Notes under the pieces: generated by a model | Told to the model about the DNA's origin: nothing | Seen by the model: only the letters and a program-made list of their open reading frames with translations | Database searches by the model: none | DNA from: Prochlorococcus sp. AG-311-D23 | Lineage (GTDB): Bacteria > Cyanobacteriota > Cyanobacteriia > PCC-6307 > Cyanobiaceae | Length of the DNA: 45,245 nucleotides | Assembly: GCA_003284445.1 (NCBI GenBank) | Contig: QBVH01000012.1 | Span: forward strand, 1-45,245 | Direction: 5' to 3' | Part shown: positions 1 to 45,245 of the stretch, piece after piece | Layout of the letters: each line of letters starts with the position of its first letter | Position numbering within the stretch: the first letter of the stretch is position 1 | Position numbers and translations under genes: made by a program

Positions 1-750
1 TCGGACTCAGTTGCGAAGCCTCTTGCTTATTGGGAGGTAAATGTATGTGGGACTAATAATCTTTTAGAGATTATGAATAAGTATGAGTGTTATACAATCG
101 TTTTCAGTAGCAGTGCAACAATTTATGGTTTTTCTAATTCTATTCCTATTGCTGAGAGTGCAAAAGTCTCTCCTATTAATCCTTATGGAGTTACAAAAGT
201 TTCTATTGAAAATATGTTAAGTGATTTATATAAATCTAATTCTAATTTATGGAAAATAGCATCATTACGCTATTTTAATCCTGTTAGTGCTCATTCCTCC
301 GGAATAATTGGTGAGGCCCCAATTGGAATTCCAAGTAATCTTTTCCCTTATATTACACAAGTTGCAATAGGAATTAGGAAATATCTTTATATATATGGAG
401 ATGATTGGGATACAAAAGATGGATCAGGAGTTAGAGATTATATTCATATTATGGACTTAGCGGAGGGACATATTTCGGCACTTAATTTTTTACAAAATAA
501 TAATGCATGCTTAGAAAAGATAAATTTAGGTTCCGGTAAAGGTTATTCAGTATTTGAGATGGTTAATGAATTTGAGCTTTCCACAGGTTTTAAAGTTCCT
601 TACAAAATCAAAGATAGACGAGCAGGTGATATATCCATATCCATTGCAGATATTTCAAAAGCTAAAAAGATATTAAGCTGGAACCCTAATCGAGATCTTA
701 AGGAAATATGTATAGATGGATGGAATTGGCAAAAAAATAAATTAAAATAG
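1..750 (+). CDS. galE: UDP-glucose 4-epimerase (GalE type), C-terminal part, cut by the window start
   Basis: Extended short-chain dehydrogenase that interconverts UDP-glucose and UDP-galactose, feeding surface polysaccharide synthesis. The frame is open from base 1, reading SVAKPLAYWEVNVCGTNNLL before the first internal ATG at 73, so the gene begins upstream of the window. The conserved serine is seen in SSSATIYG and the catalytic Tyr-Lys pair in NPYGVTK. The C-terminal half has the family pattern: RYFNPVSAHSSGIIGE, then YGDDWDTKDGSGVRDYIHI, then NLGSGKGYSV. The TAG at 748 ends the protein at the normal family end. It lies upstream of decayed DNA and a polysaccharide export gene, which supports a surface-glycan role. 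The Rossmann N-terminus is not visible. A related UDP-sugar epimerase is possible, but the motifs fit GalE best. Confidence 0.93.
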   Translation, partial: SDSVAKPLAYWEVNVCGTNNLLEIMNKYECYTIVFSSSATIYGFSNSIPIAESAKVSPINPYGVTKVSIENMLSDLYKSNSNLWKIASLRYFNPVSAHSSGIIGEAPIGIPSNLFPYITQVAIGIRKYLYIYGDDWDTKDGSGVRDYIHIMDLAEGHISALNFLQNNNACLEKINLGSGKGYSVFEMVNEFELSTGFKVPYKIKDRRAGDISISIADISKAKKILSWNPNRDLKEICIDGWNWQKNKLK

Positions 751-872
751 CCTTTTTTATTAGTGATTGCAATTTATATTTTCTCTGGGAATATCTTCAT
801 TAACTTCTGTGAAATTCTCGAGAGAAATATTTTTCATTAATTATTTATTTGACATGTATTTTGATTGTACAT

Positions 873-1612
873 ATGTTACGTATAAAAATATTAAGAAATA
901 TCCATATTTCTTTAATAAGTGCGATGCCAGAGGAGGTAGGAAATATTCTTAATCACTTAGATGATGTTACATCTCAAAATTTGGAGATTTGGAGATTTAT
1001 ACAGGAATATGGGATAGAAGACTAATAATTCTCAGACTGTTTTTTTCTTATTATCTTTGAGTGGATGGGTCAAGGTAAGTGCTGCTTGAGCTGCAACAAG
1101 GTTAATATCAAGTTCATCAAAAGATCATCCCATAAGTTGTATTTTTTTTACAGGAGTTGGAGTTGTATTGGATTCACAACTAAAACAAAGATTTAGTTCT
1201 AGTAGATAAATTTGTTCAGCATTATATTGATGTAATACCGCTTTTTAAAAAGTTTTATAATCAAGCACTTAATTTGGATAGATTAAGTTCATCTGAAGAA
1301 TGTAAAAATAACACTTATTTGGCAATTATTAATTCTAAAAATGATTTACTACTTGAAGAGTTTGGTTAAATTACAAAAGGATTAATCGATACTGGAGATA
1401 GATTTATTTCAGATCGAAATATTTTGGTTGAATTGCCAAAGACTTATACGGATTATTGTCTGTAGAGATGGAGGGAGCAGCTGTCGACCAAGTCGCGACT
1501 CAGTAGGAGATTCCATGCATAATTTTCGTGTTATTTCTGTCGAGGCAAGTTCAGATACTGCTCAGAATTGCAGTTGATTTTTAGAACTATATTAAAAACA
1601 TTCTTGGGACTT
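873..1612 (+). pseudogene. Decayed 5'-methylthioadenosine/S-adenosylhomocysteine nucleosidase
   Basis: No intact frame exists, but joining frames recovers a nucleosidase of the Pfs/MTAN family. From the ATG at 873 one reads HISLISAMPEEVGNIL. A shift then gives LEIYTGIWDRRLIIL, next LSGWVKVSAA, a stop, and AATRLISSSSKDHP. Another shift gives LVLVDKFVQHYIDVIPLFKK, followed by NLDRLSSSEECKN and, after a stop in LLLEEFG, ITKGLIDTGDRFISDRNILV. The family signature MEGAAVDQVATQ follows at about 1468, then a stop, EIPCII, a shift and RVISVEASSDTAQ. I count at least two in-frame stops and three or more frameshifts. The direct repeat ttggagatttggagattt near 980 may be one of the lesions. MTAN enzymes cleave MTA and SAH. 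This copy cannot be functional. Confidence 0.85.
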
Positions 1613-2110
1613 CTTAAAATTATATTTCTTGGAATATCTGATTTAATACATATTATTTGTCAATTTTAGAATCGTAAATGTATATTTATAAAATAAAATA
1701 TTGTTTTAATCTTTCAGTATATCCATACTTTGCAATCTATAAAAGTGTGACAAGAAGGTGTTCAACGATATTTCAACACTTGAAAAAAATAATGAGTTGT
1801 CTGGAGTACTGATTTATAAGATATTTTTTCTAGGTCTCGAATTATAATTTTATAAGTACTTAATTCATCCAAATTAATTATTTGTTTTGCAGAAGCAGTA
1901 ACTTCAGAAGACAAGTTATTGACAAGTCCTTTTTTAAGCCTCTGTTAAAGATTTACGAGTAGTTTTAACACCGTTTGCTGTCTCTCAATATTGATTTCAT
2001 AACAAATTGCACTTATTTGTCAAACAACAAAACAGAACTTTTGAGACCATTTATCCTACGAGTCTATATTATCTAGTAAAATAAGACTTATATATCTATA
2101 TCTTTAAGCG
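1613..2110. other. About 500 bases without a recognisable gene
   Basis: Very AT-rich stretch between the nucleosidase wreck and the polysaccharide export gene. On the minus strand one frame around 1780-1900 reads in a protein-like way (SSEVTASAKQIINLDELSTY) but is interrupted on both sides and is not recognised. It may be further decayed coding sequence. The last 100 bases should hold the promoter of the downstream gene. I could not identify a clear promoter, terminator or repeat. Confidence 0.5.
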
Positions 2111-3358
2111 GTGCTTATAAAGAAAAAAAACCAATTCAAATTTCTTTCACTAAAAGTTCTTGGTTTTATTTGCTTGTCTAGCTTTTTTGGTCTAAACGCT
2201 CAGCAAGTCGTTTATGCGAGGACTATATCCTTAGAGACATCATATTTAGGATCAAGAAATGAACTTGAGGACTATATTTTAGATACTGGAGATGTATTGA
2301 ATATTGAATTTTTTAATATTCCTGAACTGAGTGGTTCCTTTAGAATTAATGAGCAAGGAGAGATATATTTGAAACGAATAAAATTTACTTATATTAGAGG
2401 TCTCACCATTAAAGAACTTACTCAATTACTAGAAGAACGTTATAAAGAATTTCTTTTAAATCCAGAGATATATATAAGAATTAGTACTTACAAGTCTATT
2501 AGAGTTTCTGTAAGTGGTGAGGTAAGAGCACCCGGAGTGATAAGACTTCCTGCGTATATTTCAAGAGATGTTGGAACATACTTAGATGTTGTAAATAATA
2601 ATCAATCAAGCTTAGATTCTGTTCCTAACTCCAGCAAAATCAATACCAACTCAAGCTCGCTATCTTTGACCACTAACAAAAATGTGAATGGAAATTCTTT
2701 AATTAATTCTAACAATTTAATTAAAAGAAGTAATGATTATATAACCACTCTTGCAAATGCAATTCAAAAAGCAGGCGGATTAACTTCTTATAGTGATATT
2801 GGTAATCTGGAAGTTACCAGAGAGGTGCCTCTTGGGAACGGAGGTGGCAAAAAAAGAGCCATAGTTAACTTTCTCTCTTATATTCGAAATGCAGATGCCT
2901 CATCTGATCTGCGACTGTTTGATGGAGACAATATCTTTATTCCTCGTCTTGAAGAAAAAGATCTAACTATTATTCCTCAATCAATACTTTCCGGTCTATC
3001 TCCCAGGTTTGTAAGTGTATTAGTTGGGGGGGAAATAGAAAATCCTGGAACGGTAAAGATTCCAATTGAAGGAAGTCTTTCCGACGCAATGAATTTAACA
3101 GGTCCAAGGAATGCTCTGTCAGGAAAAGTTGATTTAATTAGATACAATAAAGACGGAACTTTATTAAGAAAGAATATTCGTTATTCTGTGAATGCCACTC
3201 CAGGATCTAGTAGGAATCCATACTTATTAGATGGTGATTTAATAACTGTTAAAAATAGTATTTTAGGAAGATCATCTGGATTATTAAAAGCAATAACTGA
3301 ACCTTTTGTAGGTTTTTACGCGACGAAAGAACTTTTTGAAAGCATTAGTGGAAATTAG
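2111..3358 (+). CDS. Polysaccharide export protein (Wza/Poly_export family, SLBB domains)
   Basis: Predicted periplasmic or outer-membrane component of a capsule/exopolysaccharide export machine. The GTG start at 2111 gives a basic N-terminus (LIKKKNQFKF) and a hydrophobic segment to about residue 35. This is a signal peptide without a lipobox cysteine, unlike classical lipoprotein Wza. The Poly_export domain spans roughly residues 50-130 (YILDTGDVLNIEFFN, then GSFRINEQGEIYLKRI). Soluble-ligand beta-grasp repeats follow at SVSGEVRAPGVIRLP and VLVGGEIENPGTVKIP. Residues about 165-205 are a Ser/Asn-rich linker (SSLSLTTNKNVNGNS). The C-terminus ends in a short hydrophobic or amphipathic segment. 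No Wzc-like kinase or Wzx/Wzy partner lies in the window; only galE precedes it. Family assignment is solid, the exact glycan is unknown. Confidence 0.88.
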   Translation: MLIKKKNQFKFLSLKVLGFICLSSFFGLNAQQVVYARTISLETSYLGSRNELEDYILDTGDVLNIEFFNIPELSGSFRINEQGEIYLKRIKFTYIRGLTIKELTQLLEERYKEFLLNPEIYIRISTYKSIRVSVSGEVRAPGVIRLPAYISRDVGTYLDVVNNNQSSLDSVPNSSKINTNSSSLSLTTNKNVNGNSLINSNNLIKRSNDYITTLANAIQKAGGLTSYSDIGNLEVTREVPLGNGGGKKRAIVNFLSYIRNADASSDLRLFDGDNIFIPRLEEKDLTIIPQSILSGLSPRFVSVLVGGEIENPGTVKIPIEGSLSDAMNLTGPRNALSGKVDLIRYNKDGTLLRKNIRYSVNATPGSSRNPYLLDGDLITVKNSILGRSSGLLKAITEPFVGFYATKELFESISGN

Positions 3359-3593
3359 TCTTAAGTAAAGTTTATGAATGAAAAAGAATCAACAATGAAA
3401 TTTTGTTTCGTGGTATAAAAGTTTACATTATTTAAATTGTCCATTTAATTTTTCAATATTCACTCCGGTAAAACACTGACTTGGTATAGCTTCCGTCATG
3501 CATTCACAAGATACTTTTATCAGCTGGCGTTCCACTCCCATCAATTGCAGCAATTACCGATTCAGACATGAAATATATCCAAGAGTATTACTT

Positions 3594-3763
3594 TTATTAA
3601 AGAGCTGATGACTCACATGAGATTCTTTGAAGATAAAGCCAGTGGAGAGAAGTCTGAGTTGGACAGGGTTAAGCTAGTTTTGATGAAACTATTCTAGAAA
3701 ACTAGATCTGCCAGATTATGAAGAAAATATTAGTCAAGTAGGAAGAGAAATGAGAAGGCATTA
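3594..3763 (+). pseudogene. Unrecognised coding remnant, broken by a frameshift
   Basis: Plus-strand text reads like real protein: ELMTHMRFFEDKASGEKSEL, then DRVKLVLMKLF and a stop. A shift gives LDLPDYEENISQVGREMRRH and a stop, and a further shifted frame continues HDPTWDIIRSTPW over the 3' end of the opposite Mrr remnant. The charged, low-serine composition is unlike random AT-rich DNA. I do not recognise the family. The rest of the 3359-3764 gap holds only short protein-like fragments on either strand and no intact gene. Treat as probable debris. Confidence 0.35.
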
Positions 3764-3764
3764 A

Positions 3765-4365
3765 TCATGATCCAACATGGGACATAATCAGATCAACACC
3801 TTGGTGATTTATTGCAGGTGTCTCTTCAACTTCCCAGCCAGCTTGTTCAAGTATTTCTTTGCAGTGTTTTTCATATTCAACGCCTGACAATGAATTAGTT
3901 TTATTTGCTAAAGATAGGTTTTTACTTATGAGATCAATCTCTTGATCGAGTTCTTTGAAAAAAAGAACTATATGGAATTGTTTTACCAAATTCTTTGTGA
4001 GTCAATACATCAATCTCTTTGTGGATAACCCTGATATAAAAATCAGTTAAGCCAGTATTCCCAGTTGAAGGATCATATTTATTCTTCCATTTTGAAGAAT
4101 TAACATTCCCATAAATATCTGTTTCAGTTAGTTTTCTTTTTTCTTGGACTAGGGCAAAGCGATGCTTGAAAACTTGTTCTTTAATTATTTTACTAAGACC
4201 TTCTTTTGCTTTAGTTATTCTTTCTTTTTTATATTTTTTTTTCTCTTCAGCCTCTATTATAGATTTTCTTTTATTTGCCTCATTTCTAATATTTTCTTCT
4301 TCTCTTAATTTGATATCTACATAGAAAAAAACTATTGCAAAAACAACTAAAAGGAGTATTTCCAT
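3765..4365 (-). pseudogene. Membrane-anchored Mrr-type restriction endonuclease, frameshifted and truncated
   Basis: Two overlapping minus-strand frames (3934-4365 and 3765-3989) are one gene. The first encodes a membrane segment at residues 3-16, a Lys/Glu-rich probable coiled coil to about residue 65, and a linker ending LTHKEFGKTIPYSSFF. It then runs off frame at a homopolymer of seven A at 3958-3964. Removing one base would give SSFFKELDQEIDLI and join the second frame. That frame carries GVEYEKHCKEILEQAGWEVE and INHQGVDLI, the opening of an Mrr catalytic domain with its first Asp. The reading ends 6 residues later (MSHVGS), so the later acidic/Gln-x-Lys catalytic part is missing. Nuclease activity is therefore unlikely even if the ribosome slips at the homopolymer. 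The ATG is at 4365. Confidence 0.7.
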
Positions 4366-4421
4366 AAACTCATAATCGCCCTTTTTTTCTTTAACGCAAT
4401 TTATTTGAGTTGTTTTTCTAG

Positions 4422-4470
4422 CGTCGGGCAGACAGCCCGATGAGTGTTACTCCCCTTGGAACTCCCCTTG
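4422..4470. repeat. GC-rich hairpin followed by a 10-base direct repeat
   Basis: A perfect six-pair stem, tcgggc at 4424-4429 with gcccga at 4435-4440 around agaca, extends by two more pairs (one a wobble) to 4422-4442. Just after it, actccccttg occurs twice, at 4449-4458 and 4461-4470, separated by two bases. The GC content stands out in AT-rich surroundings. There is no T-tract to make it a clear terminator. It lies between the Mrr remnant and tRNA-fMet. The stem resembles the anticodon arm of that tRNA (TCGGG, AGCCCGA, GAG shared), which could mean a decayed tRNA copy or coincidence. Confidence 0.6.
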
Positions 4471-4552
4471 AGGTCTGTTTATGTGTGTTTACTAATGGTT
4501 ACGAATGAGGACTGAATATCTTACTAGGGGGAAAGATAAACCTAGTTATAGA

Positions 4553-4577
4553 CAATAAAAAAGGGCCTAATGGCCCT
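4553..4577 (-). terminator. Rho-independent terminator after tRNA-fMet
   Basis: On the minus strand the stem is agggcc, loop atta, ggccct (plus positions 4562-4577), followed directly by a run of T (the A-run starting at 4555). It lies about 10 bases past the encoded CCA of the initiator tRNA. Confidence 0.8.
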
Positions 4578-4586
4578 GATAGTAAT

Positions 4587-4663
<77 letters not shown>

Positions 4664-4715
4664 AATCTTTGAAATCATACATCTTTATGTGACGTGTATT
4701 ACTCATTTGTTTGGG

Positions 4716-5678
4716 TTAGGGGATCTTTAATTCTCCTTCAACTTCTATATAGATACCTGGCTTTTTCTGAAGGATGATTTCATCAAGCTCTTCAATTGCT
4801 GATGGAGTGATCCATTCGAGTTGTCTAAGAAGATGTATTGCAACTGCGTGCTTTGCTCTTTTTGATCCATCTTCAACCTTTATTGAGAGTCCAATACCTT
4901 CACCCAGAAGACCAATACATTGGATTCCTTCACTTCCACCTTTGCTGATAATTTGATTGTGCCCTCTTTTTATTAATTCTGAATCAAAATATCCTTCGCC
5001 AGCAATAAGGTTTGGATTGTTTGTCATAGCACGGGTTATTTTTTCAAATTCAGGTTGTTCAGACTTAGACAAATGAGCATATAAAACCGCCATTTGGGAT
5101 AAACGCAAAAGTAACGTTGGAGCTCCACAGTCATCTCTTTCTGCAATTAATTCTTCGGCAGGTATTTTTAGTAACTCGGCAACTATCCTGAAAATTTCTT
5201 TCTGTAGTGGATGATGTCCCATCAAATAGCTATCTAGATCCCAGTTCATTTTTTTGCAGGTTGCTAGAAATGCTGAATGCTTTCCTGAGCAATTATGTTG
5301 AAGCTTGCTTTCTCTATTTTGAGGCGTTGGGCACTTTAGCTCTTTTACATCTATGTCTGCATTCCAAAGGAGCTTGAATGCTGTTCTAGCTTGAACTGAT
5401 GATCCGCTATGAGAGCCACATGCCAGCGCTAATGTTTTATTGTCGAGATTATATTTATCGAATGCACCACTTGTAATGAAAGGCATTGCTTGGAATGGTT
5501 TTAACGCTGATCGTATGAATGTTTCATATTCACATAATCCTGCCTTCATCAATATCCTTCCTTTCGTATCACATATTGAAGCGTGGGCTCTATGAATGGA
5601 TTCAACACTTGAACCTCTTTTTACCAGAACCTTCAAAGAATTGTTGCTGTTATTTGAAAAATTGTTTTGTAAATTCAT
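4716..5678 (-). CDS. Asparaginase II-family protein (R. etli type)
   Basis: Predicted cytoplasmic L-asparaginase converting asparagine to aspartate and ammonia. At 320 residues it has the family's usual length. Visible motifs are RSALKPFQAMP (Ser57 and Lys60 form the SxxK pair expected of the serine-type active site), ACGSHSGSSVQ (about 86-96), HNCSGKHSAFL (Cys130, Lys133) and DDCGAPT (Cys184). The cysteines match the metal-binding pair known in this family. It lacks the Thr-based motifs of E. coli AnsA/AnsB. A Ser/Asn-rich N-terminal tail (residues 1-14) precedes the conserved LVKRGSSVES. It is the last gene of a leftward set, 3 bases after the DUF1230 gene, so co-transcription is likely. 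Family assignment is good; the substrate has not been tested in this lineage. Confidence 0.85.
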   Translation of the reverse strand: MNLQNNFSNNSNNSLKVLVKRGSSVESIHRAHASICDTKGRILMKAGLCEYETFIRSALKPFQAMPFITSGAFDKYNLDNKTLALACGSHSGSSVQARTAFKLLWNADIDVKELKCPTPQNRESKLQHNCSGKHSAFLATCKKMNWDLDSYLMGHHPLQKEIFRIVAELLKIPAEELIAERDDCGAPTLLLRLSQMAVLYAHLSKSEQPEFEKITRAMTNNPNLIAGEGYFDSELIKRGHNQIISKGGSEGIQCIGLLGEGIGLSIKVEDGSKRAKHAVAIHLLRQLEWITPSAIEELDEIILQKKPGIYIEVEGELKIP

Positions 5679-5681
5679 CTA

Positions 5682-6179
5682 TTAATTCATTCCTGAAAGT
5701 ATAAATAAAATTGAAGATATTATAACTGATATTAAAACTACTATTATTACTTCTAAATGATTTATAACTGGTTTGATTTGGTATTGAGCTATGAGTAAAT
5801 CTTTTGCTCTCCAATCAATTGGCTTTTCCCAAGTCTGTCCATCATACCAACCAGATTCTTCATATTCAATGTTTTCAGAATTAAGACGTTTATATATGTA
5901 AACCCAACTTAACCATTGCCTGATTAGTAATAATATAGGAAAAGCTATAGACGCAGTAATGCTTATAAATATAAGTTCAAAAAGATTGTTTTTAAGGTAA
6001 TCACTTCCATAAGAAATTGTCAAACAAACTGGTAAAATTAACAACGAACTAGATATTAACTTCCTGTAAAAAATTTTTCTTTCTAAAAAAGGCCAAGAGA
6101 TTATCCATAAACTTTTTATATTATTAAATTCGTTTAGTGGCCTTTGGTTTAGAGGCACAGGGCATATTATTTTATTCAT
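5682..6179 (-). CDS. DUF1230 / CGLD27-like membrane protein
   Basis: 165-residue protein of the DUF1230 family, conserved in cyanobacteria, green algae, plants and diatoms. The N-terminal signature PVPLNQRPLNEFNNIKSLW is present. The family's tail pattern YEESGWYDGQTWEKP and RAKDLLIAQYQIKPV follows, between two membrane segments (about 45-65 and 75-92) and a C-terminal one (about 142-162). It is presumably a thylakoid or plasma-membrane protein. Work on the plant and algal members links the family to iron or photosynthetic acclimation, but a biochemical role is not established. Its ATG overlaps the end of rsfS by 8 bases, suggesting translational coupling. Confidence 0.85.
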   Translation of the reverse strand: MNKIICPVPLNQRPLNEFNNIKSLWIISWPFLERKIFYRKLISSSLLILPVCLTISYGSDYLKNNLFELIFISITASIAFPILLLIRQWLSWVYIYKRLNSENIEYEESGWYDGQTWEKPIDWRAKDLLIAQYQIKPVINHLEVIIVVLISVIISSILFILSGMN

Positions 6180-6546
6180 CCATTAAGGCTATTAATTTGT
6201 TATTTATAAAATCATGAATAATGCCATTGCTCCAGAATGACTCTAAATCATAAAATCTTCTTTCATTAGGTTGAAAAACATTAATTATTAGATCTCCATA
6301 ATCTAATAACGCCCATTTCGCATCATTTATTCCTTCCTTTCGAAGAGGTAGGAGATCTGCTTCCTCTCTTAGTGTCTTTTCTACATTATTAACTATTGCT
6401 CTTACTTGAACATCTGAAAGTCCTTCAGTAATTAATATCCAATCAGCAATACTAGATACTTCATCAACTTTTAAAAGTTTTATATCACCAGCTTTTCTAT
6501 CATCGCAAGCAACTGCAGCTAGTGCAACTAACCTATTACTATCCAT
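6172..6546 (-). CDS. rsfS: Ribosomal silencing factor RsfS (Iojap family)
   Basis: Binds ribosomal protein L14 on the 50S subunit and blocks subunit joining when nutrients are short. Recognised by DRKAGDIKLLKVDEVSSIAD, WILITEGLSDVQVRAI and the signature WALLDYGDLIINVF. A longer frame opens at 6618, but the family normally starts just before the first helix. ATGs at 6552 and 6546 (MFMDSNRL, MDSNRL) are the natural candidates, and I chose 6546. Either start overlaps the end of the upstream DUF3318 gene, so translation is probably coupled. Length is then 124 residues, within the family range. It sits between two green-lineage unknowns, a common cyanobacterial arrangement. Confidence 0.9.
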   Translation of the reverse strand: MDSNRLVALAAVACDDRKAGDIKLLKVDEVSSIADWILITEGLSDVQVRAIVNNVEKTLREEADLLPLRKEGINDAKWALLDYGDLIINVFQPNERRFYDLESFWSNGIIHDFINNKLIALMDE

Positions 6547-7174
6547 AAACATTTTCACTCGTAACTGATTTTTGAGATCCTTCTTGAGATGCCATTTCTG
6601 CGCGAGCTCTTTCAGCACTCTTTCTGAGTGCTTCTAATCTATCTTCATAGAATGTACGCTTTTTTTTCTTTCTAGATTTTTCAACTAAATCTTTTAATGC
6701 ACCACCAAGACTTTTGTAAGCATTTGGAACGCTATATCCAAATCTGCAGGCCAAATCTATAGCCCTCTCATCAGCGGATATTGCATCTTGTAATCGTTTT
6801 TCTGAATTATTTTTTAAGTAAAGCCTATAACTTGCAAAACCTGACAATCCAAGTGCCATTAAAAGTAGCAATCCATCTTGAACCCATAATTCTCCAATAG
6901 CGCCACCCAAACCTATTGCAAGAGCTGCCATTTCCCAGCCATCTCTTGGAATGGTGTCATCTTGAATGCGTCCCACCTCATGCCAAAACAATAGATTTCT
7001 ATGATCTTGAGCTAAGTAGTCCCATTGCTCAAGGTCAACTTGAATCTCTACTTCATCTCGCCCAATTTCTTCAAGCGTGATTAGTGGAGGATCTATTGCT
7101 GCTGCGGCTTCAATGAATACCCAGCTTTGGTTTTCTGGTGGCAGCAGCCCTTTTAGGCGCTGTAGTTCGCTCAT
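6539..7174 (-). CDS. DUF3318 membrane protein
   Basis: 211-residue protein of the cyanobacterial DUF3318 family, function unknown. The N-terminal 80 residues are soluble and include LKGLLPPENQSWVFIEAAA and HEVGRIQDDTIPRDGWEMAA. The HEVGR segment after a hydrophobic stretch is reminiscent of a metallopeptidase HExxx, but the second histidine is absent. Two membrane segments lie at about 82-118. The rest is basic and probably coiled (KSRKKKKRTFYEDRLEALRK), with an Ala/Glu/Arg-rich end. It is the first gene of the leftward set, divergent from carB with 120 bases between. Its stop overlaps the rsfS start. Confidence 0.8.
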   Translation of the reverse strand: MSELQRLKGLLPPENQSWVFIEAAAAIDPPLITLEEIGRDEVEIQVDLEQWDYLAQDHRNLLFWHEVGRIQDDTIPRDGWEMAALAIGLGGAIGELWVQDGLLLLMALGLSGFASYRLYLKNNSEKRLQDAISADERAIDLACRFGYSVPNAYKSLGGALKDLVEKSRKKKKRTFYEDRLEALRKSAERARAEMASQEGSQKSVTSENVYG

Positions 7175-7294
7175 ACTCTTTGTTTCTTATTCGGAAAGTT
7201 AGTTAAACTTTAATGGTAGTTTGCCGATCTAGACAGTAGATGATAAACACATACCTAGAATGCATGACATAAATGAAGTTTACAAGAAATTCAA

Positions 7295-10200
7295 ATGCCA
7301 CGGCGTAAAGATATACGTCGGATATTGATACTAGGGTCTGGACCAATTGTTATTGGACAGGCCTGTGAATTCGACTATTCCGGGACCCAAGCATGCAAAG
7401 CGCTAAGAAGCGAAGGTTTTGAAGTCATTTTAGTTAACTCTAATCCAGCTTCAATAATGACGGATCCTGAAACAGCAAACAGGACCTATGTTGAACCATT
7501 AACGGCTCAAGTTGTTGAACAAATAATAGAAATAGAAAGACCTGATGCTCTTTTGCCCACAATGGGCGGGCAAACTGCTTTGAATATTTCAGTAGAATTA
7601 GCAGAATCTGGAATTTTAGAAAAATATAATATTGAATTAATTGGTGCCGATCTTAATGCAATTAAAAAGGCTGAGGATAGAAATTTATTTAAAATAGCGA
7701 TGAAAAATATTGGTGTTGATGTTTGTCCATCTGGTATAGCTTCCAATCTTCAAGAAGCTGAAATAGTTGGAAATGAAATCTCTTCATTCCCAAAAATTAT
7801 TCGTCCTGCTTTCACATTAGGAGGAAGTGGAGGAGGTATTGCTTATAACCAGGATGAATTTTTAGAATTATGTAAAACCGGCTTAGATGCTAGTCCTGTT
7901 TCTCAAATACTTATCGAACAATCTCTTTTAGGTTGGAAAGAATTTGAGTTGGAAGTTATGAGGGATTTATCAGATAATGTTGTAATAATATGCAGTATAG
8001 AAAATGTTGATCCTATGGGAGTTCACACTGGGGATTCTATTACAGTAGCTCCTGCGCAAACTCTTACTGATAGAGAATATCAACGTTTAAGAGACTATTC
8101 AATTTTAATAATTAGAGAAATTGGAGTAGCAACTGGTGGAAGCAATATTCAATTTGCAATTAATCCGAATAATGGTGAAATTATAGTAATTGAGATGAAT
8201 CCTCGTGTTAGTAGATCATCAGCTTTAGCAAGTAAAGCTACAGGGTTTCCTATTGCCAAAATTGCCGCTCTCTTGGCTGTTGGTTATAGGCTAGATGAGA
8301 TTATTAACGATATTACCGGTAAAACACCCGCGTGTTTTGAACCTTCAATTGATTACGTAGTTACTAAGATTCCTCGTTTTGCATTTGAGAAATTCTCAGG
8401 AAGTTCTTCAATTCTTACAACTTCAATGAAGTCAGTTGGTGAGGCTATGGCAATAGGTAGATGTTTTGAAGAATCTTTTCAAAAGGCTATTCGATCTTTA
8501 GAGACAGGACTTAGTGGTTGGGGGTGTGATCGAGTTGATCCAAATGTATCTTCTATTGAATTAGAAAGACTATTAAGGACACCTTCTCCAGAGAGAATAA
8601 TGTATGTTCGATTAGCAATGAAGAATGAACGTAGTGATAATGAAATTTTTTCTTTTTCTAAAATAGACCCTTGGTTCTTATCAAAACTTAGGAACATAGT
8701 AAATGCAGAGAATCAATTACTTAAGTATGAAAATATTAATCAATTAGATCCTAATTTTTTCTTCAAACTAAAACAACTTGGATTCTCTGATCGTCAGATT
8801 TCCTTTGCACTAAATACTGATGAATTAACAATTAGATCTAGAAGAACCTCTCTTGAAATATTACCCGTTTATAAAACAGTTGACACATGTGCTTCTGAAT
8901 TTTCTTCCAATACACCTTACCATTATTCTACATATGAAAGACCAGTCTACAAGATTGATAACTCTGGAAATATAGTCAAAAATATTAATCTTAATGAAAT
9001 AAAGAATGATAATAAAAATAAAATTTTAATTTTGGGTGGAGGTCCAAATCGTATTGGACAAGGTATCGAATTTGATTATTGTTGTTGTCATGCTTCTTAT
9101 CAAGCTCAAGAGGAAGATTTTACAACAATAATGATAAATAGTAATCCCGAAACGGTTTCTACTGATTATGACACTAGCGACATACTTTACTTTGAACCTC
9201 TAACTCTAGAGGATGTTCTAAATGTTATTGAATTTGAGTGCCCTTATGGAATAGTAGTCCAATTTGGAGGGCAAACGCCTTTAAAACTCTCTTTACCGAT
9301 AGTTAATTGGCTAGATAAAGCGGAAAACTCAAAGCTACAAACCAAAATTTTAGGTACATCTCCCATTTCAATTGATTTGGCTGAAGATAGAGAGCAATTT
9401 GACAAGGTTCTGAGAAGATTGGATATTAGGCAACCCAAAAATGGTCTTGCTAGAACTTTTGAAGAGTCATTGAATGTAGCGAATAAAGTTGGCTATCCAT
9501 TGGTTGTTAGGCCTTCATATGTTCTCGGTGGTAGAGCTATGGAAATTGTTTATGAGCAAGATGAGTTGGAAAGATACATAAAAGAAGCTGTAAACGTTGA
9601 GCCAGATCATCCAATCCTTATCGATCAATATTTAGAGAATGCAATTGAGGTTGATGTTGATGCTTTGTGTGATGTAAGCAAAAATGTTGTGATTGGAGGA
9701 TTGATGGAGCACATAGAACCCGCTGGTATTCATTCTGGCGATTCAGCATGTTGCCTTCCTTCCATAACGCTATCTGCAGAATCAATTAAAACAATTAAGC
9801 ATTGGACAAAATCTTTAGCTATTGAACTAGATGTGGTTGGTCTAATTAACCTTCAATTTGCTGTCAAGAGAAATAATGAGGGCAATGAGATTGTTTACAT
9901 TATTGAGGCAAATCCAAGGGCTTCGAGAACAGTTCCTTTCGTTTCTAAAGCCACTGGAGTCCCTCTTGCGAAAATTGCAACACAGTTACTTTTAGGCAAA
10001 ACACTAAAAGATATTGGATTAAATCATGAACCAATTCCTCCACTTCAAGCAATAAAAGAGGCTGTTATGCCTTTTAAGCGTTTTCCTGGCTCAGACAGTC
10101 TGTTAGGACCAGAAATGCGTTCGACTGGCGAGGTGATGGGTTCTGCAAAAACTTTTGGAATGGCCTATGCAAAATCCGAACTCGCAGCCGGCGAGGGATT

Positions 10201-10603
10201 GCCTACTTCCGGTTTTGTTTTCTTATCTACTCATGATCGAGATAAACCTGCATTGATTCCCGTAGCCAAGAAATTAATAGAACTAGGTTTTTCAGTTTTG
10301 GCAACATCTGGCACTTCCAAGTATCTTGAGAAATTTGATTTAAAGGTAGAAATGGTTCTCAAGGTTCACGAAGGAAGACCAAATATTGAGGATATGATTA
10401 GATCTGGAAAGGTTCAGTTGGTAATTAATACTCCAATTGGACGTCAAGCAATTTATGATGATAAATATCTTAGAAAAGCAGCCCTAGACTACTCTGTTCC
10501 AACCTTAACAACCTTAAAAGGTGCTAGTGCCGCTGTAAAAGGTATAGAGGCATTGCAGAATCAAATTCTGTCTGTTTCAGCTTTACAAGATATTCATTCA
10601 TAA
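7295..10603 (+). CDS. carB: Carbamoyl-phosphate synthase large subunit
   Basis: Makes carbamoyl phosphate from bicarbonate, two ATP and ammonia supplied by CarA, for arginine and pyrimidine synthesis. At 1102 residues it is full length with the internal duplication. The first half opens [20 protein letters not shown] and contains an ATP-grasp fold ([33 protein letters not shown]). The second half opens [19 protein letters not shown] near residue 578 with its own ATP-grasp ([33 protein letters not shown]). The C-terminal MGS-like regulatory domain spans about 960-1085 ([10 protein letters not shown]). The ATG at 7295 starts [10 protein letters not shown], as usual for the family. carA is about 24 kb away at 34816; the two are unlinked, as is common in cyanobacteria. 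Confidence 0.98.
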
Positions 10604-10638
10604 ACATCTTTATTGATAATTATCTAATTCAATGTGTT

Positions 10639-10679
10639 TCAGATTTGTATAGTAATTATTATTAATTTTGTAAATCTGA
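10639..10679 (+). terminator. Weak hairpin after carB
   Basis: An 8-base perfect inverted repeat, tcagattt (10639-10646) and aaatctga (10672-10679), lies 35 bases past the carB stop, followed by a T-rich but broken tract. The loop is long (25 bases), so this is a weak terminator candidate. The rest of 10604-10827 shows nothing else clear and must include the acsF promoter. Confidence 0.3.
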
Positions 10680-10827
10680 TTTCTATAAATTGTTAAATAT
10701 AAATTTGAAAAATCAATTTTTAGCTCCTTTTTAGTCGTTTTAAGCAAAGCTCTATTACTACCTGATTAAAAATTCACCTTTTTTTCAAATAAAGACATAC
10801 AATTATGTTCTTGCTTGATAATTAGGA

Positions 10828-11931
10828 ATGACCGCAACAGCTCCTTCACCAAAACTAAGAGTTGATACACGCGGAACAAATGAGTTGCCGCCACATTTAG
10901 ATGAAAACCTTTTAACCCCTCGTTTTTACGTAACTGAATTTAAAAAAGCAGCCAAGACAGAATTAACTGATGCGCGCGAAGAGTTTGAAGCAATGCTCTC
11001 AGAAATGAAAGCAGATTACAACTGTACTCATTTTGATAGGAAGGCAAGTCTAGATAGATTGCAAGAGTTGCCTCAGAAGGCTAAAGAGACCTATGAAAGT
11101 TATTTAGTTAGATCAGTTATATCAGAGTTTTCTGGATTCCTTCTATTCAAGGAGATTTCAAATCGTTTGAAGAAAGAGGGAAATAGGGATCTTGGCAAAC
11201 TATTTCAGTTTTTAGCTAGAGATGAAGCTAGACATGCAGGCTTTCTAAGCAGAGCATTAGTTGCAGAGGGTATTGAAGTGGATCTACCTCATTTAGGTGG
11301 AAAAAGAGCAGCAACTTGGTTCCCAATTAGTTGGGTTATTTATTCTGTGTATCTTTCAGAAAAAATTGGCTATTGGAGATACATCTTGATGGATAGGCAC
11401 CTGAAGGCTAATCCAGGAGAAGCCTTTGCTCCTTTATTTGACTTCTTTGAACCATGGTGTCAAGACGAAAATAGACATGGGGATTGCTTCACGGTAATGA
11501 TGAGATGCTGGCCAGGAATTACTAAAGGTTGGAGAGGAAAATTGTTAAGTCGCTTTTTCCTTTGGAGTGTATTTCTTACTCATACTTTGACAGTTTGTGA
11601 AAGGGGAGAATTTTATGAATTATTAGGTATTGAGCCTAAAGCTTTTGATGAGGAAGTTATTAAACGAACCAATCACACCTCAAAAAATGCTTTCCCTTGG
11701 GTATACAATCTTGAAGATGATAAGTTTTGGGATTTGAGAAATAAAATTATTGAATCTTTTAGATCATTTGTTTCAACAAAAGGTATAACTAAGCCTGTTA
11801 AATTCATCAAATTTGTTTCTTTAATTTTCAAGCAATTTGCATTACCTATGGAAGAAACTAATGCGTTAAGATACGACAAGGATGTTAATTTTACTGGTAG
11901 TGATATTTTGAATTTCTGGACTGACAAATAA
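10828..11931 (+). CDS. acsF: Mg-protoporphyrin IX monomethyl ester aerobic (oxidative) cyclase
   Basis: Di-iron oxygenase that forms ring E of chlorophyll from Mg-protoporphyrin monomethyl ester using O2 and electrons from ferredoxin. The protein is 367 residues, normal for the family. Carboxylate/histidine iron ligands are seen in the two ExxH motifs, EARH (133-136) and ENRH (214-217), with the other glutamates in LVRSVISEFSGFLLFKE and the AFDEEVIKRTN region. The N-terminus has the typical ENLLTPRFYVTEFKK. The ATG at 10828 gives a short Thr/Ala-rich leader common to cyanobacterial copies. It converges on an FdC2-type ferredoxin whose stop lies 15 bases away, which is notable because the cyclase is ferredoxin dependent. 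Confidence 0.97.
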   Translation: MTATAPSPKLRVDTRGTNELPPHLDENLLTPRFYVTEFKKAAKTELTDAREEFEAMLSEMKADYNCTHFDRKASLDRLQELPQKAKETYESYLVRSVISEFSGFLLFKEISNRLKKEGNRDLGKLFQFLARDEARHAGFLSRALVAEGIEVDLPHLGGKRAATWFPISWVIYSVYLSEKIGYWRYILMDRHLKANPGEAFAPLFDFFEPWCQDENRHGDCFTVMMRCWPGITKGWRGKLLSRFFLWSVFLTHTLTVCERGEFYELLGIEPKAFDEEVIKRTNHTSKNAFPWVYNLEDDKFWDLRNKIIESFRSFVSTKGITKPVKFIKFVSLIFKQFALPMEETNALRYDKDVNFTGSDILNFWTDK

Positions 11932-11946
11932 GACAAGTTATATTAA

Positions 11947-12333
11947 TTAAATATCAAAAGGATTGCCCGCTTGGGTATCCAAGCCTTTGAAATATTTACC
12001 AAATTGAGCGTTGTATACTTCGTCTTCTTCTTGGGTTTCGCATTCTAATGGCCCTATGGCTTTGGAAACGCAAAGCAAACCAAACCCTTTATCTCTCATC
12101 TCCTTAGATAATCCAATACAAGCCTCTTGATCCATTTGACCAGAAATTATTTTTACTGCACACTCTGAACAGCATCCGTTTCTGCATGAAAATGGGAGCT
12201 TATCCCCGATTATTTGGCCATTTTCATCTTTTGACTCGAAATTCCTCAAAATATATTCACCTTCAGGAACCTCAAAGGAATATGTTTTTCCTTGTTGTTT
12301 ATGATGAATAGTAATTTTGTGAATTGGTTGCAT
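11947..12333 (-). CDS. [2Fe-2S] ferredoxin, FdC2-like (C-terminally extended)
   Basis: Plant-type one-electron carrier of 128 residues. Cluster ligands fit Cys50-x4-Cys55-x2-Cys58-x29-Cys88 (CRNGCCSEC, then LLCVS). Cys54 sits where ordinary PetF has alanine, and Cys72 is also extra. The segment after the last ligand, ECETQEEDEVYNAQFGKYF, is the diagnostic extension of the FdC2 group found in cyanobacteria and chloroplasts, absent from photosynthetic PetF. FdC2 has been tied genetically to chlorophyll accumulation in plants; its redox partner is not settled. The gene is 8 bases after the 111-residue gene at 12342 and convergent with acsF. The ferredoxin fold is certain, and the FdC2 assignment is strong from the tail. 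Confidence 0.9.
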   Translation of the reverse strand: MQPIHKITIHHKQQGKTYSFEVPEGEYILRNFESKDENGQIIGDKLPFSCRNGCCSECAVKIISGQMDQEACIGLSKEMRDKGFGLLCVSKAIGPLECETQEEDEVYNAQFGKYFKGLDTQAGNPFDI

Positions 12334-12341
12334 ATAGATTC

Positions 12342-12677
12342 TTAGTTTTGAGTTGATATATCTATTATCTCTGTTTGTTCAGGAGGCTGACTTGCATACT
12401 GCCAAAGTTCTTCAATATTCATTGATTTAGTCAACCTTTCTCCACCAAAACGAAGCTTTAGCCAAGATATGGTTGTTGAATCTTCAGCAACAACAGCTTC
12501 ATATCCTTCTTTTTCAGTGATATTGAATTTACTAACTAATGAGGCATTGAGGAACCACATAGGATAATCCGCTCCTTTTCGATCCCTTCTCTCATGAAAT
12601 GATTCTCTTAATTGCCCATTACCCTGTAATTGACCTTCTGGAGCAAGAAGTATAATTAGTTCTTTGATCTCCGACAT
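12342..12677 (-). CDS. Conserved hypothetical protein, 111 residues
   Basis: Not recognised. Soluble, mildly acidic, with an alternating hydrophobic opening (EIKELIILLAPEGQLQGNGQ) that looks like a beta strand and loop, then YPMWFLNASLVSKFNI and ISWLKLRFGGERL. The WxxxR and FGGER elements suggest a compact alpha/beta fold, but no catalytic motif is evident. It ends 8 bases before the FdC2-like ferredoxin start, so the two are probably co-transcribed. A role with the ferredoxin is possible but is inference only. The coding character is clear from composition and from the tight spacing. Confidence 0.7.
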   Translation of the reverse strand: MSEIKELIILLAPEGQLQGNGQLRESFHERRDRKGADYPMWFLNASLVSKFNITEKEGYEAVVAEDSTTISWLKLRFGGERLTKSMNIEELWQYASQPPEQTEIIDISTQN

Positions 12678-12875
12678 TATTTAAAAATCAGAAAAGGTGT
12701 TGATCTTAGGCTTGTTATTCCCTAGGACTTTATTTGAATAACTTTAGTAAAAAGACTTACATTGAAGTAAATAGCTTGATAGATCTTCACAAGAATTTCT
12801 TATTATCTGTAAGTGATCTTTCTAATTAGACAAAAGAGGTAAATATATTTATTTTCTTAATTGATAATTAATTAT

Positions 12876-13100
12876 TTAAGCCTCTTTTTTGGGTGCATCA
12901 GACTTTGCTTTGAGAGCTTCAGCTTCAGCTGCTTTCTTTGTCTCTTCGAAATCAATTCTGTTTTGCAGTTGACCTGAAGCCCTCATCCAATCATTTACAC
13001 TAGCCTCCTTTCCAGCGGCCTTACATTCTTCTTCATACTTCAAGAATGGATACCAATGATGTGTGGCATTCTTGGAATCTGTAAAATTAGTCAATTTCAT
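12876..13100 (-). CDS. Small conserved hypothetical protein, 74 residues
   Basis: Not recognised. The N-terminal half reads KNATHHWYPFLKYEEECKAA and VNDWMRASGQLQNR, rich in aromatic and charged residues. The C-terminal 25 residues are an Ala/Lys/Glu helix (KKAAEAEALKAKSD). It is soluble and likely helical, with no signal peptide. The gap of about 200 bases upstream to 12678 shows no other gene; it contains a long-range inverted repeat (aaaagagg near 12832, cctctttt near 12892) whose loop is too large for a standard terminator. Confidence rests on composition and a clean ATG. Confidence 0.65.
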   Translation of the reverse strand: MKLTNFTDSKNATHHWYPFLKYEEECKAAGKEASVNDWMRASGQLQNRIDFEETKKAAEAEALKAKSDAPKKEA

Positions 13101-13230
13101 AAGTATTCAATGAATTAATTATCGCATCATATTTTCTACTTTTGGCAGCATATTAATTTTTTATAGTAATAGTTCAAACCTTTGCTTTACTTATTAATCT
13201 TAGTTCGTTTTGAATGAAAATCTGATTTTG

Positions 13231-14088
13231 ATGAAACTCGCTTTTATTGGTCTTGGCGCTATTGGGAAGCCGATGTCAGATCGTCTGATTGATAATGGTT
13301 ATGATTTGAATTTATATAAGAGAGATAAACTAAATAGTGGTGATCAAAAGAAATATTTTATTGACCCAATAGAAGCCGTTAGAGACTGTGATGGTCTTTT
13401 GATTTGTGTTACTGATGATAATTCAGTTGAATCTGTTTTGTTTGGAAAAAATGGTGTTGCAGACTCACTAAAGCCAAATTCTTTTGTAATTGATTTCTCT
13501 ACAATAAGTCCTAAAAAATCTATTTCTATACATAAAAGATTAGTCAAAAAAAATATCTTTTATGTTGACTGTCCAGTTTCAGGAGGTACAGAAGGAGCTC
13601 ATAAAGGTTCACTCTCTTTGTTTGTTGGTGCAAGCAAAAAAGAATGTTTATCTTTTGAACATATATTTGAAGTGCTTGGCCAATCAATTAATTATTTTAA
13701 TGGTGTAGGTAAAGGCCAACAAGTCAAAGCTCTTAACCAGATTTTAGTTGCTGGAACATATGCAGCAGTAGCTGAGGCAATGAAATTAGGGAAATTACTT
13801 GAGTTGCCCATGGATGATGTGGTTGCTGCTTTAAAAGTTGGAGCAGCTAATTCATGGCCATTAGAAAATAGATCTAAAGCAATGTTGATTGATAAACATC
13901 CATTGGGATTTAAATTAGAGTTGCATCATAAGGATTTGTCTATTGCCATTGATTTAGCAAAATCTATAAATATTGACTTACCCATTGCATCTAAAGTAAA
14001 AGAAATTGAGTACAGATTAATGCAGGCAGGTTTAGGTGAATTAGATGTTTCTGTACTTCATAGATATATCTCAGCAGAAGAAAAATAG
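13231..14088 (+). CDS. Beta-hydroxyacid dehydrogenase (3-hydroxyisobutyrate dehydrogenase / tartronate semialdehyde reductase family)
   Basis: NAD(P)-dependent oxidoreductase of the 6-phosphogluconate dehydrogenase superfamily. The Rossmann fingerprint GLGAIG is at residues 7-12, the substrate signature DCPVSGGTEGAHKGSL at about 113-128, and the catalytic Lys166 and Asn169 in KGQQVKALNQ. The C-terminal all-helical dimer domain ends with AGLGELDVSVLHRY. An in-frame TTG at 13210 could add 7 residues, but the ATG at 13231 puts the Rossmann strand (MKLAFIGLG) where the family has it. Length is then 285 residues. The substrate cannot be told from sequence: 3-hydroxyisobutyrate, tartronate semialdehyde (glycerate route) or succinic semialdehyde are the usual options. 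It is monocistronic by spacing. Confidence 0.85.
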   Translation: MKLAFIGLGAIGKPMSDRLIDNGYDLNLYKRDKLNSGDQKKYFIDPIEAVRDCDGLLICVTDDNSVESVLFGKNGVADSLKPNSFVIDFSTISPKKSISIHKRLVKKNIFYVDCPVSGGTEGAHKGSLSLFVGASKKECLSFEHIFEVLGQSINYFNGVGKGQQVKALNQILVAGTYAAVAEAMKLGKLLELPMDDVVAALKVGAANSWPLENRSKAMLIDKHPLGFKLELHHKDLSIAIDLAKSINIDLPIASKVKEIEYRLMQAGLGELDVSVLHRYISAEEK

Positions 14089-14193
14089 ATGATAAGAGCT
14101 ATTCTAACAGTTGGGTTTTAATAACATATTTATTTACAAATAAAAAGAAGTATGATAAATTAAAGTTATATTTTTAATTCTTTGATCTAAATT

Positions 14194-14322
14194 ATGAAGT
14201 TGGGTAAGCAGCACGCGAAGCTAATAAAGTTGCAGACAAAAGCCGAGTCTTGCTTGTCTCGTGATGAAGCTAAGAAGATTATTCGTAAAGCTGAGAAAGC
14301 TCAATCCAAAATTTCAGGATAA
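14194..14322 (+). CDS. Small basic protein, 42 residues
   Basis: Short frame opening KLGKQHAKLIKLQTKAESCL and continuing SRDEAKKIIRKAEKAQSK, about one third Lys/Arg, predicted as two amphipathic helices. An ATG at 14194 is preceded by AT-rich DNA. The stop at 14320-14322 abuts the convergent gene ending at 14323. No family recognised. The strongly biased, helix-forming composition is unlike the surrounding intergenic DNA, so I believe it is translated. A nucleic-acid-binding role is conceivable but unsupported. Confidence 0.6.
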   Translation: MKLGKQHAKLIKLQTKAESCLSRDEAKKIIRKAEKAQSKISG

Positions 14323-14718
14323 TTACTTGTTCATCAAGTCATTTAAAGTTATTCCTTCATGTTTTTTGTATTGAATGCTCCAGATATTGGAACATATTGA
14401 TTTTAATTTTTCTATCATCGCATCTGTATCTCCAGTATTAATCCAATTTGATTTAATTATTGGAAGAATACTTTGCATATTATCAAAATTTAATTCAGCT
14501 AATAATAATCCAGAGTCATCATTAGATATTTTTAGATTACCTTCATTAGTTCTTTTAAATAACCTTAGCAATAAATCAAGTATTATTTTTTCTGATTCTT
14601 TTTTAGGCACTTGACCTGAATCATCAACTCCAGCAAAAGTTTTCCCTCCAAGAGGCATTAATCTTTTATTATTTTGTTCTGCTAGAGCAATTGCTATTAA
14701 ATATTTTTGTTCTTCCAT
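14323..14718 (-). CDS. Conserved hypothetical protein, 131 residues
   Basis: Not recognised. Soluble protein with an N-terminal helix (EEQKYLIAIALAEQNNKRLM), a conserved-looking Gly patch (PLGGKTFAGVDDSG) and a helical C-terminus (DAMIEKLKSICSNIW). It has no signal peptide, membrane segment or metal motif. It converges directly on the 42-residue basic ORF, with no spacer between the stops, and is divergent from the ABC-2 exporter genes (96 bases between starts). Composition supports coding. Confidence 0.65.
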   Translation of the reverse strand: MEEQKYLIAIALAEQNNKRLMPLGGKTFAGVDDSGQVPKKESEKIILDLLLRLFKRTNEGNLKISNDDSGLLLAELNFDNMQSILPIIKSNWINTGDTDAMIEKLKSICSNIWSIQYKKHEGITLNDLMNK

Positions 14719-14814
14719 TTAGTTTTACAAACCTATAGATTTTTATTTGTATAGATTTTATCTGCTATGTACGCAAAAATGTTTTATCTTAATGTTGAAG
14801 CATTTGAAAGTTAA

Positions 14815-15813
14815 TTGCCTAATAATCCTAGTGACTTGATCCTTGTTGATCAGTTGAGTAAATATTATCGAGTTGCGAATAAACAGCCTGGTTTTAAGGG
14901 TACTCTTAAGCACTTTTTTGATCGAAAGACTTATGACGTCCCTGCTGTAACTGATATAAGTTTTAAAATCTCGCCTGGAGAAATAGTTGGGTTTCTTGGA
15001 GCGAACGGAGCTGGTAAAACCACATTATTAAAAATGATGTGTGGTCTTATTCATCCATCGACAGGCTTGGTTGATGTTGGTGGTTTCTCTCCTCAACGAA
15101 GGCAAGCGGCTTTTCTAAAGGAGATTACTTTGGTTATGGGGCAAAAGCAGCAGTTAATTTGGGACCTTCCTCCTATGGACTCTTTGTATGTAAATGCAGC
15201 TGTATATGGTTTGTCTGACTACGAAGCAAAAGTGAGAATTAATGAATTAGCAGATATGCTTGAGTTAGGAGAAGAACTTACAAGACCTGTCAGGAAGTTG
15301 TCGTTAGGACAAAGAATGAAATCTGAAATACTTGCTGCTTTATTACATAAGCCATCTGTCCTTTTTCTAGATGAACCTACACTTGGTCTAGATGTAAATG
15401 CTCAAGCTAGAGTTCGTAGCTTTTTATCTGAATACAACAAAAGAACTGGAGCGACAATTTTACTGACGAGTCATTACATGGCTGATATCACAGCACTATG
15501 TCCAAGAGTAATTTGTATTCATAAAGGTAAGCTTTTTTATGATGGTGATCTTGATTCATTGGCTAATTCATTATCACCATCTAGAGAGGTAAAAGTTGAA
15601 TTGAAAAACTCTTGTTCAAGTGATCAATTTGAAAAATATGGTGAAATTCAAGATTTAAATGATCGTTTTGTCTGTTTGTTAGTTTCTAGGGATAAATTGA
15701 CAGATGTAGTAAGTAATCTATTAACTGATTTCGATATTATCGATTTAGAGATTAGTGATCCTCCTATTGACCAATTAATAGGAAAATTATTTATAAAGGG
15801 TGAAGTCAATTGA
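14815..15813 (+). CDS. ABC-2 type transporter, ATP-binding subunit
   Basis: ATPase of a three-gene export system with the two membrane subunits that follow. Walker A is GANGAGKTT (62-70), the signature is LSLGQRMKSE (starting about 162), and Walker B is VLFLDEPTLGLD with Asp186/Glu187. The H-loop is in LLTSHYMADI. A C-terminal extension of about 80 residues after the nucleotide domain is typical of the COG4586 group. The start must be the TTG at 14815, because a TAA lies directly upstream in frame and no suitable ATG exists before the core domain. The stop overlaps the next start as TTGA. The substrate is unknown; related systems move lipids, glycans or drugs. Confidence 0.9.
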   Translation: MPNNPSDLILVDQLSKYYRVANKQPGFKGTLKHFFDRKTYDVPAVTDISFKISPGEIVGFLGANGAGKTTLLKMMCGLIHPSTGLVDVGGFSPQRRQAAFLKEITLVMGQKQQLIWDLPPMDSLYVNAAVYGLSDYEAKVRINELADMLELGEELTRPVRKLSLGQRMKSEILAALLHKPSVLFLDEPTLGLDVNAQARVRSFLSEYNKRTGATILLTSHYMADITALCPRVICIHKGKLFYDGDLDSLANSLSPSREVKVELKNSCSSDQFEKYGEIQDLNDRFVCLLVSRDKLTDVVSNLLTDFDIIDLEISDPPIDQLIGKLFIKGEVN

Positions 15814-16607
15814 AAATATTTGGATTGTCTTTCAAGGTTATTAAGACTTTACTTACAACACAATATGCATACATGTTGGAATATCGCATCGAAATAGCTT
15901 TGTGGGCTCTTTCAGGAGTGCTTCCATTTATTATGTTTTCTCTTTGGAGTGAAAATGATGTTGGTAATACATTTGGGTTAAATGATATTGGCTTAGCAAG
16001 ATATTTTTTAAGTGCTTTTCTCGTTAGGCAATTTTCTGTAGTTTGGGTTGTTTTCTCTTTTGAGGAAGATTCTCTTTCTGGTCGATTATCACCATATTTA
16101 CTACAACCTTTGCACCCTCTTTTGAGATATGTAGCAGCTCACTTGGCAGAGCAGGCAACAAGACTTCCTTTCGCACTAGCTATTGCTATTACTTTTTTCT
16201 TTCTAAATCCATCATCTTTTTGGCTTCCTTCACTACCTCAATTATTTCTAGCGTATTTATCTACACATTTAGCTTTTTCTATTGCTTTTCTTCTTCAAAG
16301 TTTAGTTGCAGCACTTTGCTTTTGGACAGAAAAATCTAGTGCTCTTGAGAGATTAATTTTTGTTCCTTATCTTTTCCTTTCTGGTTTATTAGTACCTTTA
16401 TCAGCTTTCCCTTCTAATGTTCTAAAAATTGCAATGTTAACCCCATTTCCCTATCTAATCAATTTTCCAGCAAAGATTTTATCAGGAATGCCAGTTGATA
16501 TTTTTAATGGTTTTTTAGCTCAGGTTTTATGGATTTTAATACTGGGGCCTTCTGTAAATATTCTTTGGAAACTTGGCGTAAAAAGATATACCGCAATGGG
16601 AGCCTAA
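15810..16607 (+). CDS. ABC-2 type transporter permease, subunit 1
   Basis: 265-residue integral membrane protein with about six segments, COG4587-like. The N-terminal cytoplasmic part (TTQYAYMLEYRIEIALWALS) contains the amphipathic helix before the first membrane segment that is typical of this family. The loop region LAEQATRLPFALAI follows the second segment. Translation starts at TTG 15810 in a TTGA overlap with the ATPase stop, so the two are coupled. It ends one base before the next permease. Together with its partner at 16609 it would form the heterodimeric pore. Confidence 0.85.
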   Translation: MKIFGLSFKVIKTLLTTQYAYMLEYRIEIALWALSGVLPFIMFSLWSENDVGNTFGLNDIGLARYFLSAFLVRQFSVVWVVFSFEEDSLSGRLSPYLLQPLHPLLRYVAAHLAEQATRLPFALAIAITFFFLNPSSFWLPSLPQLFLAYLSTHLAFSIAFLLQSLVAALCFWTEKSSALERLIFVPYLFLSGLLVPLSAFPSNVLKIAMLTPFPYLINFPAKILSGMPVDIFNGFLAQVLWILILGPSVNILWKLGVKRYTAMGA

Positions 16608-16608
16608 T

Positions 16609-17397
16609 ATGAATCGTTACTTTAAAACAATTAGATTATTCTGGTCTACAGCTTTTGCTTCTCAACTTGAGTATCAATTAAATTTTTTAATTGAGTTGTT
16701 AGCTATGTTGGGGACTCTTTTGGGAAGTGTTTTTATATTGTCCCTTTTCTTTACTGGAGGAAGGCAATTAGGAGATTGGACATGGGAATCAGCTTTAGTT
16801 ATTCAAGGAGTTTATACATTTCTAGATGGTTTAACGAATGCTCTCCTACGACCAAATTTAACTGAAATAGTTAATTACGTAAGAGAAGGTACTCTTGATT
16901 ATGTTTTGTTAAAACCAATTGATAGTCAATTTTGGTTATCAGTTAAAAAGTTTTCTTTTGCAGGATTGCCTGAAATCATATTGGGACTTTCCATTGTTTT
17001 TTGGGCGGCTATTAAATCAGGTACATCTTTTTCCTTTTACTCGTTATCTGTATTCATTATTTCGTTAAGCATTGGCTTCGTTATTCTTTATTCTGTTTGG
17101 TTTCTAATTGCTGCATCAAGTATTTGGTTCGTTAAGACATGGAATGCGACAGAGGTTCTTAGAGCTTTGTTAGCTGCGGGTAGATACCCTATTTCTGCTT
17201 ATCCTGTTATTTTGAGGTTCATATTTACGTTAGTTTTGCCTGTTGCTTTTTTAACAACTTTTCCAGCAGAGGCAATTCTGGGAGAGTTGAAATTTAATAT
17301 TTTATTCTTAGGTATCATATTAAGTAGCTTATTTTTTATCTTTAGCAGATTCTTCTGGAAATTTGCTCTTAAACATTACACTTCTGCTTCAAGTTAA
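16609..17397 (+). CDS. ABC-2 type transporter permease, subunit 2
   Basis: 262-residue membrane protein, COG3694-like, paired with the previous permease. It has about six membrane segments, a short cytoplasmic N-terminus (FKTIRLFWSTAFASQLEYQL), and the family's coupling-helix region around NYVREGTLDYVLLKPIDSQF, where the permease contacts the ATPase. Start and previous stop are one base apart. It is the last gene of the operon; the next gene is convergent, 46 bases away. No clear terminator hairpin is visible in that gap. Confidence 0.85.
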   Translation: MNRYFKTIRLFWSTAFASQLEYQLNFLIELLAMLGTLLGSVFILSLFFTGGRQLGDWTWESALVIQGVYTFLDGLTNALLRPNLTEIVNYVREGTLDYVLLKPIDSQFWLSVKKFSFAGLPEIILGLSIVFWAAIKSGTSFSFYSLSVFIISLSIGFVILYSVWFLIAASSIWFVKTWNATEVLRALLAAGRYPISAYPVILRFIFTLVLPVAFLTTFPAEAILGELKFNILFLGIILSSLFFIFSRFFWKFALKHYTSASS

Positions 17398-17443
17398 TTA
17401 TTTAAGTTCTTTTATTAACCCTTTTTCATTTTTCACTTTGCGT

Positions 17444-18757
17444 TTATTGTCCGAAACCAAAGAATGAATTGAATATGAATAATAAGCTAAAGATTGAGAG
17501 GAATGAAATCCCAAACCAGCTAACTGTTTTTAGAACAACACCATAACGAAATTGACTTTTAACTAATGAGCTATTCATTGTATCCATAGCCATCCAGGCA
17601 AACAAAGGAGCTGTCAGGAAGCTACCGGTCATAGCCCCAAAGACATAGTCTTTAACTCCAATCCCTCCAGATTTGGCAATAAGAAGTGCACAAAGTGAGG
17701 CAAATACATGAAATATGATCCATTTCTTTAGTCTCCTCTTTTCAGTCAAAGTGGAGCTATTTCCCTTATCGATGCGAGCTATCAACCCATGCGCTGATGA
17801 GATGCTTCTGGGATATGCATCTAGACATGTAATCGTAGTACTAAACATCGCTGCAAAAGCTGCAGGAACAATGACCCACTTTGCCCAACCCCCAATGGAT
17901 TCTGTGTACAAGCGGATTAAATTTTGAGCAAAACTAACTCCTGATCCTGTCAGCATTTCATCTCCAGTACCGTACATTGTGTATGCACCAAGAATTAGAA
18001 AGAAAATTGCAGTGAGAACAGTAATGAAATATCCAAGATTAAAATCAAATTCTGCTTCTTTCAACGAAGCGGTATGCTTTGTCTCTTTGGCCCTGGAAAA
18101 CATCCATAGTGATGGCCATATGCAAAGTTCTACTGGACCAGGCATCCAACCCATAAGTGGGATTAAAAAACCTAAGTTTGAAAGGCTCCAAGGAGAGGGA
18201 CTGCTATTCAATAATGAAATATTCATATCACCAGCTGGGCCTTTCATTAGTAAAGATATAACAGCAAAAAATGTTAATAATGTAAGCAAAAATACAAGAA
18301 CTTTAGCTATCCTATCGAGAGCTTTATATTGCCCAATAAATAATATTAATGAACATACTATTAATATACCTATCGCTAAATCTAATGCAGGAAATGAAGA
18401 AAAAATTACTATATTCTTTAAAAGAAGACCCGTGACAAAGCTTACGGCTGAAATTGTAAACGTACCTGTAATTAATCCAACTATCAAATATATAGGTAAA
18501 TAGAATTTATTTCGCTTTTGAAATCCCTCTAAAAGTGATAGTCCTGTAACAGCTGTAAATCTTGTTCCGACAAGTAAAAATGGATATTTAACTAGATTTG
18601 TTAATAAAATAAGACCTATAAGCGAAAATCCAAATTTTGCTCCTGCTGTAGTAGAGGACATTAGGTGAGATCCGCCTATGCATGCTGCAGCTAAAAGGAT
18701 TCCAGGGCCAAGACTTTTTCTATAACCAAGGGATTTACTTGAGACTACTTTTTCCAT
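17444..18757 (-). CDS. Divergent NRAMP-family transporter
   Basis: 437-residue polytopic membrane protein with about 11 segments and the LeuT-type pattern of the NRAMP family (GPGILLAAACIGGSHLMSS near 17-35). In classical NRAMP metal transporters, segment 1 carries a DPGN metal-binding motif and segment 6 an MPH motif. Here segment 1 reads AACIGGSHL and segment 6 reads GWMPGPVE (203-210), so Asp, Asn and His of the metal site are all missing. It is therefore unlikely to be a standard Mn/Fe importer. Relatives without the motif transport Mg or other substrates, or are uncharacterised. It is convergent with the ABC-2 operon. A perfect palindrome lies just upstream of its ATG. Confidence 0.8.
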   Translation of the reverse strand: MEKVVSSKSLGYRKSLGPGILLAAACIGGSHLMSSTTAGAKFGFSLIGLILLTNLVKYPFLLVGTRFTAVTGLSLLEGFQKRNKFYLPIYLIVGLITGTFTISAVSFVTGLLLKNIVIFSSFPALDLAIGILIVCSLILFIGQYKALDRIAKVLVFLLTLLTFFAVISLLMKGPAGDMNISLLNSSPSPWSLSNLGFLIPLMGWMPGPVELCIWPSLWMFSRAKETKHTASLKEAEFDFNLGYFITVLTAIFFLILGAYTMYGTGDEMLTGSGVSFAQNLIRLYTESIGGWAKWVIVPAAFAAMFSTTITCLDAYPRSISSAHGLIARIDKGNSSTLTEKRRLKKWIIFHVFASLCALLIAKSGGIGVKDYVFGAMTGSFLTAPLFAWMAMDTMNSSLVKSQFRYGVVLKTVSWFGISFLSIFSLLFIFNSFFGFGQ

Positions 18758-18769
18758 TTATTTGAGAAG

Positions 18770-18796
18770 ATAATTTTATTTTTACAATAAAATTAT
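18770..18796. promoter_or_regulatory. Perfect 10-base palindrome upstream of the NRAMP-like gene
   Basis: ataattttat (18770-18779), spacer of 7, ataaaattat (18787-18796) is an exact inverted repeat starting 13 bases upstream of the ATG on the minus strand. On the plus strand it is followed by seven T. It could be an operator (AT-rich Fur-like sites look similar) or a 5' UTR hairpin for the transporter. A plus-strand terminator seems less likely, as no plus gene ends nearby. Confidence 0.4.
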
Positions 18797-18906
18797 TTTT
18801 TTCAATTTAAGTACATAAAGATTATTATTTTATATATGGCTATCTTTTTATTAAATTAGCCTTCTCTCTCTTCTATTTATCGCCTAGCTTTAATAGAATT
18901 TAATTA

Positions 18907-19413
18907 ATGACTAAATCTGTTAATCTATATTTGGCATCAGGTGTAAGTGAAGGAATTGGTTTTTGGGTTATTAACTATACTGATGAGGATAACATTTTTA
19001 ATTCTTTTCGTAGTAAATTACTTGAGTGCTATAGAAAAGAACTTTTTGGTCTTGAGGGAGCAATTGAGGTTAAGGAAGCAATTAATACAACATTAGATAT
19101 TCTTTGTTTTGATTCGAAATATGATCAATATAAATTAGATAATTACAATACAGGTTATTCTTCCGAGATTCCTATCAACCTCATTGAGGATATCTTTGAT
19201 CTATGGGCATATAATTATAGTAATGAAATCCTATGGAAAAAATATATAGGTTTATTAAACTTAAGAAAAAAAATAAAAAAAAATAATAATTATATTAATA
19301 TAGGATTGAAAGGTGATACTTATGAATTTGCTACTAAGTTAGATGGATTATTGAGTTGTAGGCAAGTTGATTTGAAATTTAGACCAGACAATTCTAATGA
19401 TTTAATGTGGTAA
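18907..19413 (+). CDS. Hypothetical protein, 168 residues
   Basis: Not recognised. Soluble, no signal peptide or membrane segment. It opens KSVNLYLASGVSEGIGFWVI, resembling a beta-alpha-beta start but without a full nucleotide-binding fingerprint. The middle is acidic and aromatic (IEDIFDLWAYNYSNEILWKK). A poly-Lys/Asn stretch near residue 120 (KKIKKNNNYINI) follows. Two Cys occur in the N-terminal half. The gene is convergent with the phosphoribosyltransferase at 19421, with 7 bases between the stops. It shows no sign of decay. Confidence 0.6.
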   Translation: MTKSVNLYLASGVSEGIGFWVINYTDEDNIFNSFRSKLLECYRKELFGLEGAIEVKEAINTTLDILCFDSKYDQYKLDNYNTGYSSEIPINLIEDIFDLWAYNYSNEILWKKYIGLLNLRKKIKKNNNYINIGLKGDTYEFATKLDGLLSCRQVDLKFRPDNSNDLMW

Positions 19414-19420
19414 AGATTGA

Positions 19421-19807
19421 TTATGATCTAGATTTATAATATAAATCTTTATCTTTATTTGCTGCATTTATACTCTCCCAAGGGAAAATAATCCATTCAT
19501 TATCTTCTATATATCTATAGCAATTCCACCACGTAGGTCGTTTTTTACTTACCCATACATGAGTCTCTGAGCCTTTTAAATATTTAATTTTCTCAAGTGT
19601 ATAACCAGTATCATAAATGTCATCAATTATGAGTGAATTGTTTTTAGGCTCGTCTAATAATTGCAGTCCAAGAGAATGACTTAACGCAACTGCAAGACAC
19701 AAACCTCCACGAGGGAAACCATAAACACCTTCAAAATTTTTATTTTTACATTGCTTATATATTGAATTTATGCATTCATCAAATTCTATCCAGCTTAACC
19801 TATTCAT
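19421..19807 (-). CDS. Phosphoribosyltransferase-domain protein
   Basis: 128-residue type I phosphoribosyltransferase fold. The PRPP-binding loop is SLIIDDIYDTGYTL (about 58-71), with the acidic pair and the DTG typical of the family, and the upstream element GVYGFPRGGLCLAVALSH supplies the pyrophosphate loop. The short length and the Trp-rich C-terminus (VSKKRPTWWNCYRYIEDNEW) resemble the xanthine/guanine-type (Gpt) group more than uracil or orotate enzymes. A purine-salvage role is plausible but the base specificity cannot be read. It is convergent with an unknown gene, with no other nucleotide gene adjacent. Confidence 0.8.
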   Translation of the reverse strand: MNRLSWIEFDECINSIYKQCKNKNFEGVYGFPRGGLCLAVALSHSLGLQLLDEPKNNSLIIDDIYDTGYTLEKIKYLKGSETHVWVSKKRPTWWNCYRYIEDNEWIIFPWESINAANKDKDLYYKSRS

Positions 19808-19852
19808 TTTAAGGTTATAAATATTTTTTTTTCATTCTTTAAGGTATAATTT

Positions 19853-19972
19853 TTAAAATTTCCTAGATAAACTGTAGTAGCCCATAAAGCCACCTATCGT
19901 AAGTATGCCAGCGATTGGAGCGGATAGACTTAATGGCGTCGCCCAATCATGAACCATTATGGAAGCTAACAT
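19853..19972 (-). CDS. Tiny membrane protein, 39 residues
   Basis: Frame from ATG 19972: a short N-terminus containing MVHDWATPLSLSAP, then one membrane segment rich in Gly, Ile and Ala (IAGILTIGGFMGYY), and a basic tail SLSRKF. It has the build of small photosystem, cytochrome b6f or NDH subunits (one helix, cytoplasmic positive tail), but I cannot match it to a named one. A second ATG at 19957 would give 34 residues. The clear hydrophobic core and positive tail make chance unlikely. Confidence 0.6.
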   Translation of the reverse strand: MLASIMVHDWATPLSLSAPIAGILTIGGFMGYYSLSRKF

Positions 19973-20133
19973 AAGTAAAGATTAATAGTTATTCTCAAAA
20001 TACTACATCTAGTATAGGTTTGTTATTTTAGTTCGTAATAATTCACAACTTTATGCAGTTATTAAACCATTCCAAATAACTTAAGTTTAAATATTTTTAA
20101 TTTATAAATGTAAATGTCTTTAATATTTTTAAT

Positions 20134-20301
20134 CTAAGATTTGTTCTTTTTATTAGCTTCAAAAAATTTAACTGATTTATCATATATTTTTCCAAATAGC
20201 CATGAAATAGAAATAAGACCAATAATTCCTAAAACTATAGTTATCGCTGAAATTCCTGCATCATTTGGACCATAATTTATCGCCGGGTCAAATCCTTCCA
20301 C
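20134..20301 (-). CDS. Small single-helix membrane protein, 55 residues
   Basis: GTG start at 20301 (no in-frame ATG; a TAA lies three codons upstream). The N-terminal 20 residues are polar with EGFDPAINYGPNDAGIS, then one membrane helix (AITIVLGIIGLISISWLF), and a Lys/Phe-rich cytoplasmic tail. Purine-rich aaagaga lies about 15 bases upstream as a possible ribosome site. The topology resembles small thylakoid complex subunits, but the family is not recognised. The rest of 19973-20438 holds no other gene that I can support. Confidence 0.6.
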   Translation of the reverse strand: MEGFDPAINYGPNDAGISAITIVLGIIGLISISWLFGKIYDKSVKFFEANKKNKS

Positions 20302-20438
20302 GATGATTTAAATTCTCTTTACCGTATTTTAATATTTTATGGGTTCAATTACTGATTCTTTACTTTTTTGAAATCTGAATATATCAATAATACTTATAGT
20401 TGAATTATGTATAATAAATATTATCTTAAATCATATTT

Positions 20439-20726
20439 ATGAAGTGGGAGTACCAAGTAATTCATCTCAACGTAGACGATACGTCAAGTAAAAGTGATGA
20501 GGCTAGCAATCCTGAGGCAGCAAGCGAAAAACTGAAAGGTTCACTTAGTCCAGATTTTCTAAAAGATCAATTTCCAGAACAATATCAGGAAAATGAAGGT
20601 TCCGAGCATCCTGCTGTTCAACTAAGTAAATTTCTAAATAAAAAGGGAATGGATAGATGGGAACTTTCTGAAACAATAAAAATTGGTAAAATGCTATTTC
20701 TTATCATGAAACGACAAGTTGATTAA
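20439..20726 (+). CDS. DUF4177-like small protein, 95 residues
   Basis: Opens KWEYQVIHLNVDD and closes MDRWELSETIKIGKMLFLIM followed by KRQVD, the split beta-sheet pattern (WEY..., then GWEL..., then a hydrophobic strand and KR) of DUF4177-like proteins. A charged insert of about 50 residues lies between (SSKSDEASNPEAASEKLKG, then FPEQYQENEGSEHPA). Proteins of this shape are common in marine picocyanobacteria and related ones occur in their phages. No function is known. Convergent with the DUF2862 gene, 4 bases apart. Confidence 0.7.
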   Translation: MKWEYQVIHLNVDDTSSKSDEASNPEAASEKLKGSLSPDFLKDQFPEQYQENEGSEHPAVQLSKFLNKKGMDRWELSETIKIGKMLFLIMKRQVD

Positions 20727-20730
20727 TACT

Positions 20731-21129
20731 TTAGAAAATATCTTTCAGCGTAAATATTAGCCAGCTAATTAAATTAAGGGGATTAGCTATTTTTTTAATA
20801 CTTCTGTTCCCACTTAGCTCATATTCCACTTTATCTATTTGTGATAAAAGCTCTTTAGTTATTAAATTTGTGGATCTATTTGAATCTTCTATTTCATAGT
20901 CCTTTTTTGTTTGCTCATTTAATTCGTTATTAAAAATCCAGATTTTAAGATTATTGTCAGTTACTAATACGTAGCCAATATCCATTCCATCAGTCATTTT
21001 ATAATCAATAACCTCTCCGTTAATTATTTGAGGCAAATCATCTAATATTTTTTTAGGGAGTACATTTTCTATTTTAGACTTTTCAACTTTTATCATTGAC
21101 CCTACAGGTATCAGAGGTTTGATCTTCAT
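20731..21129 (-). CDS. DUF2862 protein with a C-terminal extension
   Basis: 132 residues. The first 75 match the cyanobacterial DUF2862 pattern: PVGSMIKVEKSKIENVLPKK, then GEVIDYKMTDGMDIGYVLVT and KIWIFNNEL. This looks like a small SH3-like beta barrel. The rest (about 55 residues) is an added polar linker and a hydrophobic segment (IKKIANPLNLISWLIFTL) that could be a membrane helix, which ordinary DUF2862 proteins lack. Function unknown. Confidence 0.75.
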   Translation of the reverse strand: MKIKPLIPVGSMIKVEKSKIENVLPKKILDDLPQIINGEVIDYKMTDGMDIGYVLVTDNNLKIWIFNNELNEQTKKDYEIEDSNRSTNLITKELLSQIDKVEYELSGNRSIKKIANPLNLISWLIFTLKDIF

Positions 21130-21220
21130 TATGATTAGCTTTTTTTCTAAATTAACATATTTTACGTATCTATGAATTAACTATCCATCCGCTACGAATT
21201 TTTATCCGTTATGCACCTGC

Positions 21221-21269
21221 TTTTGAATTTTGAATTTTGAATTTTGAATTTTAAATTTTAAATTTTGAA
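21221..21269. repeat. Seven tandem copies of a 7-base repeat
   Basis: Unit ttttgaa is repeated seven times with no gaps; copies 5 and 6 read ttttaaa. It lies in the gap between the DUF2862 gene and a small membrane-protein gene, 21 bases past the 3' end of the latter. It is a probable slippage tract. Length variation between strains is expected. Confidence 0.85.
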
Positions 21270-21289
21270 AATTGGATTTATTTATTTAA

Positions 21290-21496
21290 TTAAAAACCTT
21301 TGGTTTCACTTTTTGTTATCTTTTTCTCCCTATCCTCTCCTTCTTCTTTTGAATAATTTATTTTTATATAGTTAATTCCAATTATCGTTATTCTTATAAA
21401 GACAAAAGCCGTCGCTATGTATCCAGCTAAGATAGAAGTTGACAAGAGTGCTGAACCTAGATCTATTTCAGATATTTTGGATATAAAAATAACCAT
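21290..21496 (-). CDS. Small membrane protein, 68 residues
   Basis: One or two hydrophobic segments (about 15-45: LLSTSILAGYIATAFVFIR and TIIGINYIKI) followed by a strongly charged tail (SKEEGEDREKKITKSETKGF). Not recognised. The layout, with a membrane anchor and a highly charged cytoplasmic end, resembles several short proteins around it. Start ATG at 21496. Confidence 0.6.
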   Translation of the reverse strand: MVIFISKISEIDLGSALLSTSILAGYIATAFVFIRITIIGINYIKINYSKEEGEDREKKITKSETKGF

Positions 21497-21639
21497 TACT
21501 AATTTAATTAATCTGTTATGAATCGAATTTTAATTCAAAACTCAAGTTTTAAATCAACTTTTATTTATATTGGTTACAAGACATCCGTAGATAAATTTTT
21601 CAAATGGATGCATAACTGAAATAGGAATATAAATTGAAA

Positions 21640-21849
21640 ATGAATCAAACTCAATTTAAAATTCCACTTTCAAGTTTAAGGCCTTACACAGTTCATTATA
21701 GGAGCTGTGATAATCAACGTCTTGAGAATTGCTTTTATGCCTGTGACGCATATGAAGCAAGACTACTTGCAATGGAATTTAATAGATACATTCATGAGCA
21801 TCCAAATTGTATTGATCTAATAAGAAGGGAAATGATTAAGAATATTTAG
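21640..21849 (+). CDS. Small conserved hypothetical protein, 69 residues
   Basis: Soluble, compact, probably alpha/beta: PLSSLRPYTVHYRSCDNQRL, NCFYACDAYEARLLAMEFN, then NCIDLIRREMIKNI. Four Cys, two of them in NCFYAC, could bind metal or form a redox pair, but no known motif fits. A TTG at 21634 is also in frame. The ATG at 21640 is preferred. Pattern and composition support coding. Confidence 0.65.
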   Translation: MNQTQFKIPLSSLRPYTVHYRSCDNQRLENCFYACDAYEARLLAMEFNRYIHEHPNCIDLIRREMIKNI

Positions 21850-21899
21850 ATAAATTAATAAGTGATATTTTTTTATAAAAATAATTCTTTTTAATTTAT

Positions 21900-22673
21900 A
21901 TGTTTAATTATGATATTTTTTCTCAAATTGTTTTGGGAATTATATCTTTATTTTCTAATTTTATTTCTGCTTTGTCTGGAGGAGGGGCAGGATTAATTCA
22001 ACTTCCAGCCCTTTTATTTTTAGGATTACCGTTCTCTAAAGCATTGGCAACTCATAAGGTGGCTAGTGTTGCACTAGGTTTAGGCGCTTCCATTCCTCAT
22101 CTAAAGCGAAGTAGCTTAAAAATAAACTATGCTTTTTTGATATTAATTTCGGGCATACCAGGTGTTTTGTTAGGAGCCTATACATCATCCATTTTACCTG
22201 GTAATTTTTCTACTACCTTATTAGGTTTATTGACTTTATTTCTTAGCTTTTACTCTATAAAGCAGAAAAATCTTGGCAGATCAAACCAGAAATTATCAAT
22301 CAATAAGTTAAGGGTAATTATTGGCTCATTTGGTCTTTTTATTATTGGTTTTTTCAATGGATATCTTTCATCTGGTACTGGATTATTTGTGACAATATGG
22401 ATGATAACTATATTTGACTTATCTTTTTCTAATGCTGTGGCCTATACCTTGATTTTTGTTGGTATTTTTTGGAATGGTATTGGAGCTTTATCTTTAGGAA
22501 TGACCGGAAATATTATTTGGAGTTATATACCCGTTTTGATTTCGGGTTCTCTTTTAGGTGGATACCTAGGAGCTAAATTCTCAATAATTAAAGGAACAAA
22601 ATTCATTAAAATTGTATTCGAATTAGTATCTTTTTTTGTTGGATTTTCGTTACTTGTTAAAGGGTTTTTATGA
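21900..22673 (+). CDS. TauE/SafE-family permease
   Basis: 257-residue polytopic membrane protein with about eight segments in two homologous halves. The N-terminal half has the family's GGGAGLIQLPALLFLGLPF and ALATHKVASVALGLG. The second half repeats the pattern with YLSSGTGLFVTIWMITIFD. Members export or import sulfonates, sulfite or other organic anions. The substrate here is not predictable. It stands alone, convergent with gpgS by 23 bases. Confidence 0.85.
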   Translation: MFNYDIFSQIVLGIISLFSNFISALSGGGAGLIQLPALLFLGLPFSKALATHKVASVALGLGASIPHLKRSSLKINYAFLILISGIPGVLLGAYTSSILPGNFSTTLLGLLTLFLSFYSIKQKNLGRSNQKLSINKLRVIIGSFGLFIIGFFNGYLSSGTGLFVTIWMITIFDLSFSNAVAYTLIFVGIFWNGIGALSLGMTGNIIWSYIPVLISGSLLGGYLGAKFSIIKGTKFIKIVFELVSFFVGFSLLVKGFL

Positions 22674-22696
22674 TTAATTAGTATATCTATATGTTT

Positions 22697-23884
22697 TTAT
22701 GAGCAGCCCGCTTTTTCTAAATCATCTTGTAATTTACTCTCACAGTCTAATACCCTTGCCCAACATGGTAATTGCTGCTTTACCGGTGATTCAAGGAATT
22801 TATTGATTGCAGGCCTTAATAGTTTTCCAAATGTATGAACTGCTAGTTCCTCTTTGTGTCTACTGTAAGGCAAAGAATTGACTGAGGAATCTAAACTAAA
22901 TTGTTTGACTCTATCTTCTCCTGCTCGTCTATATAAAACCTCCAAGTTTGCCAATTGGGAACTTGTAAGTGTTCTTGCCTCATGTTCCATTAAACCTCTT
23001 AAAACACTGGAAAGAATTTCTGTGGACATTTTTTGGAGACCTTCATTAGGTTTTAAACCTATTTCTTTGTGTTTGTGGTCGAAAATCCCGAGATCGACTT
23101 GTGCGATTCTTGATATCCTTACGTTTTTATAAACCTCTGAGAGAAGCCCTATCTCTAACCCCCAGTCACAGGGGATCCTTAAATTCATTGCTAAGTCTGT
23201 AGTAAATGCAAACTCTCCAGCTAATGGATATCTAAAAGATTGTAAATATTGGAGAAATGGCACATTTCCCATCAATTGTTCCAAACTTGATAGAAGTGGA
23301 CCTACAAATAATCTTGTAGCTCTACCTTGAAGTGCATTTGTCTCAAGAGATAGACGACTGTAAAAGGCTTTTACATAAGAAATCCCATTTGATTTTTCTA
23401 ATAAAGGGCTCAACATTCTTGCTGGATACTTAGAGTTGAATGTTCTTATATCAGCATCAAAAAGTGCTACAACTTCAGAGCTTTTTGTTGCCACTCCTAC
23501 TCCTTGCCATACAGCCCATCCTTTGCCAGGAACACCTAATAAATCTAGTCCATTTTTCTCTTGGTCTTTAAGCAATTCAATAACCGCTGGACTATTAGTC
23601 CATTGGACGTGAACTGGATAAGGCATTTCTTGAAAGAAATCCCTTGCTTTCACTACCTCGTCTTTATTGCTTGCAGATAAAGCTATGACTAGTTGATTTA
23701 AATTTTTTAATTCTTTTAAAGTGCTTCTTATAAGTTTCAATGCTGGCCTACTGAACTCATCGAATAGGCATGGAATAAGTATTGATGTTGGCCGTTTTAA
23801 TAGGTCTTTATTCAATTGAGATACTGGATCTTTTGCTAGTCCGTACTCATGAATAGTTGTGATTAAACCTTGCTGAAAGTCCAT
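22697..23884 (-). CDS. gpgS: Glucosyl-3-phosphoglycerate synthase
   Basis: Family GT81 glycosyltransferase: NDP-glucose plus 3-phosphoglycerate gives glucosyl-3-phosphoglycerate, the first step to the compatible solute glucosylglycerate. The 395-residue protein has the GT-A opening TSILIPCLFDEFSRPALKLI, then GVPGKGWAVWQGVGVA, and the metal-binding DxD as Asp143-Ala-Asp145 in ALFDADIRT. The segment RYPLAGEFAFTTDLAMNLRI and the acceptor-loop region around IPCDWGLEIGLLSEV are typical. It is divergent from the phosphorylase gene, with 71 bases between starts, which probably carry both promoters. The phosphatase partner (gpgP) is in the opposite operon. Confidence 0.92.
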   Translation of the reverse strand: MDFQQGLITTIHEYGLAKDPVSQLNKDLLKRPTSILIPCLFDEFSRPALKLIRSTLKELKNLNQLVIALSASNKDEVVKARDFFQEMPYPVHVQWTNSPAVIELLKDQEKNGLDLLGVPGKGWAVWQGVGVATKSSEVVALFDADIRTFNSKYPARMLSPLLEKSNGISYVKAFYSRLSLETNALQGRATRLFVGPLLSSLEQLMGNVPFLQYLQSFRYPLAGEFAFTTDLAMNLRIPCDWGLEIGLLSEVYKNVRISRIAQVDLGIFDHKHKEIGLKPNEGLQKMSTEILSSVLRGLMEHEARTLTSSQLANLEVLYRRAGEDRVKQFSLDSSVNSLPYSRHKEELAVHTFGKLLRPAINKFLESPVKQQLPCWARVLDCESKLQDDLEKAGCS

Positions 23885-23955
23885 TCAAAAAAAAAGTTTT
23901 ACAGATTCAAGGTGGGAGCTACGATGAGGTAGAGATGATTGGTTTTCTTTAAAGA

Positions 23956-25707
23956 GTGTCTGAGTTGGATAGTAAATTAGATGAGCTGAGATTGTCTCTC
24001 AGAGAAATTTATTCTGAGCACTCTGAACAAGAAATCAATTCAGTGTGGTCACAATTGTTGCAGATTCTCGATCCATTTTGTGTTAACCAAGACACTGATG
24101 AATTAGAGACTGAATCAATTTGGGACTCTTCAAGTGTTGTTTTGATTACTTACCCAGATTCAATTTATAGGAAAGATGAATCAACTTTAAAAACATTGAA
24201 TGAATTTGTTAAAAATAGATTAAGTGGCCTTTCCTCAGTCATACATGTTTTGCCATTTCTTCCCTCTACAAGTGATGGAGGGTTTGCAGTCTCTAATTAT
24301 GAAAAAATTGAAGATACCTTTGGAAATTGGAATGATTTAAAGGATTTATCAAGTAAGCACAAAATAATGGCAGATCTTGTTTTAAATCATGTCTCTTCTT
24401 CCCATCCATGGGTTCATCAATTTATAAAATCAGAAGATCCTGGTTCTTCTTACATTGTTGCTCCCTCTGAGACTCATGTTTGGGAGAATGTTATTAGACC
24501 CAGAAATTCATCCCTCTTTACTGACATCAATACTAACCAAGGCTTTAAGAATGTTTGGACAACCTTTGGGCCAGATCAGGTTGATGTTGATTGGAGAAAT
24601 CCCAATATTCTATTAGAGTTTTTGAGATTATTGGTTAGATACATAACTAATGGAGCAGATTGGATTCGACTCGACGCAATTGCATTTATTTGGAAGGAGC
24701 CCTACACGACTTGTTTACATTTAGATCCTGTACATTCAATAGTTAAGCTTCTAAATAAATCCCTGAAGATTATTAAACCTTCGGCTGTATTAATTACCGA
24801 GACTAATGTTCCCGAGAAAGAGAATCTTTCATATTTGATTGAAGGAAATGAAGCCAACCTTGCTTATAACTTTACTCTACCTCCTTTGTTATTAGAAGCT
24901 ATTTATACTGGTAAAACAGATTTGTTGAATAGTTGGTTATCTACTTGGAATGAGTTGCCAAAGAACACATCTCTTCTCAATTTCACTTCTTCACACGATG
25001 GTATTGGATTAAGAGCACTAGAAGGAATTATGGACGATCAGAGAATACATAATCTCTTGGTTGAATCAGAGAAACGCGGAGGATTAGTAAGTCATCGTCG
25101 CCTGTCAAATGGAGAAGATCAACCTTATGAGTTAAACATTAGTTGGTGGAGTGCGATGTCTAGCGAAGGCTCAGATAATACGGTATTTCAATTCGATCGT
25201 TTTCTGTTAAGTCAACTATTTACTCTATCTATAAAAGGTGTACCAGCTTTTTATCTTCCATCTGTATTAGCTTCTCCTAATGATCTAGATTCATTTAAAA
25301 AAACAGGGCAAAGAAGAGATTTAAATCGAGAAAAATTTGAAGCTAACAAATTACTTGAGGTGCTTAAGAACTTTAATTCTCCAGCTAGTAAAAATATTTC
25401 ATACCTCACCCATATTGTTAAAGTCAGGTCAAGACTTAAAGCTTTTCATCCTGAGGCGAGTATGGAATGTATCTCATCAAATATAGCTAATTGTGTAATT
25501 CTTAAGAGAGGTTTGAATGAAGATAGTGTCTATGTTATTTGTAATATGTCCAATAAATTTTTAAGTATTTCTCCATTAAATCAAATAAATTCAATAGATT
25601 TAACTTCAGATAAACGTTTACTAGATAATATTTCTGGTTCTTATTTTAATACTGATACTTTTGAACTTAATCCTTATCAGGTAGTTTGGCTTACATTAGC
25701 TGATTAG
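23956..25707 (+). CDS. GH13 subfamily 18 glycoside phosphorylase, probably glucosylglycerate phosphorylase
   Basis: 583-residue alpha-amylase-fold enzyme of the sucrose phosphorylase group, often named sucrose phosphorylase by homology. The beta/alpha barrel shows SVIHVLPFLPSTSDGGFAV and IMADLVLNHVSSSHPW. The nucleophile is Asp240 in WIRLDAIAF, the acid/base Glu282 in LITETNVPE, and the third carboxylate Asp348 in FTSSHDGIGLR. GQRRDLNREKF near the end is typical of the subfamily. GTG 23956 is the start. Some subfamily members phosphorolyse glucosylglycerate instead of sucrose. The neighbours (gpgS, gpgP and D-glycerate kinase) make that substrate more likely: glucosylglycerate plus phosphate gives glucose 1-phosphate and glycerate. 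That specificity is inference. Confidence 0.88.
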   Translation: MSELDSKLDELRLSLREIYSEHSEQEINSVWSQLLQILDPFCVNQDTDELETESIWDSSSVVLITYPDSIYRKDESTLKTLNEFVKNRLSGLSSVIHVLPFLPSTSDGGFAVSNYEKIEDTFGNWNDLKDLSSKHKIMADLVLNHVSSSHPWVHQFIKSEDPGSSYIVAPSETHVWENVIRPRNSSLFTDINTNQGFKNVWTTFGPDQVDVDWRNPNILLEFLRLLVRYITNGADWIRLDAIAFIWKEPYTTCLHLDPVHSIVKLLNKSLKIIKPSAVLITETNVPEKENLSYLIEGNEANLAYNFTLPPLLLEAIYTGKTDLLNSWLSTWNELPKNTSLLNFTSSHDGIGLRALEGIMDDQRIHNLLVESEKRGGLVSHRRLSNGEDQPYELNISWWSAMSSEGSDNTVFQFDRFLLSQLFTLSIKGVPAFYLPSVLASPNDLDSFKKTGQRRDLNREKFEANKLLEVLKNFNSPASKNISYLTHIVKVRSRLKAFHPEASMECISSNIANCVILKRGLNEDSVYVICNMSNKFLSISPLNQINSIDLTSDKRLLDNISGSYFNTDTFELNPYQVVWLTLAD

Positions 25708-25711
25708 CCTT

Positions 25712-26521
25712 ATGAAAAATAATTCTAAATATTGGATAGTTACAGATCTTGATGGGACATTAATGGATGAAGACTACGATATTTCTCCTGCCAAGAAAAC
25801 TTTAAAATTGTTGGCGGAATTAAATATTCCTGTAATACCTTGTACAAGTAAAACTGCTTCTGAAGTTAGATACTTTAGAAAAGAGAATGCATTGACAGAT
25901 CCTTTTATTGTCGAAAATGGAGCAGCTGTTTATGGATGCTATGAACAAAATTCGTCAGAATGGGAATTGATCTTAGGAAAAAGTTATACTGAATTGAAAA
26001 TTATATTATTTAATATATCTAAAAAAGTTAAATACCACTTAACACCATTAAATGATTTAAGCAAAAAACAAATTTTTGAACTTACTGGTTTATCTGATCA
26101 AGGCATTATTAGAGCTTTAGATAGGCGATGGAGTGTTCCTTTCTTAAATCCTCCTGATGATGTTTTCGAAAAAGTAAAGCTTATTTGTGATTCCTTTAAT
26201 GTTCATGTTTTTAAAGGAAATAGAATGAGTCACTTGCTTTCTAGTGAAAGTCATAAAGGTCAAGCTGTTAATAAATTAAAGGCTTATTTACAGAATAATG
26301 ATGTAAAGATTATTGCACTGGGTGATTCACAAAATGATCTTCCTCTACTTGAATATGCTGATATATCTATCGTTATTCCTGGGAAAAATGGTCCAAATAA
26401 GTATCTAAAGAACGGTATCGATAATGGTTCTTTTAGATTGGCAAATGCCCCTCACGCAGAGGGGTGGTCAAATAGTGTTGAGAATGTTCTTAAGGATTTT
26501 AAGGATTTTAAGGATTTATGA
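25712..26521 (+). CDS. gpgP: Glucosyl-3-phosphoglycerate phosphatase (MpgP-like, HAD superfamily)
   Basis: 269-residue HAD phosphatase of the mannosyl/glucosyl-3-phosphoglycerate phosphatase group. Motif I is VTDLDGTLMDEDYD with catalytic Asp12 and Asp14. Motif II is in IPCTSKTASEVRYFRKE, the Lys of motif III is in SHKGQAVNKL, and motif IV is ALGDSQNDLPLLEYAD. The IIB cap includes the family signature FIVENGAAVYG. It removes phosphate from glucosyl-3-phosphoglycerate to yield glucosylglycerate. It begins 4 bases after the phosphorylase stop and overlaps the kinase start by 4 bases. The C-terminal DFKDFKDL is encoded by three copies of a 9-base repeat. Confidence 0.9.
   Translation: MKNNSKYWIVTDLDGTLMDEDYDISPAKKTLKLLAELNIPVIPCTSKTASEVRYFRKENALTDPFIVENGAAVYGCYEQNSSEWELILGKSYTELKIILFNISKKVKYHLTPLNDLSKKQIFELTGLSDQGIIRALDRRWSVPFLNPPDDVFEKVKLICDSFNVHVFKGNRMSHLLSSESHKGQAVNKLKAYLQNNDVKIIALGDSQNDLPLLEYADISIVIPGKNGPNKYLKNGIDNGSFRLANAPHAEGWSNSVENVLKDFKDFKDL
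26492..26517 (+). repeat. Three near-exact 9-base repeats at the gpgP/kinase junction
   Basis: aaggatttt at 26492-26500 and 26501-26509, then aaggattt at 26510-26517 directly before the kinase ATG at 26518. Each copy carries a Shine-Dalgarno-like aagga. The same bases encode DFKDFKDL at the end of gpgP. The last copy is close to the kinase ATG, so the tract may both vary by slippage and act as the ribosome-binding site. Confidence 0.8.
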
Positions 26522-27528
26522 AAGATAAAGAAATTAATTATGATTTGAATCATATTTTCTCAAAGGATATAAGGGATAATTTTCTTTTTCCTCTTGATAC
26601 TTATCGTTTATTCCTTGAAGGATTGTCTATTAATCCTTCCCTCTTTTATCAGAAATGGTCTGATGTTAATTTACAATCAACTATTGATAAATATTGGAAG
26701 CCAAATCAAAAATTAGATTGGAAATGGTCGTTATCATTTCCATTTTTTTCTCTTTTAGAAAATTATATAAATGCTTTTAATGATCCAATAATAATAGGTT
26801 TTTCAGGGCTTCCTGGCTCTGGAAAATCTACTCTTGGATTTTGGATTGATAGTGTAGCTAAAGAACTATCTTTAGATATAAAGGTTATATCTTTGGATGA
26901 TTTTTATTTACCTGGCCAAGAAATGGACGTCGCAATAACTGATAATCCATGGGATGTTCCTAGAGGTTTTCCAGGCAGTCATTCTTTAGATTTATTAAAT
27001 CAATCATTAGACGTTTTTTTAAAGACTGGTGTTTTAAATAGTCCGACTTTTGATAAGTCTTTAAGAGATGGGAAAGGAGATAGATCAGGATGGTGCGATT
27101 CAGAACCCAGAGTTTTAATTTTGGAGGGATGGTTCGTAGGCTGTGAACCTATTTCAGATTTATCGAAAATAGACGACTTGGCTGAAGATAAATTTAATTT
27201 GTCATTGAGTCAGAGTGAAAAAGAGTATCGAATTTTGATTCAAGAATCACTGATTGAATATAGTAAAATTTGGGAAAAATTTGATAAGATTTGGCATCTT
27301 AAGTCTTCTCAATTTAATAATACAATTCTTTGGAAATCACAGCAAGAAGGAGAAATGATTAAATTAAAAGGATCGGGTCTAAAAGGCAATAATTTAACTA
27401 ATTTTATTCGAATGATTCAAACCTCTATTCCACAGCAGTCTTTTTCTCTTATTAATTCAGATACGATAGTTGAAATTAATCAAGATCGTAGGATTAATTT
27501 TCTAAAGACTAGTAACTACCGTTTTTGA
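26518..27528 (+). CDS. glyK: D-glycerate 3-kinase (plant/cyanobacterial GLYK type)
   Basis: 336-residue P-loop kinase phosphorylating D-glycerate to 3-phosphoglycerate, the last step of photorespiration. Walker A is GLPGSGKST (97-105). Further conserved blocks are VISLDDFYLPGQEMDVA, NPWDVPRGFPGSHSLDLL and LILEGWFVGCEP. An N-terminal domain of about 80 residues is also found in the cyanobacterial group. In this position it would recycle the glycerate released by phosphorolysis of glucosylglycerate into 3-phosphoglycerate, the GpgS acceptor. ATGA overlap with gpgP indicates coupling. Confidence 0.9.
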   Translation: MKDKEINYDLNHIFSKDIRDNFLFPLDTYRLFLEGLSINPSLFYQKWSDVNLQSTIDKYWKPNQKLDWKWSLSFPFFSLLENYINAFNDPIIIGFSGLPGSGKSTLGFWIDSVAKELSLDIKVISLDDFYLPGQEMDVAITDNPWDVPRGFPGSHSLDLLNQSLDVFLKTGVLNSPTFDKSLRDGKGDRSGWCDSEPRVLILEGWFVGCEPISDLSKIDDLAEDKFNLSLSQSEKEYRILIQESLIEYSKIWEKFDKIWHLKSSQFNNTILWKSQQEGEMIKLKGSGLKGNNLTNFIRMIQTSIPQQSFSLINSDTIVEINQDRRINFLKTSNYRF

Positions 27529-27548
27529 TCCTCTTCAGACTTATTAAT

Positions 27549-27580
27549 CAATAAATATTATATTTTTATTGTTTGTTTTA
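27549..27580 (+). terminator. AT-rich hairpin after the glucosylglycerate operon
   Basis: caataaa (27549-27555), loop of 9, tttattg (27565-27571), then a T-rich tract with one G. It sits 20 bases past the kinase stop. The stem is AT-only except for one pair, so it is a weak terminator. Confidence 0.35.
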
Positions 27581-27657
27581 TCTTTTGTTAAACTTTTATC
27601 TTTTATTCTATTTACACTCTATTATTGTTAAATCTAAATCTTTCACATGCCTATAAA

Positions 27658-28035
27658 ATGGCTTCATATGTCTATTTGATTCAGAATGGTGATTTATTCA
27701 ATATTGGTTTTACTGACAACCTAGAACGGACAAGAATTAATTTAAGACCTGGAGAATTGGTTTCTTTTTTAAATACTGATAAGCCAGAACCATTGATTAA
27801 AAATATCAGGAAAATATATGTTGATAACCGATTACCTGGCTCAGATTATTATCGACTTGCGAATTCACAAGTAAAAGAATGCAGAAATCTTCTGGAGGGA
27901 GATGGTTCGAATAATTATTTTCAACCTTTTCTAAAGGGTCCAAGTTTGTTTATATTCTTTATGTTTACCTGGATTCTATTGACTTATTTTATTATAATAT
28001 TTGCTGTAGATCCTGTATTAAGTCAATTTGGCTGA
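27658..28035 (+). CDS. GIY-YIG/T5orf172-like protein with a C-terminal membrane helix
   Basis: 125 residues from ATG 27658 (a TTG at 27625 is in frame but less likely). The N-terminus reads SYVYLIQNGDLFNIGFTDNL, which matches the GIY-YIG/T5orf172 nuclease entry: YVY at 4-6, then NIGFT at 15-19 and Arg at 24. Beyond that, the nuclease's later catalytic Glu is not clear. Residues 95-117 form a membrane segment (IFFMFTWILLTYFIIIF), and an extracytoplasmic or lumenal tail ends in VLSQFG. A GIY-YIG domain tethered to a membrane by its C-terminus is unusual. Catalysis is unsure, and the family may have a non-nuclease role. Confidence 0.7.
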   Translation: MASYVYLIQNGDLFNIGFTDNLERTRINLRPGELVSFLNTDKPEPLIKNIRKIYVDNRLPGSDYYRLANSQVKECRNLLEGDGSNNYFQPFLKGPSLFIFFMFTWILLTYFIIIFAVDPVLSQFG

Positions 28036-28144
28036 TCCTAACCTTTATTTGATTAAATATATTAATGATATATACATAATGTTGGTTACAAATATTTGAT
28101 TTACTCGTTAGATTATGTGCTTAATGTAAATAAAATTCTATTTG

Positions 28145-28276
28145 ATGTTATCTAAATTCTTACTTTTTGTAGCAGTACCTTTTGTCCTGTCTACTGTGTT
28201 TTTTGGAACTAAAAATGGGTATTACAACAGTGATGACTATGAGGGAGATGGCTGTGCTCATGACGTTCAAAGGTAA
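28145..28276 (+). CDS. Small secreted or anchored protein, 43 residues
   Basis: From ATG 28145: hydrophobic N-terminus (LSKFLLFVAVPFVLSTVFF), then an acidic, aromatic tail GTKNGYYNSDDYEGDGCAHD with one Cys. The predicted signal or anchor followed by a compact Asp/Tyr-rich tail is not expected by chance. A minus-strand frame over the same bases (28160-28393) overlaps the 93-residue exported protein out of frame and is rejected. Family unknown. Confidence 0.55.
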   Translation: MLSKFLLFVAVPFVLSTVFFGTKNGYYNSDDYEGDGCAHDVQR

Positions 28277-28319
28277 TGATTTCCTCCATTCGAATTTTAG
28301 CTGAGCATATTGTTGTCTT

Positions 28320-28601
28320 TTAATTGCTTGAATTTTTAATGCATGTCCATTTGCTATCAAATTGCCAGACAGGCTTGTAGATATCATCTTCAATTTTTCT
28401 TCCAGCTTCCATACACATCTTTTCCGTCCCTATTGGCATTGCAAACAATGATGGACTTGTGATGCCACTTACTTGCGGTTTTCCTCCAGGTCCTTGTCTA
28501 TAGCTACCAATTACTAACCAGTAATCTGCTTTAGCCTTTCCTTGTAATCCTGCTAAGGAGGTTAAAACAATAATTAATGAGAATATAATTTTTTTTCTCA
28601 T
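28320..28601 (-). CDS. Exported hypothetical protein, 93 residues
   Basis: A clear signal peptide (RKKIIFSLIIVLTSLAGLQG, cleavage near AKA at about residue 25) is followed by DYWLVIGSYRQGPGGKPQVS, SGITSPSLFAMPIGTEKMC and VWQFDSKWTCIKNSSN. Two Cys (in EKMCMEAG and KWTCIK) could form a disulfide. It looks like a small periplasmic or lumenal protein. Similar short Gly/Pro-rich exported proteins are common in picocyanobacteria, function unknown. Confidence 0.75.
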   Translation of the reverse strand: MRKKIIFSLIIVLTSLAGLQGKAKADYWLVIGSYRQGPGGKPQVSGITSPSLFAMPIGTEKMCMEAGRKIEDDIYKPVWQFDSKWTCIKNSSN

Positions 28602-28688
28602 GATTTATTTTTATTTTTGAAATCATATATATACTAATTGAAAATTTCTATATATTTAGCGAGCTTGTGTTTTTATTATCTTCTAAAT

Positions 28689-29528
28689 ATGCCTGAAGAA
28701 ATTAATCCATATCTATTTATTTGCATTAAATCATTTTTCTTAGGCATTATTCAAGGTTTTACTGAATTTCTTCCCATTAGTAGTACTGCCCATTTAAAAG
28801 TTGTACCTTACCTTTTTGGTTGGAATGATCCTGGTGTGTCTTTTTCTGCTTCTGTACAATTAGGAAGCGCAGTAGCTATTGTCTATTATTTTCGAAATCA
28901 GATTAGTTTAATTATTGATTCTTTCTTTTCAGTTTTAAAAAATCGTAAAGGTTTCAAAGATGATGATTCTAGACTTTCTATCTATATCTTTGTAGCCAGT
29001 GTTCCAATATTTGTTTTTGGATTACTTATTAAAATATACTGGCCCAATTACTCCGAATCGAATGTCAGAGGTTTATTATCCATAGCTGTGACTTCTATTT
29101 TTATGTCACTATTGCTAGCTCTATCGGAAATTTATGGTAAAAGAAATAAGTTATTTGCGGACGTTAATTTAAACGATGTTATTTTATTGGGTCTTGCTCA
29201 ATCTTTAGCTTTATTTCCTGGGGTTTCTAGATCTGGTATAACTTTAACCTCTGCTTTGTTTTCAGGTATTGAAAGACAAACAGCCGCTAGACTTTCTTTC
29301 TTAGTTGGTATTCCAGCTATTTCAATTTCAGGACTTGTAGAGTTATTTTCATTGTTTAGCGTGTCATCTGTAATCGATATTCTACCTATAATAATTGGTA
29401 TTATATCATCCTTCTTTTCTTCAATATTAGCTATTGACCTGTTTCTTAAGTTCTTATCTAAAAATAATACTTTAGTTTTTGTGTATTATCGTTTAGCTTT
29501 TGGAATTTTTATATTGTCAGCTTTATAA
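28689..29528 (+). CDS. uppP: Undecaprenyl-diphosphatase
   Basis: BacA/UppP recycles undecaprenyl pyrophosphate to the monophosphate carrier used for peptidoglycan and polysaccharide. The signature QGFTEFLPISSTAH lies at residues 22-35, and the second signature FPGVSRSGITLTSALF at about 177-192 carries the catalytic Ser/Arg. It has about eight membrane segments and 279 residues. An in-frame TTG at 28638 would add 17 residues. The ATG at 28689 places the conserved first segment at the usual distance and is preferred. Confidence 0.93.
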   Translation: MPEEINPYLFICIKSFFLGIIQGFTEFLPISSTAHLKVVPYLFGWNDPGVSFSASVQLGSAVAIVYYFRNQISLIIDSFFSVLKNRKGFKDDDSRLSIYIFVASVPIFVFGLLIKIYWPNYSESNVRGLLSIAVTSIFMSLLLALSEIYGKRNKLFADVNLNDVILLGLAQSLALFPGVSRSGITLTSALFSGIERQTAARLSFLVGIPAISISGLVELFSLFSVSSVIDILPIIIGIISSFFSSILAIDLFLKFLSKNNTLVFVYYRLAFGIFILSAL

Positions 29529-29586
29529 ATATTAGTTTTCAATATTCTTTGGTTTAGTATTGCTAAATGATAATTATTTGATTTTG

Positions 29587-29745
29587 ATGAAATCTTTACC
29601 TGATTTATTCATTGTTTCTTTTGGGGAGATTGAAATACCACCATTACTGTTTGCATTTATTATTTTTTTAGCTTTCTTCGTTTTTTTAGCAGTTCTTATT
29701 AGTACAACGAAATTAATTCAATCTCTAGTCAAGGACTCTGATTAG
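29587..29745 (+). CDS. Small membrane protein, 52 residues
   Basis: One membrane segment (PPLLFAFIIFLAFFVFLAVLI bounded by EIEI and STTKLIQ) with a polar N-terminus SLPDLFIVSFG and an acidic C-terminal KDSD. A TTG at 29560 would add 9 residues, but the ATG at 29587 is preferred. Family unknown. It lies 58 bases after uppP and just before tRNA-Pro on the other strand. Confidence 0.6.
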   Translation: MKSLPDLFIVSFGEIEIPPLLFAFIIFLAFFVFLAVLISTTKLIQSLVKDSD

Positions 29746-29762
29746 TAAGAAATTCAATTTTA

Positions 29763-29836
29763 TCGGAACGGCGGGATTTGAACCCACGACCCCCACTACC
29801 CCAAAGTGGTGCGCTACCAAGCTGCGCTACGTCCCG
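29763..29836 (-). tRNA. tRNA-Pro (GGG anticodon), CCA not encoded
   Basis: Minus strand, 74 nt without CCA. The acceptor CGGGACG pairs with CGTTCCG (one G-T pair). The D arm holds AGCTTGGTA. The anticodon stem CCACT/AGTGG encloses TTGGGGT, with GGG at 29800-29802. The T arm is GTGGG-TTCAAAT-CCCGC (one G-T pair). Reads CCC and CCT proline codons. Confidence 0.95.
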
Positions 29837-29871
29837 CTTTTTTTAAATTATCACAAGGGCTTGCGAATAAT

Positions 29872-30204
29872 TTAAATTTTTAATGATTTCCATTTAAATC
29901 TTTTCTTTGACTTCCTATTTATTCGTTTGATTAGTGAATTCCTATTTTCATTAGAATATCCATGTATAGATAGTCTTCTAGCCATTAATCTTAACTCGTA
30001 AATATTCATCTTAGATAATTTTAATTCAGTATCTTTTTCCCAAGCTTCTCCCTCATTCGGCAATATATCTTTATGTTGTGAAACTTCGATTGAATAGATT
30101 AATTCAGCAAAGTATTCTGGAATAATTACAATTAAAATCGCAAGTATATTGTATAAGTTAATTCTGGCTCTTTCCAGATTTTTTTCTAATTTATTATTTT
30201 TCAT
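29872..30204 (-). CDS. Membrane protein with a SAP/Rho_N-like C-terminal motif, 110 residues
   Basis: The N-terminus has a membrane segment (about 16-34, LYNILAILIVIIPEYFAEL). The middle is acidic (NEGEAWEKDTELKLSKM). The C-terminal 45 residues, NIYELRLMARRLSIHGYSNE followed by NRNSLIKRI and a basic tail, resemble SAP or Rho-N-type nucleic-acid-binding helix-extended-helix motifs. The combination of a membrane segment with such a domain is unusual; the role is unknown. The stop lies about 35 bases from tRNA-Pro. Confidence 0.65.
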   Translation of the reverse strand: MKNNKLEKNLERARINLYNILAILIVIIPEYFAELIYSIEVSQHKDILPNEGEAWEKDTELKLSKMNIYELRLMARRLSIHGYSNENRNSLIKRINRKSKKRFKWKSLKI

Positions 30205-30243
30205 ATTTATAAGAAATATAATCCAAGTAAAAATATATTTTCT

Positions 30244-30408
30244 TTAACTTGGATAAGCTAATTCAGTATTTAAAGAACTATCCATCCATTGAATTGTTTT
30301 CTCTTGTTCAATTTTCTCAGATTTAAAACTAAAGACTAAGAAGAATACTATCAACAAAGTCGCTAATATTATTATCAATACAGTTCTATCAGGCAGTTGA
30401 TCATTCAT
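30244..30408 (-). CDS. Small membrane protein coupled to msrA, 54 residues
   Basis: ATG at 30408 overlaps the msrA stop in an ATGA arrangement, so it is probably translated by re-initiation. A short polar start (NDQLPDRTV), one membrane helix (LIIILATLLIVFFLVFSF), and a soluble tail EKIEQEKTIQWMDSSLN. No family recognised. The overlap and clean helix make it credible. The gap 30205-30243 contains nothing notable. Confidence 0.6.
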   Translation of the reverse strand: MNDQLPDRTVLIIILATLLIVFFLVFSFKSEKIEQEKTIQWMDSSLNTELAYPS

Positions 30409-31157
30409 TTTAAATTAGATTCAATAGGTTTGTTCTCTCCTCTAAGAATACAATGAGTAATGTCCCAATTATAGTTAGACCAAATTTTTTCATTTAGTTT
30501 AAAGTTTGCCCCACTAAAATTTTTAAATGTTACCTTTGTCGGCATCGCAGAGCAATATGGTCTGCTGCCAGGCTTTGCTAAATATTGTTGGTGATACTCC
30601 TCTGCAAAATAAAATTTAACATCATTCTCAATCTCTGTAGTAATTAACCCAAAGCCATTATTTTGTAGTTCTATTTGGTAGCTATTTTTGCTCTCTATTG
30701 CTTTACCTAGTTGCTCTTTACTTGTTGTGTAAATAGCTGATCTATATTGACTTCCACTGTCGTTACCCTGACGATTGCCTTGTGTTGGGTCATGGCATTC
30801 CCAAAATAATTTTAGTAGGTCGCTTAGGTCAATTTCATTATTATTCCAAACAACTCTTACGACTTCGGTATGGCCTGTTAGGCCAGAACATACCTCTCTA
30901 TAGGTTGGTTTTTCCTTCTCACCCCCTGCATAACCTACGGCAGTTGATATCACACCTGGAAGCCTCCAGAAGCCTTTCTCTGCCCCCCAAAAGCAGCCAC
31001 ATCCAAAAAGTATTTCTTGCTCGTTATCTTTTAATTTTGCTGTTAAATCATTTTTTAATATTGTATGAAGCACTTTCTTTTTTAGTTTTTCTGTACTTTT
31101 ATTAGAATATAGCTTATTAATTATCAGTGTTAAATATTCATTTATCTTTTTAATCAT
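30405..31157 (-). CDS. msrA: Peptide-methionine (S)-S-oxide reductase
   Basis: Reduces methionine-S-sulfoxide in proteins, a repair enzyme under oxidative stress. The family motif GCFWG is at 54-58 with the catalytic Cys55 in FGCGCFWGAEK. YREVCSGLTGHTEVVRV and GNRQGNDSGSQYRSAIY are conserved, and the end HQQYLAKPGSRPYC carries a recycling Cys. The first 45 residues are a basic extension beyond the core. It could be an uncleaved leader or just a picocyanobacterial addition. The protein is 250 residues. It overlaps the small membrane ORF downstream and follows another small membrane gene by 4 bases. Confidence 0.95.
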   Translation of the reverse strand: MIKKINEYLTLIINKLYSNKSTEKLKKKVLHTILKNDLTAKLKDNEQEILFGCGCFWGAEKGFWRLPGVISTAVGYAGGEKEKPTYREVCSGLTGHTEVVRVVWNNNEIDLSDLLKLFWECHDPTQGNRQGNDSGSQYRSAIYTTSKEQLGKAIESKNSYQIELQNNGFGLITTEIENDVKFYFAEEYHQQYLAKPGSRPYCSAMPTKVTFKNFSGANFKLNEKIWSNYNWDITHCILRGENKPIESNLK

Positions 31158-31161
31158 AACT

Positions 31162-31407
31162 TTAATTTATGGTTTCTATTTTAATATGATTGATTAGTGT
31201 AGTAACAAATGCAAATAGTAAGAAAGGCAGACTTAATACAAGGATTAAACCTACACCTAAAAGAGCAAAAACTGGTCTTGATGAGCCCATTAGTGCAAGA
31301 CCTCCAGCAAGACTTACAAAAATTACACCCATCCATGCAAGGATTTGAATGTAAATATCACCAAAAGCAAGGTCGCAAATAAGTTTATATTTTGTTAATG
31401 CGCTCAT
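31162..31407 (-). CDS. Small membrane protein, 81 residues
   Basis: Two membrane segments (about 19-42 and 48-72: QILAWMGVIFVSLAGGLAL and LLGVGLILVLSLPFLLF) with a short cytoplasmic start KYKLICDLAFG and a polar end. It stops 4 bases before msrA, so it may share the transcript. No family assigned. Confidence 0.65.
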   Translation of the reverse strand: MSALTKYKLICDLAFGDIYIQILAWMGVIFVSLAGGLALMGSSRPVFALLGVGLILVLSLPFLLFAFVTTLINHIKIETIN

Positions 31408-31497
31408 GATTTCATAATTATCTCAGTTAACATAATTGTTTTTTTAGCTTATATCTAATTAAGATCGAATTGATTAAAAAAAGTTAATAAGTAATGA

Positions 31498-33249
31498 TTA
31501 ATCATCTGATTGAATTTGCTCTTTAGCTTTTTCTCTCTCCCACATGCTTTTATACAAACCTTCATTCTTAATTAAGAATTGATGAGTTCCCTCTTGTACA
31601 ATTTTTCCATCATTCATTACTAATATTCGATCACACGCAGCCGCCGCTGAAAGTTGATGACTAATCATTAATACTGTTTTACTGTATTGATTTTTTATTG
31701 TTTGAAGTATTGCCGAAGCGGTTTTATTGTCCACACTTGCTAAGGCATCATCAAGAACAATTATCTTTGAATCCACTAATAATGCTCGACTTAAAGCTGT
31801 TCGTTGTCTTTGTCCACCGCTGAGAGTTATTCCTCTTTCGCCGACAAGTGTTTTAAGCCCATCAGGAAAACCTTTTATGTCATCTGTCATCCGCGCTTCA
31901 TAGGCTGATTCCTGGACTTTCTTTATTGAAGCTTCTGGATTCCCATATTTAATGTTTTCTGAAAGTGTTTCTGTAAATAGATATCCCTCTTGCGGTACTA
32001 ATGCGATATTGCTTCTTAACTGCTTCAGCTTTAAGTCTGTGACATCATTATCGTCTAAAAACAATGTTCCTTTATCAATTTTTATCATCCTTCCTAAAGC
32101 TCTTGCCAAGGTTGTTTTGCCGCAACCTACAGGACCTACTAAGGCAACTATTTCTCCAGGGCTTATCTCAAAAGAAATTTTATCAAGTATCTTCCTTGGA
32201 GAATCCTCATAACTTATTGATAGATCTCTTGCTTCTAATTTTCCTGAAACAGGCTTAGTGATATTTATAGTATTATCTCTATCTTTGATTGTTGGTTCAT
32301 GATTAAGTAGCTCTTCTACCCTCTCTAAACTTACTTGACCCAATTGAAAAGTATTAAGTGTAAAACCTAATAATGCTGTTGGGAAAACCAGTCTTTCTAC
32401 ATAAAGTATTAAGGCAACTAAGCCCCCAACTGTAAGAGCTCCACTGCTTAGTTGCCCACTCCCAATTGCAATAAGTAAAAGCAGAGAAATTGAGGATAAA
32501 CCTTGTAGTAGCGGAAACAAAGTACTCGCAGTTCTTGCAAGATTAATTGCAGCGTCTCTATATCTAATATTTAATTTATTGAATGCTTCTTGCTCAGCTT
32601 TTTCTTGACCATAAATCTTAATAGCACTAATGCCAGATAGATCTTCTTGTATTAATTCACTTAATTCTGATAAAGCTTCTTGTTGCCGCTTTCTTTGTTT
32701 AACCATTCTTCCACCGAACAATCCAACTGTGCCTAATAAAACTGGATAGACGGATATTGCGAAAAAGGTTAAAAGTGGGTCGATTGACATCATCGCTGGC
32801 AATGTGAAGGTGTATGCCAATAATGTGTTCGTAAGACTAAGAACAGTAAAACCAAGCAATCTTCGAATGTTTTCTAAATCGCTAGTAGCTCTTGTTATGA
32901 CTTCACCAGTCCCTATGGTTTGAACCCAAGAGGGATCTTGTTCGAGCATTCGGTCAAATAATTTTTGTCTCAATGAAACTTCTACTTGTCTTCCAACCCC
33001 AAATACGAGTTGCCGAGATATCAATCTTGCGCTCCCCATCACTGTTGCCATGAGTATTAACCATGTCGACTTATTTAAGACGTATGAAAATGTAAATCCT
33101 TCTTTTAGATCATCAACTATATTTCTAACTTCCATTGGAATAGCAACGCTTAAAATATTTACAAAAATCAGACAGAGAGCCCCAATTATCAGCTCTCTCT
33201 TATGAGGTCTTAAATAGTTTTTTATTAGATCTAGTCTTACTGCAGCCAT
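31498..33249 (-). CDS. ABC exporter, membrane and ATPase domains fused (MdlB/MsbA type)
   Basis: 583-residue half-transporter that dimerises. The N-terminal membrane domain (about 15-310, six segments) has the coupling-helix region ITRATSDLENIRRLLGF. The ATPase has Walker A GPVGCGKTT (Lys378), the signature LSGGQRQRTALSRA, and Walker B KIIVLDDALASVD, where Asp replaces the usual catalytic Glu. The H-loop is MISHQLSAAAACD. Substrates of such transporters are lipids, drugs or peptides. Here there is no neighbour to indicate one. A catalytic-site Asp instead of Glu suggests reduced or asymmetric ATP hydrolysis. Confidence 0.9.
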   Translation of the reverse strand: MAAVRLDLIKNYLRPHKRELIIGALCLIFVNILSVAIPMEVRNIVDDLKEGFTFSYVLNKSTWLILMATVMGSARLISRQLVFGVGRQVEVSLRQKLFDRMLEQDPSWVQTIGTGEVITRATSDLENIRRLLGFTVLSLTNTLLAYTFTLPAMMSIDPLLTFFAISVYPVLLGTVGLFGGRMVKQRKRQQEALSELSELIQEDLSGISAIKIYGQEKAEQEAFNKLNIRYRDAAINLARTASTLFPLLQGLSSISLLLLIAIGSGQLSSGALTVGGLVALILYVERLVFPTALLGFTLNTFQLGQVSLERVEELLNHEPTIKDRDNTINITKPVSGKLEARDLSISYEDSPRKILDKISFEISPGEIVALVGPVGCGKTTLARALGRMIKIDKGTLFLDDNDVTDLKLKQLRSNIALVPQEGYLFTETLSENIKYGNPEASIKKVQESAYEARMTDDIKGFPDGLKTLVGERGITLSGGQRQRTALSRALLVDSKIIVLDDALASVDNKTASAILQTIKNQYSKTVLMISHQLSAAAACDRILVMNDGKIVQEGTHQFLIKNEGLYKSMWEREKAKEQIQSDD

Positions 33250-33324
33250 ACTTTTATTGATATACCCATTAACCTAGGCAATATAAGTCCATGGACGTGA
33301 GCAAAATTAAATTTAACTAAGTTT

Positions 33325-33636
33325 ATGAACGAAGCTCAAAATCATCCGCTTTATTCAACAGATCGTGAGAATCTTGACCGTCTATGTGCGATAGATTCTC
33401 CAACCTCTAACAACTTTGTTGAGCTAGCTAGATTAATAATTCGATATAAAGATTTCATAGGTGCTGAAGATCTTAATTCTGATATGGAAAAACTTTTAAA
33501 AAAATGGAGCATTAATCGTGACAAATTAGAGGCAATAACAAGGAAACTTTGGTCAGAGGGATTTCGTCCTACAAGTCATTCAAGTTCTGATAACGTCGGT
33601 TCTGGATTTGATACGTCAGATTCGACTCAATCTTAA
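33325..33636 (+). CDS. DUF3288 protein, 103 residues
   Basis: Matches the cyanobacterial DUF3288 pattern: HPLYSTDRENLDRLCAIDSP, LARLIIRYKDFIGAED, then KLLKKWSINRDKLEAITRKL. Soluble and helical, with a Ser-rich C-terminal tail of about 20 residues (SHSSSDNVGSGFDTSDSTQS). Function unknown. It is divergent from the ABC exporter, 75 bases between starts. Confidence 0.8.
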   Translation: MNEAQNHPLYSTDRENLDRLCAIDSPTSNNFVELARLIIRYKDFIGAEDLNSDMEKLLKKWSINRDKLEAITRKLWSEGFRPTSHSSSDNVGSGFDTSDSTQS

Positions 33637-33748
33637 TGTTAGGAAATTATTTTTTTATTTAAACATCTTCCATAGTTGATATATTAATGAATAAGTTATA
33701 TAAAATATTCTGATTGGAATACTTAGCACTCAGGCTTTTTTCTGGTAA

Positions 33749-34786
33749 ATGACACTCTTAAATCCTATAACTTTTCCAGTACTTCTTGAATCACTTCTTG
33801 CTGAAAATGATTTAACTAAGGAGCAATCTAATTATTTAATGAACTCATGGCTCGAAAATAAAATTGAACCAGTTCAAACGGGAGCATTCTTAGCAGCATT
33901 TAGAGCAAAGGGGGTTTCTGGTGATGAACTTTCGGCAATGGCAAAAATCCTTCAAAATGCCTCACCGACTCCATCTGATCTGCCATCTTTTGATTTAGTT
34001 GATACATGTGGAACTGGTGGAGATGGAGCAAACACCTTCAACATTTCTACCGCAGTTGCTTTTGTATCAGCTGCTTTAGGGGTGAAAATTGCTAAACATG
34101 GAAATCGAAGTGCAAGTGGCAAAGTTGGATCAGCTGACGTATTAGAAAATTTAGGATTACCTTTAAATGTTTCTTCCGAAAAAGTTGTTGAAGCTTTAAA
34201 AAATTTAGGCATAACATTTCTTTTTGCTCCTTCTTGGCATCCTTCATTGGTAAATCTTGCTCCATTAAGAAAAAGCTTAGGAGTTAGAACCATTTTTAAT
34301 TTGCTGGGTCCATTAGTTAACCCACTTAGACCAAAGTCTCAGGTATTGGGAGTAGCCAAAGCTGATTTGCTTGATCCAATGTCAGTAGCTTTAAAAGGAA
34401 TGCGTCTTAAAAGAGCTGTGGTGGTTCATGGCGCAGGTGGTCTTGATGAGGCTTCACTAGCTGGGGCTAATCAATTTAGGTTCTTAGACAAAGATGTTAT
34501 TAGATCTGAAATTATTAACCCAAGTGATCTTGGACTTAATGAAATCTCTAATGAAAGTTTGAAAGGTGATGATTTGAAAACTAATTCTCAAATTTTAATG
34601 TCTTTGCTTATTGGAGAAGGAAATAAATACCATAAAGAAGTCGTAGCATTAAATACCGCTCTTGTTTTATGGGTATCAGGAGCTGAAGATGATTTATCTT
34701 TAGGTGTCAAACGATCATTAGATTGTTTAAATACAGATAAATCATGGCTCCTTTTCAAACAGTTAAGAGATTTTTTAGCAACTTAA
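33749..34786 (+). CDS. trpD: Anthranilate phosphoribosyltransferase
   Basis: Second step of tryptophan synthesis: anthranilate plus PRPP gives phosphoribosyl-anthranilate. 345 residues. The PRPP-binding glycine loop [15 protein letters not shown] begins at residue 87. [18 protein letters not shown] and [18 protein letters not shown] are the other conserved blocks. It is followed after 29 bases by carA. Only this trp gene is in the window. Confidence 0.96.
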
Positions 34787-34815
34787 TTCTTTTTACCTGA
34801 TTTACCATATTCCTT

Positions 34816-35970
34816 ATGTTTTTTGATACTGATAGCTCTGCAATATTGTTATTAGAGGATGGGACCTATTTTGAAGGATTATCTTTTGGTGCCGTAGGAA
34901 CCATTTCTGGTGAAGTCGTATTTAATACAGGTATGACAGGTTATCAGGAGGTCATAACTGATCCAAGTTATCATGGTCAACTTATTACTTTTACCTATCC
35001 AGAGATTGGAAATACTGGAGTCAACTCTGAGGATAATGAATCATCACATCCTTCAGTTAAAGGTGTGATAGCTCGTCAAATTTCAAAAACTTCAAGTAAC
35101 TGGAGACATGAAATTTCGTTCGAAAATTGGTTGAAGGAAGAAAATGTCGTTGGAATTCATGGGATAGATACAAGAGCACTTGTTCGACATATCAGAGAGT
35201 CTGGCTCTTTGAATGGAATTATTTCATCAGAGTCAAACTATTCAATAACTGAATTATTTTCACTTTTAAAAAAATCTCCTTCAATGAGTGGTCTGAATCT
35301 TGTCGATAAAGTAACAACAAAAATTCCATTTAAAGCTAATTCAAGCTGTCCTGTTTCCTTTGATAAGAGAATTAAAAATACTCAAACAATTCCATACAAA
35401 GTTGTTGCTATTGATTTTGGGATAAAGCAATCAATATTGGATCGATTAGTTGCTCATGGTTGTGAAGTAACAGTCTTGCCTGCTAGTGCTGAAATGTCCG
35501 ATGTTTTATCTTTATCTCCTGAAGGTGTTTTTCTTTCCAATGGTCCTGGTGATCCATCCACAGTTGATAGTGGTATTAATCTTGCTAAAAATTTAATTCA
35601 ATATAAAAAACTACCTGTTTTTGGAATCTGCTTAGGCCATCAAATCCTTGGATTGGCTTTAGGTGGTAAAACTTTTAAACTTTCTTATGGACATAGAGGA
35701 CTAAATCATCCATGTGGATTAAATGGAAAAGTTGAAATCACAAGTCAAAATCATGGTTTTGCTTTAAATTCAGAATCTTTAAATTCCGAAAAAATAGAAA
35801 TCACCAGATTTAATTTGAATGACCTAACAGTTGCTGCTATTTCTGTAATTGATAGGCCTTTCTTTGGTGTTCAGTATCACCCCGAAGCGAGCCCTGGTCC
35901 CCATGATGCAGATCATCATTTTAATCATTTCGTAACCTTAATAGAAGAACGACGAAGAATCGTGGATTAA
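34816..35970 (+). CDS. carA: Carbamoyl-phosphate synthase small subunit
   Basis: Glutaminase subunit that passes ammonia to CarB. 384 residues. The N-terminal domain contains [20 protein letters not shown]. The class I glutamine amidotransferase domain shows LSNGPGDPS, the nucleophile Cys272 in [16 protein letters not shown], and His355/Glu357 in [18 protein letters not shown] is the substrate loop. It follows trpD closely, so may be co-transcribed. carB is on the same strand at 7295. Confidence 0.97.
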
Positions 35971-36030
35971 TTTGGCTTCTATCACTACACTTCCATCATT
36001 AAGTCATAGGGGACTAATTCCATAACTGAA

Positions 36031-36387
36031 TTGCAAAGACTTACTGTTTCTCTTAGAGGTGGTTCTAAGCAGCAAAATGGTTGTTTAGTGATTAACTTCA
36101 CTGGTCAACTAGACTCTTATTCAGAGAAACAATTCACAACATATATCAATGAAGTTTTAGCTTCTAATCAACTGTCAGTTGTAATTGATTTAACTAATAT
36201 CGATTTCATTGATTCTTGTGGGTTAGGTGCAATGGTTCAAGCTGCTAAGAAATGTACTCAGTCAAAAAGATCGTTTAATGTTGTTGGAAATCCAAGAGTT
36301 ATTCAGACAATTAAACTTGTTCGCTTAGAGGAATACCTTCATGTTTCACCTGATCTAAATACTGCAATTGATAAATTATCAGCTTGA
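36031..36387 (+). CDS. STAS-domain protein (anti-sigma factor antagonist-like)
   Basis: 118-residue STAS protein of the SpoIIAA/RsbV group, which binds or releases an anti-sigma kinase. The core VIDLTNIDFIDSCGLGAMV holds Ser62 at the phospho-acceptor position (DSSGLG in the model; here the second Ser is Cys63). The frame opens at TTG 36031, with no ATG upstream in frame. The stop overlaps the Mini-III start as TTGA. No kinase (RsbW/SpoIIAB) or phosphatase is nearby, so the partner is unknown. Confidence 0.85.
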   Translation: MQRLTVSLRGGSKQQNGCLVINFTGQLDSYSEKQFTTYINEVLASNQLSVVIDLTNIDFIDSCGLGAMVQAAKKCTQSKRSFNVVGNPRVIQTIKLVRLEEYLHVSPDLNTAIDKLSA

Positions 36388-36782
36388 CTGACTGGATTCG
36401 CTCTTACAAATCAAACATTTCTCCAGATCGTCTGGGCCCTTTGCAATTAGCTTGGTTGGGTGATTCTGTATGGGAAATGCATCAAAGGTTGAAATATTGC
36501 AGTAGTCCAATGCGCTCTAAGGATCTGCACAATGCCGTTGTTAAGGAGGTAAATGCAACCAGTCAAGCGAAGGCAGTCACAAAAATAGAGCCTTTTCTCA
36601 CTGATACTGAAAAGGATTTCCTTAAAAAAGGTAGAAACAAAGCTGGGAGAGGTCCTAAAAATGTAGATGCAGCCACATATGCAATTGCTACCGGATTTGA
36701 GACTATTGTTGGTTGGTTGTTTTTGAAAAATCCAAATCGGCTTGCTGATTTATTCGATCTTCTTGATCGACCCATTAACTAG
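36384..36782 (+). CDS. mrnC: Mini-ribonuclease 3 (RNase III domain only)
   Basis: 132-residue RNase III-like nuclease without an RNA-binding domain, which in other bacteria matures 23S rRNA ends. LQLAWLGDSVWEMHQRL carries the Asp/Glu motif (Asp27, Glu31). The second metal-site region is RGPKNVDAATYAIATGFE. The start is TTG 36384, coupled by TTGA to the STAS gene, and it is followed 17 bases later by the SPOUT rRNA methyltransferase. The functional link between the last two is sensible. Confidence 0.87.
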   Translation: MTDWIRSYKSNISPDRLGPLQLAWLGDSVWEMHQRLKYCSSPMRSKDLHNAVVKEVNATSQAKAVTKIEPFLTDTEKDFLKKGRNKAGRGPKNVDAATYAIATGFETIVGWLFLKNPNRLADLFDLLDRPIN

Positions 36783-36799
36783 AAAATATTTTTTATAAA

Positions 36800-38128
36800 A
36801 TGAGTTATCGCTTTAATAAAGACACAAGGAATTCAAAAAACTCTTCATCGAATAAACGAAGTAGTAATAATTCTCGTCAAGATAATGACTCCCAAAAGTC
36901 AAACTTTAATGATCGAAGAAGAACCAATAACAAAATGAATCGTCTCTCGTCAGATCAATTAAATCAATCTTCATTAGATAAAGAATCTTCTGAAAGATCA
37001 AGAAGTCGAAACGAGACAAATTCCAACTACAGAGGATCTAATCGATTCGAAAGAAAATCGGCCAACCCTTCATACAGAAATCAAAACTCTCAGGAAACTG
37101 ACAATTACAGAGGATCTTATCGATTCGAGAGAAAATCGGCCAACTCTTCGTACAGAAAGCAAAACTCTCAGGAAACTGACAATTACAGAGGATCTAATCG
37201 ATTCGAGAGAAAATCGGCCAACTCTTCCTATAGAAATAAAAATTCTCAAGAATCTAGCAATTATAGAACTGAAGAAAGCAAAGAACCTCTTTCATATTCT
37301 GAAAGCTTCACCAAAACATTGAGTGATGATTTGATTTGGGGCCGTCATTCAACTGAGGCAGCTCTCATGGGCGGCAGACCAATTCATCGGATTTGGTGTA
37401 CCTCTGACTTACGAAGTACACCAAAGTTTTTTCAACTTCTCAAAGATCAAAAAGCTTCTGGGGTCTTAGTTGAAGAAGTTTCATGGTCAAGGCTTGGCCA
37501 GCTCACAAATGGCGCAGTTCATCAAGGCATAGTTTTACAAATTGCCGCATCAAAGACACATGACTTGAAGAATTTAATAGAGGCTTGCAAAGCTTTTGGT
37601 GATTCATCATTGCTCTTGGCTTTAGATGGCTTAACTGATCCTCAGAATCTTGGAGCAATAATTCGATCTGCCGAAGCTCTTGGTGCTCAAGGCTTAATCC
37701 TTCCACAAAGACGCAGTGCAGGGTTAACAGGATCCGTAGCAAAAGTTGCTGCTGGAGCTCTAGAGCATCTACCGGTGGCGAGAGTTGTTAATTTAAACAG
37801 GTCTTTGGAGAAATTGAAGGATGAAGGTTATTCCGTTGTTGGCCTTGCGGAGGAAGGAACTTCAACTTTGTCTGAAATCAAATTCCAAGGTCCTTTAGTA
37901 GTAGTTGTTGGTTCAGAAGATAAAGGAATTTCTCTAATAACTCGAAGGTTGTGTGATCAGTTAGTAAGAATTCCTCTAAAGGGAGTTACTACAAGCCTTA
38001 ATGCATCAGTTGCAACCTCTATTTTCCTATATGAAGTGGCTAGATCCAGATGGATGCGTTCAATCTCTGGACAAGACCCTTCTCCTAGATTATTAAAACC
38101 TCAGATTTCAACTGAAAATAATAACTAA
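36800..38128 (+). CDS. rlmB: 23S rRNA 2'-O-methyltransferase (RlmB/TrmH type) with a repeat-rich N-terminal extension
   Basis: SPOUT-class enzyme that 2'-O-methylates a guanosine of 23S rRNA (RlmB) or a related RNA. The substrate-binding domain spans about 175-250 (DLIWGRHSTEAALMGGRP). The trefoil knot is seen in LDGLTDPQNLGAIIRSAEAL, VVVVGSEDKGIS and RIPLKGVTTSLNASVATSI. The first 170 residues are low-complexity, Arg/Asn/Ser-rich, with three 26-residue units (residues 76-153) each bearing YRGS-RFERKSAN. Length of 442 is far above the usual 240-260 because of this. Tandem units suggest RNA binding by the disordered tail. It is 17 bases after the Mini-III gene. Confidence 0.88.
   Translation: MSYRFNKDTRNSKNSSSNKRSSNNSRQDNDSQKSNFNDRRRTNNKMNRLSSDQLNQSSLDKESSERSRSRNETNSNYRGSNRFERKSANPSYRNQNSQETDNYRGSYRFERKSANSSYRKQNSQETDNYRGSNRFERKSANSSYRNKNSQESSNYRTEESKEPLSYSESFTKTLSDDLIWGRHSTEAALMGGRPIHRIWCTSDLRSTPKFFQLLKDQKASGVLVEEVSWSRLGQLTNGAVHQGIVLQIAASKTHDLKNLIEACKAFGDSSLLLALDGLTDPQNLGAIIRSAEALGAQGLILPQRRSAGLTGSVAKVAAGALEHLPVARVVNLNRSLEKLKDEGYSVVGLAEEGTSTLSEIKFQGPLVVVVGSEDKGISLITRRLCDQLVRIPLKGVTTSLNASVATSIFLYEVARSRWMRSISGQDPSPRLLKPQISTENNN
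37025..37258 (+). repeat. Three tandem 78-base repeats inside the rlmB-like gene
   Basis: Units start at 37025, 37103 and 37181; the first two differ at few positions and the third has drifted more near its end. Each encodes NYRGS, then RFERKSAN and SYR. The in-frame length (26 codons) allows copy-number change without breaking the gene. Confidence 0.88.
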
Positions 38129-38356
38129 ATCTCTTTAAAGATAACACCGTAAAGCAATGTATATCTTTTATAGTTTAATTAGGATCTTTGAAACTTACTA
38201 ATCAAATTAGATTATTAATCACATCACCCACAGGTTTTTATACTCAACATTCTTTTTCTTCAAAAATATGTTTCATCATCAAGTGAACATAATATTCATT
38301 TTTTATTTGATAAACATCAGATTAAGAAAGTATAATAAATTAAATGCAGTTTACTT
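38129..38356. other. Intergenic region upstream of DUF1816
   Basis: 228 bases with no supported gene. A weak inverted repeat, aaagata (38137-38143) with tatcttt (38162-38168), lies near its start and might help terminate rlmB transcription. The remainder presumably has the promoter of the next genes. Confidence 0.4.
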
Positions 38357-38587
38357 ATGGGTCCCATTAGGGCTCTTCGAAGCTTAGGTAATAGTTTTGG
38401 CTTGGCCTGGTGGGCCAAGGTTGAGACTATTCAACCTGAAGTGACATATTGGTTTGGCCCATTTCTGACTCGTCGCAGCTTGAAAGTCAGATTAAACGGA
38501 TTTGTAGAGGATCTTTCCGCAGAGTCACCTCAAAAAATAAGTCATAGTTTAATTAGGTGTCGCCGTAATGAGCCTCTAACGTCATAG
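38357..38587 (+). CDS. DUF1816 protein, 76 residues
   Basis: Small cyanobacterial protein: [20 protein letters not shown], then [20 protein letters not shown], the DUF1816 pattern. Members resemble a domain found in some phycobilisome-related or CpcD-like proteins, but Prochlorococcus lacks phycobilisomes and the role is unknown. Start ATG at 38357 ([10 protein letters not shown]). Followed by gatA after 28 bases. Confidence 0.8.
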
Positions 38588-38615
38588 GCTTAAAAATATT
38601 TTTTATAATTCAATA

Positions 38616-40076
38616 ATGACTTTTGAAGACTTACGCCAGAAATTGAAAAGTGGTGAGGTCTCTTCCAAAGAGCTTGTTCAAGAAAAAATAAACCGAATAA
38701 ACGAATTAGATCCAACTCTGAATTCCTTTTTAACCGTTAATTCTGAGCTAGCCCTAAGCAAAGCTGAACATATCGATAATCAAATAGCTTCTGGCGACCA
38801 TTTACCGCGCTTATCAGGAATACCCATTGCGATAAAAGACAACCTTTGCACGAAAGGAATTAAGACAACATGCGCAAGCAAGATTTTGGACAACTTTGTT
38901 CCCCCATACGAGTCAACAGTTACTAAAAAGCTATTAAAAGCAGGAGCAATAATGATTGGTAAGACGAATATGGATGAATTTGCGATGGGGAGCTCTACAG
39001 AAACCTCTGCATTTGGTCCTACTTTGAATCCATGGAACATAACTAAAGTTCCTGGAGGCAGCTCTGGTGGTAGTGCAGCTTCTGTTGCTGCTGGATTTTG
39101 TTATGGATCTCTGGGTTCTGACACTGGCGGGTCAATTCGACAACCAGCTTCATTTTGTGGCGTTGTTGGTATGAAGCCAACTTATGGTCGAGTAAGTCGA
39201 TGGGGGTTAATAGCTTTTGCTAGTTCTTTAGATCAAGTTGGTCCATTTGCGAATAATGTTTCTGATGCAGCTGAAATTTTGCAAGTTATATCAGGCAAAG
39301 ATGAGTTTGATTCAACCACTGTTGATATTCCTGTTCCCAATTATTTGGAGACCCTTTCTAAGTCAATTAAGGGCATGAAAATAGGTTTAATTGATAATTG
39401 TTTTGATCATGAAGGTTTAGCCACTGATGTAAAAGAATCTGTTCTTGGCTCTGCATCGCTATTAGAAAAATTAGGTGCAGAAATTGTTAATGTTTCTTGT
39501 CCTCGTTTCAATGATGGTATTGCTACTTATTACGTTATTGCCCCATCTGAAGCTTCAGCGAATTTAGCAAGATATGACGGTGTCAAATATGGATTCCGCT
39601 CTGAAGATGCACAATCTCTCATTGAAATGACGACCAAAAGTCGAGCGCTTGGTTTTGGAAATGAAGTTAAACGCAGAATTCTTATAGGAACTTATGCCCT
39701 TTCCGCTGGCTATGTTGATGCTTACTACAAGAAGGCCCAGCAAGTTCGAACTTTGATACGTAAAGACTTTGATGATGCTTTCAAAAAAGTAGATGTTTTG
39801 CTCGCTCCAACAGCTCCTACAACTGCTTTCGGTTCTGGAGATAATATTGACAACCCAATGGCTATGTACTTATCGGATTTGTTAACCATCCCAGCTAATT
39901 TAGCTGGTTTGCCTGCTATTAGCTTGCCATGTGGATTTGATAATTCTGGTCTGCCGATAGGGTTACAGTTAATAGGTAATGTTTTTGAAGAAGGTAAGCT
40001 TCTTCAAGTAGCTAGTCAATTTGAGAAAGCTGCTGAGGTTTATAAAAATAGACCTAATACAGATTTCACGTTATAA
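38616..40076 (+). CDS. gatA: Glutamyl-tRNA(Gln) amidotransferase subunit A
   Basis: Amidase-signature subunit of GatCAB, which makes Gln-tRNA from Glu-tRNA. 486 residues. The catalytic triad is Lys74 in [11 protein letters not shown], the cis-Ser149 in [15 protein letters not shown], and the nucleophile Ser173 in [16 protein letters not shown]. GatB and GatC are not in the window. A clear hairpin follows its stop. Confidence 0.97.
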
Positions 40077-40112
40077 AGTTTAAACCACTTCATGTGGAGG
40101 ATGTGATTGTCG

Positions 40113-40137
40113 CTACACTATATGCAGTGTAGTTTTA
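40113..40137 (+). terminator. Hairpin between gatA and dnaE
   Basis: Perfect stem ctacact (40113-40119), loop of 6, agtgtag (40126-40132), then tttta. It fits a short rho-independent terminator for gatA, but lies only 15 bases before the dnaE ATG at 40148. It might equally shape the dnaE leader. Confidence 0.5.
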
Positions 40138-40147
40138 TGCGATATTA

Positions 40148-43100
40148 ATGGCTTTTGTTCCAATTCATAACCATAGTGACTACAGCCTTCTTGATGGAGC
40201 TAGTCAACTACCTTTGATGGTTCAAAGGGCAAAGGAATTGGGGATGCCAGCTTTAGCCCTGACTGATCATGGCGTAATGTATGGCGCGATTGAATTATTG
40301 AAGTTATGTAAGGCCGCAAATATAAAACCAATTATTGGAAATGAGATGTACGTTATCAATGGTTCAATTGATGACCCTCAGCCCAAAAAAGAGAAAAGAT
40401 ACCATCTTGTTGTTGTTGCTAAAAATCAAATTGGCTATGAAAATCTCGTAAAATTAACAACTATTAGTCATTTAAATGGTGTGAGGGGAAGAGGGATTTT
40501 TTCAAGACCGTGTATAGATAAGTCTTTATTTAAAAAATACAGTGAGGGATTAATTTGCTCAACAGCTTGCTTAGGTGGTGAAATCCCACAAGCGATTTTA
40601 AAAGGAAGAAATGATGTTGCTAGAGAAGTAGCAGCTTGGTACAAAGAAATTTTGGGAGATGATTTTTATCTTGAAATTCAAGACCATGGATCGATTGAGG
40701 ATAGAATTGTTAATAGTGAAATAGTCAAAATATCTGAAGAACATGATATCCAAATTATTGCTACCAATGATGCTCATTATGTATCAAAGAATGATATTGA
40801 AGCTCATGATGCATTGATTTGTGTTTTGACTGGAAAATTAATAACTGATCACAAAAGATTAAGATATACAGGAACTGAATATATTAAATCTGAGGAGGAA
40901 ATGAGAAATCTATTTACTGATCATTTAGAAAGTAATGTCATAAATAGTGCAATAGAAAATACAGTTAAACTATCAAACAAAATTGAAGAATATTCGATTT
41001 TAGGAACTTATAAGATGCCAAATTTTCCTATACCTGATGGCTATAAACCAATCGAATATCTTAAAGAGATAACTATCAACGGTTTGAAACAAATTTTAGA
41101 TATTACTAAATATGAAAATTTCCCAAACTCTTATAAAGAAAGACTTGATTATGAATTAAGCGTAATTGACCAAATGGGTTTCCCTACATATTTTCTGGTT
41201 GTATGGGATTATATAAGATTTGCTAGAGATCAAAATATTCCTGTAGGCCCTGGTAGGGGCTCAGCAGCTGGCTCTTTAGTTGCTTTTTCTCTTCATATAA
41301 CTAATATTGACCCAGTAGAAAATGGTTTGTTATTTGAAAGATTTCTCAATCCTGAGAGGAAGTCAATGCCTGATATTGATACTGATTTTTGTATTGAAAG
41401 ACGTGGCGAAGTAATAGATTATGTAACTAAAAAGTATGGTGAAGATAAAGTTGCACAGATAATTACATTTAACAGAATGACATCTAAGGCTGTTTTAAAA
41501 GATGTTGCTCGTGTACTTGATATCCCTTATGGAGATGCAGACCGCTTAGCGAAATTAATCCCAGTTGTAAGGGGTAAGCCTGCAAAATTGTCAGCTATGA
41601 TTTCAAAAGAATCACCTAATAAAGAATTCTACGAAAAATACAATAATGATTCAAAAGTAAAGAAATGGGTTGATATGGCAATGAGGATTGAAGGGACAAA
41701 TAAGACTTTTGGTGTGCATGCAGCAGGTGTAGTTATTGCGGCTAATTCACTTGATAATTTAGTTCCTCTTCAAAGAAACAATGATGGACAAATAATTACT
41801 CAATATTTTATGGAGGATATTGAGTCACTTGGTCTTTTGAAGATGGACTTTTTAGGACTTAGAAATCTTACAATGATCGAAAAGACAATTAATTTAGTTG
41901 AGAAATCAATTGGTAAGAGATTAGATCCTGATTCTTTGCCTTTTACAGATGAAAAAACTTTCGAACTACTTTCTAGGGGTGATTTAGAGGGGATTTTTCA
42001 ACTCGAATCTAGTGGAATGAGACAGATAGTAAAAGATCTAAAGCCCTCATCTCTTGAAGATATTTCTTCAATTCTTGCTCTTTATCGCCCAGGTCCTCTT
42101 GATGCAGGATTAATTCCTAAATTTATAAATAGAAAACATGGAAAGGAGAGTATTGATTTTCAACATCATTCACTTGAGCCCATTTTAAGTGAGACTTATG
42201 GAATCATGGTTTATCAAGAGCAGATTATGAAGATCGCTCAGGATTTAGCAGGATATTCACTTGGACAAGCAGATTTATTGAGAAGGGCAATGGGTAAGAA
42301 AAAAGTATCCGAAATGCAGCGTCATAGAACCCTCTTCGTTGATGGAGCTGTTAAGAATGGCGTTACAGATGTCATTGCTGAACAGTTATTTGATCAAATG
42401 GTTTTATTTGCTGAATATTGCTTTAACAAAAGTCATTCAACTGCTTATGGTGCGGTTACTTATCAGACTGCTTATTTAAAAGCACATTATCCTGTCGCTT
42501 ATATGGCGGCATTGCTTACGGTTAATGCTGGCTCGGTTGACAAGATTCAAAGATATATTTCCAACTGTAATTCAATGGGAATAAACGTAATGCCTCCAAA
42601 TATCAATACCTCAGATGTTGATTTCACGCCAAAAGATAATTCAATTCTTTTTGGGTTTTCAGCTGTCAAAAATTTAGGTGATGGTGCAATTAGAAAAATT
42701 ATTATCTCTAGAGATGAAGATGGAGAATTTACCTCTTTAGCACAATTCTGTGATCGAATTTCACTTAGTTCCGTTAACCGAAGAGGTCTTGAAGCTTTGA
42801 TTCACAGTGGAGCACTTGATTGTCTTGATGAAAATGCAAATCGTGCTCAACTTATTGCTGATTTGGATTTAACTATTGAATGGGCTTCTTCTAGAGCAAA
42901 AGATCGAAATAGCGGCCAAGGTAATCTTTTCGATTTTTCTACTTCTACAAATAATGAATCATCACCGACTGATGATTATTTATCTGCTCCAAAGGCAAAG
43001 CAGGTCAACGAGTATCTTCCTTCAGACAAACTTAAATTAGAAAAAGAGCATGTTGGTTTCTATCTATCTGATCATCCTTTGAAGCAACTTTCAGAACCTG

Positions 43101-43666
43101 CGAAATTGATTGCTCCTATTAGTCTTGGTTCTTTAGAAGATCAGAAGGATAAGTCTAAGGTAAGTGTCATAGCAATGATTCCAGAGATAAGAGAAGTCAC
43201 AACTAGAAAAGGTGACAGGATGGCGATTATTAAACTCGAGGATTTAACTGGTTCTTGTGAAGCGGTTGTTTTCCCAAAAAGTTTTGAAAGATTATCTGAT
43301 CATTTGATGGTTGAAACGAGGTTATTGATATGGGGTAGCGTCGATAGGAGAGATGAAACTGTTCAATTGCTTGTTGATGATTGTCGTGAAATTGATGATT
43401 TAAGATTTCTTTTGATTGATCTTCGCCCTGATCAAGCTACAGATATCAATATTCAGCATAAATTAAGAGAATGCCTTTCTAAAAACAGACCTGCCAGAGA
43501 TGAATTAGGTGTACGAATCCCTGTGGTAGCATGTCTCAAGGACAACAACAGTACTAGGTATGTAAAGTTGGGTGATCAATTTTGCGTTAAGGATACTGAT
43601 TTGGCTTTGGATTTACTGTCTAAGAATTCCTTCATTGCAAGATCAAGTAAAAGTCTTGTGATTTAG
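40148..43666 (+). CDS. dnaE: DNA polymerase III alpha subunit
   Basis: Replicative polymerase, 1172 residues, complete and not split. The N-terminal PHP domain begins [16 protein letters not shown] and shows [10 protein letters not shown]. The palm region has [15 protein letters not shown] and the catalytic Asp409 and Asp411 in [37 protein letters not shown] and [10 protein letters not shown] follow. The C-terminal OB fold is at [17 protein letters not shown]. Many cyanobacteria split dnaE with an intein; here the frame is continuous and no intein is present. Start ATG at 40148 (AFVPIHNHS). Confidence 0.98.
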
Positions 43667-43675
43667 ATTTTATTT

Positions 43676-44116
43676 TTAACTTGAAATATCTGCTTGAGTT
43701 GTTTTGAATGCATCTTTCATCCTATTTATGTTTGGCTTTATGTTTTCAAAACCAAGAAAACTTCCAGGATTTAAATCCCAACTCGCTGAGAGTATTCCAT
43801 AACTTAACCCTAATAAGCCTACAAGGAAACAAAGCGCTGAACTTACAAGAGTGAGTGTTGGAGATATTTCAGCAATACCTTTGCTTATTAAAAAATAACT
43901 CCCAATAAATACGCCCATGCCACTTAGCGTTGGAATACCTGTTGTAAAAGCTATTCTTCTTGCCATTCTATTTGCAACATAGCTTGGTATTCCGGATTTC
44001 TTGCTTCTACTTTTTGCAGATTTCTTAGAAATTATTTTTGGAGCCAAGTTATTGCTGGAGAATCCTATTTTGGCTTCTTTGGGTTGGTCCTTTTTGTTCT
44101 TTTTCGAACCTTTCAT
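43676..44116 (-). CDS. PAM68/DUF3464 photosystem II assembly-like protein
   Basis: 146 residues. A basic N-terminus of 50 residues (SKKNKKDQPKEAKIGF) leads to the conserved IPSYVANRMARR (43-54), followed by two membrane segments (about 57-78 and 85-108) and SWDLNPGSFLGFENI. This matches the PAM68 family, which in plants and cyanobacteria (Sll0933) assists photosystem II assembly. Convergent with dnaE, 9 bases between stops. Confidence 0.88.
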   Translation of the reverse strand: MKGSKKNKKDQPKEAKIGFSSNNLAPKIISKKSAKSRSKKSGIPSYVANRMARRIAFTTGIPTLSGMGVFIGSYFLISKGIAEISPTLTLVSSALCFLVGLLGLSYGILSASWDLNPGSFLGFENIKPNINRMKDAFKTTQADISS

Positions 44117-44143
44117 TAGCTTCTAGTCAACGGATAACAGTCA

Positions 44144-44413
44144 TTATCCTCTAATTGCTAATTTTTCTATGAGTGCTGTATATCTTTTTTCACTTTTGGC
44201 TCTTACGTAACCTAAAAGTCTTTTTCTCTGTCCAATCATTTTAAGCAATCCTTGTCTTGAGGAGAAATCATGTATGTTTCCCTGAAGATGTGTGCTTAAT
44301 TTTGAGATCCTTGTAGTAAGCATCGCAACTTGAACTTCTACAGAACCTGTATCAGTTGGATGAACTTGATGTGTGTTGATTAGATTTTGTTTCTCTTCTG
44401 TGCCAAGTGACAT
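44144..44413 (-). CDS. rpsO: 30S ribosomal protein S15
   Basis: 89 residues. Family pattern [20 protein letters not shown], then [20 protein letters not shown]. Binds 16S rRNA helix junctions in early 30S assembly. It lies 51 bases downstream of ruvA and 27 upstream of the PAM68-like gene. The start is ATG 44413. Confidence 0.97.
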
Positions 44414-44464
44414 TTGTTGAACTTTTCTTTATTCGTCAATTCTAATTTAATCCCTTGCCTTCAA

Positions 44465-45139
44465 TCAAGTACTCTTTTCACTCAATTTCATAAGAATCTC
44501 TTTGAGATGTTTATCCATTTGCTCTGCTTTTTCTTCTGCAGTTAGGGAATTCAAAAACAAAGAATTTTCTTTTTCGTTTGTTGTTATTATTTTAATTGAA
44601 TCTTTTATTTCATTATCTACATAGCCAAGTGAATTTAGAATTAAATATATTTCATCTATATATTTAGAAAACTGGTTATGCTCTATGTCTTTTTTATCGT
44701 CATGAAGTGTAACATCATTATCTATAAATCTTTGAAGTTTATTTCTTAGCTCAACTATTAATCTCTCTGCAATTCGCTTACCTATTCCTTGCGTTTTAGT
44801 TAATAAATTAGATTCTTTATTTTCTATTGCATTAACTAATTGATTAACTCCAAGTTCATCTAATAATGCCATACCTATTTGTGGACCTATTCCGTTTACA
44901 CTGATAATCTCTCGAAATAAATCTCTTTGATTAACCTCAATAAAACCATATAAACTTGTGCCATCTTCACGATCTATTTGATGAATCCATAATTCAATTT
45001 TATTAGAATCTTCTTCTTTACATATTTGTGTTGGTAATAGTTGTATTTCATAACCAACACCACCAACATTTAGAACAATTCCTTTTTTAGAGGATATTTT
45101 CCAAGTATGAATTATTTCACCTTTTAACCAGCTAATCAT
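44465..45139 (-). CDS. ruvA: Holliday junction DNA helicase subunit RuvA
   Basis: Binds four-way junctions and targets RuvB. 224 residues. The N-terminal OB fold is MISWLKGEIIHTWKIS with VGYEIQLLPTQ and YGFIEVNQRDLFREII. The helix-hairpin-helix elements are VNGIGPQIGMALLDEL and TKTQGIGKRIAERLIVELR. The C-terminal domain III (last 50 residues) is Leu/Lys-rich and weakly conserved, as usual. ruvB and ruvC are not in the window. Confidence 0.96.
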   Translation of the reverse strand: MISWLKGEIIHTWKISSKKGIVLNVGGVGYEIQLLPTQICKEEDSNKIELWIHQIDREDGTSLYGFIEVNQRDLFREIISVNGIGPQIGMALLDELGVNQLVNAIENKESNLLTKTQGIGKRIAERLIVELRNKLQRFIDNDVTLHDDKKDIEHNQFSKYIDEIYLILNSLGYVDNEIKDSIKIITTNEKENSLFLNSLTAEEKAEQMDKHLKEILMKLSEKST

Positions 45140-45187
45140 TGTTTATTTTGATTGGTTTTTAGAGATTTTAGAGTATTAAAAATATAC

Positions 45188-45245
45188 TCAACCACCATCA
45201 ATCTCACATCCAACAATCGAACCCCCTACTAGACCAGCAGGAATT
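45188..45245 (-). CDS. C-terminal end of a Gly-rich protein, cut by the window end
   Basis: A minus-strand frame open to the window edge reads IPAGLVGGSIVGCEIDGG before TGA at 45188. The GxxxG-like spacing suggests a glycine zipper protein, membrane-associated or exported. Only 18 residues are visible, so the family cannot be named. Confidence 0.45.
   Translation of the reverse strand, partial: IPAGLVGGSIVGCEIDGG

Follow-up and report, generated by a model that had tools for sequence, protein, structure and literature searches.

The four genes at positions 22697–27528 of the window, that is, of the whole 45,245-nucleotide stretch of Prochlorococcus DNA analysed here, very probably serve to build up and reclaim 2-O-alpha-D-glucosylglycerate (GGA), a compatible solute, with the GH13_18 enzyme acting as glucosylglycerate phosphorylase (GGaP) and the glycerate kinase (GLYK) as a shared enzyme that is placed in the GGA operon of Prochlorococcus.

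The gene for glucosyl-3-phosphoglycerate synthase, gpgS (22697–23884; 395 aa), is located on the minus strand and is separated by a divergent intergenic region of 71 bp (23885–23955) from three genes on the plus strand. These are the gene for the GH13_18 enzyme (23956–25707; GTG start, 583 aa), gpgP for a glucosyl-3-phosphoglycerate phosphatase of the HAD-IIB type (25712–26521; 269 aa) and the gene for GLYK (26518–27528; 336 aa). The stop codon of the GH13_18 gene lies four bases from gpgP, and gpgP and GLYK overlap by ATGA, confirming the reading frames and the tight operon divergent from gpgS that had been described in the initial annotation. The same order and orientation of gpgS, GGaP, gpgP and GLYK recur at 78 of the 80 named Prochlorococcus loci; contig ends interrupt the remaining two, and a chance neighbourhood of the four genes can thus be ruled out. 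The source genome (G000) is a 76%-complete draft of 1.47 Mb. Among named genomes, single-cell assemblies of Prochlorococcus, AG-402-B05 and AG-402-O21 for example, come closest to it at the GGA locus, and it would belong to the low-light I (NATL) group.

The product of gpgS matched the NCBIfam model GpgS_Meth (E 3.8e-117; 391 bits against an equivalog cut-off of 700), PRK13915 (107 bits against a cut-off of 262) and solved structures of GpgS or its close kin (E 1.3e-15). Its sequence is 94–97% identical within the genus and 63–78% identical across the Cyanobiaceae. The gpgP product exceeded the cut-off of the MPGP-type equivalog NF001217 (436.8 bits versus 373), and MpgP structures were among its matches. 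It may be added that gpgP is a synthesis gene located in one unit with genes of breakdown, for which a simple two-arm picture gives no reason.

In order to distinguish between the possible activities of the GH13_18 protein, its active-site residues were compared with those of characterised relatives, as had been suggested in the initial annotation, which considered the enzyme probably not to be a sucrose phosphorylase. GGaP (EC 2.4.1.352) is known from Meiothermus silvanus, Spirochaeta thermophila and E. coli (YcjM) (Franceus 2017, reviewed in PMC7178133); its activity is strict and its genes keep company with those of GGA metabolism (PMC7178133). Two features mark the sequences of such enzymes: beta strand 5 bears (T/S)ETN at its tip (PMC7178133), and loop A has Glu where sucrose, sucrose-6-phosphate and glucosylglycerol phosphorylases have Gln (PMC7178133, PMC6720575). 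The window protein, the best match of which to solved GH13_18 sucrose and glucosylglycerol phosphorylase chains had an E-value of 8e-45, aligns its predicted catalytic residues at D240 (nucleophile), E282 (acid/base) and D348 (transition-state stabiliser). It carries T281-E282-T283-N284 at the end of beta strand 5 (codons 24796–24807, plus strand), and a TETN-type signature is present in 20/20 GGaP-type sequences of the alignment and in none of the sucrose/glucosylglycerol phosphorylase sequences. Its loop A contains Glu392 (codon 25129–25131, plus strand) within QPYELN, where the sucrose/glucosylglycerol phosphorylase sequences have YQ. Together with R181-P182-R183 of loop B (24496–24504, plus strand), which is invariant across the GGaP-type sequences, TETN and the loop A Glu are common to all aligned cyanobacterial homologues and YcjM, and also to homologues on Enterobacter and Qingshengfaniella plasmids. 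Neither TETN nor the loop A Glu is seen in two solved sucrose phosphorylases, two plasmid-borne gtfA genes and the glucosylglycerol phosphorylase 7xdq; the RPR triplet alone is not exclusive, as it occurs in one gtfA as well. In the phylogenetic tree the sucrose and glucosylglycerol phosphorylases formed one branch (support 100/100), apart from all GGaP-type sequences; since the amylosucrase outgroup branch (6.0) was too long for rooting, only this split was used. A glucosylglycerol phosphorylase was rejected because the VGAIYQ motif that marks loop A of this enzyme type is missing from the window protein in the comparison with 7xdq.

It could still be argued that the enzyme is a sucrose phosphorylase serving the other compatible solute, sucrose, and that its proximity to gpgS and gpgP reflects shared osmotic regulation. 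Solved sucrose phosphorylases are among its nearest chains, sucrose is made by Prochlorococcus (PMC11631117), and the best NCBIfam model is that of sucrose phosphorylase (TIGR03852), albeit with 191 bits, far below the cut-off of 334. However, loop A of the window protein reads NGEDQPYELN in place of the N(L/V)D(I/L/V)YQ of sucrose phosphorylases, the PEIHEH motif of beta strand 5 is absent as well, and the GGaP motifs are present. Furthermore, the GH13_18 gene tracks gpgS and disappears together with it (see below). We regard a sucrose phosphorylase as extremely improbable, and the assignment of the protein as GGaP draws strong support from the signature residues, the conserved gene order and the co-occurrence with gpgS. 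Some side activity on sucrose may nevertheless exist, given that XpGP, a bifunctional GH13_18 enzyme, uses both sucrose and glycerate (PMC11009771). The window protein thus resembles characterised GGaPs in its subfamily, in TETN and the loop A Glu, and in the company of genes for GpgS, GpgP and a glycerate kinase. It differs from YcjM, with which it aligns over the full length at 31% identity, in belonging to a cyanobacterial branch, whereas the E. coli locus is a sugar-catabolic operon devoid of gpgS and gpgP.

The co-occurrence of the genes, another check put forward in the initial annotation, was examined in a set of 272 Cyanobiaceae genomes, made up of genomes with a completeness of 90% or more and the window's own, with E-values of at most 1e-100 taken as strong GGaP matches. 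GGaP was found in 162 of the 272 genomes and gpgS in every one of these (Fisher 1e-71, relatedness being ignored), so that no genome keeping the phosphorylase without gpgS, the pattern named there as contrary evidence, was encountered. That pattern would not be decisive anyway, as the YcjM locus of E. coli K-12 lacks gpgS. Conversely, gpgS without GGaP was seen in four Cyanobiaceae genomes. In two of them (G176 and G178) the missing GGaP is probably due to assembly breaks, and in G049 gpgS is itself truncated and adjoined by GLYK, GGaP and gpgP being gone. The fourth, G041, represents a real loss: it has uninterrupted reading frames for gpgS (395 aa), gpgP (274 aa) and GLYK (334 aa) but only fragments of GGaP, suggesting that synthesis of GGA is not strictly dependent on GGaP. 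Assembly breaks also account for the two genomes with GGaP and no GLYK (G209 and G215), where GGaP is located at a contig end. GGaP and gpgS are both missing from G133 and G262, although the remaining members of their genus possess both, and both are present in G284, the other members of whose genus have no strong matches. Across the phylum, sampled evenly with 146 genomes, the distributions of GGaP and gpgS coincided exactly: 13 genomes had both, including eight from four families other than the Cyanobiaceae, and none had gpgS only. In some genomes of this sample the two genes are far apart, and the link between them is therefore not only physical. Beyond the phylum, a plasmid of a saline-soil alphaproteobacterium carries GGaP, gpgS, a HAD-IIB phosphatase gene and galU in a row.

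The substrate specificities, direction of flux and physiology that we infer for the locus would be as follows. GpgS would join glucose from NDP-glucose to 3-phosphoglycerate and GpgP would remove the phosphate, yielding GGA. Once the cell no longer needs the solute, GGaP would convert GGA and phosphate into glucose 1-phosphate and D-glycerate by double displacement via D240, with E282 as acid/base; compared with hydrolysis, phosphorolysis would save one activation. GLYK would then phosphorylate glycerate with ATP to 3-phosphoglycerate, which could enter central carbon metabolism or return to GpgS. A closed loop within one locus, as initially proposed, holds for the glycerate half, which the genes of the locus would close; recharging of glucose 1-phosphate to NDP-glucose needs a pyrophosphorylase encoded elsewhere. 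On the established biochemistry of these families, each complete turn consumes one ATP, spent by GLYK, and one NTP for activation, and running both arms at once would consequently be wasteful. In dark-tolerant cells of NATL2A, a strain with GGA as a major solute, transcripts for G3PG synthesis are down and those for recycling are up (PMC11631117), and these opposite changes fit separate control from divergent promoters.

The GGaP reaction is reversible (PMC11009771), and the enzyme might instead serve mainly in synthesis, making GGA from glucose 1-phosphate and glycerate, photorespiratory or other, and bypassing GpgS and GpgP. Photorespiratory glycerate would be available where genes for glycolate oxidase or dehydrogenase and a tartronate-semialdehyde-reductase-like protein are present. 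Such a bypass would, however, be redundant, because GGaP in Cyanobiaceae is always accompanied by gpgS; GLYK encoded in the same operon would remove glycerate and so favour phosphorolysis, and the NATL2A transcripts change in the opposite sense. We consider this possibility very improbable.

Downstream of gpgS, and convergent with it, lies a gene for a TauE/SafE-type membrane transporter (21900–22673, plus strand; PF01925, E 4e-38), which possibly is a member of the GGA locus and probably corresponds to the 'putative transporter' adjacent to the operon of NATL2A (PMC11631117). If it were an importer, the locus could be devoted mainly to the uptake and use of foreign GGA rather than to internal turnover, and GGA uptake has indeed been proposed for dark-tolerant NATL2A with Alteromonas (PMC11631117). 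The two genes adjoin each other in the window's genus; yet this arrangement is confined to 12 of the 80 Prochlorococcus loci, all from near relatives of the window, and G045, and is absent from nearly all other Prochlorococcus operons. As gpgS and gpgP indicate that the cells synthesise GGA themselves, a role primarily in uptake is improbable. On the other side of gpgS, the divergent region contains a block, GCTACGATGAGGTAGAG, that is well conserved within the genus in an alignment of 13 loci; in the other genera that were read it could not be recognised. The conservation being restricted to the genus, a family-wide operator was ruled out.

GLYK matched solved D-glycerate 3-kinases (7xpc, E 4e-14; 6ckg, E 7e-14), with no Pfam match at E 0.001, and was recognised from its sequence as a class III (plant/cyanobacterial type) enzyme, predicted to form 3-phosphoglycerate. 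It belongs to the same P-loop kinase family and would have the same product as GLYK of Arabidopsis, a class III D-glycerate 3-kinase of photorespiration (PMC2063504), but is here located in a GGA operon. The gene is present in 257/272 Cyanobiaceae genomes, 97 of which lack GGaP. Only in Prochlorococcus does it follow gpgP directly, inside the GGA operon; in the Synechococcus-type genomes compared by coordinates gpgS, GGaP and gpgP are together, and GLYK and GGaP are 0.7 to 1.5 Mb apart. In four genomes (G042, G046, G047 and G103) GLYK is the sole remnant of the GGA gene set. A class I glycerate kinase was detected in G236, a genome devoid of GLYK, but in none of the Prochlorococcus and Synechococcus genomes tested, and class II was missing from all 21 genomes searched. 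GLYK would thus be the one glycerate kinase that can be recognised in the Prochlorococcus and Synechococcus genomes, and photorespiration is, in many genomes, an additional or the sole possible source of its glycerate. The 4-base spacing and the ATGA coupling had initially been read as evidence of one function. The operon arrangement stands, but for the kinase this conclusion goes too far: the gene is widespread, remote from GGaP in the Synechococcus-type genomes compared and kept where the GGA genes decay, so that tight coupling alone is no proof of one function. GLYK appears to be a shared kinase, not one dedicated to the GGA cycle.

Sources of glycerate other than GGaP were searched for with family models, which may miss unusual enzymes, in 13 genomes. 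Full-length glcD (G044, G047, G122 and G264) and a full-length gene for FMN-dependent glycolate/lactate oxidase (G003, G005, G007 (window's genus), G042, G045, G225 and G227) alternate across these genomes, and neither was found in G138 and G167. A tartronate-semialdehyde-reductase-like gene, located at positions 13210–14088 in the window, is present in 11 of the 13 genomes and missing from the same two, which nevertheless keep GLYK. Plausible glycerate sources would be photorespiration only in G042 and G047, GGaP only in G138 and G167, and both in the rest; each of the 13 genomes thus has at least one, which fits a shared kinase, the GGaP-only class consisting of two genomes. G138 encodes a further 2-hydroxyacid dehydrogenase (327 aa), possibly a hydroxypyruvate reductase. 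Both genomes would belong to a genus of high-light Prochlorococcus, judging from the closeness of its GGaP to the loci of MIT 9302 and similar strains, and in the high-light strain MIT9312 an independent study found no complete 2-phosphoglycolate route (PMC9723591).

These data bear on the view that GLYK is an ordinary photorespiratory enzyme, brought next to the GGA genes by chance during genome shrinkage and playing no role in GGA salvage. Its wide distribution, its unlinked position in the Synechococcus-type genomes and its persistence without GGA genes agree with that view. Against it speak the ATGA overlap in the window, a gene order shared by all intact GGA loci examined in Prochlorococcus, and the retention of GLYK in G138 and G167; moreover, with no other class of glycerate kinase found in these genomes, glycerate derived from GGaP would have no other known fate. 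A purely photorespiratory GLYK therefore appears unlikely, and the shared kinase is preferred. The gene content of G138 and G167 suggests that the GGA cycle is the main client of GLYK in these two high-light-type genomes. That this extends to high-light Prochlorococcus in general, with the photorespiratory steps to glycerate lost, GLYK, elsewhere an enzyme of photorespiration, carried into and kept in the GGA operon essentially as a GGA-salvage enzyme and GGaP as the main or only source of glycerate, is a tentative proposal that we consider almost as likely to be right as wrong.

The arrangement as such is already known, GGaP and its gene neighbours having been published in 2017 and the 'glucosylglycerate metabolism operon' of NATL2A in 2024 (Coe 2024, PMC11631117), and its novelty is accordingly low. 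As far as the text of the latter study tells, the operon and the proposed breakdown to glucose 1-phosphate and 3-phosphoglycerate are the same and there is no difference in kind; that study reads transcripts and makes no mention of photorespiration or of the independent distribution of the kinase. In Synechococcus WH8102, GpgS and GpgP are SYNW2436 and SYNW2434 (PMC2874817), and between them lies SYNW2435, in the place that GGaP takes in the Cyanobiaceae loci read; the Synechococcus-type genomes compared differ from Prochlorococcus in having the glycerate kinase elsewhere. The only fresh idea is the suggested change of client of GLYK, to the GGA cycle in high-light-type genomes. In the nitrogen-poor ocean the most abundant phototroph has in GGA, a solute free of nitrogen, both an osmolyte and a carbon reserve, and the initially proposed storage and reclaiming of carbon at no cost of nitrogen would agree with this described role. 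Knowing the sink of this solute would correct metabolic models as well as the automatic annotation of such enzymes as 'sucrose phosphorylase'. The double life of the kinase would link osmolyte turnover to photorespiration through a single metabolite, glycerate.

The divergent region between gpgS and the glucosylglycerate phosphorylase gene GGaP (window 23885-23955) carries an inverted CTAC-N6-GTAG block that is strongly conserved inside the genus. In all Prochlorococcus operons that were read, gpgP adjoins GGaP, whereas the gpgP locus tags listed for strains NATL1A and MED4 (PMC9606707 Table 4) are distant from gpgS; the gene assigned there is possibly another HAD phosphatase. In one genome (G175, L102:4542-19090) a single contig contains two GGaP-gpgP-GLYK sets in opposite orientations, with GGaP truncated in one of the copies; the doubling is either a chimera formed during amplification or a duplication in inverted orientation.

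A beta-hydroxyacid dehydrogenase gene is encoded on the forward strand at window 13210-14088, 8.6 kb from gpgS. Its best model is 2-hydroxy-3-oxopropionate (tartronate semialdehyde) reductase (E 1.8e-56, under the model's cut-off), and this putative reductase is a possible second source of glycerate. The gene lies close to the glucosylglycerate (GGA) locus in the window's genus and in a different place in other genera. Among the compared genomes (G003-G264), picocyanobacterial genera carry either full-length glcD or, in its place, a full-length FMN-dependent glycolate/lactate oxidase; neither was found in two high-light-type genomes.

Matches in the phage collection (H31-H40; records OR848242.1, OR846769.1 and others) included several kinds of GGaP-like genes in records named Listeria phage LM 4-11-1 or 4-14-1. 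These records look like metagenomic contigs gathered under one phage name rather than phage-borne GGaP.

A natural loss of GGaP was encountered in G041 (L116:6497-10246), where only fragments of the gene (~100 aa) are present and the reading frames of gpgS, gpgP and GLYK are intact. A strain of this type should synthesize GGA but not phosphorolyse it.
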